Shown here: in pieces, positions 1 through 64,000 of the stretch | How positions within the stretch are numbered: the first letter of the stretch is position 1 | Layout: each line of letters opens with the position of its first letter | NCBI GenBank assembly: GCA_902540265.1 | Contig: CACBLW010000003.1 | Location: 1-64,000 of the forward strand | From: an uncultured Alphaproteobacteria bacterium | GTDB taxonomy: Bacteria; Pseudomonadota; Alphaproteobacteria; HIMB59; GCA-002718135 | Direction: 5' to 3' | DNA: 64,000 nt | The notes under the pieces: model-generated | What the model was told of the DNA's origin: nothing | The model's input: only the letters and a program-made list of their open reading frames with translations | Databases searched by the model: none | Position numbers and translations under genes: made by a program

Positions 1-1
1 C

Positions 2-697
2 GATGATGAATTTTATGTTTCTTTATTAAACAATCTTAAGTGGTTTATATTTAGCTTACTTGCAATTCCATTAGGCTTATTGTTGGCCCTATTCTTAAAT
101 CAAAATATTTTTGGGATGAGGTACATTAAATCCTTTTTTTATTTCCCCTTTGTAATTAATGCTGTTGTTATAGGTGTAATATTTTCATGGTTTTATAATC
201 CTAAATATGGTTCGTTAGCTTACCTACTAAATATTTTCGGATTAGATCCGATACCTGTTCTCTCAGATGAAGTTTTAGCAACCTACGGAATAATTGCTGC
301 ATCATTTTTCCCAGGAATAGCATATACAATGATATTATACATAACTGGTTTGACATCTGTAAGTAAGGAGATGGTAGAAGCAGGAAGAATAGACGGTGCT
401 TCAGGCTTAACAATGTTATGGCACATAATTATACCTCAGTTAAGGCCAGCAACTTTAATTGCCGTTGTTGTTACTATTGTTGGAGCTTTAAGAAGTTTTG
501 ATTTAATTGCTGTAATGACGCTTGGAGGTCCCTGGGGTAGTACTAAAGTTTTAGCATACAAAATGTATGAAGAAGCATTATTTAATTTTCGTATGGGATA
601 TGGTGCTGCAATAGCAGTAATACTTTTTTTATTAATGAGTATTTATATAGCTTGGTTTTTATATAGATTGTTTAAACAAGAAAAAGGTGAAAAATAA
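2..697 (+). CDS. Sugar ABC transporter permease, MalF/UgpA type (5' end cut by window)
   Basis: Inner-membrane permease of a carbohydrate ABC importer (CUT1 type). The frame is open from base 2 with no stop, so the gene begins before the window; the TTG at 80 lies inside the conserved first core helix (NNLKWFIFSLLAIPLG) and is not the start. About 231 residues are visible with several hydrophobic segments. The EAA loop that contacts the ATPase reads EAGRIDGASGLTMLWHIIIP. The stop overlaps the ATG of the second permease (taATG), so the two are co-translated as a pair. The substrate cannot be read from the sequence; the downstream catabolic genes suggest a sugar or sugar derivative. The binding protein and ATPase are presumably upstream, outside the window. 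Confidence 0.9.
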   Translation, partial: DDEFYVSLLNNLKWFIFSLLAIPLGLLLALFLNQNIFGMRYIKSFFYFPFVINAVVIGVIFSWFYNPKYGSLAYLLNIFGLDPIPVLSDEVLATYGIIAASFFPGIAYTMILYITGLTSVSKEMVEAGRIDGASGLTMLWHIIIPQLRPATLIAVVVTIVGALRSFDLIAVMTLGGPWGSTKVLAYKMYEEALFNFRMGYGAAIAVILFLLMSIYIAWFLYRLFKQEKGEK

Positions 698-1548
698 TGT
701 TTCCAACACCTATTCAAAACTATTCATTAACAACAAATATAATTTATAGAATTTTACTAGGAGTTACACTTTTCATATGGCTGCTTCCACTAATAGCCGT
801 GATGTTAACTTCAATTAGAACATTTGAAGATATTTTGGTTGGAGATTATTGGAGTTGGCCAGAAGAAACTGCAATAATTTCAAATTATACTGCTATTTTT
901 GAAAGTGGTAAAATGTCGAGATTTTTTTTGAATAGTGTCATAATAACCTTACCAACAGTTTTTGGTACTCTGTTTCTTAGTTCTATGGCAGGATATTCAC
1001 TAGCAGTTCATAAATTTAAATTAAATCTTCTTCTTTTTTGTATGTTTATAGCTGGTAATTTTGTTCCATTTCAAATTTTAATGATACCTGTAAGAATGCT
1101 TACAATAGATTTAGGCATTTATAACTCACACTTTGGGTTAATTATTTTTCATATTGCTTTTCAGACTGGATTTTGTACATTCTTCTTAAGAAATTTTATT
1201 AAAGAGTTACCATTTGAATTAATTGAAGCTGCTAGAGCTGATGGTGCTTCAGAGTGGCTAATTTATAGAAAAATAATTTTACCTTTACTGACTCCTTCTT
1301 TAGCGGCTCTTGGAGTTCTTGAATTTACTTTTATTTGGAATGATTATTTTTGGGCATTAATATTAACACAAGGTGATAATGTTAAGCCGATCACTATTGG
1401 ATTAGATATGCTTAGAGGACAATGGGTTGCTACATACAATTTAATTGCGGCAGGTTCAGTTTTAGCAGCCTTACCTCCAGTAATAATGTTTTTTGCAATG
1501 CAAAGACATTTTATAATGGGTTTAACTTTTGGTGCAGTTAAAGGATAA
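697..1548 (+). CDS. Sugar ABC transporter permease, MalG/UgpE type
   Basis: Second membrane permease of the same CUT1 sugar importer, 283 residues, complete. It has an N-terminal membrane helix (about residues 15-38) followed by the usual five-helix transport domain. The EAA motif EAARADGASEWLIYRKIILP lies near residue 178. The protein ends in FGAVKG, the typical tail of MalG-like permeases. Its ATG overlaps the stop of the first permease by one base. A 38-bp gap separates it from the aldolase gene, so uptake and metabolism are probably transcribed together. The exact sugar is unknown. Confidence 0.92.
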   Translation: MFPTPIQNYSLTTNIIYRILLGVTLFIWLLPLIAVMLTSIRTFEDILVGDYWSWPEETAIISNYTAIFESGKMSRFFLNSVIITLPTVFGTLFLSSMAGYSLAVHKFKLNLLLFCMFIAGNFVPFQILMIPVRMLTIDLGIYNSHFGLIIFHIAFQTGFCTFFLRNFIKELPFELIEAARADGASEWLIYRKIILPLLTPSLAALGVLEFTFIWNDYFWALILTQGDNVKPITIGLDMLRGQWVATYNLIAAGSVLAALPPVIMFFAMQRHFIMGLTFGAVKG

Positions 1549-1586
1549 TTAGTTGCATTTGAATTGTTAAAATATAAAAGAACTCA

Positions 1587-2651
1587 ATGTCTTTAATTTC
1601 TCTTAGACAACTCTTAGATCACGCAGCTGAAAATGATTATGGTGTACCTGCATTCAATGTAAATAATTTAGAAGCAATTAGAGCAATAATGGAAGGGGCT
1701 AAAGAATTGAATAGTCCCGTAATACTTCAAGCTTCAGGTGCTGCAAGGAAATATGCTGGACCAATCTTTGTGAAAAAACTAGTTGAAGCAGCAATGGATG
1801 AATTTTCAGAAATTCCAACAGTTTTGCACCAAGACCATGGTGGTTCTCCAAAAGATTGTAAAAATTGCATAGAACTCGGTTTTACATCTGTGATGATGGA
1901 TGGTTCGCTATTAGATGACCAAAAAACTCCTTCAGATTTTGAATATAATGTAAGAGTTACAAAAGAAACAACTGATATGGCTCATGCATTAGGAGTTTCA
2001 GTAGAAGGGGAGATAGGCTGTTTAGGTTCTTTAGAGACTGGAACAGGTGAAAAAGAAGATGGGGTTGGTGCTGAAGGTAAACTTGATCATGATCAACTAT
2101 TAACTGATCCTGATGAAGCTTCAGATTTCGTTAAAGCTACAAATGTTGATGCATTAGCTATTGCTATTGGTACTAGCCACGGTGCTTATAAATTTTCTAG
2201 ACCACCAACTGGAGATATTTTAGCAATAGATAGAATAAAAGAAATACATTCAAGACTTCCAAACACACATTTAGTTATGCATGGCTCATCTTCGGTTCCA
2301 CAAGATTTAATAAAAAAAATTAATGAATATGGTGGAAAAATTAAAGAGACATACGGTGTTCCAGTTTCTGAAATTCAAGAAGGCATAAAACATGGCGTAA
2401 GAAAAGTTAACGTTGATACTGATTTAAGATTAGCTGCTACTGCTGCAGTAAGAAAATACTTCCATGAGAATCCTTCACAATTCGATCCTCGTAAATATTT
2501 ATTACTCTCTAAGGATGCTATGAAAGAAGTTGTTAAAAGTAGATTGCAAGAATTTGGAACTGCAGGAAATGCTTCTTCTATTAATGCAATTTCTCTGGGC
2601 GCAATGGCTACAAAATATAAATCTGGAGAGTTTACAGCAGTCATAAATTAA
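1587..2651 (+). CDS. fba: Class II fructose-bisphosphate aldolase
   Basis: Zinc-dependent aldolase that splits or forms fructose 1,6-bisphosphate from dihydroxyacetone phosphate and glyceraldehyde 3-phosphate, 354 residues, matching the Calvin-cycle subtype of the class II family in length. Visible metal and active-site residues are D83 and H84 in HQDHGG, E142 in EGEIG, H198 in GTSHGAYK and H232 in MHGSSS. The C-terminal FGTAGNA segment is also typical. It lies between sugar permeases and oxidoreductases. It may be the central glycolytic or gluconeogenic aldolase, or act on a phosphorylated product of the imported sugar; the sequence favours the ordinary FBP role. Confidence 0.93.
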
Positions 2652-2696
2652 AATTTTTTTATTGAAAAAATAAATTTTTTATTTCACAATATTTTA

Positions 2697-3530
2697 ATGA
2701 AAAAAATTTCAAAACTTGATGAATATCTTTTTGATTTAAATGGATACCTTATTATAAATAATGCATTAAATAAAAAAGAACTAAAAGATCTTAATAATAT
2801 TCTTGATAAGTTAAAAAATATTAAAAACGATGAATGGGCAGGCCATGTTCATGGTCATAATTATGGTGGAAAAGAGGGTTTAAATCTTCAGCAAATATAT
2901 GAAGCTGGAAAACCATTTGAAAAATTAATTGATCATCCATCATGGATAAATCATATGTTACATTTTGTTGGAGGAAAGGGTACTTTTGATCATCTTCATG
3001 GACCCCTTTTTATTGATGAAAACTTTGCCAATATTCGTGGACCTGGTGAAGCTATTGGTATTCATTCCGGCAATCCTGAGGGTTTGCAAAGAAATCATTA
3101 TAGGTATCAAAATGGAAAATTTCATTGTTCACAAGTCAATATTCTTCTTGCACTAACAAATATTGGTCCAGGTGATGGTGGAACTGTTATAATTCCATCT
3201 TCACATAAATCAAATATTGTACATCCAGAATTTAAAGATAATAAAATGTTAAAAGGAGGCAAAGTATCTTCAGCAGAAGGAATGACAGGAGCTAAAGAAG
3301 TTTATATGAAAGCTGGAGATGCTCTTTTATTTGTTGATTCACTCTGTCATGGATCAGCAAAAAGAATAAATAAAGGTGAAAGAAGAATAGTTGTTTATAG
3401 ATATGGACCTTCTTGGGGTTTCTTTAGACATCCATACAGACCATCTAAAGACCTTCTATCAAGACTATCAAAATTTCAAAAAAAAATAGTTATGCCTCAT
3501 CAAAATGTGTTAACACCTAATTATAAATAA
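2697..3530 (+). CDS. Phytanoyl-CoA dioxygenase (PhyH) family oxygenase
   Basis: Predicted Fe(II)/2-oxoglutarate oxygenase of the PhyH superfamily, 277 residues. The family core is visible as FHCSQVNILLALTNIGPGDG (residues 142-161), followed by a PSSHKSN segment near 168-173. The distal iron histidine is likely H218 in CHGSAKR, and R229/R230 are placed to bind 2-oxoglutarate. The proximal motif reads H123-S-G125, where classical PhyH proteins have H-x-D. The substrate is unknown. It sits in a same-strand run with sugar dehydrogenases, so oxidation of a sugar or glycoside is a reasonable inference. It ends 1 bp before the next start codon. Confidence 0.8.
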   Translation: MKKISKLDEYLFDLNGYLIINNALNKKELKDLNNILDKLKNIKNDEWAGHVHGHNYGGKEGLNLQQIYEAGKPFEKLIDHPSWINHMLHFVGGKGTFDHLHGPLFIDENFANIRGPGEAIGIHSGNPEGLQRNHYRYQNGKFHCSQVNILLALTNIGPGDGGTVIIPSSHKSNIVHPEFKDNKMLKGGKVSSAEGMTGAKEVYMKAGDALLFVDSLCHGSAKRINKGERRIVVYRYGPSWGFFRHPYRPSKDLLSRLSKFQKKIVMPHQNVLTPNYK

Positions 3531-3531
3531 A

Positions 3532-4575
3532 ATGGAAAAAATTAAATGGGGTATCATTGGCCCTGGAAATATTGCAAATAATTTTGCTGATGGATTAAAA
3601 GGTTCCTATTCTGGACAATTAGTTAGCATAGCGAGTAAAAGTGAAGATCGCAGGAAAAATTTTGGGGATAAATATGATATTCATCCTGATTTTAGATTTG
3701 ATTCTTATGAAGATATAATAAATTCAGAACATATAGATGCTATATATATTTCCACACCTCATACTCTACATGCTGAATGGACATTAAAAGCTGCCGGTAA
3801 AGGCAAACACATTCTTTGTGAGAAACCAGGAGCTTTAAATTTTAATGAAGGAAAGGAAGTTATTGATGAGGTAAGAGAAGCCGGTGTTTTTTATATGGAG
3901 GGTTTTATGTATCGTTGCCATCCACAAATTCCAAAACTAGTTGATATAATTAAAAACAAAATGATAGGAGATGTCATATCTATTGAAACCTCTTTTGGTT
4001 TTGATATGGGTAAGACAATACCTCATCACAGGTTATTTAATAAAAATTTAGCAGGTGGAGGCATACTCGATGTTGGCCTATATCCAATTTCCTTTTCTAG
4101 ACTAATAGCAGGAGTAGCAACAGGAGATAAATTTTCAGAACCAAAATTTTTAGATGCTGAAGCAACAATAGGAGAAACAGGTGTTGATGAAATTGCTCAT
4201 GCAAATTTAGAATTTAAAAATGGTATTAAAGCAAAAGTATCTACGGCTATTAGAGAAACTATGAAAAATAATGCTATTATTATAGGCTCAGAGGGAGAAA
4301 TTGAATTACCAGATCCATGGATACCAGGTAGAGATGGTGGTCCATACCATGCAAAAATTATTATTAATAAAAATGGAAATGAAGAAATAGTTGATGTCAA
4401 AGGACCTGAACATCTCTTTTTCTTTGAGGGAGAACTTGCGAGTCAATGTATTGCAAAAGAAAAAACTGAACCTCCTCATCCAGCAATGACTTGGGAAGAT
4501 ACATTAGGAAATCTTAAAGCTCTTGATACTTGGAGAGAGAAAGTAAATTATAAACTACCACAGGATGAAATATGA
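3532..4575 (+). CDS. Gfo/Idh/MocA family NAD(P)-dependent dehydrogenase
   Basis: Oxidoreductase of 347 residues. An N-terminal Rossmann fold carries GPGNIANNFA (residues 10-19), and the family signature E97-K98-P99 lies in ILCEKPGALN. The C-terminal alpha/beta domain begins at about residue 125 and includes GGGILDVGLYPI. Members oxidise or reduce cyclic sugars, inositols and related polyols with NAD(P). The stop overlaps the start of the aldo/keto reductase gene by four bases, indicating translational coupling. The substrate is not identifiable; a second, divergent family member lies 1.7 kb downstream, a pattern seen in pathways that make and then resolve keto-sugars. Confidence 0.88.
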   Translation: MEKIKWGIIGPGNIANNFADGLKGSYSGQLVSIASKSEDRRKNFGDKYDIHPDFRFDSYEDIINSEHIDAIYISTPHTLHAEWTLKAAGKGKHILCEKPGALNFNEGKEVIDEVREAGVFYMEGFMYRCHPQIPKLVDIIKNKMIGDVISIETSFGFDMGKTIPHHRLFNKNLAGGGILDVGLYPISFSRLIAGVATGDKFSEPKFLDAEATIGETGVDEIAHANLEFKNGIKAKVSTAIRETMKNNAIIIGSEGEIELPDPWIPGRDGGPYHAKIIINKNGNEEIVDVKGPEHLFFFEGELASQCIAKEKTEPPHPAMTWEDTLGNLKALDTWREKVNYKLPQDEI

Positions 4576-5531
4576 AGTACGATAGAATAGAAGGAATAGA
4601 CAAAGACATATCTAAACTTGTAATGGGATGTGATAATCAAGATGACATCAGTGAGGCTTCAAAGTTATGGGATCATTGGATTGAAGTTGGTGGAAACATG
4701 TTTGATACAGCTTTTATTTATGGCGGTGGTAACCATGAAAAAGTTTTAGGACAATGGCTAACAAATAATAATAATAGAGATGATGTTCTAATTTTGGGTA
4801 AAGGTGCTCACACACCTGACTGTAACCCTGAAGCTATCTCAAAACAGTTAACTATATCTCTTGAAAGAATGAATACAGATTATGTGGACATTTATATTAT
4901 GCATCGAGATAATAATGAATATCCAGTTGATGAGTTTATTGATGTTTTAAATGAAGAAAAAGAAAAGGGAAGAATTAAAATATTTGGAGGTTCTAATTGG
5001 ACTATTGAAAGATTCAAAAAGGGAAATGAATGGGCACAAAAAAATAATAAACAAGAAATGTCTATATTAAATAATAATTTAGCTCTTGCTAAAATGATTA
5101 ATCCACTTTGGAATGGATGTTTATCATCAAATGATAATGAAATTTTGGATTATCTAAATACTACTCAAAAATCCCATATGTCATGGTCAAGCCAAGCAAG
5201 AGGCTATTTTTTAGATGATAATCTTACCAATGAAATAGAAAGAAAAATTACAAAGGCTGAGTCATCCTGGAGAAAACCAGGTGAAAATTCTAGTGGACCT
5301 ATTAGTTGTTATGATAGCGACGATAATAAGGAGAGAAAAAAAAGAGCTAGAGAATTAGCAGAAAAAAAAGGATGCTCTGCAAATAATATTGCAGCAAGTT
5401 GGACTTTAAGCCAATCTTTTCCATCTTTTGCTTTAATAGGCCCTAGATCAATTAGTGAGTTGGATACCACTCTTCCTTGTTTAGATATAGAATTAAATAA
5501 AGAAGAGATAAACTGGTTAAATTTAAATTAA
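4572..5531 (+). CDS. Aldo/keto reductase
   Basis: TIM-barrel NADPH-dependent carbonyl reductase or dehydrogenase, 319 residues. The catalytic tetrad is visible as D45 and Y50 in FDTAFIYGGG, K77 in LGKGAHT and H111 in IMHRDN. A C-terminal cofactor-binding segment follows the ALIGPRSISEL stretch. The gene overlaps the preceding Gfo/Idh gene by four bases and is followed after 15 bp by a sugar isomerase-like gene, which places it in the same catabolic operon. It probably interconverts an aldose or keto-sugar and its alcohol or lactone; the actual substrate cannot be told. Confidence 0.87.
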   Translation: MKYDRIEGIDKDISKLVMGCDNQDDISEASKLWDHWIEVGGNMFDTAFIYGGGNHEKVLGQWLTNNNNRDDVLILGKGAHTPDCNPEAISKQLTISLERMNTDYVDIYIMHRDNNEYPVDEFIDVLNEEKEKGRIKIFGGSNWTIERFKKGNEWAQKNNKQEMSILNNNLALAKMINPLWNGCLSSNDNEILDYLNTTQKSHMSWSSQARGYFLDDNLTNEIERKITKAESSWRKPGENSSGPISCYDSDDNKERKKRARELAEKKGCSANNIAASWTLSQSFPSFALIGPRSISELDTTLPCLDIELNKEEINWLNLN

Positions 5532-5546
5532 TGGAGAAAATTTAAA

Positions 5547-6320
5547 ATGGAAAAAAAAGAAATATCAATGCAACTCTTTACTACAAGACACTTTCAACCT
5601 TATGAACCAATACTAAAATTTTTATCAGATTCAGGTATTGTTAATATTGAACTTTTTGGTTTAGAATTGATGAAAATAGATGAATTTAAATCAATGATGG
5701 ATCAATCAAATATAACATCTAAGTCTACTCATGTTAGTTATGAATCTTTAACTGATCCAAGTGATATCATTGATCGTGCAAAAAAAATGAATATCAAACA
5801 TATTATTGTACCAGCTCCTCCAGCTAGAAAAGATACTGAATTTAAAAATACATTTAATATGAATGAAGAAGAGTGGATGGATTTTGGAACAAAATTATCT
5901 TCGTATGTAAGTATTTTTGAAGATTCTGGATTGACACTTGGTTATCATAATCATTCTTATGAATTTAAAGCACTGCCGAGTGGAAAGTTACCTATTGAAT
6001 GTATGATGGATCATAATGAAAATTTGAAGTTAGAAATTGATCTGGGATGGACAATTGCAGGTGGTGCAGATCCTGTTCCCTGGATACAAAAATATTCAAA
6101 TAAAATCATCGGATGTCACTTAAAAGATTTTTACGATAAAAGTAAAAATTTATTAGAACATGATGAGCAATCTCCTGTTGGAGAAGGTTTTATAGATTGG
6201 CCAACAATAATTTCAGAAGTTAAAAAAACACCATGTGATGTATTTATTTTAGAACATGATGATCCAAAAGATTATAAAGAATACACGAGAAAATCTTTAG
6301 AATATTTAGAGACAATTTAA
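5547..6320 (+). CDS. Sugar phosphate isomerase/epimerase family protein
   Basis: Xylose-isomerase-like TIM barrel (AP endonuclease 2 superfamily), 257 residues. It starts with the family pattern of a short strand followed by GIVNIELFG (about residues 30-38). Likely metal-binding residues include the HNHSYEF histidines (near 140), the EIDLGW segment (near 172), the GCHLKD histidine and the ILEHDD glutamate near the C-terminus. Relatives act as inosose isomerases or dehydratases, or as 3-keto-glycoside epimerases. Its stop overlaps the next Gfo/Idh start (taATG). Pairing with Gfo/Idh dehydrogenases suggests handling of keto-sugars or keto-inositols; that is inference. Confidence 0.85.
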   Translation: MEKKEISMQLFTTRHFQPYEPILKFLSDSGIVNIELFGLELMKIDEFKSMMDQSNITSKSTHVSYESLTDPSDIIDRAKKMNIKHIIVPAPPARKDTEFKNTFNMNEEEWMDFGTKLSSYVSIFEDSGLTLGYHNHSYEFKALPSGKLPIECMMDHNENLKLEIDLGWTIAGGADPVPWIQKYSNKIIGCHLKDFYDKSKNLLEHDEQSPVGEGFIDWPTIISEVKKTPCDVFILEHDDPKDYKEYTRKSLEYLETI

Positions 6321-7444
6321 TGAATATTGGTATTGTAGGTTGTGGAAATATTTCTGAGACTTATTTTGAGTGTCAAAAAATATTTAATAATTTTAAGATA
6401 GTTGCTTGTGCAGATATAAATAAAGAAGCTGCATCCAGTACTGCATCTAAATTTAAAGTTAAAGCTTTATCAGTAGAGGAAATCTTTGATAATAATGAAA
6501 TTGATTTAATAATTAATTTAACAATTCCTGCAGCTCATAAAGAAATTATTGCAAAATCACTACAAAATGGAAAGCACTGTTTTAGTGAAAAGCCATTAGC
6601 AATGAACTTTCAAGAGGGTTTAGAAATACAAAAACTAGCAAATGAAAAAGGGTTGTATGTTGGTTGTGCTCCAGATACATTTTTAGGAGCGGCAGGGCAA
6701 AGAGCTAGAAAATTAATTGAAGATAATAAAATAGGTAAAATTGTTCTGGGAACTTTTAATTTAATGTCTCATGGAATGGAGCATTGGCACCCTAATCCAG
6801 ATTTTTTCTTTAAACCTGGTGCTGGACCAGTTTTTGATCTTGGTGTTTATTATATTACTCAATTAGTTAACTTAATTGGACCAGTTAAACAAATAAATGC
6901 AATCAGTGGAACTGCTACAAATGAGAGAACAATAACTAGTCAGCCAAGATATGGTGATAAAATTAAGGTTGAAACACCAACAACCCTTATGGGTTCTTTA
7001 GAGTTCATAAATAATGCTAAGATCCAGTTTTTTTGTACCTGGGATGTCTGGAAAAATAACCATTCAACAATTGAACTTTATGGACTTGATGGCTCAATGA
7101 TTGTTCCTGATCCTAATTTTTTTAGTGGTGATTTATTAATTTCTCAAAAAGATAGTGATTGGGAAACAATTAATAATGATAAAATGTTGTTAGGTATTCC
7201 TAATAAAAGTGATGGAGAAGGTAATAAAAAAGCAAATTATAGAGGAATAGGTCTCTCAGAAATGATTGATTCTATAACCAATAATCGTAAAGCAAGATGT
7301 TCTCTTGAATTATCTCTTCATGTTCTTGAGATAATGGATGGAATTATAAAATCTGCTGAAGAAAATAAATCTTATCAATTATCTACTACTCCCAATCAGC
7401 CTGAAATATTGACAGAAGAAGAAATAAAAAATCTAAAATCATAA
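6320..7444 (+). CDS. Gfo/Idh/MocA family dehydrogenase (second copy)
   Basis: NAD(P)-dependent sugar or inositol dehydrogenase-like protein, 374 residues, clearly divergent from the copy at 3.5 kb. The Rossmann motif is GIVGCGNIS (residues 3-11), and the E-K-P signature lies in HCFSEKPLAMN near residue 91. The second domain carries GAGPVFDLGVYYITQL. It is the last gene of the 5' sugar cluster and converges on mlaC with a 24-bp gap. No clear terminator hairpin is visible between them. Its place after the epimerase-like gene suggests it acts on the product or precursor of that enzyme. Confidence 0.88.
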   Translation: MNIGIVGCGNISETYFECQKIFNNFKIVACADINKEAASSTASKFKVKALSVEEIFDNNEIDLIINLTIPAAHKEIIAKSLQNGKHCFSEKPLAMNFQEGLEIQKLANEKGLYVGCAPDTFLGAAGQRARKLIEDNKIGKIVLGTFNLMSHGMEHWHPNPDFFFKPGAGPVFDLGVYYITQLVNLIGPVKQINAISGTATNERTITSQPRYGDKIKVETPTTLMGSLEFINNAKIQFFCTWDVWKNNHSTIELYGLDGSMIVPDPNFFSGDLLISQKDSDWETINNDKMLLGIPNKSDGEGNKKANYRGIGLSEMIDSITNNRKARCSLELSLHVLEIMDGIIKSAEENKSYQLSTTPNQPEILTEEEIKNLKS

Positions 7445-7468
7445 TTACAAATAAAATTTAATATGATG

Positions 7469-8071
7469 TTATTCAGTAATTTTTTGATAACTTAATTGAT
7501 TTTGATCAAATAAAACTTCATTAAATTTTGTAAGATCATTATCAACTTTTTTTAACATTGAGTTAAACTCCGATCTTTTTGTTACTACTAATGAAATATC
7601 AGCAACAATTAAATCAATAACAAAAAATCTATCTTTTGATTCTTTTACCCTCCATGTTACAACAACTGAACCAGTGTCTGAAAAGATCTCCATATCAATT
7701 AGAGTAACTTGATTTTTTTGATCGTATTTTGATTTTGTTAATTCATAGGTCTGGTCTGAATATCCTTGCATCATTGAAGCTATATTTAAAGCTAGATGTC
7801 TTTTAAAATTTTCGATGTAGATCTTTTTTGTATTTTTATCTGATTTTTTCCAAGCTTCTCCTGCAACAAATTTAGCAATACCTGTACCAGCAAAATTATT
7901 ATTTATTGTTTTTTCAATTAGAAGAAATCTTTTTTCATTTGAGAGATTTTGATTTTTATAAGCTTCAAGAATAATATCTATTTCTCTTTTTAGCCATTCT
8001 GAAGTTTCACCAGAATATAAATTTTTTGAAATAAAGATTATAAAAAAAAATACAATTAACTTAAACTTCAT
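7469..8071 (-). CDS. mlaC: MlaC/Ttg2D family phospholipid-binding protein
   Basis: Periplasmic shuttle of the Mla system, which moves phospholipids between the outer-membrane MlaA complex and the inner-membrane MlaFEDB importer. The protein has 200 residues, near the usual family size. An N-terminal signal peptide (FKLIVFFFIIFISKNLYS, cleaved near residue 20) precedes the toluene-tolerance Ttg2 domain. The central pattern of WKKSDKNTKKIYIENFKRHLA and the later DLIVADISLVVTKRSEF segment are characteristic. Its start codon directly abuts the mlaA stop, so the two are co-transcribed. The mlaFED genes are not in the window. Confidence 0.88.
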   Translation of the reverse strand: MKFKLIVFFFIIFISKNLYSGETSEWLKREIDIILEAYKNQNLSNEKRFLLIEKTINNNFAGTGIAKFVAGEAWKKSDKNTKKIYIENFKRHLALNIASMMQGYSDQTYELTKSKYDQKNQVTLIDMEIFSDTGSVVVTWRVKESKDRFFVIDLIVADISLVVTKRSEFNSMLKKVDNDLTKFNEVLFDQNQLSYQKITE

Positions 8072-8856
8072 TATTCGAATTCAATACTAATTAGAGGTAG
8101 GGGTGTTAATTCTGAGTCATCTACATTGTTTATTGCTGCCTTTCGGTTTTGATAATAAGAACTTCTTACTGCTGCATAATAATCTACTGAATTATCTCTT
8201 AATGCATTAACTTCATCAATTATTTGTGATCTTGTATCAACTGCATTAACTGCAGTTCTCATTGGCACTAGCCAAGCTTCTCCTTCACTTACTGCATATG
8301 CATTAATTGGATCTGTTAACATTGTTAATACCATGCCTGATGTGTCTCTTAGATTTGAAGGCCCAAATAATGGAAGTACAATATAAAAACCATCTCCAAC
8401 ACCCCAAGTTGCAAGTGTTTGCCCATAATCTTCTTCTTTTTCTTCAAGTCCAATCTTTTCAGCAATATCAAATAAACCAAATACACCTACGGTACTATTA
8501 ACAATAAATCTTCCTGAAGATTGAACAGCGTTTTCAGATTGACCTTGTAATATTTGATTAATTACAACTAATGGAGCTCTTAAATTACTTAAAAAATTAT
8601 TTATTCCACTTTGTACTGGAGAAGGTAATTTTTTGTATCCTTTTGCAATTGGTTCTAAAACAATTCTATCGGCTACATTATTAAAACTAAATATAGCTCT
8701 ATTTAATGGTTCAAAAGGATCATATATTTCATCTTCTATAGTGGTTGTTTCAAAGTCCTCAGAATCAGTATTTACCTGATCTGCATCACTGGCAACTACC
8801 TTATATGATAGTAAACTAAAAAATAGAAAAAACAGAATTATAATTTTTTTGCTCAT
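8071..8856 (-). CDS. mlaA: MlaA/VacJ family outer-membrane phospholipid protein
   Basis: Outer-membrane component of the Mla pathway that extracts mislocalised phospholipids and passes them to MlaC, 261 residues. The VacJ signature is clear: YDPFEPLNRAIFSFNNVADR (about 45-64), FLSNLRAPLVVINQILQG, and the GVGDGFYIVLPLFGPSNLRD block typical of the family. The N-terminal signal sequence (to about residue 22, VVAS) contains no cysteine, so there is no lipobox, unlike the lipoprotein MlaA of E. coli. The gene lies upstream of mlaC in a two-gene minus-strand operon and is divergent from the helicase gene, with 79 bp between them. Confidence 0.9.
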   Translation of the reverse strand: MSKKIIILFFLFFSLLSYKVVASDADQVNTDSEDFETTTIEDEIYDPFEPLNRAIFSFNNVADRIVLEPIAKGYKKLPSPVQSGINNFLSNLRAPLVVINQILQGQSENAVQSSGRFIVNSTVGVFGLFDIAEKIGLEEKEEDYGQTLATWGVGDGFYIVLPLFGPSNLRDTSGMVLTMLTDPINAYAVSEGEAWLVPMRTAVNAVDTRSQIIDEVNALRDNSVDYYAAVRSSYYQNRKAAINNVDDSELTPLPLISIEFE

Positions 8857-8935
8857 AGGCTAACAACTAATATCTAAACTATTATTTAATATAGTTTATA
8901 AATTACATTATATATATCTCTATTATAGCAAAAAA

Positions 8936-13966
<5,031 letters not shown>

Positions 13967-13999
13967 AACTTATTTATATATTTTAATTAAGAAATTTGA

Positions 14000-14746
14000 A
14001 TGAAATATATAACTAAATATAAATCTCCTAATTACAATTCAAGAAAAAAATCTAAAATACAGTTCATAATAATTCATTATACTGCATTAAGAAATACTAA
14101 AGAAGCTATTACATATTTGTGTACAAGGGAGAAAAAAGTAAGCGCACATTATTTAATTTCTCAAAATGGTGTAATTTATTGTTTAGTAGATGAAAAATTC
14201 AGAGCATGGCACGCAGGTCAATCATACTGGCAAGATATTGTTGATATAAACTCTTTTTCAATAGGAATTGAACTTGATTATAATCCGTATGGAAAAAATA
14301 ATAAATTTTCTTCTAAAATGATATCTTCATTAAAAAAGTTAATTCTTAAAATAAAAGATAAATATAAGATTAACAAAAAAAATATTTTAGCACATTCTGA
14401 TGTAGCGCCATTTAGAAAAAAGGATCCTGGCAAATATTTTCCCTGGAAATTATTAGAAAATGAAAATATCATCTTAAACTTTCAAAATATAACAATAAAT
14501 GAAATAAAAATAATTCAAGATTGGTTTATCAAATATAATATTAGATCAAAAAAAAGAATTATAATTTTTGCACTTTCATTAATTGGGTATGATACGGGTC
14601 AAGTTCATAAAAATTTAAAACATTATAATAGGTTAATTACGGCTTATAAAAGTAGACATCTAAATGAATTCACTTATGTAAATCAAGAAATTGTTTATAC
14701 TAGTATAATTAAGCAATTATTGAAAAATTTATTGACGAAAAATTAA
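14000..14746 (+). CDS. N-acetylmuramoyl-L-alanine amidase, AmpD/AmiD type
   Basis: Zinc amidase (Amidase_2 family) that cuts the bond between N-acetylmuramic acid and L-alanine in peptidoglycan or its fragments, 248 residues. Zinc ligands are H26 (IIIHYTA) and H132 (LAHSDVAP), with D142 in KKDPGK as the likely third. E91 in GIELDYN and the AWHAGQ segment complete the active site. No signal peptide is obvious, so it could be the cytoplasmic AmpD-like recycling enzyme. However, the roughly 90 residues after the amidase core resemble the extra C-terminal domain of AmiD-type proteins. It lies just before the RNase P RNA gene. Confidence 0.87.
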   Translation: MKYITKYKSPNYNSRKKSKIQFIIIHYTALRNTKEAITYLCTREKKVSAHYLISQNGVIYCLVDEKFRAWHAGQSYWQDIVDINSFSIGIELDYNPYGKNNKFSSKMISSLKKLILKIKDKYKINKKNILAHSDVAPFRKKDPGKYFPWKLLENENIILNFQNITINEIKIIQDWFIKYNIRSKKRIIIFALSLIGYDTGQVHKNLKHYNRLITAYKSRHLNEFTYVNQEIVYTSIIKQLLKNLLTKN

Positions 14747-14763
14747 ATAGATTTATTACACCA

Positions 14764-15103
14764 CTTGATGGTGCGATGATCGCTTGAGAAATCAAGAGGA
14801 AAGTCCGGGCTCCACTGGAAAAAAAACCAGGTAACACCTGGCAAGTGTAAGCTTAGGGAAAGTGCAACAGAAAATATACCGCCTGCAAAGGTAAGGGTGA
14901 AATGGTAAGGTAAGAGCTTACCGCTTTTTTGGTAACAAAAAAGGCATTGCAAACCCTTTTTGGAGCAAGGTCAAATAGGAATAGCAATCAGTTCCAGCTG
15001 AGTTATTCGGGTAGACTGCTTGAAACAAATGGCAACGTTTGTTCTAGATTAATGATCATCAATTTTTAATAAATTACAGAACCCGGCTTATGCACCATCT
15101 ATA
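14764..15103 (+). ncRNA. rnpB: RNase P RNA (class A)
   Basis: Catalytic RNA that trims the 5' leader from pre-tRNAs. The conserved P4 strand GAGGAAAGTCCGGGCTCC lies at about 14796-14813 and its partner ACAGAACCCGGCTTA at 15076-15090. Eight bases at 14767-14774 (GATGGTGC) pair exactly with 15092-15099 (GCACCATC) to close helix P1, which fixes both ends closely. The internal conserved AGGGTGAAA and AAACCC segments are also present. The gene lies between the amidase and mraZ. Open reading frames over this stretch are not real genes. Confidence 0.95.
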
Positions 15104-15138
15104 ATTATTGAGAACATACAAAGAACATTTATGAATAA

Positions 15139-15166
15139 TTCATATACCCATTGACGCCCATATAAT
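15139..15166 (+). promoter_or_regulatory. Probable mraZ/dcw promoter
   Basis: A perfect -10 hexamer TATAAT lies at 15161-15166. A weak -35 candidate, TTCATA, lies 16 bp upstream at 15139-15144. Transcription would begin near 15173, leaving a leader of about 14 nt before the mraZ ATG at 15187. The -10 lies inside the array of MraZ boxes, as expected for an autoregulated promoter. The TTGACG at 15151 is too close to the -10 to be its -35. Confidence 0.6.
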
Positions 15167-15180
15167 CCCATGATAACCCA
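15147..15180 (-). promoter_or_regulatory. Four MraZ operator boxes (TGGGN, 10-bp spacing)
   Basis: NCCCA occurs four times with exact 10-bp spacing; the CCCA parts are at 15147-15150, 15157-15160, 15167-15170 and 15177-15180. On the minus strand this reads as TGGGN pentamers separated by 5-nt spacers. TGGGN repeats with 5-nt spacers are the known binding pattern of E. coli MraZ. The boxes flank the TATAAT -10 and end 6 bp before the mraZ start, so bound MraZ should block initiation. Confidence 0.8.
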
Positions 15181-15186
15181 TTTTAA

Positions 15187-15648
15187 ATGGATTTATTTGT
15201 ATCTAAATATTTTAATAAAATAGATAAAAAGGGAAGGATTTCTCTACCTTCTAGTTTTAGAAATGTTCTTCCTAAAGCTAACAGAAATGAAATAATTTTA
15301 TACAAATCTATAAAATCACCATCTATTGAAGGATGCGGTGTTGGACGATTAAAAGAAATTGCAAAAAGAATTAACAACCTAGATTTTTTCTCGGAAGATT
15401 ATGATGATTTCTCAACATCAATATTTTCTGAAATAGTCACAACTAATGTTGATAAAGAAGGAAGGTTTTTAATACCTGAAGCATTAAAATTATATGCAGG
15501 AATAAAAACAGAAGCCGCTTTTTTTGGTCAAGGACATTTTTTTCAGATATGGGAACCTAAACAAGGTCTAAAAAATACTGAGGATTCAAGAAAACGTTTA
15601 TTAAAAGAAAAAAAATCATTACGAATGATGTTAACACAACAAAAATGA
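15187..15648 (+). CDS. mraZ: Transcriptional regulator MraZ
   Basis: DNA-binding protein of the AbrB-like fold that controls the division and cell-wall cluster, 153 residues, typical length. Two MraZ half-domains are visible: KKGRISLPSSFRNVL (about 12-27) and DKEGRFLIPEALKLYAGI (about 93-110). The array of TGGGN boxes directly upstream is its probable operator, giving autorepression. It is the first gene of the 17.6-kb dcw run, and rsmH follows after 1 bp. It is the only recognisable transcription factor in the window. Confidence 0.95.
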   Translation: MDLFVSKYFNKIDKKGRISLPSSFRNVLPKANRNEIILYKSIKSPSIEGCGVGRLKEIAKRINNLDFFSEDYDDFSTSIFSEIVTTNVDKEGRFLIPEALKLYAGIKTEAAFFGQGHFFQIWEPKQGLKNTEDSRKRLLKEKKSLRMMLTQQK

Positions 15649-15649
15649 T

Positions 15650-16588
15650 ATGAAAAATTTACATAAGTCAGTAATGATTAATGAAATAATATCTTTTCTA
15701 CCATTAACAAAATCAATAAATATAATAGATGCAACTTTTGGTGGTGGCGGTTATTCAAAAACTATTCTTGAAAAATTTAATGTAAATCATTTATTAGCAA
15801 TAGATAGGGATCCAATTTCAAAAATATTTGCAAAAGAATTAGAAATTAAATTTCCAAATTTTACTCTAATAAATGATAAATTTAGTAAAATTGAAGAAAT
15901 AGTAAATAACACAAAGTTTAAAGATAAAAAATTTGACATTATTCTTTTTGATATAGGCACAAGCTCAAATCAAATAGATAATGCACAAAGAGGTTTTTCA
16001 TTCAACAAATCCGGACCGCTTGATATGCGAATGGGTGTTTCAGATAAAAATGCTTACGATATAATTAATAATTATGAAGAAAAAAATTTAGCTGATATAA
16101 TTTATCAATATGGAGAAGAACGTTATTCAAGAGTTATTGCAAAAGAAATAGTAAAAAATAGAAAAATAAAATTTATAAACAATACGATAGAATTATCAAA
16201 TATTGTTAAAAAATGTTTACCAAAAAAGAATCAATTAAAAAATAAGATTCATCCAGCAACAAAAACATTTCAGGCAATTAGAATTTATGTAAATGATGAG
16301 TTAAGTGAACTTAAGATGAGTTTAGAAAAAACTCTAAAAATTTTAAATAAAGATGGTTTAATTTTAGTAGTTTCTTTCCAAAGTCTAGAAGATAGAATTG
16401 TGAAAGATTTTTTTAACCACAATAGTGGTAAACGATGGCGTTCCTCCCGCCACTACCCGGAGTTACCTGATAAACTGGCAACTCAACTTAAAATAATCAC
16501 CAAAAAACCAATATTGCCATCAGCTTCTGAGATTTTAGAAAATCCCAGATCTAGATCAGCAAAACTTCGGGTAGCTCAGAAAATTTAA
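15650..16588 (+). CDS. rsmH: 16S rRNA (cytosine(1402)-N4)-methyltransferase RsmH
   Basis: S-adenosylmethionine-dependent enzyme (formerly MraW) that methylates N4 of C1402 in 16S rRNA, 312 residues. The SAM-binding motif is DATFGGGGYSKTIL (about 26-39). Family motifs follow: DIILFDIGTSSNQID, RGFSFNKSGPLDMRM, and near the end VVSFQSLEDRIVKDFF. It is the second gene of the dcw operon as in most bacteria. The ATG starts one base after the mraZ stop. No irregularities are visible. Confidence 0.96.
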   Translation: MKNLHKSVMINEIISFLPLTKSINIIDATFGGGGYSKTILEKFNVNHLLAIDRDPISKIFAKELEIKFPNFTLINDKFSKIEEIVNNTKFKDKKFDIILFDIGTSSNQIDNAQRGFSFNKSGPLDMRMGVSDKNAYDIINNYEEKNLADIIYQYGEERYSRVIAKEIVKNRKIKFINNTIELSNIVKKCLPKKNQLKNKIHPATKTFQAIRIYVNDELSELKMSLEKTLKILNKDGLILVVSFQSLEDRIVKDFFNHNSGKRWRSSRHYPELPDKLATQLKIITKKPILPSASEILENPRSRSAKLRVAQKI

Positions 16589-16590
16589 TA

Positions 16591-16905
16591 ATGAAGTATA
16601 CTAAATCAATTATATTCTTTTTAATTCTTAATTTAATACTAATTTTTTCAATGATTTTTATTGCTAACAATACAAGAGAAATCGAAAAAAATAATCTTAA
16701 TCTGAAAATGAATATTTCTAAGATTTCAGAAAACTTAAAAATCAATAAGATTGAACTAGCTGCTCATCAAAAAAGCTCATATTTAAAAACACTATATGAA
16801 TTGTATTTTTATGAAACTCAAAACAATAATGTCCCTCTTATTGTAAAAATGAAAGAACTTTCAAATCAAGATAAAAATATTAAGCTTGTTAGTTCAAATA
16901 ATTAA
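16591..16905 (+). CDS. ftsL: Putative cell-division protein FtsL
   Basis: Small bitopic membrane protein, 104 residues. One membrane helix covers about residues 6-26 and is followed by a region compatible with a coiled coil (ENTREIEKNNLNLKMNISKISENLK and onward). FtsL forms a complex with FtsQ/DivIC and activates FtsWI at the septum. The sequence itself is poorly conserved. The identification rests on size, topology and its invariable position between rsmH and ftsI. Confidence 0.75.
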   Translation: MKYTKSIIFFLILNLILIFSMIFIANNTREIEKNNLNLKMNISKISENLKINKIELAAHQKSSYLKTLYELYFYETQNNNVPLIVKMKELSNQDKNIKLVSSNN

Positions 16906-16908
16906 TTA

Positions 16909-18558
16909 ATGTTAAGTAAACTAAAATTATTTGATAGTGATTCTTTAAAATTACTTCATAGAAGAGTTTTTTTTTCAATTACAATTTTTATCTTTGTCTA
17001 TTTTATTTCTATTTATAGAATCTCGTCAATTATGCTCTTTCCTGATCTGAATGATGATACCACTAATTATATAAAAAAAGATATTAGGGGCAGTATTTAT
17101 GACAGGAATGGCACTACAATTGCTACTTCAATTGAAAGTATCTCTTTATCAATTAACCCTAATAAGATAAAAAATAAAAAAGAACTAGCCTATAAATTGG
17201 GATTAATTCTTGATTTAGATATAAAAAAAATAGAAAAAAAATTATTATCAACAAGTAAATTTATTTGGATAAAAAGAAATATATCTCCAGTTGAATATCA
17301 AGAAATAATTAATCTTGGTGAAATAAACATCAAAGCTCATAAGGAATTTAAAAGAATATATCCTTATAAGAATACGTTGTCACATATTCTTGGATATGTA
17401 GATATTGATCAAATTGGTCAGAGTGGAATTGAGAGGTATTTTGAAGATGATCTCGCAAAATCACAGGATATAATTATTAGTATTGATACTAATTTACAGC
17501 AGTTGGTTAGAGAAAATCTCTTAAAAACTATAAATAATTATAAAGCTGAATCCGGTTTAGCTATAGTTATGGATATTACTAACGGTCAAATCTTATCATC
17601 AGTAAGCTTACCTGATTATAATCCTGAGGACAAATCTTCATATAATAACAATAATTTAATGAATAGAGTTTTTCAGTCTAATTATGAAATGGGATCAACT
17701 TTCAAACCAATAACTGCCACTATTGGATTTGATTTAGATATTATAGATCCTCAAATGACTTTTGATGTTACAAAAAAATATTTAAATATAAGTGATCATG
17801 ATAAATACAAAGATAATGGTATTTATGATGTTGAAAAAATAATTGTTGAATCATCCAATATTGGTACAGCTCAGATTGCTACTTTGATTGGAAAAAAAAA
17901 CCAAATAGAATTTTTTGAAAAAATAGGTTTCAATAAAAAAATAAATATAGAAAATAAAGAAAGCTCAGCTCCTTTAGGAAATAAATATAATTGGGGTAAG
18001 CTAGAAACAGCAACGATAGGATTTGGACATGGATTTGCAATTACACCTCTTCATTTAGTTAAAGCTTATGCTTCATTAGCGAATAATGGAAATGAGGTTT
18101 TTCCTACACTTCAATTAAACAAACAATTTGAACAAAATCAAATTTTTAATAATAAAGAATCATCTAAATTCTTTATCAATTTATTAAATTCTGTCGTTCT
18201 CAAGACCGAATACACTGGTCCTAGAGTAAAAGTAGATGGTTATTCTGTAGGAGGTAAAACTGGAACATCAGAATTACTAAATCCAAATGGTGGATATTAT
18301 AAGGATAGAAACTTAACGTCCTTTATTGGAATATTTCCAACAAATAATCCAAAATATGTAGTTTACACTGCTATTGAGTATCCAAAAAAGGAAACAGGAA
18401 CTAAACAAAGAATGACTGGAGCAAGAGTAAATGCACCCTTGGTAAAAGATATTATTATTAATATTATAAGCCTCTTTAATATTTCAAAAGATAAAAATGA
18501 TGATCTTCTAAAAGTAGACACAAATTTTTTATATAGAAAATTGAATGCTACTGTCTAA
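16909..18558 (+). CDS. ftsI: Peptidoglycan D,D-transpeptidase FtsI (PBP3)
   Basis: Septal class B penicillin-binding protein that cross-links peptidoglycan together with FtsW, 549 residues. An N-terminal membrane helix (about 20-40) precedes the dimerisation domain (RGSIYDRNG, 60-68). Transpeptidase motifs are S263-TF-K266 (MGSTFKP), S315-S-N317, and K450-T-G (GGKTGTS). It lies between ftsL and murE and overlaps murE by 14 bp. Length and motif spacing are normal. Confidence 0.95.
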   Translation: MLSKLKLFDSDSLKLLHRRVFFSITIFIFVYFISIYRISSIMLFPDLNDDTTNYIKKDIRGSIYDRNGTTIATSIESISLSINPNKIKNKKELAYKLGLILDLDIKKIEKKLLSTSKFIWIKRNISPVEYQEIINLGEINIKAHKEFKRIYPYKNTLSHILGYVDIDQIGQSGIERYFEDDLAKSQDIIISIDTNLQQLVRENLLKTINNYKAESGLAIVMDITNGQILSSVSLPDYNPEDKSSYNNNNLMNRVFQSNYEMGSTFKPITATIGFDLDIIDPQMTFDVTKKYLNISDHDKYKDNGIYDVEKIIVESSNIGTAQIATLIGKKNQIEFFEKIGFNKKINIENKESSAPLGNKYNWGKLETATIGFGHGFAITPLHLVKAYASLANNGNEVFPTLQLNKQFEQNQIFNNKESSKFFINLLNSVVLKTEYTGPRVKVDGYSVGGKTGTSELLNPNGGYYKDRNLTSFIGIFPTNNPKYVVYTAIEYPKKETGTKQRMTGARVNAPLVKDIIINIISLFNISKDKNDDLLKVDTNFLYRKLNATV

Positions 18559-19963
18559 TTTATCAAAAGTTATAAGAGTAAATAAATCGTACAACTTTAA
18601 TAAAAATAAATATTTCTCTGCAATTACCTCTAACTCAAAATTTACTAATAACAAAACGTTGTTTGTTTATGACAAAAATACAAATGTAAAAAAGATTTAT
18701 TTTGATGAAGTACTTAAGAATAAAACTCCTGCTATAATTTCAAATAAATATATTAAAAACTTAAAAATTCCTCAATTTGTTGTATCTAATATTAATTTTG
18801 AGATATATTATTTATTAAATAAACTTCATAGTAATCTTCCCTTTAAAACACTAGCAGTTACAGGCACCAATGGAAAGACATCAGTTGTTTGGTATATTTC
18901 AAAGATTCTTAATTCACTAAAATATAATAATACAATAGTTGGTACTTTAGGACATTTTGTAAACGGAAAAAAAATAAATGATATAAATTTAACAACACCT
19001 GCCTATGAAGAATTATTTAGATATGGATCTTCAAATAAAAAAGAAAAAAATATTTTCATTTTTGAAGCTTCAAGTCACGCTCTAGAACAAAACAGGTTAA
19101 GAAATTATCCTATAAATATTGCAGCTATTACAAACATCTCAAAAGATCATCTTGATTACCATAAAACATTCTCAAATTATAAAAAATCTAAAATTAAACT
19201 TTTCTCTAAACATTTAGTAAATTCTGGATCTGCTGTAATTAATTCAAGATTAAAAATCTTATCTGAATTAAAAAAAACATTGATAAAAAAAAACGTAAAA
19301 TTAAAATATTTCGGAAATAAAAATATAAAATTAATAAAAATAAATGATTTTGTATATTTGAATATTAACAATAATAAATATAAACTAGAAAATCTAAAAC
19401 TTAAAACAAATATAGAATTAGAAAATTTAGAATGCGCAATTACTTGTTGCTTAGCACTTAATATTGGTCAAAGTAAAATTATAAGAGTATTATCAAAAGT
19501 TACAAATCCATCAGGTCGTTTGCAGACAATTGAGTATAAGAAAAAAAAATCAAAAATTATTATTGATTATGCACATACACCTGATGCTTTGAAAAAAATT
19601 TTACTTGCTTATAAAATAAAAAAAATGAAACCTTCAATTTTATTTGGTTGTGGCGGTGATAGAGATAAAAGTAAGCGAAAATCTATGGCATTAATTGCAA
19701 ATAAATATGCTGATAAAATTTATATAACGGATGACAATCCTAGAAATGAAAATCCATCTAAAATAAGGAAAAATATTCTAAAGTATTGTTCTAGAGCTAT
19801 GGAAGTATCTAATAGAAGAAAAGCAATTAAATTAGCTATTAAAGAATTAAAAATGAATGAAATTTTAATAGTAGCAGGTAAAGGGCACGAAAAATTTCAA
19901 GTTTTAAAAAATAAAACAATTAAGTTTGATGATTTTACAGTTGTAAAACAATTATTAAATTAA
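18545..19963 (+). CDS. murE: UDP-MurNAc-tripeptide synthetase MurE (meso-DAP adding)
   Basis: Cytoplasmic Mur ligase that adds the third residue to the UDP-MurNAc dipeptide, 472 residues. The ATP-binding loop is TGTNGKT (106-112). The substrate motif DDNPRNENP, near residue 395, contains the DNPR tetrad that marks meso-diaminopimelate specificity, so the cell wall is of the Gram-negative DAP type. The ATG lies inside the end of ftsI and the stop overlaps the murF ATG. These overlaps indicate tight translational coupling across the cluster. Confidence 0.95.
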   Translation: MLLSNLSKVIRVNKSYNFNKNKYFSAITSNSKFTNNKTLFVYDKNTNVKKIYFDEVLKNKTPAIISNKYIKNLKIPQFVVSNINFEIYYLLNKLHSNLPFKTLAVTGTNGKTSVVWYISKILNSLKYNNTIVGTLGHFVNGKKINDINLTTPAYEELFRYGSSNKKEKNIFIFEASSHALEQNRLRNYPINIAAITNISKDHLDYHKTFSNYKKSKIKLFSKHLVNSGSAVINSRLKILSELKKTLIKKNVKLKYFGNKNIKLIKINDFVYLNINNNKYKLENLKLKTNIELENLECAITCCLALNIGQSKIIRVLSKVTNPSGRLQTIEYKKKKSKIIIDYAHTPDALKKILLAYKIKKMKPSILFGCGGDRDKSKRKSMALIANKYADKIYITDDNPRNENPSKIRKNILKYCSRAMEVSNRRKAIKLAIKELKMNEILIVAGKGHEKFQVLKNKTIKFDDFTVVKQLLN

Positions 19964-21327
19964 TGATCGAATTATATAAATTAGAGAAATATATAATATC
20001 TAAAAAAGATAAAATTCAAATATCAAGTAAAGATATTAAAAGTGGTGATATATTTCTTGCTTTAAAAGGTAAAAGGTTTCATGGAAACAAGTTTTTAAAT
20101 GAAGCAATAGATAGAGGTGCAAAGTTTTGTGTAACTGATAATAAAAATTTCAAAAAAAATAAAAAAATTTTATATGTAAATAATATTTATAAATATCTTT
20201 CAAAAATAGCAAAAACGAAACGAGATTTATACAAAGGTAAAGTAATAGGCATTACTGGCAGTGCTGGTAAAACTACTTTAAAAGAAACTTTAGCATTTTT
20301 CTTAAAAAAAAATCATACGATTTCTTACTCAAAGAAAAGTTATAATAATCAGTTAGGTGTATTAATTTCTTTACTAAATTTAAATTTAAAATCAAATTAT
20401 GCAATTTTTGAAATTGGAACAAATAATTTTGGTGAGATAAAATTTCTTAGTAATTTAGTCAAACCATCAGAGGTATTTATTACAAATATACAATCTACTC
20501 ACCTTGAAAATTTTCAAACTAAAAATAATATTGCCAGAGAAAAAGCTGATATATTTATTTCTAAATATAATAATAATAGAAAAAAGCTATATCTTAATGT
20601 TTCTTCTAAATCTGAAAATATTTTAATCACAAAAGCAAAAAAAGAAAAAAATCTTAAAATAATTCGTATTGATAATTCTTCAAAAAAATATTTTATTAAA
20701 AAAATATCTCCCTATAAAAAATTGCATAAAGTAACTTTATCAATTAATAAAAAAAAGGTTAACATTGTTACTGATGCAATAGTAATGCATAGATTAAATA
20801 ACTTATTATTTTGTCTTGCATTTTATAATGAAAATTCTCTAAACATCAAATCAGTTATAAATCGATTCAAGTTTTTAAAACCAGTGGAAGGTAGGGGATT
20901 AGTTCATAAAATTTCTTTAAATAAAAAAAAAATAAATATTATTGATGAATCTTATAATGCTAATCCTGATACAATGTTGCAAAGCATAAAAAACTTAGAA
21001 AATATCAAAGTAAAAAATAATAAAAAAATAATAATCCTAGGGACAATGAATGAATTAGGAAATAATTCTTATAAAATTCATTATAAATTACTACAACAAT
21101 TAGATGCCACTATTTTTAAATTTGTAATTTTATGTGGCGAATTCTTTGAATTATCTGTAAAAAATTTAAATCCAAATAATGAATTTATCCATTTTAAAAA
21201 TACAAATAAAATTATGCAATTTTTAAAAGAGAAAGTGCATAATAATGACATTATTTTAATTAAATGTTCTAATTCGACAAAAATAAATAAGTTTGCAAAA
21301 ATACTATTAAAACAGGTATCGATTTGA
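19963..21327 (+). CDS. murF: UDP-MurNAc-tripeptide:D-Ala-D-Ala ligase MurF
   Basis: Last Mur ligase, attaching D-Ala-D-Ala to complete the UDP-MurNAc pentapeptide, 454 residues. The P-loop reads GITGSAGKTT (near residue 95), followed by KKSYNNQLGVLISLL and EIGTNNFGEI, both MurF family features. A later DESYNANPDTM motif lies in the central-to-C-terminal part. The coding sequence is very rich in Lys, Asn and Ile from AT pressure. Its stop overlaps the TTG start of mraY. Confidence 0.94.
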   Translation: MIELYKLEKYIISKKDKIQISSKDIKSGDIFLALKGKRFHGNKFLNEAIDRGAKFCVTDNKNFKKNKKILYVNNIYKYLSKIAKTKRDLYKGKVIGITGSAGKTTLKETLAFFLKKNHTISYSKKSYNNQLGVLISLLNLNLKSNYAIFEIGTNNFGEIKFLSNLVKPSEVFITNIQSTHLENFQTKNNIAREKADIFISKYNNNRKKLYLNVSSKSENILITKAKKEKNLKIIRIDNSSKKYFIKKISPYKKLHKVTLSINKKKVNIVTDAIVMHRLNNLLFCLAFYNENSLNIKSVINRFKFLKPVEGRGLVHKISLNKKKINIIDESYNANPDTMLQSIKNLENIKVKNNKKIIILGTMNELGNNSYKIHYKLLQQLDATIFKFVILCGEFFELSVKNLNPNNEFIHFKNTNKIMQFLKEKVHNNDIILIKCSNSTKINKFAKILLKQVSI

Positions 21328-22412
21328 TTAAATATTTGGCCTTTGAATACCAATCTTTATTTAGTTTTCTAAATATTTTTAATTATATAACATTTAGAAC
21401 TGGCGCCTCTATTCTTACTGGATTATTTTTTTCTCTCATATTTGGAAATTATATTATTAACAAATTATCAAATGTTCAGCCAACTGGCCAGCCAATAAGA
21501 GATGATGGTCCAGAGTCACATATAATTGCAAAAAAAGGTACTCCTACAATGGGTGGCCTGTTGATTATTCTAAGTGTTTTTGTTTCAACAATTATTTGGG
21601 CTGATTTACAAAATATTTTTATATGGATTTTACTTTTAACTATTTTAATTTTTGGATCTATTGGTTTTGCAGATGACTACAGTAAAATAAAATCAAATAC
21701 AAGTAAGGGTATTTCATCAAAAATAAGAATTATATTTCAAATCATTTTTTCTTTTTTCATTACATATTTAATTCTTATAAATTTAGATCCAAGTATAAGC
21801 AAATCTATGACATTTCCTTTCTTTAAAAATTTAATTATAGATTTTGGAATATTTTATTTTCTAATTTCCATATTTATAATTATTGGATCAGCTAATGCAG
21901 TAAATCTAACTGACGGACTTGATGGTTTAGCAATTGTCCCTGTAATGATAGTTGCTATGTCTTTTGCTTTCATAGCTTATGTTTCAGGTAATATAGTTTT
22001 TTCTAATTATTTACTTATCCAATATATTCCTGGAACCGGTGAATTAGCAGTTTTTTGTGGTTCTTTAATTGGAGCCGCTTTAGGTTTTCTTTGGTTTAAC
22101 GCACCACCTGCCAAAGTTTTTATGGGTGATACAGGATCTTTAGCATTAGGCGGCTCTTTAGGCTCAGTCGCAATAATATGCAAGCATGAAATTCTTCTTG
22201 CAATAATAGGAGGTTTATTTGTTGTAGAAACCTTGTCTGTAGTAATCCAAGTATTCATTTTTAAAATGACAGGAAGAAGGGTTTTTTTAATGGCTCCACT
22301 ACATCATCATTTTGAAAAAAAGGGATGGCCTGAGTCAACAATAGTTATTCGTTTTTGGATAATTACTATTGTATTAGCTTTGATAGGTCTTGCAACTTTA
22401 AGAATAAGATAA
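21324..22412 (+). CDS. mraY: Phospho-MurNAc-pentapeptide transferase MraY
   Basis: Integral membrane enzyme that makes lipid I from UDP-MurNAc-pentapeptide and undecaprenyl phosphate, 362 residues, about ten membrane segments. Signatures are KKGTPTMGGLLII (near 72), GFADDYSKI, NAVNLTDGLDGLA, and FMGDTGSLALGG. The C-terminal HHHFEKKGWPE is the classic MraY histidine motif. It uses a TTG start overlapping the murF stop (TTGA). The stop overlaps the murD ATG by one base. Confidence 0.97.
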   Translation: MIKYLAFEYQSLFSFLNIFNYITFRTGASILTGLFFSLIFGNYIINKLSNVQPTGQPIRDDGPESHIIAKKGTPTMGGLLIILSVFVSTIIWADLQNIFIWILLLTILIFGSIGFADDYSKIKSNTSKGISSKIRIIFQIIFSFFITYLILINLDPSISKSMTFPFFKNLIIDFGIFYFLISIFIIIGSANAVNLTDGLDGLAIVPVMIVAMSFAFIAYVSGNIVFSNYLLIQYIPGTGELAVFCGSLIGAALGFLWFNAPPAKVFMGDTGSLALGGSLGSVAIICKHEILLAIIGGLFVVETLSVVIQVFIFKMTGRRVFLMAPLHHHFEKKGWPESTIVIRFWIITIVLALIGLATLRIR

Positions 22413-23728
22413 TGTATTTAATTTATGGAATTCAAAAATCAGGACTTTCTATAATAAATTATTTTGAAAATAAAAAAATAAAATTTAAGATGTGGGATGA
22501 TAATCCAATAGTAAGAAAGGCTATAAAAAAAAATTACAATAAAGATTATTTTTTTAATATAAAAAAAGATAATTTGAATGATTTTAAAAAAATTTTTGTT
22601 AGCCCCGGAATATCTTTAAGACAAAAAAAATTTAAAAGAAAAAATATATCTAAAAAAGTAAATAGAGATTTAAATTTATATATTTCCAATTTAACAAATC
22701 AAAAGATTGTAGCTATTACTGGCACAAATGGGAAATCAACAACTACCAAGTTAATAGGAGACATTTTAAAAAAAAATAATATTAAAACATTTGTTGGGGG
22801 CAACATTGGAGAATCATTATGCAATGTTTTTCTTCTTAAAAAAAAATATAAAGTTCATGTTATCGAATTAAGTTCTTTTCAATTAGAAACAGTTAAGTCA
22901 CTTGATAGTAAAATATCAGTAATAACAAATTTATCTGGTGATCATTTAGATAGGTACAAAGGAATTAGTGATTATGTTAGTCAGAAGAAAAATATTATTT
23001 CTAAAAACGGAATTAATTTGTTATCAATTGATGATATTTATTCAAGAAAGATATTTAATCAAAAAAAAATTAAAAATAAAATTAGTTTTTCTTTAGTCAA
23101 TAAATCAGCTGATTGTTTTGCTAACAATGATTATATTCTTGATAATTACTTCAAAAAAAACAAAAAATTATTTATAAAAAAAATCTCAAAAGATTTAGAG
23201 GGTAATTTTAATATTCAAAATATTTTAATAGCATACATATGTAGCAAAATATTAAAAATTCCAGAATCTAATTTTCTTAAGGTTATTAAAACATTTAAGG
23301 GTCTGCCATTTAGATCATCTACAATTTTTACAAATAATAAATTAAAAATAGTAAATAATAGTAAATCTACTAATTTAAATTCAACAATAAATTCAGTTGT
23401 AAATTATAATAATATTTACCTAATCTTAGGGGGCATAGCTAAAGAAAAAAATTTTGAAATTCTTCTAAAATATAAAAATAAAATTAGCTGTGTATATACT
23501 TACGGAAAATCAGGAAATTTTATTGAAAAAAAATTAAAAAAAGAATTAGTTGTAAAAAAATTGGCAAATTTAAAATCAGTTATTAAAGAAACCTTCAAGG
23601 ATATTAAAAAAAATTCAAATCAATCAACTATTTTGTTCGCTCCTGCATGTGCCTCTTATGATCAATACAAAAATTTTGAAGAAAGAGGCATACATTTTAA
23701 TAAATTAATTAAAAATTATATAAGTTAA
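22412..23728 (+). CDS. murD: UDP-MurNAc-L-alanine:D-glutamate ligase MurD
   Basis: Mur ligase adding D-glutamate to UDP-MurNAc-L-Ala, 438 residues with the start at 22412. A longer frame reaches back to 22355 inside mraY, but the N-terminal domain properly begins MYLIYGIQKSGLSIINYF, and the ATG at 22412 shows the taATG overlap common here. The P-loop is VAITGTNGKSTTTK. The C-terminal FAPACASYDQYKNFEERG segment is the conserved MurD end. It is followed by ftsW after 2 bp. Confidence 0.93.
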   Translation: MYLIYGIQKSGLSIINYFENKKIKFKMWDDNPIVRKAIKKNYNKDYFFNIKKDNLNDFKKIFVSPGISLRQKKFKRKNISKKVNRDLNLYISNLTNQKIVAITGTNGKSTTTKLIGDILKKNNIKTFVGGNIGESLCNVFLLKKKYKVHVIELSSFQLETVKSLDSKISVITNLSGDHLDRYKGISDYVSQKKNIISKNGINLLSIDDIYSRKIFNQKKIKNKISFSLVNKSADCFANNDYILDNYFKKNKKLFIKKISKDLEGNFNIQNILIAYICSKILKIPESNFLKVIKTFKGLPFRSSTIFTNNKLKIVNNSKSTNLNSTINSVVNYNNIYLILGGIAKEKNFEILLKYKNKISCVYTYGKSGNFIEKKLKKELVVKKLANLKSVIKETFKDIKKNSNQSTILFAPACASYDQYKNFEERGIHFNKLIKNYIS

Positions 23729-23730
23729 CC

Positions 23731-24792
23731 ATGAAATATTTAAAGAATTGGTGGAGTTCAATTGATAGAATTAACATTATATTAATATTTTCATTGGGTT
23801 TTACGGGATTAATACTTTCATTTTCCATAGATGAAAATTTATCCATAAATAGACACTCTATTTTTTTTCTTCTTTCAGTTTTCTTACTAATTACGTTATC
23901 AGACTTAGATAGTAAAAATATAAGAAGAATTTCATTATTTTCATTTATTATTTTATTAATAATAATACTGCTAATACTTTTTTTAGATTACGAAGTTAAA
24001 GGCGCTAAGAGATGGTTTCAAATATTTAACTTTACACTTCAACCTTCAGAGATAATTAAGCCTATTTTTGTCATATTGACAGCATGGTGTATAAGTAAAT
24101 CTATAGAAGATAAAAAATTTTATTTACCTTTACTGTTTGTTTTTTTCTTCTTGCTTTTATCTTTAATACTTATGCAGCCTGATTTGGGAATGACAGTTTT
24201 ACTGTCAGCAACTTTTTTTTGCCAGTTATTCGTTGCTGGTTTATCAATTTTTTTAGTTATAGTTGCATTTTTATTTATATTAGGAATTTCAATTTTTTCT
24301 TATTTTATTTTTGATCATGTTCAATCAAGAATTAATTCATTTCTTGGCGGATTAGGCGGGACTGATACATATCAAATAGATTTAAGTATTCAAGCTTTCA
24401 AAAATGGCGGGCTACTTGGAAAGGGTCCAGGGCAAGGTATTTTAAAAGAAAAAATTCCTGATGCTAACACTGATTTTATTTTTGCTGTTGCTGGAGAAGA
24501 ATTAGGATTTATTTTTTGTTTAATAATTATTTTTATAATTCTATCTATTATAATAAGAAGCTTATTAAAAGTTCTACAACTTGAAGATCCATATAAAATT
24601 ATAGCAATTAGTGGTTTAATTTGCTCATTTGGATTACAATGCTTAATTAATATCTTTAGCTCGCTGGGCCTTATACCAACAAAGGGTATGACACTGCCAT
24701 TTGTAAGTTATGGAGGTTCTTCCATGATATCAGTAGCAATTTTATTTGGTTTTTTATTATCTCTTACAAACAAAAAAAATGAAGAATTATGA
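23731..24792 (+). CDS. ftsW: Septal peptidoglycan polymerase FtsW
   Basis: SEDS-family glycosyltransferase that polymerises lipid II at the division septum with FtsI, 353 residues. About ten membrane helices are visible. SEDS motifs are KGAKRWFQIF, LQPSEIIKP (near 108), a QPDLGMT loop, and KGMTLPFVSYGGSSMIS near the C-terminus. It lies between murD and murG, the standard position, and overlaps murG by four bases. A second SEDS gene (rodA) lies at 56.1 kb, so division and elongation each have their own polymerase. Confidence 0.95.
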   Translation: MKYLKNWWSSIDRINIILIFSLGFTGLILSFSIDENLSINRHSIFFLLSVFLLITLSDLDSKNIRRISLFSFIILLIIILLILFLDYEVKGAKRWFQIFNFTLQPSEIIKPIFVILTAWCISKSIEDKKFYLPLLFVFFFLLLSLILMQPDLGMTVLLSATFFCQLFVAGLSIFLVIVAFLFILGISIFSYFIFDHVQSRINSFLGGLGGTDTYQIDLSIQAFKNGGLLGKGPGQGILKEKIPDANTDFIFAVAGEELGFIFCLIIIFIILSIIIRSLLKVLQLEDPYKIIAISGLICSFGLQCLINIFSSLGLIPTKGMTLPFVSYGGSSMISVAILFGFLLSLTNKKNEEL

Positions 24793-25874
24793 AAGAAAAT
24801 TTTTTACTAATTACAGGAGGAACAGGTGGACATGTTATACCAGCAAAAAATTTTGCCAATTATTTATCTGTTAAAAATATAAATTGCTCAATTATAACTG
24901 ACAAAAGAGGTTATAAATATTTTGAAAATTATAATGGAAAAATTTATATAATTAGCTCGTCAAATTTGAATGGAAATCTAATATTTAAAATCTTTGGCAT
25001 ATTTCAAATTTTATTAGGATTAATTCAATCATTCATTATTATATTTTTATTAAAACCATCCCATTCTATTTCTTTTGGAAGTTATGCTTCGTTTTCTCCA
25101 ATGTTAACATGTATGTTATTTAAACCAATTTATAAAGTTAAACTTTATATACATGAACAAAATTCAATAATAGGAAGAACGAATAAATTTTTTTTGAATT
25201 TTTCAAATAAATTATTTTTAAATTTTGATATTAAATCTAAAATCAATTCAAAGTTTAAAGATAAAATATTTGTAGTTGGTTCTCCAGAAAATAATTTTCA
25301 AAAAAATAATAACATAAGCAATAAAAATTCTGATAGTAAATTTACATTTTTTATTTCTGGTGGCAGTCAAGGATCAGAATTTGTATCAAATTTTGCAATA
25401 AATCTAATTAAAATTATAGATGATGAAAAAATTATAAAAGCTAAATTTATATTTCAGTGTTCTAAACATTTGATAAAAAAATATGAAGCAAAATTACAAA
25501 ATATTAAATCACCAATAATTTTTAAAGATTTTTTTATAAATGTAGATGAAATACTAGCTAAATCTAATTTAGCAATATGCAGAGCTGGAGCAGGAACAAT
25601 TGTTGATTTAATTAACTATAAACTTCCCTCAATATTAATTCCATTACCTTCTTCAAAAGACAATCATCAATTTTTTAATGCTAAAATATTAGCTAAACAT
25701 GACTTAGCCATAATTATTGATCAAAATAATGACGATTTAGAAAAAGCAAAAAGATATATATATGAAACATATAATAATCCAAAAAAATTAGAATCAATGA
25801 ACAAGAAATTTGATATGATTCAAGTTAAAAACTCTAACACTTTGATTTATAAATTAATTCTAAATGAAAATTAA
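24789..25874 (+). CDS. murG: UDP-GlcNAc:lipid I N-acetylglucosaminyltransferase MurG
   Basis: Peripheral membrane GT-B enzyme that converts lipid I to lipid II, 361 residues. The N-terminal glycine-rich loop ITGGTGGHVIPA (8-19) and the HEQNSIIGRTNKF segment (lipid acceptor side) are diagnostic. The C-terminal sugar-nucleotide domain shows FISGGSQGSEF and CRAGAGTIVDLINYKLPSILIPLP. It starts inside the last codons of ftsW and ends 11 bp inside murC. No irregularities. Confidence 0.95.
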   Translation: MKENFLLITGGTGGHVIPAKNFANYLSVKNINCSIITDKRGYKYFENYNGKIYIISSSNLNGNLIFKIFGIFQILLGLIQSFIIIFLLKPSHSISFGSYASFSPMLTCMLFKPIYKVKLYIHEQNSIIGRTNKFFLNFSNKLFLNFDIKSKINSKFKDKIFVVGSPENNFQKNNNISNKNSDSKFTFFISGGSQGSEFVSNFAINLIKIIDDEKIIKAKFIFQCSKHLIKKYEAKLQNIKSPIIFKDFFINVDEILAKSNLAICRAGAGTIVDLINYKLPSILIPLPSSKDNHQFFNAKILAKHDLAIIIDQNNDDLEKAKRYIYETYNNPKKLESMNKKFDMIQVKNSNTLIYKLILNEN

Positions 25875-27234
25875 CAGTAAAATTCATTTTATAGGTATTT
25901 CAGGAATAGGAATGTCTGGTATTGCAGAATTGATGTTAGATAAAGGATATTCGATTCAGGGTAGTGATATATCAGAAAACGACAACACAAAAAGATTAAA
26001 GAAAAAAGGTATTAAATTTTTTTTAGGACATAATAAAAAAAATATTAAATATGCCCATGTTGTTGTTTATTCATCAGCTATAAAAAAAAATAATCCTGAA
26101 ATAAGAGAAGCATATATTAAGAAAGTCCCTGTTCTTTCTAGAGCTGATATGCTTTCAGAATTAATGAAAAATAAAAAATCTATTGCCATAGCTGGATCTC
26201 ATGGGAAAACCACCACCACTAGTTTGGTAGGAAACATTTTCAATGAAGCAGGTTTAGACCCTACTATTGTTAATGGTGGGATCATAAACTCTTTTTCTAA
26301 TAATAATCGTTATGGAAAAGGGGAGTGGATGATTGTTGAAGCAGACGAAAGTGATGGTACTTTTTTAAAGCTCCCACATCAAATATCAATTATTACTAAT
26401 TTAGATATTGAACATATGGATTTTTATAAATCAAAGAAAAATTTAATTAATGCGTTTGAAAAATTTATAAACCTGCTTCCGTTTTATGGAACCACAATAA
26501 TGTGTTATGATGATAAGAATCTAAAATTACTTATTAACAAAATAAAAACTAGAAATATTTTGACTTATTCAATAAAAAATAAAAAAGCAGATGTATTAAT
26601 TTTTGATATTATACAAAATAAACTAAAAACCTCTTTTAAATTAAAAATTAATAATAAAATTATTCATAATTCTAATTATAAATTTACTATTAATGCAATT
26701 GGAAATCACAATATTTTAAATGCAACTGCAAGTATTGTTGCAGCCAAACTAAATGGAATAAAAAATAAAGATATTAATAACGCGTTGAAAAATTATGTAG
26801 GTGTAAAAAGAAGATTCTCATTTATTGGAAAAAAAAATAAATCCTTTGTGTACGATGATTACGCACATCATCCAACAGAAATTGCAGCTACATTAAGTGC
26901 AGCTAAAAGTTTAAAAAATAAAGTAATAGTTGTTTTTCAACCACACAGATACTCTAGAACTAAAATATTGATTGGTGAATTTATAAAAGTTTTATCTAAA
27001 GTTGATCATTTATTTTTATTAGAAACCTATTCAGCTGGAGAAAAAATTATCAAGGGCGCAACTTCAAAAGATATATATTCTAAAATATTAAAAAAAAATA
27101 AAAATACTAAATATTTAAAGAATATAGGTAATTTAAATAAATTAATGAAACCTCATACAATGAATCAAAATACTATTGTTTTTATGGGTGCGGGTTCAAT
27201 ATCAAGTATTGCAAAAAAATATTTGAATAACTAA
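25864..27234 (+). CDS. murC: UDP-MurNAc:L-alanine ligase MurC
   Basis: First Mur ligase, adding L-alanine to UDP-MurNAc, 456 residues. The N-terminal UDP-binding motif is GISGIGMSGIAELM. The P-loop is AGSHGKTTTTS, the AHGKT-type loop of MurC. The metal and substrate motif EADESDGTFLKL follows, and DDYAHHPTEI with VFQPHRYSRT are in the C-terminal half. It overlaps murG upstream by 11 bp and meets murB at its stop codon. Length is typical. Confidence 0.96.
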   Translation: MKINSKIHFIGISGIGMSGIAELMLDKGYSIQGSDISENDNTKRLKKKGIKFFLGHNKKNIKYAHVVVYSSAIKKNNPEIREAYIKKVPVLSRADMLSELMKNKKSIAIAGSHGKTTTTSLVGNIFNEAGLDPTIVNGGIINSFSNNNRYGKGEWMIVEADESDGTFLKLPHQISIITNLDIEHMDFYKSKKNLINAFEKFINLLPFYGTTIMCYDDKNLKLLINKIKTRNILTYSIKNKKADVLIFDIIQNKLKTSFKLKINNKIIHNSNYKFTINAIGNHNILNATASIVAAKLNGIKNKDINNALKNYVGVKRRFSFIGKKNKSFVYDDYAHHPTEIAATLSAAKSLKNKVIVVFQPHRYSRTKILIGEFIKVLSKVDHLFLLETYSAGEKIIKGATSKDIYSKILKKNKNTKYLKNIGNLNKLMKPHTMNQNTIVFMGAGSISSIAKKYLNN

Positions 27235-28127
27235 TGTCAAAAAATATTATAGAATTAGCCAATAAGCTTAAAAGTAAAATTTACTTTGATTATAATGCTG
27301 GTAAGAATACTTGGTTCAGAACAGGAGGTAATGCAAAAATATTTGCTATAGTTGAAGATAATTTAGAGTTAGAAATTATACTAAATGAAATAAATAATGA
27401 AAATTTTTACATAATAGGCTCAGGTTCAAATCTTTTAATTAGAGATAATGGTTATAATGGAACTCTTATAAAATTAGGCAAAGGTTTTAATTCTATTAAA
27501 ATTAATGATAACAAACTTGAAGTTGGTGCTAGCATTTTAGATATTAATTTATCAAATTATGCATTGAGACAAAATATAGAGGGTTTTGAATTTTATAGTG
27601 GTATTCCAGGATCAGTAGGTGGAGCAGTTAAAATGAATGCAGGTTGTTATGGTTCGGAAACTGTAGATGTTATAAATAGTATAGAAATTTGTGATAATTT
27701 AGGTCAAAGAAAAACAATTACAAAAGATAAGTTAAATCTAAAATATAGATCTTCAAAAATAAAAAATACAGATATAGTTACAAAAGCTATATTTAATTTT
27801 AATTATGGAGATCAAAATTTAATTAAAGACAAGATTAATGAAATAAAGAATAGACGTTTAGAATCTCAGCCAATTAAAAATAAAACTTCTGGTAGCACTT
27901 TCAAAAATCCTAAAAATCTTCATGCAGCAAAACTAATTGAGGAAGCAGGATGTAAAGGAGCCAATTATGGAGATGCATATGTAAGTGATAAACATGCAAA
28001 TTTTTTAATAAATAGGGGAAGTGCTTCAGCAAAAGATATAGAAAACCTAGGTAAAAGTATTGTTGAAAAAGTATATGCCAAATTCAATGTAAAATTAGAA
28101 TGGGAGGTAAAAATAATAGGTGAGTAG
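27234..28127 (+). CDS. murB: UDP-N-acetylenolpyruvoylglucosamine reductase MurB
   Basis: FAD-dependent reductase producing UDP-MurNAc, 297 residues (type II, short form). Motifs are TWFRTGGNAKIFA, GSGSNLLIRDNGY (FAD pyrophosphate binding), EFYSGIPGSVGGAVKMNAGCYG, and SGSTFKNP with the catalytic serine of the reduction step. Its GTG-started neighbour ddl overlaps it by eight bases. The order murC-murB-ddl is the usual alphaproteobacterial one. Confidence 0.96.
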   Translation: MSKNIIELANKLKSKIYFDYNAGKNTWFRTGGNAKIFAIVEDNLELEIILNEINNENFYIIGSGSNLLIRDNGYNGTLIKLGKGFNSIKINDNKLEVGASILDINLSNYALRQNIEGFEFYSGIPGSVGGAVKMNAGCYGSETVDVINSIEICDNLGQRKTITKDKLNLKYRSSKIKNTDIVTKAIFNFNYGDQNLIKDKINEIKNRRLESQPIKNKTSGSTFKNPKNLHAAKLIEEAGCKGANYGDAYVSDKHANFLINRGSASAKDIENLGKSIVEKVYAKFNVKLEWEVKIIGE

Positions 28128-29070
28128 TAAAAAAATTTTAATTTTAGAAGGTGGTAATAATGAAGAGCATGATGTATCTTTAGAAACCTCTAGAGAAATT
28201 CAAAAAATTCTTAATCAAAATAAATTGAAGTTTAAGACATTAAGAGTCAATCCTAAAAACTTTCATAAAAAAATAATTAATTATAAAAATTTTGTTTGCA
28301 TTAATGCTTTGCACGGACCTTTTGGTGAAGATGGACAAACTCAAAAAATTTTAAAAAAAAATAAAATTCCTTTTTCTCATTCAAATATAAAATCATCTAG
28401 TCTATGTTTTAATAAATCTGCGTCTAAGAAAGAAATTATAAAAAATAAATTAATGTCTCCAAAATATTATCTATTAAATATAAATGACTTAAATGAGAAG
28501 AAATTAATTACTATTAAAAGTAAGTTTAAAAAATTTGTTATTAAGCCCAATAGAAGTGGTTCAAGTTTTGGTATAAATATAGTTAAAAATAAAAAAGAAT
28601 TTGATATTTTTATTTCTAATTTAGAGGAATTTAAAAGCAAACTTAATAATCACAAAGAAATTTTAATAGAAGAGTATATATCTGGAAGGGAGCTCACAGT
28701 TTCAACTATTAAATTAGATAAAAAAATTCACGCTCTTGCTGTTACAGAAATAAAATCAAAAAATAACTTTTTTGATTATAAAGCAAAATATTCAAAAGGT
28801 TATGCTAAACATATTTTGCCAGCTAAGTTAAATAAAATAAATTATTCTAAATGTCTTATGTTTGCTACTAAAGCTCATAAACTCTTAGGTTGTAATTCAC
28901 TTGCAAGAACTGATTTTATTTTTGATGAAAAAAGAAATAAAATTTTCTTTTTAGAAACAAATACTCAACCTGGCCTTACTCCTATATCTCTATTACCCGA
29001 ACAAGCTAATTATAAAGGTTTTTCTTTTTCAGAAATCATTTTTATTTTGATCAAAAATTTAAATTATTAG
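28120..29070 (+). CDS. ddl: D-alanine--D-alanine ligase
   Basis: ATP-grasp enzyme that joins two D-alanines for MurF, 316 residues. The first motif is EGGNNEEHDVSLETS (6-20), then ALHGPFGEDG, the ATP-binding KPNRSGSSFGI, EEYISGRELTVS, and the metal-binding end LETNTQPGLT. It uses a GTG start at 28120, overlapping murB by eight bases. The final short stop-to-start gap to ftsQ is 1 bp. No unusual features. Confidence 0.95.
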   Translation: MSSKKILILEGGNNEEHDVSLETSREIQKILNQNKLKFKTLRVNPKNFHKKIINYKNFVCINALHGPFGEDGQTQKILKKNKIPFSHSNIKSSSLCFNKSASKKEIIKNKLMSPKYYLLNINDLNEKKLITIKSKFKKFVIKPNRSGSSFGINIVKNKKEFDIFISNLEEFKSKLNNHKEILIEEYISGRELTVSTIKLDKKIHALAVTEIKSKNNFFDYKAKYSKGYAKHILPAKLNKINYSKCLMFATKAHKLLGCNSLARTDFIFDEKRNKIFFLETNTQPGLTPISLLPEQANYKGFSFSEIIFILIKNLNY

Positions 29071-29071
29071 T

Positions 29072-29845
29072 ATGAACAATATTAATAGAAGAAGATATGT
29101 CTTAAGTTTAAGATCATTCACTTATTTTTGTATTTTTTTATTTATAATTATTTTTTCTTTTTTAGTATATTTTAACAAAAATAGTTTAATTGAGACTTCT
29201 AAGAATATAATTCAGATTTTTTCAGAAAACTTCCAATATCAATTTACAAAATTTGATATTACAGGTTTGGAAAAAATTGAATTAAAATTTATAGAGCATA
29301 AACTGCAAAATTATATAGGGTCTTCAATTTTTTTATTACCGTTGGATCAAATTAATGACTCAATAAAAGAAAATAATTGGGTCAAAGATATATTTATAAA
29401 AACAAATTACAAAGATACTCTATTTATTAGGATTGCAGAATATAAACCAATAGGAATTTATTTTTTTAACGAGAAATACTTTGTTTTTGATGAAAATGGA
29501 AAAATTATAGATCAAATTTACATTACAGATTTTACTCATCATTCATTATTAATTTTTAAGGGTAGTTCTTCAAACTTAAAAGCTAATTCATTAATTAATA
29601 TTTTAAAAAATAATAATTTTGAAAAAAAATATCAAATAGAGAGTTTGGAATTTATTAATAAAAGAAGATGGGATATAAATTTATACAGCGATGTGAAATT
29701 AATGCTTTCAGAAGAAGACCCAAATAAATCTATTCAGAATTTTATAATGATTCAAAATAAACTTAGCGAAACAGATATTAATAATATACAAACATATGAT
29801 TTAAGAAATTTAAAAAAAACAATCTTAATAAATTTAAATGATTAA
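29072..29845 (+). CDS. ftsQ: Cell-division protein FtsQ
   Basis: Bitopic inner-membrane protein that links early and late divisome parts through FtsL/FtsB, 257 residues. A single membrane helix (about 16-35) is followed by a POTRA domain (FQYQFTKFDITGLEKIE to the NNWVKDIFIKT segment) and a beta-domain (FDENGKIIDQ). Sequence conservation is low, as usual for FtsQ. The WVK...V/I pattern and the position between ddl and ftsA support the call. It overlaps ftsA by eight bases. Confidence 0.88.
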   Translation: MNNINRRRYVLSLRSFTYFCIFLFIIIFSFLVYFNKNSLIETSKNIIQIFSENFQYQFTKFDITGLEKIELKFIEHKLQNYIGSSIFLLPLDQINDSIKENNWVKDIFIKTNYKDTLFIRIAEYKPIGIYFFNEKYFVFDENGKIIDQIYITDFTHHSLLIFKGSSSNLKANSLINILKNNNFEKKYQIESLEFINKRRWDINLYSDVKLMLSEEDPNKSIQNFIMIQNKLSETDINNIQTYDLRNLKKTILINLND

Positions 29846-31058
29846 AGCTGGTTTAGATATAGGTAATTCAAAAATATCATGTGTAATTGCTGATTATAAG
29901 AATACTGAAAATATTAATATTTTATCAATTGCTAGTGTTCCTAATAATAATATTAAAAAAAATATTATTTTAAATTTTGAAAATTTACATGATCAGATTA
30001 AATCTTTAGTATTAGAAGCTGAAAAACAATCTCAAACTAAATTAAATTCTATTAATCTTAATTTATCTCTATTGCATTCTAATTCTCATTATTACAACTC
30101 AGAAATAGAATTAAAAAATGAGAAAATTTCTGAGTTACATCTGAAAAAAATAATTAATCAATCAGAATATTTTAATAACCAAAGTGAAAAATTTGATATA
30201 TATAATAATATAACTTCGTATGATATAGATAATAATCTGTACTTTAATGCTCCGATTGGAAATTATTCAGATCATATTAAAATAAACTTTTATAAAATAC
30301 ATATTCAAAAAAAATATTCAGATAATATTTCTAGTATTATCAAAAAATTGAAACTTAATATTGATAATTATATTCCCTCCCCATTATCATCATCTTTATC
30401 ATCACTTACAAATGATGAAAAAGAACTTGGAACTATTTGTATAGATTTAGGACATTCAACATCTTCTATATCAGTTTTTGAGAATAATAAATTTGTGTAT
30501 GGAGATGCAATAGGTATTGGTAGTAATAACGTTACATTGGATATTGCTAGAGGTTTATCAACTACAATTTCAAGTGCTGAAAGGTTAAAAACATTATATG
30601 GTTCTTTGGTTTCATCACCAGGTGATGATCATGAAATAATTGAAATACCAATTATTTCAGGTGATAAAAATACATTTAAACAAATAACAAGATCAAGTTT
30701 AAACGCCATTATTAAACCGCGTATTGAAGAAACGTTAGAAATGATATGGCAAAAAATTAAAGACAACAATTTAAAAAATAAAAAATTAAACAATGTAGTT
30801 CTAACCGGCGGTGGGGCAATGATGGATAATATTGAAAAATATGTTGAAACAATTTTTGCAAGTGGCGTAAGAGTGTCGAGTCCCATAGAACAATTAAATT
30901 TGGATAATAATTTTAAAAAACCAAATTTTTGCGACATTATTGGATCTATATTGTATGACCAAGATTTATTTAAAATTGATTTTTTAACAAAACAATCAAA
31001 AAATTCTAAAAAACGTGGAATTTCAAGCTTTTTTACTTGGCTTGATCAGTATATTTAG
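29838..31058 (+). CDS. ftsA: Cell-division protein FtsA
   Basis: Actin-like ATPase that tethers FtsZ to the membrane, 406 residues. The phosphate-1 loop is KAGLDIGNSKISCVIADY at the N-terminus. Phosphate-2 reads GTICIDLGHSTSSISVF and the adenosine motif VVLTGGGAMMDNI. A C-terminal amphipathic stretch (KKRGISSFFTWLDQYI) is the expected membrane anchor. It is separated from ftsZ by 79 bp holding a probable ftsZ promoter. Confidence 0.92.
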   Translation: MIKAGLDIGNSKISCVIADYKNTENINILSIASVPNNNIKKNIILNFENLHDQIKSLVLEAEKQSQTKLNSINLNLSLLHSNSHYYNSEIELKNEKISELHLKKIINQSEYFNNQSEKFDIYNNITSYDIDNNLYFNAPIGNYSDHIKINFYKIHIQKKYSDNISSIIKKLKLNIDNYIPSPLSSSLSSLTNDEKELGTICIDLGHSTSSISVFENNKFVYGDAIGIGSNNVTLDIARGLSTTISSAERLKTLYGSLVSSPGDDHEIIEIPIISGDKNTFKQITRSSLNAIIKPRIEETLEMIWQKIKDNNLKNKKLNNVVLTGGGAMMDNIEKYVETIFASGVRVSSPIEQLNLDNNFKKPNFCDIIGSILYDQDLFKIDFLTKQSKNSKKRGISSFFTWLDQYI

Positions 31059-31083
31059 ATAATACTATATGTAGTAAATTATA

Positions 31084-31112
31084 TTGACGATTTCGAATAT
31101 AAATCGTTAAAT
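31084..31112 (+). promoter_or_regulatory. Probable internal promoter of ftsZ
   Basis: A good -35 hexamer TTGACG lies at 31084-31089. A 17-bp spacer leads to TTAAAT at 31107-31112, a 4/6 match to a -10. The region also holds an inverted repeat CGATTT-N7-AAATCG (31088-31106) that overlaps the promoter and could be an operator. A TTAA-N8-TTAAAC pair (31107-31124) resembles, but does not match, the CtrA consensus spacing of seven. Confidence 0.45.
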
Positions 31113-31137
31113 ACTTATTTAAACGGCGGAGATTACA

Positions 31138-32784
31138 ATGACTATCAATATTTCAATACAAGATGTAGAGCAAAACTTACATCCCAAAATTACTGTTTTA
31201 GGAGTAGGTGGATCTGGCGGAAATGCAGTTAACAATATGATTAATGCTAATTTGGAAGGTGTAGATTTTTTAATAGCTAACACAGATGCACAAGCTTTAC
31301 AAATTTCAAGTTGTCCAAATAAAATTCAATTAGGATTAAACAGCACTAAAGGTTTAGGTGCGGGAATGAGACCTGATATAGGGAGAAAGGCAGCTGAAGA
31401 AGCAATTCAAGATCTAAGTGAAAAGTTTGAAGGTAGTCATATGCTTTTTATAGCAGCTGGAATGGGCGGTGGTACTGGTACAGGAGCTGCACCAGTAATT
31501 GCTAAACTAGCAAGAGAAAAAGGAATACTAACTGTAGGTGTAGTCACTAAACCTTTTCATTTTGAAGGCACTCAAAGGATGAAGTTAGCTGAGAAAGGAA
31601 TTGAAGAATTGCAACAGTATGTTGACACATTACTAACAATACCTAATCAAAATTTATTTAGAATTGCTAATGAAAAAACAACTTTTTCTGATGCTTTTAA
31701 AATGGCAGACGATGTTTTATATGCAGGTGTCAGGGGAGTAACTGATCTTATGGTTCAGCCTGGAATGATAAATTTAGATTTCTCAGATATCAAGACTGTA
31801 ATGTCTGAAATGGGTAAAGCTATGATGGGTACTGGTGAAGCACAAGGTGAAGGTAGAGCAATTGCAGCTGCTGAAGCAGCTATTGCAAACCCATTAATTG
31901 ATGACGTTTCTCTTAAAGGTGCAAAAGGTCTAATAATTAATATTACTGGTGGTAAAGACATTACATTGTATGAAGTTGATGAAGCAGCAAATAGAATCAA
32001 ACAAGAAGTTGATGAAGAAGCAAATATTATCTATGGAACAACATGTGATGATAGGCTTGAAGGTGTTGTTAGAGTTAGTATTGTAGCCACTGGCATTGAT
32101 GCAAATAATAATATATCAGCTAAACCGATTGAAAACTTTGCTCCAATAAATATAAATAATGATATTTACAAACAAGATATAGAAAAGCCCGTGTCATTGA
32201 CTGAAAGTACGGCACTTAATGAACATTCATTACAAGATGGAAGCAACTTAGACGAAGAGATTAATGGAATTTCAAATGAAGAAATTCACAATAATCAAAA
32301 TTCTGAAAATTTTGATTTAGATGAGCAAACAAATATTAATCAAATAGAGACTTCAAGTTTAGAACAAAATATTGATTCTATAGATGATAAAGCATTTGAA
32401 CAAAATGAAGTTTCAGAAGCTGAAGACCAAATTGAAACTGATGATATTTCTGAGAAAGTATCAAGTTCATCTTCACATATTGAAAAACCAAATGAAACGA
32501 GTGTAAGAAGATTGAGCTTATTTGATACTCTATCAACTGAAAATAAATCTGAAGATACTTATTCAGAAAATGAGGTACTAGGGAAAACTGAACCTATTTT
32601 TGCATCTTCAGAAAAAAATGAATCAGAAGATAAAAACTCTGAAAATAATAATTCAAGCATCGATGAAAAAGAGGAATTTAGTGCTGAAGAGATTGAGTCT
32701 TCTGAAATTGATGATGAGTTCAATCAGGAAACAGAGGAAGAGCTTCTGGATATACCTACCTTTCTTAGAAGACAAGCTAACTAG
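31138..32784 (+). CDS. ftsZ: Cell-division GTPase FtsZ
   Basis: Tubulin-like GTPase that forms the Z ring, 548 residues. The N-terminal GTPase domain includes [14 protein letters not shown] and the tubulin signature [15 protein letters not shown] near residue 105. The globular core ends at about residue 325. It is followed by a long acidic, Ser/Glu/Asn-rich linker of roughly 210 residues and the conserved tail [11 protein letters not shown], the docking peptide for FtsA and other partners. Long linkers are typical of alphaproteobacterial FtsZ. An upstream GGCGGAG ribosome-binding site is stronger than most in this cluster, in line with high expression. Confidence 0.97.
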
Positions 32785-32853
32785 TAATTAGAGTATTATT
32801 TGCAATATTTTGAAATATTAGGTTAGTTGTTAAGATCGCCAAAAATATATATT

Positions 32854-32884
32854 AAAAAAAGTGCTGTTTTTAGCACTTTTTTTT
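32854..32884 (+). terminator. Rho-independent terminator after ftsZ, touching lpxC
   Basis: AGTGCT (32860-32865) pairs with AGCACT (32872-32877) around a 6-nt loop. Flanking A and T runs extend the stem to about 12 bp and supply the U tract. The hairpin is symmetric and could work on both strands. It lies 70 bp after the ftsZ stop and its T run ends only about 4 nt before the lpxC ATG. It would therefore end the dcw transcript but also sit in any longer lpxC leader. Confidence 0.8.
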
Positions 32885-32887
32885 ATA

Positions 32888-33763
32888 ATGATAGACATAT
32901 CAAATACATCTAGCAATCAACAACAGACTATTGGTAAACCAGTATCTATAAAAGGAATTGGACTACATACGGGAGCTGAAGTAACTATGAAATTATATCC
33001 CGCTAAAGCTGATTACGGAATAAAGTTTATTCGAAAAGATATCAAAGATAATAATGTGATTGAGGCTTTATGGTCGAATGTAAGCAGCACAAAACTAAGT
33101 ACAACTATAAGCAATCAAAAAGGTACTAGTGTATCAACTATAGAGCATTTAATGAGCGCTTTATCAGGACTACATATAGATAATATTAAAATTGAGATCG
33201 ACGGACCAGAGGTACCAATCATGGACGGTAGTTCAATAAAGTTTGTTGATCTTATTGATCAAACTTCTACTCAAATTTTAAATAAAAGAAGAAAAATTTT
33301 AAAAATTAAAAAAAATATTAAAGTTGAAAATAATGATTCATCTGTACAATTAAAACCTAACAACCAGTTTTCAATTGATTTCGAAATCGATTTTCCTAGT
33401 AAGATAGTTAGTAAACAAAGCTGTCATTTACAATTAGTAAATGGAAATTATAAAACTGATATTGCCTCTGCCCGTACTTTTGGATTTGAAAGAGATGTTG
33501 ATATGCTAAGATCAAATGGCTTAGCACTTGGTGGCTCTTTAGATAATGCTGTTGTTGTTGGAGAAAGTAAAATACTAAATTCAGATGGTTTACGTTTTAA
33601 GGATGAGTTTGTGAGACATAAAATTCTTGATTCTATCGGAGATTTGTATTTAGCAGGAGCACCAATTCAAGGTTATTTTTTAGGAAATAAATCAGGCCAT
33701 CATCTAAATAACTTACTATTAAGATCTTTGTTTGCTGATAAAAATAATTACGAATATATATAG
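32888..33763 (+). CDS. lpxC: UDP-3-O-acyl-N-acetylglucosamine deacetylase LpxC
   Basis: Zinc amidase for the committed step of lipid A synthesis, 291 residues from the ATG at 32888. An upstream GTG at 32861 keeps the frame open but lies in the terminator stem and would add a nonsense hydrophobic stretch, so I reject it. Motifs are KGIGLHTG, the zinc histidine in STIEHLMSALSGLHIDN, the GPEVPIMDGSS loop, SARTFGFERD, and KILDSIGDLYLAG. Its presence shows an LPS-bearing outer membrane. It converges on fumC with no gap. How it is transcribed past the hairpin upstream is unclear. Confidence 0.93.
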   Translation: MIDISNTSSNQQQTIGKPVSIKGIGLHTGAEVTMKLYPAKADYGIKFIRKDIKDNNVIEALWSNVSSTKLSTTISNQKGTSVSTIEHLMSALSGLHIDNIKIEIDGPEVPIMDGSSIKFVDLIDQTSTQILNKRRKILKIKKNIKVENNDSSVQLKPNNQFSIDFEIDFPSKIVSKQSCHLQLVNGNYKTDIASARTFGFERDVDMLRSNGLALGGSLDNAVVVGESKILNSDGLRFKDEFVRHKILDSIGDLYLAGAPIQGYFLGNKSGHHLNNLLLRSLFADKNNYEYI

Positions 33764-35149
33764 TTAAATCATTTTTTTTGGATCAACTATTTTATCAAAA
33801 TCTTTTTCAGAAATTAATTTCAATTTTAAGGCCGCTTCCTTAAGAGTTAAATTCTCATTAAAGGCTTTTTTTGCAATTTTTGCAGCATTATCATATCCAA
33901 TATTTTTATTTAAAGCAGTAACAAGCATTAAAGAATTATTTAAATGAGTATCAATAATTTCTTTATTGGCTTTCAATCCCTTTAAGCAATTATTACAAAA
34001 ACTTTTAATCCCATCATTAAGAAGGTTTACTGACTGAATAATATTAAAAGCAATAACTGGTTTATAGGTATTTAATTGAAAATGACCATTGGATCCTGCA
34101 AAATCTACAGTAGTACTATTGCCAATTACCTGAACACACACCATACTTAGTGCTTCAATTTGTGTTGGATTTACCTTGCCAGGCATAATTGATGATCCAG
34201 GTTCATTAGCAGGTAAAGTTAACTCTCCCAAACCAGATCTAGGTCCAGATGCTAAAAACCTAATATCATTTATTATTTTTAATATTGAAAGTGATAATGT
34301 TTTTAAAGAATTCGAAAAATTAATTAATGGATCATGAGAAGCTAATGACTCAAATTTATTTGGAGAAGGTTTGTAATTATCTTTAGTCTGTTTATTCAAA
34401 TATTTGCAAAATACTTTATCAAATTTTTTTGGAGCATTAATACCTGAGCCTACAGCAGTTCCACCTTGAGCAAGATATTTTAATTCTGATTTTGCAATTT
34501 CTATTCTTTTTAAACAAGTTTGTAATTGAGAACAAAACGCTGAGAATTCATCACCTAAAGTAATTGGAGTTGCATCTTGTGTATGAGTTCTTCCTATTTT
34601 AATTATTTTTTGAAAAATTTTTTTCTTTTTTTGAAACTCTTTTATTAAAATTTTTAGATTTGGAATTAATTCTTTTGTTGCCAATTCATTAATTGCAACA
34701 TGCATTATTGTTGGAAAAGTATCATTTGATGATTGAGATAAATTCACGTGATCATTTGGATGAATAGGCTCTTTACTTCCAATTTTACCTCCTAATTTTT
34801 TTATTATATAATTGCTAATTACTTCATTAGCGTTCATATTTGTCTGAGTACCAGATCCAGTTTGCCATACTACTAAAGGAAACTCTTCTATAAGTTTTAA
34901 ATTAATTATATCATTGCAAGCTTTTATAATTAGTGTTCCTAATTTTTTGTTTAAGACACCAAGTTCAATATTAGCTTCTGCAGCAGCTTTTTTTTGTTGT
35001 CCTAATGCAATAATTAATTCAACAGGAATTTTTTCACTACCAATTTTAAAATTCTCAAGAGATCTTTGCGTTTGAGCTCCCCAAAGCTTATTTTTATCAA
35101 TTTTTTTTGAACCTAGGCTATCAAATTCTATTCTTTTTTTATTTTTCAT
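33764..35149 (-). CDS. fumC: Fumarate hydratase, class II
   Basis: TCA-cycle enzyme interconverting fumarate and malate, 461 residues, oxygen-stable class II type. Signatures are GSGTQTNMNANEVISN (near 100), the GRTHTQDATPITLGDEFS stretch with the catalytic His region, AQGGTAVGSGINAP, and GSSIMPGKVNPTQIE, which is the superfamily signature. It is divergent from gpmA; the two start codons are about 40 bp apart. The C-terminal end adjoins the lpxC stop without spacing. Confidence 0.95.
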   Translation of the reverse strand: MKNKKRIEFDSLGSKKIDKNKLWGAQTQRSLENFKIGSEKIPVELIIALGQQKKAAAEANIELGVLNKKLGTLIIKACNDIINLKLIEEFPLVVWQTGSGTQTNMNANEVISNYIIKKLGGKIGSKEPIHPNDHVNLSQSSNDTFPTIMHVAINELATKELIPNLKILIKEFQKKKKIFQKIIKIGRTHTQDATPITLGDEFSAFCSQLQTCLKRIEIAKSELKYLAQGGTAVGSGINAPKKFDKVFCKYLNKQTKDNYKPSPNKFESLASHDPLINFSNSLKTLSLSILKIINDIRFLASGPRSGLGELTLPANEPGSSIMPGKVNPTQIEALSMVCVQVIGNSTTVDFAGSNGHFQLNTYKPVIAFNIIQSVNLLNDGIKSFCNNCLKGLKANKEIIDTHLNNSLMLVTALNKNIGYDNAAKIAKKAFNENLTLKEAALKLKLISEKDFDKIVDPKKMI

Positions 35150-35190
35150 TAATTATTAACAAATTTACTATAACATATTATATGCAACAT

Positions 35191-35820
35191 ATGAACAAAC
35201 TTGTTTTACTTAGGCATGGTCAAAGTAAGTGGAATTTAGAAAATAAATTTACTGGCTGGAAAGATGTTCCATTAACTGAAAAAGGTGTAAATGAAGCAAA
35301 TAATGCAGGCCTTTTATTAAAAAAAAATAATATAAAAATTGATAAAATTTTTAGTAGTGTTCTAGAAAGAGCAAACAAAACAGCAGAAATTGCAATCATG
35401 GCATCAGAAATAGAAAATTTACATAAAAATGGAATTCTTATTTATGAAAAAGATCAAAGACTAAATGAGAGAGATTATGGTGATTTAGTTGGTTTAAATA
35501 AAGCAGAAACTGCTGAAAAATTTGGAAAAGAACAAGTGCATATTTGGAGACGATCATATGACACACCGCCACCTAACGGCGAAAGTCTTAAGGATGTCGT
35601 AAACAGAGTTTCACCATATTTTACTAAAACAATCCAACCATTTATCTTAGATAAGAAAAATGTTCTAATTGCAGCACATGGTAATTCTCTAAGAGCAATA
35701 ATGATTAAAGTTGGCATGTATAAGCCTGAAGAAATATCCTCGATAGAACTTCCTACAGGAAGTCCGCTGTGCTTAGATTATGATAATGGGCAATTACAAA
35801 GACATTATTATTTAGATTAA
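35191..35820 (+). CDS. gpmA: 2,3-bisphosphoglycerate-dependent phosphoglycerate mutase
   Basis: Glycolytic enzyme interconverting 3- and 2-phosphoglycerate, 209 residues from the chosen ATG. The phosphohistidine motif LLRHGQSKWN follows directly after the start. ERANKTAEIA, NERDYGDLVGLNK, WRRSYDTPPPNGESL and the second histidine in IAAHGNSLRAI are all present. The frame is open further upstream (in-frame ATG at 35182), but family proteins begin MNKLVLLRHG. It is shorter than the 250-residue E. coli enzyme, like other alphaproteobacterial forms. It overlaps the convergent sspB by four bases. Confidence 0.93.
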   Translation: MNKLVLLRHGQSKWNLENKFTGWKDVPLTEKGVNEANNAGLLLKKNNIKIDKIFSSVLERANKTAEIAIMASEIENLHKNGILIYEKDQRLNERDYGDLVGLNKAETAEKFGKEQVHIWRRSYDTPPPNGESLKDVVNRVSPYFTKTIQPFILDKKNVLIAAHGNSLRAIMIKVGMYKPEEISSIELPTGSPLCLDYDNGQLQRHYYLD

Positions 35821-36248
35821 TTTTTTTTATAATTAGAAAAATTAATTACATTATTTTTGTTTAATTTTTTCTTTTCAACTTTTTTATTTACTTTCTTTTG
35901 AATTTTATTTTTTTGCAAAATTAATCCAAAATTAGCTGAAGGATCTGCAAAGGAGATGACAGAATTATAATCTATTTTTAAATTTGTTTTTACATCATTA
36001 AATGAAAGTGAAATAGAAAAATTATTTTGATTTATTTCAAGATCATAATATTCGTATTGAATTACTATAGTCATTTCTTCTGGATATTTTTCTCTTAACC
36101 AATTTGGCAGTTCAACATTTTGATGATTAGTAGAAAATGTAACATAGAGGTGATTATTATTTGTGAGTCCTTTATCTCTGATATTAATCAGAATATCTTT
36201 AAGTACGTTTAATATATTTTTATCTAATATATTTTGATATTCAATCAT
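35817..36248 (-). CDS. sspB: ClpXP adaptor SspB, alphaproteobacterial type
   Basis: Adaptor that delivers ssrA-tagged proteins to the ClpXP protease, 143 residues. The SspB-alpha fold is recognisable from LYVTFSTNHQNVELPNWLREKYPEEMTIVIQYEYYDLEI and the conserved end VISFADPSANFGLIL. A lysine/asparagine-rich C-terminal tail follows, likely a flexible linker ending in the ClpX-binding module. It lies on the same strand as ssrA and about 3.5 kb downstream of it, a fitting functional neighbourhood. It overlaps the preceding secreted-protein gene by four bases. Confidence 0.88.
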   Translation of the reverse strand: MIEYQNILDKNILNVLKDILINIRDKGLTNNNHLYVTFSTNHQNVELPNWLREKYPEEMTIVIQYEYYDLEINQNNFSISLSFNDVKTNLKIDYNSVISFADPSANFGLILQKNKIQKKVNKKVEKKKLNKNNVINFSNYKKN

Positions 36249-36652
36249 TTTAAGCTTTCTATGTAAGACAAAAAATTATTAATTTCTACAAACTTACACA
36301 ATCCAATTGGAAACATTTCTCTCGTTGTAAATCCACCACCAGTCATAGTCCAAACATCAACTCGCAATGAGTTAAGTTCAATAGAATAAACTCTATCTCT
36401 AATATTATTTTCATTCGAAAATATGTTAACGTATGATAGTTCTAAATCTACATCATAATAATACTCATTAATAGATGTAATTTTATTAAGGTTTGTATTA
36501 ATGACTTTGACTTTATTTGATGAAATAAAATCAAATCCCCATAATAATGTTGGACATAATAGTTGATTATTTGAAAAATCATATTTTTTAAGAGCTATAG
36601 ATGAGGACGAATAAATAAATAAAAATATAAAAATAAATAATTTCTTTATCAT
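36245..36652 (-). CDS. Secreted or periplasmic hypothetical protein
   Basis: Not recognised. The product has 135 residues with a clear signal peptide (KKLFIFIFLFIYSSSSIA, cleaved near residue 20). The mature part has two cysteines (in LLCPTL and GLCKF) that could form a disulfide, and a predicted beta-rich pattern. A TMTGGGFTTREMFPIG stretch is the most distinctive segment. It overlaps sspB by four bases, suggesting co-transcription. Function unknown; probably periplasmic. Confidence 0.65.
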   Translation of the reverse strand: MIKKLFIFIFLFIYSSSSIALKKYDFSNNQLLCPTLLWGFDFISSNKVKVINTNLNKITSINEYYYDVDLELSYVNIFSNENNIRDRVYSIELNSLRVDVWTMTGGGFTTREMFPIGLCKFVEINNFLSYIESLK

Positions 36653-36725
36653 ATCAAAAGAGTAATACAGTTCTTTTCTGATTTTAACTTTTTAATTCAA
36701 AACTTATTAATTTAATTCAATAAAA

Positions 36726-37091
36726 TTATTTTTTTAGTTTTTCCCATTCAGCCATACCACCAGAAATATTCTTTACATTCTTAATGCCCATGTCATGCAT
36801 TGTTTTAGTTGATAAAGTTCCTTGCCCACCAACACCACAAAATACAACATATTCTTTATTAGGATTTTCTTTAAAAAATTTATTTTCTAAGGGACTACCT
36901 TCTGCTAAATAAAATTCAAGAAAAGCTCTATCCAAATGTATTGCATTTCCTATTGTTCCTTTATCAAAACTGTCTTTATCTCTTACATCAATAAATTGTA
37001 CATTTGGATCATTGAGCTTTTCCCTTGCTTCTGTTGCAGAAATATTTTCAATTTCATTTTTAACACTCATCAATTCTTCAAATTTTTTCAT
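36726..37091 (-). CDS. Rhodanese-like domain protein
   Basis: Single-domain rhodanese of 121 residues. The cysteine loop carries C85 in VVFCGVGGQG, a six-residue loop (CGVGGQ) as in sulfurtransferases. ISATEAREKLNDPNVQFIDVRDKDSF is the N-terminal domain signature and GGMAEWEKL the end. It may move sulfane sulfur to a thiol acceptor. The start codon is only about 21 bp from the outermost copy of the ssrA-derived repeat, so its promoter must lie in or beyond the inserted material. An alternative ATG seven codons downstream is possible. Confidence 0.85.
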   Translation of the reverse strand: MKKFEELMSVKNEIENISATEAREKLNDPNVQFIDVRDKDSFDKGTIGNAIHLDRAFLEFYLAEGSPLENKFFKENPNKEYVVFCGVGGQGTLSTKTMHDMGIKNVKNISGGMAEWEKLKK

Positions 37092-37111
37092 TTTTTTCTT
37101 ACCTTATTTGT

Positions 37112-37136
37112 GTGGGGCGTTCTGTTGCTCAGTGCC
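37112..37136 (+). repeat. Distal att-like copy A of the ssrA 3' end
   Basis: Begins GTGGGGCGTTCTGT and continues TGCTCAGTGCC. Over about 23 bases it matches the ssrA terminator region at 39731-39753 with one mismatch (A for G), so it is the longest partial duplicate of the ssrA end. It marks the outer border of the array next to the rhodanese gene. The second half of the terminator stem is lost (CCAG instead of CCCC). Confidence 0.8.
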
Positions 37137-37324
37137 AGAACAAGTCCTCATTAAATTACACATACCCAAACACCCAATAGTTTAAGCATTTCCTACTGTT
37201 ATCACTCATTCTTTCTTTAAAACTTATATCATATTTATTTTGAGAACAGAGAATTTTTAATTATTTTACACACGATATATAATAATTTAATAAAGTTATT
37301 TAAAAATTTATTGTATGTTTAATT

Positions 37325-37681
37325 ATGTTTTTAAACTTAATAAAAAAAATCACAGTCTTCTTATTTTTTGTTAATCCTGCTCTAGCTTTTCATGATGTAG
37401 AAGTTTCTAATGAGGATATAGCTACTTTAGGAGGATTATGGGTTCAAATATTTGTTTATGAAGAAAACTGTATAGATAATCAATATTACACTTTAATAAT
37501 AGAAAGATTACAAGAAAGTCCAAGATTTGAAAGATACTCATCAGAGATAGATCATTTAACTGAAAGCCAAGAATTGGCTTGGGAAAATGGTGCTGAAGGC
37601 GCAGCTTTAGTAATTGAATCAGGTGGAACAAGCTGTGATATTATAGCCGAAGTTATTTGGGAATGGTTTGGTGAAAATTAG
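37325..37681 (+). CDS. Small secreted hypothetical protein (cassette 3 cargo)
   Basis: Not recognised. It has 118 residues with a signal peptide (ITVFLFFVNPALA, cleaved near residue 21). The mature part is acidic, with two cysteines (EENCIDN and TSCDII) likely to form a disulfide and a helical middle part (ERLQESPRFERYSSEIDHL). The stop codon lies 17 bp before the TTACGCACA repeats of the cassette end, so the gene fills the unit. Probably periplasmic; function unknown. Confidence 0.6.
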   Translation: MFLNLIKKITVFLFFVNPALAFHDVEVSNEDIATLGGLWVQIFVYEENCIDNQYYTLIIERLQESPRFERYSSEIDHLTESQELAWENGAEGAALVIESGGTSCDIIAEVIWEWFGEN

Positions 37682-37697
37682 AAAAATTTTAATTTAT

Positions 37698-37717
37698 TTA
37701 CGCACATATTACGCACA
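37698..37717 (+). repeat. TTACGCACA direct repeats (cassette 3 arm-type sites)
   Basis: TTACGCACA occurs at 37698-37706 and 37709-37717, an 11-bp period. The second copy ends 55 nt before the GGGG of copy B. The period and distance are close to those of the CTTCGTAG repeats in the other two cassettes (11-12 bp and 50 nt), but the sequence is different. This suggests a related recombinase with another arm specificity. Confidence 0.55.
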
Positions 37718-37770
37718 AATTTAGAGCAACTTAAAAAAACAAAAAAAATGAATCAAAATTTAAGAATATG

Positions 37771-37784
37771 GTGGGGTGTTCTGT
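37771..37784 (+). repeat. att-like copy B
   Basis: GTGGGGTGTTCTGT, one mismatch (T for C) to the cores of copies A and C. It separates cassettes 3 and 2. The sequence to its right (37785-37908) is a near copy of the sequence to the right of copy C, whereas the sequence to its left is unrelated to that left of C and D. Copy B therefore joins the ends of two different kinds of unit. Confidence 0.8.
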
Positions 37785-37835
37785 ATAACGACTACTAAAT
37801 CATTATTAACAGAAAATAAGGACTTTTGGAAACTT

Positions 37836-37899
37836 CTTCGTATAAACTTCGTAGTAAGTTTTCATTATTCGTCAGATTTCTTGTTTTAGTTCCTCGTAG
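37836..37899 (+). repeat. Left-arm repeats of cassette 2
   Basis: Three octamers in the same orientation: CTTCGTAT (37836-37843), CTTCGTAG (37847-37854) and CCTCGTAG (37892-37899). The spacing matches the left arm of cassette 1 (11 bp, then 45 bp), with one substitution each in the first and third copies. They lie 51 nt after the core of copy B. The slight decay compared with cassette 1 suggests an older insertion. Confidence 0.7.
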
Positions 37900-37928
37900 T
37901 TTTTTGTTATAAAAAAAAACTAATAAAT

Positions 37929-38810
37929 ATGAAACTACAAAATATATTAATTTATTTCAACATTAGTATTTTTTTTATTTTGCTATCTTCTAGTTTAAAA
38001 GCGGAAATAAAATTAAATGATTTTGTCCCAAGTCAATTTCATGGTGTCTGGAGTGAAGATTGTGAAATTCAAGAATTTACTTGGCGAATTGATGAATATA
38101 CAAGTTTAGAAATTACTGAAAATAATTTCTATTTAGATTTTTTGAAAACTAATCAGATTAATACTTACACAGTTTCAAAATACCATCAAGAATGGGAACC
38201 GGGAAAACCATGGTATTTTTTTATGAAAATAGAAAATGAAAAACTTGTATACAAAGATATGCCCTCTGAATGGAATGAAAAAGACTTTAGTTTCTTATTA
38301 GATTCTACATATGATGACACAACTGTTTTTGAAAAATGTGAGTTAGGTATAAAAAATGAATACAAAATAATTTTAAATACACTTTTAGAAATATTAGACT
38401 CAGACATCATTAAAATTTGTAGTGAAAGTAACTTTCAAAATATTAATTGCTATAAAAGTTTTTTTAATTTTTTTGACATAAATAGAGATAGAGAATTAAC
38501 AATTGCAGAACTATCATTCTTTTCTAAATTTTTAATAAATTTTATATACCTTAATGGTAATATAAATGCCGATTATAATGAAAGTTTAATGCAAGATAAT
38601 TTTTTAATAATTAATGGAACATCATTTGTTTTTGCACCATATTTTTCACAATTACTTGTATTAAATTATGATTTTGATAATTCTAATTCTCTATCAATTG
38701 ATGAAATACTAAATGAAAATTCTGAAATTATAACAAGTATTCCACTTTTATTAAATAGCGATATAAATTCATTACAAGATTTATTCACTAAATTTAACAA
38801 TATCTTTTAA
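37929..38810 (+). CDS. Secreted EF-hand domain protein (cassette 2 cargo)
   Basis: Hypothetical protein of 293 residues with a signal peptide (to about residue 25, SSSLKA|E). Two EF-hand-like calcium loops are visible: DINRDRELTIAE (about 183-194) and DFDNSNSLSIDE (about 253-264), both with acidic or oxygen-bearing residues at the usual positions and a closing Glu. The N-terminal half (FHGVWSEDCEIQEFTWRID) resembles lipocalin-like small-ligand domains only vaguely. It probably acts in the periplasm or outside the cell and binds calcium. It lies alone between recombination-site-like repeats; no partner gene is apparent. Confidence 0.7.
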   Translation: MKLQNILIYFNISIFFILLSSSLKAEIKLNDFVPSQFHGVWSEDCEIQEFTWRIDEYTSLEITENNFYLDFLKTNQINTYTVSKYHQEWEPGKPWYFFMKIENEKLVYKDMPSEWNEKDFSFLLDSTYDDTTVFEKCELGIKNEYKIILNTLLEILDSDIIKICSESNFQNINCYKSFFNFFDINRDRELTIAELSFFSKFLINFIYLNGNINADYNESLMQDNFLIINGTSFVFAPYFSQLLVLNYDFDNSNSLSIDEILNENSEIITSIPLLLNSDINSLQDLFTKFNNIF

Positions 38811-38849
38811 ATCTAATAGTTTTAGTTGGTATAAATATTTTCTTAAATA

Positions 38850-38880
38850 CTTCGTAGTAACTTCGTAGTAAACTTCGTAG
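38850..38880 (+). repeat. Right-arm repeats of cassette 2
   Basis: CTTCGTAG occurs exactly at 38850-38857, 38861-38868 and 38873-38880, in one orientation with 11- and 12-bp spacing. The last copy ends exactly 50 nt before the GGGG of copy C. The arrangement and the following AT-rich 50 nt match the right end of cassette 1 at 39650-39730. Confidence 0.85.
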
Positions 38881-38928
38881 AAAGATTTTTATAAAAAATT
38901 ATTGATATTACTAGATAATATTAAAAAA

Positions 38929-38942
38929 GTGGGGCGTTCTGT
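38929..38942 (+). repeat. att-like copy C
   Basis: GTGGGGCGTTCTGT, identical to copy A over 14 bases and to ssrA (copy D) over GGGGCGTTCTGT. Copy C is flanked by a complete set of arms: three CTTCGTAG ending 50 nt to the left and the first of three beginning 50 nt to the right. It thus looks like a reconstituted attP-type site at the junction of cassettes 2 and 1. Confidence 0.85.
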
Positions 38943-38992
38943 AGAACGATCACTAAATCATATTAACAGAAAATAAGAAATTTTGGAAACTT

Positions 38993-39056
38993 CTTCGTAG
39001 AAACTTCGTAGTAAGTTTTCTTTATTTGTCAGATTTCTTGTTTTAGTTCTTCGTAG
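38993..39056 (+). repeat. Left-arm repeats of cassette 1
   Basis: Exact CTTCGTAG at 38993-39000, 39004-39011 and 39049-39056. The first begins exactly 50 nt after the core of copy C ends. The sequence between and around them (AGTAAGTTTTC, TCAGATTTCTTGTTTTAGTT) is also conserved with the cassette 2 left end, so the whole 120-bp arm is the conserved unit and not just the octamers. Confidence 0.85.
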
Positions 39057-39062
39057 TCTTTT

Positions 39063-39590
39063 TTATTCTTTAATTAAGGATAATAATTTCTTTGCTAGTC
39101 TAGAAACTGCCTTTCTTCTATCTTTTGAAAGTTTTTTAATAATTTTTATATTTTCTTTTATTGTTTTATTATCAATTTTATTGAAAGTTATTAGAGCATT
39201 CATTGATTGACACAAAACAATCCAATCACTGGAATTATTAAGATAATCAGATACAATTTTTTTTGCTTTTTTTTGTTCTTTATTTTCTAATTGATTAACT
39301 AATTCTGAAAATAATTGAGCGCAGGTCCATTGTGTGGAAGATTGTTTTATTTTTGAAATTTTGTTTAAGAAAATATGTTTAAAATCTAAAAACCATTCTG
39401 GTTTTTGTCTAAATATTCTTTTAAAAGCATTTGATGTTCTTAATCTTACTATTTGGTCTGTGCTTGAATAACACTTAATTAATGGATTAATTCTATTTTT
39501 TTTAACAATAACATGTTCAACAACTTTTATTGTATTACCTAGTGAATTTGGATGACCTCCAGTTAGTTCAGACTCATAATTCATTATCAA
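39063..39590 (-). CDS. HEAT-like repeat protein (cassette 1 cargo)
   Basis: Hypothetical protein of 175 residues, all-helical in appearance. The N-terminal ESELTGGHPNSLGNT stretch and VVEHVI... / RLRTSNAFKRIFRQKPEWF are reminiscent of small HEAT-repeat proteins related to DNA-alkylation-repair folds, but no catalytic residues can be named. There is no signal peptide, so it is cytoplasmic. It is rich in Lys in the second half. ATGs occur at 39590 and 39584; either could start it. Function unknown; protein-protein or nucleic-acid contact is a guess. Confidence 0.65.
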   Translation of the reverse strand: MIMNYESELTGGHPNSLGNTIKVVEHVIVKKNRINPLIKCYSSTDQIVRLRTSNAFKRIFRQKPEWFLDFKHIFLNKISKIKQSSTQWTCAQLFSELVNQLENKEQKKAKKIVSDYLNNSSDWIVLCQSMNALITFNKIDNKTIKENIKIIKKLSKDRRKAVSRLAKKLLSLIKE

Positions 39591-39649
39591 TTAATTTGTT
39601 TAAATAAATCTGACAATTAACATTACCTAATAATAAATTATATATTTTC

Positions 39650-39680
39650 CTTCGTAGTAACTTCGTAGTAAACTTCGTAG
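39650..39680 (+). repeat. Right-arm repeats of cassette 1
   Basis: Exact CTTCGTAG at 39650-39657, 39661-39668 and 39673-39680, the same 11/12-bp spacing as at 38850-38880. The last copy again ends 50 nt before the GGGG core, here in the ssrA terminator. The 50-nt spacer is well conserved between both places (GATAATATT and the A run before the core). Confidence 0.85.
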
Positions 39681-39723
39681 AGAGGTTTTTAAAAGAAATT
39701 GTTGATTTGATTAGATAATATTT

Positions 39724-39755
39724 AAAAAATGGGGCGTTCTGTTGCTCGGTGCCCC
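39724..39755 (-). terminator. ssrA terminator, overlapping att copy D
   Basis: On the minus strand GGGGC (39755-39751) pairs with GCCCC (39735-39731) around a 15-nt loop and is followed by six T (39729-39724). The 3' stem strand and part of the loop are the att core shared with copies A-C. The T run belongs to the cassette side of the junction (the A run in the right end of cassette 1). Confidence 0.65.
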
Positions 39756-39975
39756 TGACCGCGCTCACCTAGAATCTAGGCAGCAAGTGCTAATCTATTA
39801 TCGTTAGCGTTTATAAAATAGCCCGATAACGGTGGTACAATACCGGATAAAGTCTTTGTCTTTGAATTACCGTCAAACCTATTTCGTCCCCATATTGGTG
39901 GAGACGCCGGGTACCGCCCCCGGGTCCGAATAACTTATTGCACAAAGCATTTATTATCTTAGTTGCAAAGCAACA
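39731..39975 (-). ncRNA. ssrA: Transfer-messenger RNA, circularly permuted two-piece type
   Basis: Rescues stalled ribosomes by adding a degradation tag. On the minus strand the acceptor piece comes first and ends in CGTCTCC-ACCA (3' end at 39896). Only four bases (ATAT, 39895-39892) separate it from the coding piece, which starts GGGGACG (39891-39885). GGGGACG and CGTCTCC form the 7-bp acceptor stem, with a G3-U wobble, the alanine identity element. The tag frame runs from 39808 to 39776 and reads ANDNRLALAA-stop. The T-arm stem is CCGGG/CCCGG with loop GGCGGTA, not the usual TTCGA-type loop. This permuted layout is that of alphaproteobacteria. Confidence 0.92.
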
Positions 39976-39980
39976 TTTTC

Positions 39981-39986
39981 ATTATA
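39981..39986 (-). promoter_or_regulatory. Probable ssrA -10 element
   Basis: On the minus strand a perfect TATAAT lies at 39986-39981, about 7-10 bases before the GTTGC-TTT-GCAAC hairpin that seems to open the tmRNA precursor. No good -35 is visible. The rest of the 39976-40077 spacer before folA holds only AT-rich sequence. Confidence 0.55.
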
Positions 39987-40077
39987 CCTTAAACTAATAA
40001 TACTTGAAAGTTTTGTCTTGAAACCTAGCAATTAAAAAAAAAAATTGTTACTAATTAAAACATAAAATAAAAGAAAT

Positions 40078-40566
40078 ATGATCAAAGCAATAATGGCAGT
40101 GGATGAAAAAGGAGGGATAAGTAAGGGCCAAAGTATGCCCTGGCCCAAAAATTCAATTGACTTAAAATGGTTCAAAGAAAATACTCTAAATAATGTCGTT
40201 GTAATGGGAAGGAAGACTTGGGAAGATCCTTTTATGCCTACACCTCTTAAATCAAGGATAAATGTTCTTATTACAAGTAAAGATAAAGAAATAATAGAAG
40301 GGGCAGATTATTACTTTAGTGGAAACATAAATGATCAAATTCAAAATCTTCAATCAAAATATAAAGATATGGATATTTTTATAATTGGAGGTTCAGAAAT
40401 AATAAATTTAACTTTTAAATCCATAGAACAATTTTATCTCACTAGAATCTACGGTAATTACAATTGTGAAAAATTTATAGATATTACTTCTATAGAAAAT
40501 AATATGAAAATGATTAAAAAAATAAATGGAGACTCAACTTGCCATTTTGAGATTTGGAAAAGATGA
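40078..40566 (+). CDS. folA: Dihydrofolate reductase
   Basis: NADPH-dependent reduction of dihydrofolate to tetrahydrofolate, 162 residues. The start IKAIMAVDEKGGISKGQSMPWP matches the DHFR N-terminus (A-x-D..G.I...P-W). The NADPH-binding VVMGRKTWED motif follows at about 42-51, and FIIGGSEI near 100. The gene overlaps thyA (ATGA). The pair supplies and recycles folate for dTMP synthesis. The order folA-thyA is the reverse of the common thyA-folA. Confidence 0.93.
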   Translation: MIKAIMAVDEKGGISKGQSMPWPKNSIDLKWFKENTLNNVVVMGRKTWEDPFMPTPLKSRINVLITSKDKEIIEGADYYFSGNINDQIQNLQSKYKDMDIFIIGGSEIINLTFKSIEQFYLTRIYGNYNCEKFIDITSIENNMKMIKKINGDSTCHFEIWKR

Positions 40567-41393
40567 AACAATACCTAGATGCTTTGAGATATTGTTATGA
40601 TAATGGCTCTGATGTTGAAAGTAGAGCGGGTGGTGTTAGAAAGTCTTTTGGTTATCAAATGCATTATGATCTATCAAAAGGTTTTCCTGCAATAACGACT
40701 AAAAAACTTGCATGGAAATCTGTAGTATCAGAGTTATTGTGGTTTATCGAAGGTTCAGACGATGAGAGAAGACTTGCTGAAATTTTATACAATGATTCAA
40801 GAGAAAATTTAAAAGATAAAAAAACTATTTGGACCCAAAATGCTCAAGCAGATTACTGGAAATCACAAGCTCGGTTTGAAGGAGATGTTGGTAAAATATA
40901 TGGAGTTCAATGGAGAAATTTTAATGGAGAAGATCAAGTCTTAAATCTAATCAAAGGACTCAAAGAAGATCCAAATGGAAGGCGCCATATTATTTCAGCT
41001 TGGAATCCTCCAGAGATTAAAAATATGTCATTGCCAGCATGTCATGCATTTTCACAATTTTTTATTTCTAATAACAAATTAAGTTGCCAATTATATCAAA
41101 GATCATGTGATATGTTTTTAGGAGTCCCCTTTAACATAGCTAGTTATAGTCTTTTAACTCATATGTTGGCAAGAGAGTGTAAATTAGAAGTTGGAACATT
41201 TATTCATTCTTTAGGAGATTTTCACATTTATAAAGAACATTTTAAGCAAGTTAAAATCCAATTAGAAAGAGCGCCTAAAAAATTACCTGAGCTTCAATTC
41301 GAAACAAAAGATTTTTTTAAATACAACGTAAATGATTTTAAATTAATAAACTATCAGCATCATGAAAAAATTGATGCTCTGATGAATGTTTAA
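40563..41393 (+). CDS. thyA: Thymidylate synthase
   Basis: Methylates dUMP to dTMP with methylene-tetrahydrofolate, 276 residues from the ATG overlapping the folA stop. The catalytic cysteine is C160 in SLPACHAFSQFF. LYQRSCDMFLGVPFNIASY and HSLGDFHIYKEH are the dUMP-binding segments. An in-frame start three codons upstream exists, but MKQYLDALRYC is the normal N-terminus. It overlaps the convergent mrp gene by four bases. Presence of thyA means the folate-dependent ThyX route is not needed. Confidence 0.96.
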   Translation: MKQYLDALRYCYDNGSDVESRAGGVRKSFGYQMHYDLSKGFPAITTKKLAWKSVVSELLWFIEGSDDERRLAEILYNDSRENLKDKKTIWTQNAQADYWKSQARFEGDVGKIYGVQWRNFNGEDQVLNLIKGLKEDPNGRRHIISAWNPPEIKNMSLPACHAFSQFFISNNKLSCQLYQRSCDMFLGVPFNIASYSLLTHMLARECKLEVGTFIHSLGDFHIYKEHFKQVKIQLERAPKKLPELQFETKDFFKYNVNDFKLINYQHHEKIDALMNV

Positions 41394-42433
41394 TCAAGAG
41401 ATTTTTTTAAGTTTTTTGCAATTGATATAAATTTTTTTGAAATTTCACCATCTGGATCATCTATCAAAGTAGGTATTCCATTGTCCGATTGAATTCTTAA
41501 ATTTGTATCAATAGGAATTTCTCCTAAAAAAGGTATTTTAGATTTTTCAGCTTCTTTTTTCACGCCATCTTTTGAAAATATATAATGTTTTTGATTACAA
41601 TTATCACAAATGAAATAACTCATGTTTTCCACAATACCAAGAATATCAACATTAACTTTTTTAAACATATTTATTCCTTTTCTTGCATCAGTAAGAGCTA
41701 CATCTTGAGGTGTAGAAATTATAATTGATCCTGAAAGTTTTGAACTTTGAGCCAAAGTAAGCTGCGCATCTCCAGTGCCTGGTGGCAGATCTATTATAAG
41801 GTAATCTAGTTCACCCCATTCAACTCCATTAAACATTTGCTCTAATGCTTTCATGACCATTGGTCCTCTCCAAATTGTTGGGGCCTCAGAGTCAAGAATA
41901 AAGCCAATAGACATCAATTTTATTCCATAATTTTCTAAAGGTATAAGTTTATTATTTTCATTCATTATAGGTTTTTTTGAAATACCCATCATTCTAGGAA
42001 TACTAGGACCATAGATATCTGCATCAAGTAAGCCAATTTTAAGATCTAGTGAGTTTAATGCTGTGGCAAGATTTACCGAAAATGTTGATTTGCCAACTCC
42101 ACCCTTTCCGCTGGCAATTGCTAAAATATTTTTTGCATCAATTTTAAATCTTTTATTATCATTATTATTTGTTTTATTACTTTCCACATCGGAGTTTATA
42201 ATTACATTCACAGAAAGTATTCCAGAAATTTGCTCAACATTATTTTTCAGCAATCTTGCTATATTTAGATAAAGATCTTCTTTTTGACCTTTTACAAGTA
42301 AGGAAATGTTTACATTGCCATCTTTTACAACTGCTGAAATATTTTGATTTTTAGGATCAAAACTAAGACTTGTTTCAGGATCACTAAATTTCTTAGAAAA
42401 TGTATAAATTAAAGATAAAATTTCATCAGACAT
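41390..42433 (-). CDS. mrp: Mrp/ApbC-type iron-sulfur cluster carrier ATPase
   Basis: P-loop NTPase that carries and delivers Fe-S clusters, 347 residues. A MIP18-like N-terminal domain (to about residue 90) precedes the deviant Walker A GKGGVGKST (109-117). GLLDADIYGPSIPRMMG, DYLIIDLPPGTGDAQLTL and the cluster-binding CxxC in ICDNCNQKH are present. It is divergent from hflK; the 86-bp spacer includes an AT-rich 7-bp inverted repeat just before the hflK start (42504-42519). Confidence 0.93.
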   Translation of the reverse strand: MSDEILSLIYTFSKKFSDPETSLSFDPKNQNISAVVKDGNVNISLLVKGQKEDLYLNIARLLKNNVEQISGILSVNVIINSDVESNKTNNNDNKRFKIDAKNILAIASGKGGVGKSTFSVNLATALNSLDLKIGLLDADIYGPSIPRMMGISKKPIMNENNKLIPLENYGIKLMSIGFILDSEAPTIWRGPMVMKALEQMFNGVEWGELDYLIIDLPPGTGDAQLTLAQSSKLSGSIIISTPQDVALTDARKGINMFKKVNVDILGIVENMSYFICDNCNQKHYIFSKDGVKKEAEKSKIPFLGEIPIDTNLRIQSDNGIPTLIDDPDGEISKKFISIAKNLKKSLD

Positions 42434-42519
42434 ACTTGATTTTTCCAGATTTACTCAAATATTAGTTATTAAATAATATAATTAGTGTTAGTAGATAGAG
42501 CCAATATTATCAATAATAT

Positions 42520-43626
42520 ATGAACTGGAATAAAAATAACAACGAAAACAATCCTTGGGGATCAGGTGGAAATAACAATCCTTGGGGTTCAGGAGGGTCT
42601 GGAGACGGTCCAAACAGAAGAGATTTCGAAGATTCCATTAGAAAAGCAAAAGATAGATTTGGCAATTTTAAATTTGGTGGCAGACGTAACTTTTCAATAT
42701 TTATAATAGTAGCTGTTTTACTATGGTTAGCTACTGGTTTTTATAGAGTTGAGCCTGATGAGCAAGGTGTAGAGCTTTTATTTGGAAGATGGAATGGTCA
42801 AACAACAGAGCCTGGATTACATTACTTTTTTCCAACTCCAATCGGTCAAACTGTTACACCTAAAGTTGAAGTAATTAGAAAAATTAACGTTGGATTTAGA
42901 AGTGCAAGTGATCTTGGTTTTGGCTCAAATTCAAATGCAGAGCGAAAAGTAATTGAAGAAAGTTTAATGCTTACGGGTGATCAAAATATAGCAGATGTTG
43001 CATTTACAGTACTATACAAAATAAAAGATGCTGGAAATTTTCTATTCAAGCTTAGAAATCCAGAACTCACCGTTAAAGATATGTCTGAAAGTGTTGTGCG
43101 TGAAGTTGTTGGTCAAAGAGATCTTCAATTCTTACTTACAGAAGGTCGTCAAGAAGTTGAACAAGTTGTAAGAAATGAATTACAACTAGTTTTAGACTCT
43201 TATGAAAGTGGTGTTTTAATTCAATCAGTACAGCTTCAAAGTGTCGATCCGCCGGATCAAGTAATTGATGCTTTCGATGAAGTTCAAAGAGCAAGACAAG
43301 ATAAAGAAAGATTAGTTAACGAAGCAAACACTTATTTAAATAGAATTGTACCTAATGCTCGTGGTGAAGCAGCCAAACTCGTTGAAGCAGCTACAGCATA
43401 TAAAGAGCAGGTGGTTAAACAAGCAGAAGGTGTGGCACAAAACTTTATTGATGTTTATAATAGTTATAAAGATGCGAAAGAAGTAACTAAAAGAAGAATT
43501 TATTTAGAAACCTTAAGGGAAGTCTTAGAAGGTAAGAATAAAATAATTTTAGATGATACTGGAAATGGACAAGGCGTGGTTCCTTACCTTCCATTGAATG
43601 AACTTAAAAAGTCGGGAAATAATTAA
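42520..43626 (+). CDS. hflK: FtsH protease regulator HflK
   Basis: Membrane-anchored SPFH/prohibitin-domain protein which, with HflC, encloses and modulates FtsH, 368 residues. The N-terminus has a duplicated NPWGSGG repeat (about 11-27), typical of HflK. One membrane helix (about 58-75) is followed by the SPFH domain (RVEPDEQGVELLFGRW) and a long coiled coil (QRARQDKERLVNEANTYLNRIVPNARGEA). It leads the hflK-hflC-DUF2065-degP-miaA run. Confidence 0.95.
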   Translation: MNWNKNNNENNPWGSGGNNNPWGSGGSGDGPNRRDFEDSIRKAKDRFGNFKFGGRRNFSIFIIVAVLLWLATGFYRVEPDEQGVELLFGRWNGQTTEPGLHYFFPTPIGQTVTPKVEVIRKINVGFRSASDLGFGSNSNAERKVIEESLMLTGDQNIADVAFTVLYKIKDAGNFLFKLRNPELTVKDMSESVVREVVGQRDLQFLLTEGRQEVEQVVRNELQLVLDSYESGVLIQSVQLQSVDPPDQVIDAFDEVQRARQDKERLVNEANTYLNRIVPNARGEAAKLVEAATAYKEQVVKQAEGVAQNFIDVYNSYKDAKEVTKRRIYLETLREVLEGKNKIILDDTGNGQGVVPYLPLNELKKSGNN

Positions 43627-43627
43627 T

Positions 43628-44503
43628 ATGAGATTTAGCGCAAGAAATTTACTTATAGTTTTAGTTTTATTTATTCTATTCCTTACTTTCACTGGAGCTT
43701 TTTTTATTGTAAATGAAACTAAGCAAGCTTTAGTGCTTCAATTTGGTGATCCAAGAAAAGTTGTTACAAAACCTGGCCTTCAATTTAAAATTCCATTTAT
43801 TCAAGATGCTGTTTTTTTAGATTCTAGATTACTTAATCTCGATCCCCAACCTGAAGAAATGATACTTTCAGATCAAAAAAGAATTATTGTTGATTCATTT
43901 GCTAGATACAACATTGTTGATCCTCTAAAGTTTTATCAGACAGTTAGAAATGAAACTACTTTTTCAGATAGATTTGGAAGAATTATAAATGCGGCTGTTA
44001 GAGGTGTAATTGCACAATACTCATTAACATCACTACTGAGTGATGAACGTATTAATATTATGAATGAAATTGAAAAACAAATTAAGGTTAATGAGAATTC
44101 TTTTGGCGTTAAAATTGTAGATATTAGAATTGGAAGAACAGATTTGACCGAACAAGTATCTAATAACGTTTATCAAAGAATGCGTTCTGAACGTGAAAAA
44201 GAGGCAAATTTATTAAGAGCAGAAGGTGAAGAACTTTCTAAAGAAATTGTTGCATCAGCAGATAGACAACAAACTGTAATTCTAGCCGAAGCTGAAAGAA
44301 CTTCGTCAATATTAAGAGGTGAAGGAGATGCAGCTAAAAATAGAATATTAGGTGATGCTTATAGCCTTGATGAAGAATTTTTTGATTTCTTAAGAACAAT
44401 GCAAGCTTGTAAAGATACTTTTGGAGATACAGAAATGTCTATGGTAATTGCTCCTGGGGAAGTTTGTGAAAAATTTTTTGGTGAAATAGATATCCAAAAT
44501 TAA
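43628..44503 (+). CDS. hflC: FtsH protease regulator HflC
   Basis: SPFH partner of HflK, 291 residues from the ATG at 43628. The frame extends upstream into hflK, but MRFSARNLLIVLVLFILFL is a normal start with a membrane anchor. The SPFH domain (FIVNETKQALVLQFGDPRKVV) is followed by the coiled coil MRSEREKEANLLRAEGEELSKEIVASADRQ. It begins 1 bp after the hflK stop and overlaps the next gene by one base. Confidence 0.95.
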   Translation: MRFSARNLLIVLVLFILFLTFTGAFFIVNETKQALVLQFGDPRKVVTKPGLQFKIPFIQDAVFLDSRLLNLDPQPEEMILSDQKRIIVDSFARYNIVDPLKFYQTVRNETTFSDRFGRIINAAVRGVIAQYSLTSLLSDERINIMNEIEKQIKVNENSFGVKIVDIRIGRTDLTEQVSNNVYQRMRSEREKEANLLRAEGEELSKEIVASADRQQTVILAEAERTSSILRGEGDAAKNRILGDAYSLDEEFFDFLRTMQACKDTFGDTEMSMVIAPGEVCEKFFGEIDIQN

Positions 44504-44703
44504 TGTTTGAAATATTACTAATAAGCATAGGTCTAGTGCTGATCATTGAAGGTGTATTCTATTTTTTCTTAGCGAACAATTTAAAGAAATATCTAGAAAT
44601 GCTATCTCTTTTTAATCCACAAACTGTAAAAAATGTTAGTTTATTTTTTGCTCTTCTAGGACTATGCCTTATTTATTTCACGTTCAAATACTATGACAAT
44701 TAA
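44503..44703 (+). CDS. DUF2065 family small membrane protein
   Basis: 66-residue protein of the YjeT/DUF2065 type with two membrane helices (about 3-25 and 44-63). The pattern SIGLVLIIEGVFYFFLANNLKKYL and the later QTVKNVSLFFALLGLCLIYF fit the family, which is often found directly after hflC. Its function is unknown; the position suggests membrane-protein quality control. It starts at the hflC stop. Confidence 0.82.
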   Translation: MFEILLISIGLVLIIEGVFYFFLANNLKKYLEMLSLFNPQTVKNVSLFFALLGLCLIYFTFKYYDN

Positions 44704-44704
44704 T

Positions 44705-46066
44705 ATGAGAATTAAATTTTTATTCTTAATTTCTATTTTATTTTCAAAACCATTACTTGCTGTACCTGAGAGTTTTGCTGATTTAGTAGAACAATTATCT
44801 CCTGCAGTAGTCAGTATTGCATCAACTACTATTGTTGAAAATAATAACCAAAATCAAATACCACAATTTCCAGAGGGATCTCCTTTTGATGATTTTTTTA
44901 AAGAATATTTTGATCGTGATCAAAGACGATCACAACGACCAATGACAGGACTCGGTTCCGGTTTTATAATAAGTGAAGATGGTATAGTTGTTACAAATAA
45001 TCATGTAATTGAAGGAGCTGATGAAATAACCGTTATTCTAAATGATGAAACAGAGTTTACAGCTGAATTACTTGGAAGAGATCCCAAAGCAGACATAGCT
45101 GTATTGAAAATTGATCCAAAAAACAAAAAACTTACATATGTTGGTTGGGGAGACTCGGATAAGATGAGAGTTGGAGATTGGTCAATTGCAATTGGAAATC
45201 CTCTTGGTTTAGGAGGAACCGTGACAGCAGGAATTATATCTGCAATCTCAAGAGATTTAGGCAGTGGACCATATGTTAAATTTTTACAAACAGATGCATC
45301 TATTAACCGTGGTAATTCTGGTGGACCATTATTTAATTTAGATGGAGAAGTAATAGGAATTAATACGGCAATTGTTTCACAAACAGGTGGAAGTATTGGT
45401 TTAGGATTTGCAATACCTGCGAACAGTGCTAAAAAAATAGTACAACAATTAAAAGATTTTGGAAAAACTAAGAGAGGCTGGTTAGGTGTACAAATTCAAC
45501 CCGTTACAAAGGATTTTGCGGAAAGTCTTGGATTGCCTGATCAAAAAGGTGCATTCATATCCAATGTCAATCCTAATGGCCCCTCAAAAACTGCTGGATT
45601 AGAACCAGGCGATGTAATTTTAAAATTTAATAATATAGAAATTAAAAAGATGCCTGATCTACCAAGAGTTGTTGCAGAGTCAGATGTAGGTTCTACTGCA
45701 ATATTAGAAGTTTGGAGAAAAAATAAAAAAATTCGTATTGAGGTAATATTAGGAGAATTACCTGGAGAGGTAGTTACGGAAAGAAAAACAACTCCAAATA
45801 TTGAAAAAAATTTAAAAATCGAGTCTTTAGGAATTACTATTGAAGATCATGAAAGTGGAGTTAAAGTAATTTCAATTGACGACATTGATAGTAGTTTGCA
45901 AAATGGAGATATAATTACAGAAGTTAATAGAGAGGTTATTAACAACATGAATTCATTTAAAGAATTAGTAAATTCTTTAGAAAAAACAGGTAGATCCTCA
46001 TTATTACTAAAAATAATTAGAAATGATGAACAAAATTGGGTAACAATTAAATTTAAGAATAATTGA
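44705..46066 (+). CDS. degP: Periplasmic serine protease Do (DegP/HtrA)
   Basis: Periplasmic protease and chaperone for misfolded envelope proteins, 453 residues from MRIKFLF; an ATG four codons upstream (44693) inside the previous gene is also possible. A signal peptide ends near LLA|VPES. The triad is H100 (TNNHVIEG), D130 (KADIAVLKI) and S205 (NRGNSGGPLF). Two PDZ domains follow: RGWLGVQIQPVTKDFAESLGL with GAFISNVNPNGPS, and a shorter second one. Location after hflKC is common in alphaproteobacteria. Confidence 0.94.
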   Translation: MRIKFLFLISILFSKPLLAVPESFADLVEQLSPAVVSIASTTIVENNNQNQIPQFPEGSPFDDFFKEYFDRDQRRSQRPMTGLGSGFIISEDGIVVTNNHVIEGADEITVILNDETEFTAELLGRDPKADIAVLKIDPKNKKLTYVGWGDSDKMRVGDWSIAIGNPLGLGGTVTAGIISAISRDLGSGPYVKFLQTDASINRGNSGGPLFNLDGEVIGINTAIVSQTGGSIGLGFAIPANSAKKIVQQLKDFGKTKRGWLGVQIQPVTKDFAESLGLPDQKGAFISNVNPNGPSKTAGLEPGDVILKFNNIEIKKMPDLPRVVAESDVGSTAILEVWRKNKKIRIEVILGELPGEVVTERKTTPNIEKNLKIESLGITIEDHESGVKVISIDDIDSSLQNGDIITEVNREVINNMNSFKELVNSLEKTGRSSLLLKIIRNDEQNWVTIKFKNN

Positions 46067-46986
46067 AACCTCAAATCTATTTTGTATTAGGACCCACTGC
46101 ATCAGGAAAATCAAAATTTGCTTTAAGTCTAGCTAACAAACTAAATGGTGAGATTATAAATGCTGATAGTATGCAGATTTATCATGAATTAAGAATCTTA
46201 ACTGCTAGACCAACTATAAATGATCAAAAAAAAATCAATCACCATCTTTATGGTTTTGTAAAAGGTGATGTAAGATTTAATGTCCAAAAATGGTGCGAGG
46301 AAGCATCAAAAAAAATAAATTATTTGGTTGATCAAAATATAACACCTATTTTAGTTGGAGGTACAGGTCTTTACATAGAATCTTTAATTAATGGAATAGT
46401 TTCAATTCCATATATTCCAGAAAAAGTAAAAATAGAGTCAGATAAAATGATTTTAAAAATTGGTAAGGAAAATTTTTTTAACTTAGTTAAAGAGCTTGAC
46501 AGTGATGCAATGGTTAATATTGACCCGAACGATATTCAAAGAATAAGAAGAATATGGGAAGTAAATTTTTTCACTAAGAAAAAATTTAGTGACTGGAAAA
46601 AAAGTAAAAATAAAAATTTTATTAATTTAAAAAGTTACAAAATATTATTATTTCTTCCAGACAGAAAAGAAAACTATAGAAGAGTAGATAATAGAACACA
46701 TTTAATGATGGAAGATGGTGCGATAGAGGAAGTCAAAAATTTGCTTAAATTAAATTATAATAAAAGTTTACCAATAATGAAAGCTCACGGAGTTCCTGAA
46801 ATTCAATCTTATCTTAATAACGAAGTATCAATTGATGAATGTATTTCTAAAATACAGCAAGTAACAAGAAACTATGTAAAAAGACAACATACTTGGTGGA
46901 GATCTTCAAAACTTAATATTTTTAAAAAATTTAATCAATTTCCAGACGAAATTGAGTTAAAATCCATTAATTTAGAGCAAAATTGA
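46063..46986 (+). CDS. miaA: tRNA dimethylallyltransferase MiaA
   Basis: Adds a dimethylallyl group to A37 of tRNAs reading U-starting codons, 307 residues. The P-loop FVLGPTASGKSKFA is near the N-terminus. DSMQIYHELRILTARP, PILVGGTGLYIESLINGI and VTRNYVKRQHTWWR are family motifs. The start codon is TTG at 46063, overlapping the degP stop by four bases. It ends 47 bp before ilvB, a spacer with no clear terminator. Confidence 0.95.
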   Translation: MKPQIYFVLGPTASGKSKFALSLANKLNGEIINADSMQIYHELRILTARPTINDQKKINHHLYGFVKGDVRFNVQKWCEEASKKINYLVDQNITPILVGGTGLYIESLINGIVSIPYIPEKVKIESDKMILKIGKENFFNLVKELDSDAMVNIDPNDIQRIRRIWEVNFFTKKKFSDWKKSKNKNFINLKSYKILLFLPDRKENYRRVDNRTHLMMEDGAIEEVKNLLKLNYNKSLPIMKAHGVPEIQSYLNNEVSIDECISKIQQVTRNYVKRQHTWWRSSKLNIFKKFNQFPDEIELKSINLEQN

Positions 46987-47033
46987 ACTAATTTATTGAT
47001 TTTATTTTATCCACAGCCTATGAGCTAAAATCA

Positions 47034-48799
47034 ATGAATAATGAAATAACAGGTGCTGAAATTGTCTTAAAAAGCTTAACTGAACAAGGCGTAGAAGTTG
47101 TATTTGGATATCCTGGCGGTGCAGTATTACCGATATACGATACTTTATTTAAACAAAATTCAATTAAGCATGTTTTAGTAAGACAAGAAGGTGGCGCCAT
47201 ACATGCAGCGGAGGGTTATGCTAGGTCTACAGGTAAAACTGGAGTAGTTCTTGTAACATCAGGACCTGGTGCAACAAATGTTGTAACTGGTTTAACTGAT
47301 GCAATGATGGATAGTGTGCCTATCGTATGTATAACTGGGCAGGTACCACAACACTTAATTGGCAGTGATGCATTTCAAGAATGTGACACGACAGGTATAA
47401 CCAGACCTTGTACTAAACATAATTACTTAGTTAAGGATGTTAATAAATTATCTTCTGTATTTCATGAGGCATTTACTATTGCTCAAAATGGAAGACCGGG
47501 GCCTGTATTAATTGATATACCAAAAGATGTTCAATTTGCTTCCGGAACTTATGAAGAAAAAAATAAAATTATTATCCCTTCTCATAGACTATTTGAGCCA
47601 AGTCCTGATTTTGAAAAGAATAAAATTGAAGAAGCAGTAAAATTAATTTCAAATGCTAAAAAACCAATTTTTTATATTGGTGGTGGATGTATTAACTCTG
47701 GTCCAAAAGCTTCAAAATTAGTTAGAGAGTTTATAAATATGGTTGGGTCACCAGTTACAATGACATTAATGGGTCTAGGTGTAGTAGGTTCATCAGATAA
47801 AAACTCACTTGGCATGCTTGGTATGCACGGAATGTATGAAGCTAATATGGCAATGCATGAATGTGATGTCATGATTAATATTGGTGCAAGATTCGATGAT
47901 CGTGTTACAGGAAGACTTGATGCGTTCTCACCAAATTCAAAAAAAATCCATGTAGACATTGATGAAAGTAATATTAATAAAACTATAAATGTCGATGTTC
48001 CAATAATAGGTGATGTAAAACAGGTCGTAGAAAAGATGATCACAGTTTGGAAAGAAAAGAAATTTCAAATAGATGATAAAGCACTTAAATTATGGTGGGG
48101 CAAAATAAATAAATGGAAAGAAGTAGATTGTTTAAATTATAATAATGAAGGTAAACAGATTAAACCTCAATATGCAGTGCAAAGACTCTATGAATTAACA
48201 AAAAATACAAAAACATTTATTACTACTGAAGTAGGTCAACATCAAATGTGGGCTGCTCAATTTTATAAATTTGAAGAACCAAACAGATGGCTGACATCAG
48301 GGGGTTTGGGAACCATGGGATATGGCTTTCCTGCTGCTATTGGTGCGCAAGTTGGGCATCCAGATGCTCTAGTAGTCGATATAGCAGGCGATGCCTCTAT
48401 ACTCATGAACATTCAAGAAATGAGCACGGCTGTTCAATATAGACTGCCTGTAAAAATATTTATTTTAAATAATGAATACATGGGAATGGTAAGGCAATGG
48501 CAAGAACTTTTACATGGTGGAAGATATTCTGAAAGTTATACTGATAGTTTACCTGATTTTGTAAAGTTAGCTGAGAGTTATAAAGCAGTTGGCTTAAGAG
48601 CAAAAACAACTGATGACCTTGATGATGTTATAAATCAAATGATAGAAACAAAAAATACAGTAATTGCAGATATTTGGGTAACTAAAGAAGAGAATTGTTT
48701 TCCTATGATTCAAAGTGGCTCTGCTCATAATGAAATGATGTTAAGTAAAGGTCAAAAACAAGATAAAAAATCAGCCGAAAAAGGAAAAATTTTAGTTTA

Positions 48800-48800
<1 letters not shown>
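47034..48800 (+). CDS. ilvB: Acetolactate synthase, large (catalytic) subunit
   Basis: Thiamine-diphosphate enzyme for the first common step of valine, leucine and isoleucine synthesis, 588 residues. The catalytic glutamate is E52 in RQEGGAIHAAEGYARSTG. The TPP motif GDASILMNIQEMSTAVQYRLPVK begins near residue 453. The VTSGPGATN segment is also diagnostic. Symbol ilvB is used for ilvI/ilvB/ilvG alike. The stop overlaps the small-subunit ATG. Confidence 0.95.
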
Positions 48801-50361
<1,561 letters not shown>

Positions 50362-50390
50362 ATGAAAGTTTAATAAAATTTTGATTAGTG

Positions 50391-50396
50391 TATAAT
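50391..50396 (+). promoter_or_regulatory. Possible leuA promoter (-10)
   Basis: A perfect TATAAT lies 8 bases before the leuA ATG (50405), preceded by TTGATTAGTG. No good -35 is at the right distance. If used, the leuA mRNA would be nearly leaderless. It may simply be AT-rich sequence in the 43-bp gap between ilvC and leuA. Confidence 0.3.
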
Positions 50397-50404
50397 TAAA
50401 AAAA

Positions 50405-51961
50405 ATGACTGAAAAAATTTATATTTTTGACACAACTCTTAGGGACGGAGAGCAGTCTCCGGGGGCATCTATGAATTTAGATGAAAAACTTCAAATTGCT
50501 GAAGTACTTGATTCTATGAAGGTTGATATTATTGAAGCAGGATTTCCAATAGCATCCAATGGAGATTTTGAAGCAGTCTCTGAAGTTAGTAAACAGGTAA
50601 AAAATTCAACGATAGCTGGTTTAGCAAGAGCAAGTTTTAAAGATATTGATCGTGCTTGGGAAGCTGTACAGCATGCTAAGTCTCCAAGAATTCATACTTT
50701 TATTGCAACAAGTCCTCTACATATGAAATATAAATTAAAGAAAACTAAAGAAGAAGTATTAGAGGCTATTCAAAAGACTGTTTCTCACGCAAGAAATCTT
50801 TGTGATAATATTGAGTGGAGTTGTGAAGATGGTGGAAGATCAGAGTTAGAATTTTTATATCAATGCATCGAGCTAGCTATTAATTCTGGTGCTTCAACTA
50901 TCAATATTCCTGATACTGTTGGTTATACATTACCAGAAGAGTTTGGTAAAATTTTTAGAAATGTAAAAAATAATGTTTCAAATATAGATAAAGCAATCCT
51001 TTCAACGCATACTCATAATGATTTAGGTTTAGCAACAGCAAATAATGTTGCTGCTATTAAAGAAGGCGCAAGACAAGTTGAGTGTACAATTAATGGTATG
51101 GGTGAAAGAGCTGGAAATTCATCATTAGAAGAAATTGTCATGACTCTAAAAGTTAAAAAAGATCTAATGCCTTTTCATACAGATATTAAAACAGGATCCA
51201 TTATGAAAGCTTCTAGATTAGTATCTTCAATAACAGGTTTTCCAGTTCAGCCAAATAAAGCGATAGTTGGGGCAAATGCTTTTGCTCATGAAGCAGGAAT
51301 ACATCAAGATGGTATGCTAAAACATTCTGGAACATATGAAATTATGACGCCTGAATCAATAGGGCTTAATAAATCTTCACTAGTTCTAGGAAAGCATTCA
51401 GGCAAACATGCTTTTTCGGAAAAATTAAAAGAACTTGGCTATGAAGTAGGTGATAATGCCTTAATGGAACTATTTGGAAGATTTAAAGATCTAGCAGATA
51501 AGAAAAAAGAAATTTTTGAAGAAGATTTAATTGCATTGGCAGAAGACAGAACTTCGTCATATGATGAACACATTAAATTTGTATCTTTAGAAGTAAATGC
51601 TGGATCTGTTGAAAAAGCTGAAGCTAAATTAAAAATAGCAATTTATAATAAAGTGGAAAATACTAAAATTAGTGGTAATGGCCCTGTTGATGCTACATTT
51701 AACGCAATAAAAAAACTTACTAATACAGAATTTAGGCTTAAACTTTACCAAGTAAACGCAATCACTGCAGGGACTGATGCACAAGGAGAAGTTACTGTTA
51801 GACTTGAAGATGATAATTTATCATCACAAGCAAAAGGAAGCGATCCTGATATCATTGTTGCATCAGCAAAAGCTTATATTAATGCATTAAACAGATTGAT
51901 ATTTAAAAAAACTAAATCTATTAAAGAGAATACAGCAAGTTTACAAATAGAAGGGGTTTAA
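50405..51961 (+). CDS. leuA: 2-isopropylmalate synthase
   Basis: Condenses acetyl-CoA with 2-oxoisovalerate, the first committed step to leucine, 518 residues. DTTLRDGEQSPGASM (9-23) and the metal-binding STHTHNDLGLATANN (near 204) mark the HMGL-like catalytic barrel. The INGMGERAGNSSLEEI segment follows. The C-terminal half (about 390-500) is the regulatory LeuA dimer domain, so leucine feedback is expected. It is followed by mreB after only 3 bp. Confidence 0.95.
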   Translation: MTEKIYIFDTTLRDGEQSPGASMNLDEKLQIAEVLDSMKVDIIEAGFPIASNGDFEAVSEVSKQVKNSTIAGLARASFKDIDRAWEAVQHAKSPRIHTFIATSPLHMKYKLKKTKEEVLEAIQKTVSHARNLCDNIEWSCEDGGRSELEFLYQCIELAINSGASTINIPDTVGYTLPEEFGKIFRNVKNNVSNIDKAILSTHTHNDLGLATANNVAAIKEGARQVECTINGMGERAGNSSLEEIVMTLKVKKDLMPFHTDIKTGSIMKASRLVSSITGFPVQPNKAIVGANAFAHEAGIHQDGMLKHSGTYEIMTPESIGLNKSSLVLGKHSGKHAFSEKLKELGYEVGDNALMELFGRFKDLADKKKEIFEEDLIALAEDRTSSYDEHIKFVSLEVNAGSVEKAEAKLKIAIYNKVENTKISGNGPVDATFNAIKKLTNTEFRLKLYQVNAITAGTDAQGEVTVRLEDDNLSSQAKGSDPDIIVASAKAYINALNRLIFKKTKSIKENTASLQIEGV

Positions 51962-53005
<1,044 letters not shown>

Positions 53006-53013
53006 AAATAAAA

Positions 53014-53835
53014 ATGGCACCTAAGTTTCAAATAAAGGTTTTTCAATTATCAAGATTTTTAAAAAACTTTACAATTATTTCTGTTATTTCCCTTTCATTT
53101 CTTTTAGTCTTTTTTTCAAAAACTGATTATTATGTTATTTATGGGATAAAAAATATATCAAGTTCTGTAGTTATTCCAGTTACTAGATTTATTTCAGCCC
53201 CTATAAACGCCTTCTCAAATTTTGTTGATGAATATAATCAATTTAAAAGTTTAAAATTTGAAAATAAAATTCTTCAAGAAGAAATAATACGTTTAAAAAA
53301 ATGGCAAACATTAGCAATACAAAATTCAAGAGAGAATAAAGTTTTAAAAAAATTATTAAATGCAACTGATAATAATCTAATTTTAATCAAAACTGCATCT
53401 CTTATTAATAGAAATGATACTATTTATAGTAAGCTTATAAATCTGAATGCTGGTTATGAAGATAAAATTAAGAAAAATATGTCAGCTATCAATGAACGAG
53501 GATTAGTTGGAAAGGTAATTGACACAACTGCTAAAAATTCAAGAGTAATACTTTTAACTGATCCCAATTTATCTATTTCAGTAAAATCGATATCGGATGG
53601 TATTTTTTCTTTACTTACTGGCAATGGAGATGGCAAATATCTAGTAAGTGCTTTTGTGAAAGAAAATAAAATGCCAAGATTAGGCGATATTGTAGTAACA
53701 AGTGGTACAGCGCAAATTTTCCCCGTAGATTTATTAGTTGGTAAAGTTGCTAAAGTTGAAAAAAATAGATTTTTTGTTCTACCGTTTGTTGATTTTGAAA
53801 ATATTGATTATCTTCAAATAGTTACATCAAAATAA
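53014..53835 (+). CDS. mreC: Cell-shape protein MreC
   Basis: Periplasmic elongasome scaffold anchored in the inner membrane, 273 residues. One N-terminal membrane helix (about 20-38) is followed by a coiled coil (FVDEYNQFKSLKFENKILQEEIIRLKKWQ) and the beta-domain (GLVGKVIDTTAKNSRVILLTDPNLSISV, then GDIVVTSG). It activates PBP2. The stop overlaps the mreD start. Confidence 0.9.
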   Translation: MAPKFQIKVFQLSRFLKNFTIISVISLSFLLVFFSKTDYYVIYGIKNISSSVVIPVTRFISAPINAFSNFVDEYNQFKSLKFENKILQEEIIRLKKWQTLAIQNSRENKVLKKLLNATDNNLILIKTASLINRNDTIYSKLINLNAGYEDKIKKNMSAINERGLVGKVIDTTAKNSRVILLTDPNLSISVKSISDGIFSLLTGNGDGKYLVSAFVKENKMPRLGDIVVTSGTAQIFPVDLLVGKVAKVEKNRFFVLPFVDFENIDYLQIVTSK

Positions 53836-54320
53836 TGGAGTTTCCCAAATTCCTTAATTCCTCTTTAAAGCTAAATATTATTTTAATTATAAGTTTTTCA
53901 ATTTCTGTAAATTCTTTTATTTTATTTCCCAGTGTAAATAATGCATTCTATGTACTTTTCCACTTAACTTTTATCTATCTTATTTTTTACCACTATCATT
54001 ACTATCTTTATGTTGTTGCATTAGTATATGGAATTTTATTTGATATATTATTATTAAATTATATTGGAGCACACTTAATTACTTTTTTATCTCTTTTAAT
54101 TTTTTTTGTTTTACTTAAAAAATATTTAATTAAGCTATCTTACTATCAAATAATTTTTATTTATTTTATAACTTTAATAGTTTTACTTCTATTTGAACAA
54201 TTTTTAGCAAACATCATATATAACTATAAGTTTAACGTATTTTTAATTTTAAATTTCTTTTTAATATCTTTAATTATTTTTATTCCTACTATATTTTTAT
54301 TTAATAAATTAGATAAGTAA
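53835..54320 (+). CDS. mreD: Cell-shape protein MreD
   Basis: Small membrane protein of 161 residues, about five membrane helices and almost no soluble part. Sequence conservation is weak. The segment VYGILFDILLLNYIGAHLITFLSLLIF matches the MreD helix pattern. The call depends on topology and location between mreC and mrdA. Extremely rich in Phe, Ile and Leu. Confidence 0.8.
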   Translation: MEFPKFLNSSLKLNIILIISFSISVNSFILFPSVNNAFYVLFHLTFIYLIFYHYHYYLYVVALVYGILFDILLLNYIGAHLITFLSLLIFFVLLKKYLIKLSYYQIIFIYFITLIVLLLFEQFLANIIYNYKFNVFLILNFFLISLIIFIPTIFLFNKLDK

Positions 54321-54321
54321 T

Positions 54322-56124
54322 ATGTTCTATTCTGATGATAAAAAACAATATTCAGTACTTAACAGGAGGACTTTTTTATTATATTTATTAAAGGTTTCTT
54401 TTTTTGGTATTGTAGGATGGAGACTATACGATATTCAAATAAAAAATTCTGAAAAATATAAAACTCTTTCTAAAAATAATCAAATAGATGTGGAAATTAT
54501 ATACCCCCTTAGAGGAAAGATTTATGATATTAATAATAAGATTTTAGCATCTAATATTAAAGTATTTGATGTATATATAATTCCTGAAAATACAAAAAAT
54601 ATAAATAAATCTCTAAACGAATTAAATCAAATTATAAAAATAAATTTTAGTGATAGAAGAAAAATAATAGAGTTATCTAAAAAAGTTAAAAAATTTGAAA
54701 AAATAAAAGTTTTAGAAAACATTAATTGGTCTGAACTTGAAAAAATTGAAGCTAATAAACTTAATATTGAGGGAATATTTATTTCTCAAGATTATATGAG
54801 AATTTACCAACATAATAATACTGTTTCACATTTAATTGGTTATACAAATAAACCTAATCGAGAAGAAGTAGAATTACCCTTTATTGTAAATATGCCTAAT
54901 TTAGAAATAGGAAAAGCTGGAATTGAAAAAAGTTTTAATCCAAATCTCATTGGCAAGTCAGGACAAAGAGAGATTGAAGTAAACTCTTATGGGAGAGTAA
55001 TACGTGAAATATCTAGGCAAGATAGTCAAAAGGGGAATGATATTCATCTTACTATTGATCTGAGAATACAAAAATATGCTTTGAATTTATTAAAAGAACA
55101 TAAAGCAGGATCAACAGTACTTATGGATATTAACAATGGAAACATCCTATGTATGGCTTCTACCCCATCTTATAATCCTAATAAAATTATACAAAAACCA
55201 AATAAAGAATATTGGGACTCAATTTTAGAGAATGAGCTTTCCCCACTTACATATAGATGTACTCAGGGTTTGTACGCCCCAGGCTCAACTTTTAAAATGG
55301 TTGTTGCGATTGCTGGAATAGTGCACGGGGTAATAGACACTAAAACAAAACATTTTTGTAGCGGAAAAATTGGTTTGGGCGATAGACTTTATCATTGTTG
55401 GAAAAATAATGGTCATGGTTTAATGAATGTAAGTGACTCTATTAAAGAATCATGTGATGTTTTTTTCTATGAAATCTCACAAAACATTGGCATAGATAAA
55501 ATTGCGAAAGTTGCTGAAGATTTTGGTTTAGGAAAAATTTATGATGTGCCGTTACCTAATCAAAAAAAAGGAATTATTCCTTCTCGTGATTGGAAAAAGA
55601 AAAAATATGATGAAAGTTGGTATCCTGGAGAGACTTTAATCTCAGCAATTGGACAGGGTTTTGTATTAACTAATCCACTACAACTTGCTGTCATGACTTC
55701 CATTATTGCTTCTAATGGAAAAAATGTAAAACCAAATATTATTAAACAAAATACTAACATTGTATTTGAAAAATTAGAAAAATACCAAAATGCAATTAAT
55801 ATTATTAAAAGTTCAATGTTTAAAGTAGTTAATGACAATAAAGGTACAGCTTATAATTCAAGATCTGAATCTGCTCCTTTTGCAGGCAAAACAGGAACCT
55901 CACAAGTTAGAAGAATAACTGTGGCTGAAAGAGAAAGTGAAGATTTTAGGAAAAAAGAAGTAGAGTGGAAAAAAAGAGATCACGCTTTATTTGTTGGATA
56001 TATGCCTGTTGAAAACCCTAGATATGCTGTTTCAGTTGTTATTGAGCATGGAGGTTCAGGTGCATCAACTGCTGCACCTATAGCAAAAGAAATTTTTCAA
56101 TTTACAAAAAAATTAGAAACATAA
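54322..56124 (+). CDS. mrdA: Peptidoglycan D,D-transpeptidase MrdA (PBP2)
   Basis: Class B penicillin-binding protein of the elongasome, 600 residues. A membrane helix near 18-36 is followed by the dimer domain (YPLRGKIYDINNKILASN). Active-site motifs are S322-TF-K325 (APGSTFKM), S376-C-D378, and KTG in FAGKTGTSQV. It works with RodA, encoded next. The stop overlaps the rodA ATG. Confidence 0.95.
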   Translation: MFYSDDKKQYSVLNRRTFLLYLLKVSFFGIVGWRLYDIQIKNSEKYKTLSKNNQIDVEIIYPLRGKIYDINNKILASNIKVFDVYIIPENTKNINKSLNELNQIIKINFSDRRKIIELSKKVKKFEKIKVLENINWSELEKIEANKLNIEGIFISQDYMRIYQHNNTVSHLIGYTNKPNREEVELPFIVNMPNLEIGKAGIEKSFNPNLIGKSGQREIEVNSYGRVIREISRQDSQKGNDIHLTIDLRIQKYALNLLKEHKAGSTVLMDINNGNILCMASTPSYNPNKIIQKPNKEYWDSILENELSPLTYRCTQGLYAPGSTFKMVVAIAGIVHGVIDTKTKHFCSGKIGLGDRLYHCWKNNGHGLMNVSDSIKESCDVFFYEISQNIGIDKIAKVAEDFGLGKIYDVPLPNQKKGIIPSRDWKKKKYDESWYPGETLISAIGQGFVLTNPLQLAVMTSIIASNGKNVKPNIIKQNTNIVFEKLEKYQNAINIIKSSMFKVVNDNKGTAYNSRSESAPFAGKTGTSQVRRITVAERESEDFRKKEVEWKKRDHALFVGYMPVENPRYAVSVVIEHGGSGASTAAPIAKEIFQFTKKLET

Positions 56125-57221
56125 TGTTAACTAAAATTCAAAACTTAAATTATTTATTAATTTTTTTAGTAATATTAATTTCATTTATTGGAGCAGCAGG
56201 ATTATATTCTGCTGCAGGAGGATCATATAGTCCTTGGGCATCAAGACATTTAATTAGATTAACCTTTTTTATTTTTTTAGCAGTTATTCTAGCCTTAATA
56301 AATATCAAGTATATTTATCAATTTGCCTATGTCTTTTTTATCTTATCTTTGTTACTTTTGCTATCTGTTGAATTAATTGGAGTTTTTGGTAAGGGCGCAA
56401 CTAGATGGATAAATCTATTTGGTTTTAGCATTCAACCATCAGAATTAATAAAAATAACTATAATATTAGCCTTAGCAAGATTTTATCATGATTTAAAGTT
56501 TGATGAAATTAAGCAAATAAAAAATTTATTTTTTCCAATATTAATTTTATTTCTACCGTTTGCTCTAGTCGTTATTCAACCAGATCTTGGAACTGCTTTA
56601 AGCATTGCAATGCTTGGAATTCTTATTCTATTTGCAAGTGGAATAAGAATTTGGAAGTTTGTATTAGGATTATTTGTTCTGATTTTATCTATTCCTTTGT
56701 CACTAAATTATTTACAACCATATCAAAAAGATAGAATTTTTTCTTTTTTAAATCCTGAAGCAGATGCTCTTGGGAGAGGATATCAACTCATACAATCTAA
56801 AATTGCTTTAGGATCCGGTGGTTTAACGGGTAAAGGATTTTTGGAAGGCTCTCAATCTTATCTACAATATTTACCTGAAAAACAAACTGATTTCATATTT
56901 ACGTTAATTGGAGAAGAATTTGGTTTTATTGGCACTATGTTTATAATTTTACTATTTCTTTTGTTAATATCTGTGTGTTTTTACATAAGTATAAAATCAA
57001 ATCATATTTTTGGCAGGATCCTTTCTATCGGAGTTGGGAGCAATTTATTTATATATGTGATAATGAACATATCTATGGTATCTGGATTGATGCCTGTTGT
57101 TGGGATTCCTTTACCTTTAGTTTCTTATGGGGGATCAGCAATGCTTGCTATAATTATGTCTCTAGGATTAGTTCTTAATGTAGAATTGAATGGAAATTTA
57201 AAAAAATTACATAATGCTTGA
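56124..57221 (+). CDS. rodA: Elongasome peptidoglycan polymerase RodA
   Basis: SEDS-family glycosyltransferase for lateral wall growth, 365 residues, about ten membrane helices. Motifs are KGATRWINLFGFSIQPSELIK, QPDLGTALS, and VVGIPLPLVSYGGSAMLA. It is clearly distinct from ftsW at 23.7 kb. The last codons overlap the start of the livG-like gene by eight bases, so the transporter genes are coupled to the shape operon. Confidence 0.95.
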   Translation: MLTKIQNLNYLLIFLVILISFIGAAGLYSAAGGSYSPWASRHLIRLTFFIFLAVILALINIKYIYQFAYVFFILSLLLLLSVELIGVFGKGATRWINLFGFSIQPSELIKITIILALARFYHDLKFDEIKQIKNLFFPILILFLPFALVVIQPDLGTALSIAMLGILILFASGIRIWKFVLGLFVLILSIPLSLNYLQPYQKDRIFSFLNPEADALGRGYQLIQSKIALGSGGLTGKGFLEGSQSYLQYLPEKQTDFIFTLIGEEFGFIGTMFIILLFLLLISVCFYISIKSNHIFGRILSIGVGSNLFIYVIMNISMVSGLMPVVGIPLPLVSYGGSAMLAIIMSLGLVLNVELNGNLKKLHNA

Positions 57222-57981
57222 AATAAATAAGGTTAATAAATTTTTTGGAGGATTAAAAGCAGTCCATAAAGCGTCAATGAAAGTTGAAATGGGTTCCATT
57301 ACAGGTTTAATAGGTCCAAATGGAGCAGGAAAAACAACATTATTTAATACTATCGCAGGATTATATGACCCAGATGAAGGAAATATAATTCTTAATAATG
57401 AAGATATTTCTTTTTTAAAACCTCACGAATTATTTGCTAAAGGAGTTCTAAGGACCTTTCAAATTGCCCATGAATTTTCGACTTTAACTGTTCTAGAAAA
57501 TTTAATGATGGTACCACCAAATCAATTTGGTGAAAAATTATCATATGCTTTATTAAGTAATGCTAAAGTAAAACAACAAGAAGAAAAAATAAGACAAAAA
57601 GCTATAGAAGTAATAAATTTTTTAAATTTAAGTCACTTAACCCAAGAACTTGCAGGCAACTTATCTGGTGGTCAAAAAAAACTACTTGAGTTAGGAAGAA
57701 CCATGATGGTTGATCCTAAAATTGTTTTACTTGATGAGGTAGGAGCAGGGGTTAATAGAACACTTCTTAATGAAATTACGGATGCAATATTAAGATTGAA
57801 TAAAGAAAAAAATTATACTTTCTTCGTAATTGAACATGACATGGATCTCATCGAAAAAATTTGTGATCCTGTCATTGTGATGGCGGAAGGTTCAGTTTTA
57901 TTTAAAGGAAATTTTAATGAAGTAAAAAACAACGATACAGTTATAGAAGCTTATTTAGGAAAAGGTATTAATAAAAATTAG
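57214..57981 (+). CDS. livG: Branched-chain amino acid ABC transporter ATPase, LivG type
   Basis: ATP-binding subunit of a HAAT-family importer, 255 residues. Walker A is GPNGAGKTT (34-42), the signature NLSGGQKKLLELGRTMM, and Walker B KIVLLDEVGAGVN. LRTFQIAHEFSTLTVLENLM is the LivG-type Q-loop region. It overlaps rodA by eight bases. The substrate could be branched-chain or other polar amino acids, or urea-like compounds; neighbouring ilv/leu genes favour branched-chain amino acids. Confidence 0.88.
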   Translation: MLEINKVNKFFGGLKAVHKASMKVEMGSITGLIGPNGAGKTTLFNTIAGLYDPDEGNIILNNEDISFLKPHELFAKGVLRTFQIAHEFSTLTVLENLMMVPPNQFGEKLSYALLSNAKVKQQEEKIRQKAIEVINFLNLSHLTQELAGNLSGGQKKLLELGRTMMVDPKIVLLDEVGAGVNRTLLNEITDAILRLNKEKNYTFFVIEHDMDLIEKICDPVIVMAEGSVLFKGNFNEVKNNDTVIEAYLGKGINKN

Positions 57982-57987
57982 AATTCT

Positions 57988-58692
57988 ATGAAAAATTTAA
58001 TTGGTAAAAATTTAACAGCTGGATATGGAGGGGTTGATATAATTAAAGATATTAATCTAGAAGTTAACGAGGGTGAAATTGTTGTCATTGTTGGTCCAAA
58101 TGGAGCAGGGAAATCAACAGCAATGAAAGCATTGCTTGGCATGTTAAGATTATCTTCAGGTTCTGTTGAATATTCAAATGAAGAAATTTCTTCAATGCTA
58201 CCTCAAAACAGAATTAATTTAGGATTGGCATTCGTTCCTCAAACAAACAATGTGTTTACTGGTATGACAGTAGAAGAAAATTTAGAAATGGGAGGGTTTT
58301 TAAGAGAGGATGACATTATTCATACCATTAATGATGTTTATGATCTTTTTCCTATTTTAAAAGAAAAAAGAAATCAAAGTGCAGGAGAATTATCTGGAGG
58401 TCAGAGACAACAAGTAGCTTTTGGGAGAGCACTTATGACTAAACCAAAAATTTTAATGTTAGATGAACCAACTGCAGGAGTATCACCAATAGTAATGGAT
58501 GAGTTATTTTCAAGAATCATAGAAGTTCGTAAAACTGGTGTTGGGATACTAATGGTTGAACAAAATGCAAAACAAGCACTTGGTATTGCTGATAGAGGAT
58601 ACGTATTAGTAAATGGGAAAAATAGTAGAGAGGGTACAGGAAAAGAATTATTAAATAATCCGGAAGTTAGAAAGTCTTTCTTAGGAGGTTAA
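57988..58692 (+). CDS. livF: Branched-chain amino acid ABC transporter ATPase, LivF type
   Basis: Second ATPase, 234 residues. Walker A GPNGAGKST (36-44), Q-loop FVPQTNNVFTGMTVEENL, signature ELSGGQRQQVAFGRALM, Walker B KILMLDEPTAGVSP and the switch histidine replaced by Q in VEQNAKQAL, as usual for LivF. It forms a heterodimer with the LivG-type ATPase. Its end contains AGGAGG, which serves as the ribosome-binding site of livH. Confidence 0.9.
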   Translation: MKNLIGKNLTAGYGGVDIIKDINLEVNEGEIVVIVGPNGAGKSTAMKALLGMLRLSSGSVEYSNEEISSMLPQNRINLGLAFVPQTNNVFTGMTVEENLEMGGFLREDDIIHTINDVYDLFPILKEKRNQSAGELSGGQRQQVAFGRALMTKPKILMLDEPTAGVSPIVMDELFSRIIEVRKTGVGILMVEQNAKQALGIADRGYVLVNGKNSREGTGKELLNNPEVRKSFLGG

Positions 58693-59706
58693 ATGATTGA
58701 TTTTCTTAATTCTTTAATTGTACTTCTGAATTTTATTATCATTCCAGGTATTTCTTATGGATCTCAACTTGCACTTGGAGCACTTGGAGTTACATTCGTT
58801 TATGCCATACTTCGTTTTGCTAATTTTGCACACGGTGAAATCATGTCATTTGGAGCGATGATAACAATTTTATTTACCTGGTTTTTTCAATCACAAAATA
58901 TTGGTTTAGGAATTCTACCAACTGCCTTGTTAGCTTTACCTGTAGGAATAATAGCAACAATTATTTTATGCATTATTTCTGATAAATTTGTTTTTCAATA
59001 TTATAGATATCAAAAAAGTGTTCCTGTTGTTTTAGCAATGGTTTCAATAGGGGTTATGTTCGTAATAAATGCAATAATAAGAATCATAATTGGAACAGAA
59101 ACTATAAAATTTTCTGATGGGCAGAAATTTATAATGAAAGCGAAACAGTTTAAAGTAATGACAGGTTTAAATGAGGGATTAGCATTAAAATCATCTCAAG
59201 TTATTACAATATTAATTACAATTTTGCTTTTAACTTTTACTTTCTGGTTTTTGCAAAAAACAAAAACTGGAAAATCAATGAGAGCATTTTCTGATAATGA
59301 AGATTTAGCATTATTGTCTGGCATTAATCCTGATAGAGTAGTTTTTACTACATGGATTATCGTGGGTGTTTTAGCATGCGTTGCGGGTACACTTTACGGT
59401 TTAGATAAAAGTTATAAGCCAATTATTTATCTTAATTTAGTATTACCAATATTTGCATCAGCAATTGTTGGAGGGATTGGAAGTCCTTTTGGTGCTGTAG
59501 TAGGCGGTTATGTCATTGCGTTTTCAGAGATTATGGTCACCTATGCTTATAAGAAATTTTTTGTCTATCTACTTCCAAGTTCGATAGAGCCAACTGGTCT
59601 AGTACAATTACTTTCAACAGATTATAAATTTGCTGTATCATTTTCAATTTTAGTCATCGTTTTATTGATTAGACCATCAGGTATATTTAAGGGAAGAGTC
59701 TTATGA
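58693..59706 (+). CDS. livH: Branched-chain amino acid ABC transporter permease, LivH type
   Basis: Membrane permease of 337 residues, eight or so helices. The N-terminal helix GISYGSQLALGALGVTFVYAILRFANFAHGEIM is the LivH hallmark. The cytoplasmic coupling loop GKSMRAFSDNEDLALLSGINPDRV contacts the ATPases. It overlaps livM by four bases. The ATG is preceded by AGGAGG at 58683-58688. Confidence 0.9.
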   Translation: MIDFLNSLIVLLNFIIIPGISYGSQLALGALGVTFVYAILRFANFAHGEIMSFGAMITILFTWFFQSQNIGLGILPTALLALPVGIIATIILCIISDKFVFQYYRYQKSVPVVLAMVSIGVMFVINAIIRIIIGTETIKFSDGQKFIMKAKQFKVMTGLNEGLALKSSQVITILITILLLTFTFWFLQKTKTGKSMRAFSDNEDLALLSGINPDRVVFTTWIIVGVLACVAGTLYGLDKSYKPIIYLNLVLPIFASAIVGGIGSPFGAVVGGYVIAFSEIMVTYAYKKFFVYLLPSSIEPTGLVQLLSTDYKFAVSFSILVIVLLIRPSGIFKGRVL

Positions 59707-61076
59707 TGAAGTTTGAGAGATATGAATGGTTAGCTATTGCAATCATGATTTCCTTATTTATTTTTGTAGGTTTCATTCAAGGGTGGTCAGTAAGTTTAGT
59801 AATTTTAAACATGTGTATTATTTCAGCAATAATGACGATGGGAGTTAATATTTCATGGGGTTATGCAGGAGTAATTAATTTTGGGGTAATGGGTTTTCTT
59901 GCCATGGGTGGATTAGCAGCAGTGCTTGTTTCTTACCCTCCCATTACAGAGTCATGGCAGGCCGGAGGTAGGGGGCTAGGTATTAGTTTTGCTTTGCTTG
60001 TCGTATTAGTAATAGCTGTAATGTATATTAATAAAACGGTAATCCAAAAAAGAAATAGGTATATTTTAAATTCTCTTATAATTTTTTTTGGTATTTTAAT
60101 TATCAGACATTTTTATTTAAATGCTACACATAATATTGAAGATGTTAATCCCGCAATAGCAGGGTTTTTAGGTGGACTTGGATTACCAATAATTTTCTCT
60201 TGGATAGTAGGAGGTTTATTTGCTGCAGGTGTTGCATTTGTAATTGGTAAGGTAGCTCTTGGATTACGATCTGATTATCTTGCTATTGTTACTCTTGGTA
60301 TTTCAGAAATAGTTGTTAGTGTTTTAAAACATGAAGAATGGTTGTCCAGAGGAGTAAAAAATGTCATCGGTTTAAAGAGACCAGTTCCTTATGAAATTGA
60401 TTTACAAAATGCTGATTGGTTTATTAATTTAATTACATATCTCAATTCATCAAAGTTAAATAACATTATTGATGTAAGTGACAGACAACAATTATTAAAT
60501 AATCTTATTATTGATGGTTCAGGAATATTTGTAAAATTATCTTACGCTATTTTATTTCTGATTGTTATGTTGATAATTTTTTATTTTGCTAATAAAGCTC
60601 AATTATCTCCATGGGGAAGAATGATGAGAGCTATAAGAGACAATGAAACAGCTGCAAATGCAATGGGAAAAGATGTTGTGAAGCAACATTTAATTATTTT
60701 TGTAATAGGAGCTGCAATTGTAGGTGTTGCGGGAGCAATGCTTGTAACTTTGGATGGATTATTCACTCCTTCAGGATATCGACCACTTCGGTTCACTTTT
60801 ATTATTTGGATTATGGTAATTGTAGGCGGTAGTGGAAATAATTTAGGTGCTATATTTGGCGGTTTTGTCATATGGTTTTCTTGGATTGAAGCAGCACCAC
60901 TTACAACATTTATTATTAATCAACTTACAGTAGGTTTAGAGCCAACTAATGCTTTAAAAATACATTTACTAGATAGCGTTCCTTACTTTAGATATTTATT
61001 TATGGGTTTAATTTTATTACTAATTTTACGCTATAGGCCTAAAGGAATAATACCTGAAAAAGTTAGACACTCTTAA
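59703..61076 (+). CDS. livM: Branched-chain amino acid ABC transporter permease, LivM type
   Basis: Second permease, 457 residues, longer than many LivM proteins because of an N-terminal extension and inserts of about 100 residues before the conserved core (VALGLRSDYLAIVTLGISEIV). The coupling loop is RMMRAIRDNETAANAMGKDVVKQHL and the C-terminal RYRPKGIIPEK is typical. It ends the 14-kb + strand run. The binding protein gene livJ lies 0.7 kb on, in opposite orientation. Confidence 0.9.
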   Translation: MMKFERYEWLAIAIMISLFIFVGFIQGWSVSLVILNMCIISAIMTMGVNISWGYAGVINFGVMGFLAMGGLAAVLVSYPPITESWQAGGRGLGISFALLVVLVIAVMYINKTVIQKRNRYILNSLIIFFGILIIRHFYLNATHNIEDVNPAIAGFLGGLGLPIIFSWIVGGLFAAGVAFVIGKVALGLRSDYLAIVTLGISEIVVSVLKHEEWLSRGVKNVIGLKRPVPYEIDLQNADWFINLITYLNSSKLNNIIDVSDRQQLLNNLIIDGSGIFVKLSYAILFLIVMLIIFYFANKAQLSPWGRMMRAIRDNETAANAMGKDVVKQHLIIFVIGAAIVGVAGAMLVTLDGLFTPSGYRPLRFTFIIWIMVIVGGSGNNLGAIFGGFVIWFSWIEAAPLTTFIINQLTVGLEPTNALKIHLLDSVPYFRYLFMGLILLLILRYRPKGIIPEKVRHS

Positions 61077-61077
61077 T

Positions 61078-61677
61078 TTAAGGTAGTAAAATTTCTTCAC
61101 CTTTTTTTAAATTTAAAACGGTTATACCTTCCACTTCTTTTATCAATTGTTTAAAGCTAATTCCTCTAGGTTTTAGGTACTTTGCTCTCAGTGGGCTCAT
61201 TAGAGCATTATATTTATTATTAATATTTTCATCTTTAAAATCTTTCAAAAATAATACATCATCACTTATCATTGATATATCTTTGTAAGGATAGTCATTC
61301 ATAAAAATAGCAGCAACAGGTTTAATACTAAGATCTAAATCTGTTTTGCATAATTTAGGGATAAGCATGAACACTATATCTTTATAATTAATATGATCTA
61401 TCCCAATAATACTATAGCATTCCTTGCAGTATATTCTTGTTGAGCTTGAATTATTACGTAATTGATATGCATGCATATATTTAATTCCCTCAACATCTTT
61501 TATATCAGATCGCACATAAATTAATTTTTGTAATCTATCAGGTAAAGGACCTCCCTTAGAATACCCCCATTGTCCAGCTTGACGACAATCCTCACAACCG
61601 CAAAATAAAGAGTAGTAAATTTTATTTTTATTTAAAAATATTTTACATTTCTCACAATTGCATTTTATTACAGACAT
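61078..61677 (-). CDS. GFA-like zinc-binding protein
   Basis: 199-residue protein with the cysteine pattern of the GFA (glutathione-dependent formaldehyde-activating enzyme-like) family: C6-x-C8-xx-C11, C26-x-C28-xx-C31 and C84-xx-C87. These would bind one or two zinc ions. Family members range from S-hydroxymethylglutathione synthases to proteins of unknown function, so the activity cannot be assigned. The gene converges on livM with 1 bp between stops. It lies downstream of the livJ terminator on the same strand. Confidence 0.75.
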   Translation of the reverse strand: MSVIKCNCEKCKIFLNKNKIYYSLFCGCEDCRQAGQWGYSKGGPLPDRLQKLIYVRSDIKDVEGIKYMHAYQLRNNSSSTRIYCKECYSIIGIDHINYKDIVFMLIPKLCKTDLDLSIKPVAAIFMNDYPYKDISMISDDVLFLKDFKDENINNKYNALMSPLRAKYLKPRGISFKQLIKEVEGITVLNLKKGEEILLP

Positions 61678-61713
61678 AACTAATTCACTTTAACATTATT
61701 AATTTTTTATCAA

Positions 61714-61743
61714 ATAAAAAAACCCCGGTAAAAAACCGGGGTT
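61714..61743 (-). terminator. Rho-independent terminator of livJ
   Basis: AACCCCGGT (61721-61729) pairs with ACCGGGGTT (61735-61743) around five A, a 9-bp GC-rich stem. On the minus strand it is followed by a run of seven T (61720-61714). It lies 24 bp after the livJ stop. It is the strongest terminator in the window, fitting a highly transcribed gene. Confidence 0.92.
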
Positions 61744-61766
61744 ATGTAAAATATATTTAGCTAATT

Positions 61767-62948
61767 TTAAAGAGCACCAACAGTAACGAATTCGCCACCA
61801 CTAACTTCTAACTCTTTAAACGCACCAGCTGCATCACCAAACGCATTAAATTCTACGTCTGTTGCACCTTGGTAATCAATATCTTTACCAGCAGCTAACA
61901 TTTGTAAGCCGTATGATAATTGACCAGGGTTAATTACAATACCTGGAGCGTTAGATACTTTAGCAATATTGTTTAAGATTGATTGCTTATCAGCAGATCC
62001 ACCAGCTTGAATTGCAAGAGCAATAATTGCTGCAGCATCATAAGACTCTCCAACATATGGAGCACTTCCATCCATGCCATTTGCAGCTGCTAGTTCGCCA
62101 AACTTAGCTGAACCTTTTGAAATTGCACCTGGCATAGAACCAAATGATCCTTCAAGATCAGCACCAATATTATCTACAATTGATTGACCAATCATACCAT
62201 CAGAAAGAACAAAAGTGTCAAACGCACCTGAATCTAGAGATGCTTCGATCATTCCTTTTCCACCATCATCGATATAACCAATTACTAGTAGTGCGTCTCC
62301 ACCAGCTGATGCAAGAACACCAACTTCTGATGAATAATCTGCTTTACCATCTTCGTGTGCAGCTGATGCTGTAATAGTTCCACCACCACGAGCAAATGAA
62401 GCTTCAAATACTTCAGCTAAACCTTTTCCGTAGTCATTGTTAGTATACGTTACAGCTATACTTTCAATTCCTCTGCTTAAAGCAAGTTTAGCTAATACTT
62501 GACCACCTTTTGCATCAGATGGAGCAGTACGCCAAAAAGTTCCATTATCAGGAACTTTACTTAAACCTGGTGAAGTTGCAGATGGAGATACCATTAAGAT
62601 ACCATTTGGTACAGCAACGTTTGCATTAATCGCACCTGTTACACCTGAGCAGTCAGCACCCATAATAGCAGTTACACCTTGTGCAACTAGATCCTCAGCA
62701 GCAGCAGTTGCAGCAGCAGAGTCTACACAAGTCGAGTCAGCTTCTAAGATAGTAATTGATTCACCACCTAAAAGATTTCCAGAGTTTGATGCCTCATCAA
62801 ATGCCATTCTAGCACCATCTCTCATAGCAGGAGTTAAAGATTCAATTGGTCCTGTAAAACCAAGAATAATTCCTACTTTAATTTCTGCTAATGCAGCAGT
62901 CGTTACAGTCGACAAACTTACAATAACAGCTAGAAGTAATTTTTTCAT
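61767..62948 (-). CDS. livJ: Branched-chain amino acid ABC transporter substrate-binding protein
   Basis: Periplasmic binding protein of the type I fold (Peripla_BP_6), 393 residues. The signal peptide is cleaved after ALA at residue 21. The mature protein starts EIKVGIILGFTGPIESLTPAMRDGARMA, a LivJ/LivK-like opening, and has a low-charge, Ala/Gly-rich composition with less AT-biased codons than its neighbours, typical of very highly expressed genes. It has a strong GGAGG ribosome-binding site and its own terminator. It most likely serves the LivGFHM importer encoded opposite. Confidence 0.93.
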   Translation of the reverse strand: MKKLLLAVIVSLSTVTTAALAEIKVGIILGFTGPIESLTPAMRDGARMAFDEASNSGNLLGGESITILEADSTCVDSAAATAAAEDLVAQGVTAIMGADCSGVTGAINANVAVPNGILMVSPSATSPGLSKVPDNGTFWRTAPSDAKGGQVLAKLALSRGIESIAVTYTNNDYGKGLAEVFEASFARGGGTITASAAHEDGKADYSSEVGVLASAGGDALLVIGYIDDGGKGMIEASLDSGAFDTFVLSDGMIGQSIVDNIGADLEGSFGSMPGAISKGSAKFGELAAANGMDGSAPYVGESYDAAAIIALAIQAGGSADKQSILNNIAKVSNAPGIVINPGQLSYGLQMLAAGKDIDYQGATDVEFNAFGDAAGAFKELEVSGGEFVTVGAL

Positions 62949-62974
62949 ATTTCCTCCAAAAAAGTATACTTTTT
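62949..62974 (-). promoter_or_regulatory. livJ ribosome-binding site and 16-bp palindrome
   Basis: On the minus strand GGAGGAAAT directly precedes the livJ ATG, a near-perfect Shine-Dalgarno sequence. Immediately upstream is a perfect palindrome AAAAAGTATACTTTTT (62959-62974). It could be an operator or a leader hairpin; the sequence alone does not decide. Confidence 0.55.
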
Positions 62975-63098
62975 ATATAGGCTACCTCATATACTAGTTC
63001 CAAAAATCAATCATGCAGTTTTTTCATAAAAATACCCAAGATTTTAGCCAAAAACCATAAATTGACTTCATTTGACTCACCGGATAAAGATCAAACGT

Positions 63099-64000
63099 AT
63101 GACAATTGGAATTTTAGGCGGAGGAATTTGGGGGAGTGCACTTGCCCGAGTATTAAGTAATAATAAAGTTATCATTTATGCTCGAGATGAAAAAATTGTT
63201 AAATCAATAAATGAACATAAAATTAATCCAAAATTAAAATACAGCTCATTTAATGAAAATGTAACTGCTACTACTTCTTTGAAAGAAATTAGAAATGTTA
63301 AATTTTTATTTATAACATTACCTGCACAAAACATCAGGGAGGTGATTAAGGATTCATCATTACATAATAAAAAACATCATATTATTATATGTTCTAAAGG
63401 GATTGAAATATCGTCATCAAAATTTTTAACAGATGTATTTCAAGAAATGATGCCGTTTAAATCAATTAGTATTTTATCAGGCCCATCTTTTTCAAATGAA
63501 GTATCTCAAAGTTTACCAACTGCAGTGACACTTGCAACAAAAGATAAAAAAGATTTTGAGAATATTTCTAAACTTATACCTAACAAAGAATTTAGAATTT
63601 ATTATTCAAATGATTTAATCGGAACGCAAATAGGTGGAGCGTTAAAGAATATATATGCGATAGCAGCCGGTGTTGCAGAAGGATTGAATTTAGGCGAAAA
63701 TGCTAAAAGCGCACTCATTTCAAGATCTTTTGCAGAAATGACAAGATACGCAAAAAAATTTAAAGCTGATAAAAATACACTATTTGGTTTATCCGGGCTT
63801 GGTGATCTAATTTTAACATGTAGCTCTAAAAATTCTCGTAATACACAGTTTGGTATTAAATTAGCTTCTTCAAAATATGATAATTTTTTAGATCTTTTAA
63901 AATCGCAAGAAGTAACAGAGGGTTATTATACAGTTAAAGCAGTCTATAATATTTCACAGAAAAAAAATATTGATATGCCAATTATGGAGTCTGTATACAA
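63099..64000 (+). CDS. gpsA: NAD(P)-dependent glycerol-3-phosphate dehydrogenase (3' end cut by window)
   Basis: Makes sn-glycerol 3-phosphate for phospholipid synthesis. From the ATG at 63099 the frame stays open to the window end (300 codons of a usual 330 or so). The N-terminal Rossmann motif is MTIGILGGGIWGSALARVL. Later segments include ILSGPSFSNEV, the catalytic lysine in GGALKNIYAIAAGVAEGLNLGENAKSALI, and GLSGLGDLILTCSSKNSRN. It is divergent from livJ with 150 bp between the starts. Confidence 0.93.
   Translation, partial: MTIGILGGGIWGSALARVLSNNKVIIYARDEKIVKSINEHKINPKLKYSSFNENVTATTSLKEIRNVKFLFITLPAQNIREVIKDSSLHNKKHHIIICSKGIEISSSKFLTDVFQEMMPFKSISILSGPSFSNEVSQSLPTAVTLATKDKKDFENISKLIPNKEFRIYYSNDLIGTQIGGALKNIYAIAAGVAEGLNLGENAKSALISRSFAEMTRYAKKFKADKNTLFGLSGLGDLILTCSSKNSRNTQFGIKLASSKYDNFLDLLKSQEVTEGYYTVKAVYNISQKKNIDMPIMESVY

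Follow-up and report, generated by a model that had tools for sequence, protein, structure and literature searches.

The window (the whole 64,000-nt stretch of DNA that was analysed) carries a permuted alphaproteobacterial tmRNA gene, ssrA, on the minus strand at 39728..40013 (Rfam RF01849, 217 bits; also called as tmRNA by ARAGORN). The 3' end of ssrA is an attachment site, and beside it lies an array of three short cassettes divided by copies of that 3' end, here referred to as cores. Only four copies of the 12-bp core were found in the window with at most one mismatch, all on the plus strand: A (37114..37125), B (37773..37784, reading GGGGTGTTCTGT), C (38931..38942) and D (39731..39742), an attR-like junction at which GGGGCGTTCTGT runs into ssrA sequence. 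A fifth match, at 49084, carries two mismatches. Beyond core A lies a rhodanese-like gene (36726..37091, minus strand; named by eye from sequence; cluster c5, 45 loci), the conserved chromosomal flank of the site. The left flank of core A resembles the left flank of ssrA in genomes where the site is empty, and we therefore read A as the attL-like outer limit of the array and D as the restored ssrA end, which leaves B and C as internal junctions.

From A to B, element 3 (659 bp, 37114..37772) carries a plus-strand gene for a 118-aa protein (37325..37681) and belongs to a different arm family from its neighbors, with a plus-strand pair of TTACGCAC repeats at 37698 and 37709 (37698..37716), 56 nt before core B. 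A better preserved relative of this element is found at another locus (L341). The sequence TTACACAT at 37156-37163, after core A, is apparently a decayed counterpart of the TTACGCAC arm. Element 1 (1158 bp, 37773..38930) spans cores B to C and encodes a 293-aa protein on the plus strand (37929..38810). Element 2 (800 bp, 38931..39730) spans C to D; its 175-aa gene, on the minus strand at 39063..39590, is of unknown function, and relatives of the element occur at 31 of the same-genus loci fetched and in one SAR11 genome. Searches gave no confident family for any of the three cargo proteins: none was found for the 118- and 293-aa products, and the 175-aa product had only sub-threshold Pfam or NCBIfam matches and no PHROG match. 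No integrase ORF is present in the window's array.

A preliminary description of this DNA had proposed that core C is flanked by three octamer repeats per side, each set 50 nt away, in the layout of a lambda-like attP. The coordinates bear this out. Copies of the octamer CTTCGTAG start at 38850, 38861 and 38873 upstream of core C (P arm set, 38850..38880) and at 38993, 39004 and 39049 downstream (P' arm set, 38993..39056), all on the plus strand, and the intervening gaps (38881-38930 and 38943-38992) are each exactly 50 nt. The octamers are spaced by 11 and 12 bp upstream and by 11 and 45 bp downstream; the values given earlier were correct, although their ‘right’ and ‘left’ labels are the reverse of what the coordinates show. 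The upstream set had also been said to recur before core D with the same gap, as it does (39650..39680, plus strand, with octamers at 39650, 39661 and 39673 and 50 nt to the core). The downstream set does recur after core B (37836..37899, plus strand), but it is only partly the same set, since two of its three octamers carry one substitution (CTTCGTAT at 37836 and CCTCGTAG at 37892, with CTTCGTAG at 37847 between them). In total the window contains 10 copies of CTTCGTAG against 0.27 expected, a number reached in no shuffle, and all 10 lie on the plus strand within these sets. Genome-wide, all five octamer pairs map to the ssrA locus, and a reversed control pattern gave no pairs in the whole genome. 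Core C has the sequence expected either of a junction between tandem elements or of a free attP. Here it is a P-core-P' junction of two tandem elements; the attP-like layout stands, but C is not itself a free attP.

We fetched the ssrA neighborhoods of 75 loci from genomes of the window's genus. Several of these records are ocean single-cell genomes labeled as uncultured Alphaproteobacteria; since at least some are single-cell amplified, an individual case may be a chimera. Between ssrA and the rhodanese-like gene there is either no insert or a tandem array of short segments, which usually carry one gene and hardly ever an integrase. In the seven empty sites the rhodanese gene starts less than about 40 nt from the ssrA end, and filled intervals range from a single cassette to more than 13 kb, with core copies as dividers. 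The conserved genes on the other side of ssrA form clusters c0 and c1, which we take to be folA and thyA. Octamer pairs occur in 35 of the 102 genomes of the genus, nearly all within ssrA arrays; in the places away from ssrA that we inspected (G031, G058 and G105) the element keeps its core and adjoins another cassette. A general intergenic repeat family without a tie to ssrA-derived cores would have refuted the original proposal, and none was seen in the genus. At three loci (L408, G105:C4, 841-1720; L374; L375) the 800-bp cassette lies away from ssrA, joined to an exonuclease-bearing cassette whose P' has CTTCACTG repeats on a similar scaffold; at L408, two tRNA-like sequences (tRNA-Gly by eye) lie on either side of the cassette pair.

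By a mechanical ORF count, 72 of 94 closed core-to-core segments contain one ORF with a length of 90 aa or more; integrase ORFs were found in just 1 of the 94, broken into two pieces. Most units measure about 0.4-3.4 kb and typically carry a single gene, and many retain both P and P' arm sets. Their median length of 801 bp owes much to the frequent 800-bp element, the 175-aa gene of which is present in 31 loci. The same P and P' ends are found with different cargo: between elements, values for P' identity lie mostly at 0.7-0.95 as far as the third octamer and soon afterwards drop to about 0.4, and the innermost P octamer hardly varies among the compared set. Conservation of P' despite different cargo, a prediction of the attP reading, is upheld. 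As to whether the octamers are the most conserved positions, alignment of cassette ends showed no clear excess over the scaffold between them. An IHF consensus was present in the gap between arm and core in 13 of 48 cases, against a shuffle mean of 10.

The layout is not restricted to CTTCGTAG. Many segments have a short repeat of their own common to both ends (TGTGTGC, ACGGCAC, TTACGCA, TTACGCG, GACGCGT, TGTGACT and others; arms of other families include CTTCACTG, GGTACATAG and TTACGCAC). Among 47 distinct non-CTTCGTAG segments, 24 share such a repeat between their own two ends, compared with a mean of 3.1 and a maximum of 8 when ends were re-paired (500 trials; 7-mers with at least three G or C and at least three copies across the two ends); about half of these segments had no shared repeat under this test. 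In most cases, and independent of the repeat, copies on the same side are spaced by 11 or 12 bp, and 48-59 nt separate the end of the innermost P copy from the core. Within one scaffold class, an octamer common to both ends was found in 10 of 10 elements versus 4.8 after re-pairing, and 10 was reached in 2 of 1000 shuffles. An arm-identity figure of 0.26 was discarded because octamer frames differ between elements. The attP-like layout therefore recurs in other cassettes with other octamers.

A check suggested at the outset was to look in related genomes for the same repeats and core beside an integrase gene, and this combination exists at ssrA in a SAR11 cell. The genome AG-359-P21 (G142), labeled Pelagibacteraceae, contains a 10.4-kb element (L416:1581-11976) that runs from an outer core to the ssrA end and carries CTTCGTAG arms at either side. 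Its P' differs from those of the window-genus cassettes at 5 of 137 positions. Adjoining its arms is a gene for a 429-aa protein that had no significant Pfam, PHROG or PDB match. However, a profile of this protein and two relatives matched the catalytic region of tyrosine integrases (hhalign 96.3%, E 1.9e-9), and by this profile comparison it is assigned as a divergent tyrosine integrase, in which Tyr replaces the HxxR His that most relatives have. A phage-type clamp loader and a serine resolvase are further products of the element, and related SAR11 integrases (L430, L432) adjoin a similar P' scaffold with other repeats. In one cassette (L311) the last 28 aa of the 429-aa integrase survive beside P' at 93% identity; a weaker 22-aa match in the same place in another (L321; E 0.1) is probably a second remnant. 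These remnants suggest that the cassettes arose by deletion from integrase-bearing elements. A further ssrA-linked locus (L343, G040:C16) contains a resolvase homologue (35%); the 429-aa integrase also matches it weakly, at the edge of the contig.

Evidence for movement comes from a second SAR11 genome, of the same SAR11 genus, in which an 800-bp cassette lies between peroxiredoxin-like and rnhA-like genes (G611). This copy is 99.6% identical to one in the window's genus (L351) and 95.6% identical to the window copy. In relatives of G611 the site is empty and reads GGGCAGTTCTGTTGC. At the left junction of the G611 insertion P' comes after the host version, GGGCAGTTCTGT; at the right junction it is the element version, GGGGCGTTCTGT, that precedes host DNA. 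Exchange thus took place inside the 7 bp GTTCTGT. Judged from these junctions, the insertion looks like a naturally preserved instance of site-specific integration by an integrase-less element; their exactness makes a single-cell amplification chimera unlikely, though it is not excluded. This peroxiredoxin-rnhA gap of SAR11 (L428 8189-8988; L449, L450, L453, L454) includes a sequence like the ssrA tail, and insertions that vary in size between genomes apparently occupy it; at L449 it contains three CTTCGTG-type repeats.

These observations bear on the possibility that the arrays are fixed, immobile remnants of degraded island-type elements that have kept only their ends and a gene and owe their shuffling to homologous recombination among cores and flanks. 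Several arm sets are indeed decayed (the core B set and the core A side), and integrase remnants exist. We nevertheless give this explanation little credence: a near-identical 800-bp copy occupies a different SAR11 site with exact site-specific junctions, P and P' are conserved while cargo varies, and relatives alternate between empty and filled states.

The 429-aa SAR11 integrase as query had no match in the window's genome. Across the genus as searched, no CTTCGTAG arms were seen together with a complete integrase. Leaving aside the matches to a bare two-octamer pattern, which were not inspected individually, the searches pointed to no viral carrier: viral contigs gave 0 matches to a pattern of P arms plus core, a longer ssrA-tail pattern also gave 0 matches, the c32 integrase found no viral relative, and the 429-aa integrase found none among viral contigs or a phage collection. 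A core-plus-arm pattern hit three phage contigs, which we judged to be chance matches.

PF00589 detected one recombinase in the window's genome, a 352-aa tyrosine recombinase (L242; also L425, G000:C4:80000-90000) that scores well below the XerC/XerD cut-offs. It might be supposed that this host-encoded protein captures and shuffles the cassettes in the fashion of an integron integrase, with the octamers as accessory sites. It is the sole match of its kind in the genome, similar matches occur about once in most genomes of the genus, and the array does look like a cassette array. Still, a single protein hardly explains many repeat families at similar positions, its gene lies on a contig other than that of ssrA, and it is a different integrase gene that adjoins CTTCGTAG arms and has left a remnant inside a cassette; we regard its involvement as very unlikely. 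Short direct repeats one helical turn apart would also suit transcription factors, but the idea that the octamers are operators for a regulator of the cassette genes or ssrA, not integrase sites, is scarcely tenable, given that they stand at fixed distances on either side of a recombination core whichever type of cargo is present, that an integrase-bearing element has matching ends, and that in other cassettes they differ in sequence while the two ends of each agree.

Altogether, we consider it very likely that these are non-autonomous ssrA cassettes with lambda-type arms, moved in trans by the integrases of larger elements. Weighing against this are the failure to find a complete integrase with CTTCGTAG arms in the window's genus or a carrier among viral contigs and the phage collection, octamers no more conserved than their scaffold, an IHF consensus not above shuffle, the Tyr in the HxxR position, the roughly half of non-CTTCGTAG segments without a shared repeat, and the chance of chimeric genomes. 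The window's array would then be three small non-autonomous integrative elements in tandem at the ssrA 3' end, each bounded by ssrA-derived cores and with its own P and P' arms. The CTTCGTAG octamers would most likely be arm-type binding sites for a lambda-like tyrosine integrase, although there are no binding data. The cassettes, having no integrase gene, would depend for integration and excision on an integrase acting in trans and encoded by a larger element with the same arms, a helper represented by the 10.4-kb SAR11 element, with strand exchange within GTTCTGT. The tandem structure, the matching end arms, the integrase-bearing element with the same ends, the integrase remnant in a cassette, the empty and filled sites and the exchange point can all be read directly from the sequences. 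That an integrase binds the arms, that it is supplied in trans, that cassettes are excised and how they pass between cells are inferences, and no binding or recombination data lie behind them. The arm-type interpretation first put forward from the window alone is supported, and its predictions held.

A broader proposal, which we see as possible rather than probable, is that ocean alphaproteobacteria share an integron-like, integrase-free economy of ssrA cassettes, in which one-gene units on a few conserved att scaffolds, each with an interchangeable octamer that assigns it to a particular helper integrase, move between lineages as far apart as the window's genus and SAR11. If this is true, single genes spread among abundant marine bacteria by way of these arrays, and surveys that start from integrase genes would overlook it. 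The many octamers on a shared scaffold also constitute a natural series on arm-site recognition by integrases and bear on how non-autonomous elements stay matched to their helpers.

Lambda-type attP sites consist of a core with a short exchange region, flanked on each side by direct-repeat arms spaced at about one helical turn. The cassettes resemble this arrangement in having a core (the ssrA 3' end) with a short exchange region (GTTCTGT), direct-repeat arms on both sides at defined distances, and an int gene beside the site, the last in the SAR11 element and not in the cassettes. They differ in that the cassettes lack int, many arm octamers occur on few shared scaffolds, and IHF sites have not been demonstrated. 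Integron gene cassettes are one-gene units arrayed at one site, as here, but our arrays have no integron integrase and are bounded by direct ssrA-derived cores with arm repeats. The ssrA islands of Dehalococcoides are tandem, bounded by direct repeats of the ssrA 3' end and in some cases integrase-less, and their integrase is the serine recombinase DsiB (PMC3146451). Both systems thus comprise tandem ssrA islands bounded by 3'-end repeats, some without integration genes. In contrast, the gene beside the arms here is of tyrosine type, with a serine resolvase elsewhere in the SAR11 element, and the units are mostly 0.4-3.4 kb, typically with one gene and many with P and P'. Tycheposons are 4-200 kb elements at tRNA genes with a tyrosine recombinase (PMC10872708). 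They share with our elements marine bacterial hosts, an RNA-gene attachment site, cargo genes and a tyrosine recombinase, the last here in larger elements only; the cassettes themselves do not meet the tycheposon criteria, with a median of 801 bp, no recombinase and an ssrA site. They do meet those for a cis-mobilizable element (CIME), the class of accretion islands to which the integrase-less Dehalococcoides islands are also compared, with att sites at both ends and integrase ORFs in only 1 of 94 closed segments, although transfer genes were not searched for systematically. A limited search of the literature turned up no account of one-gene arrays whose arms vary.
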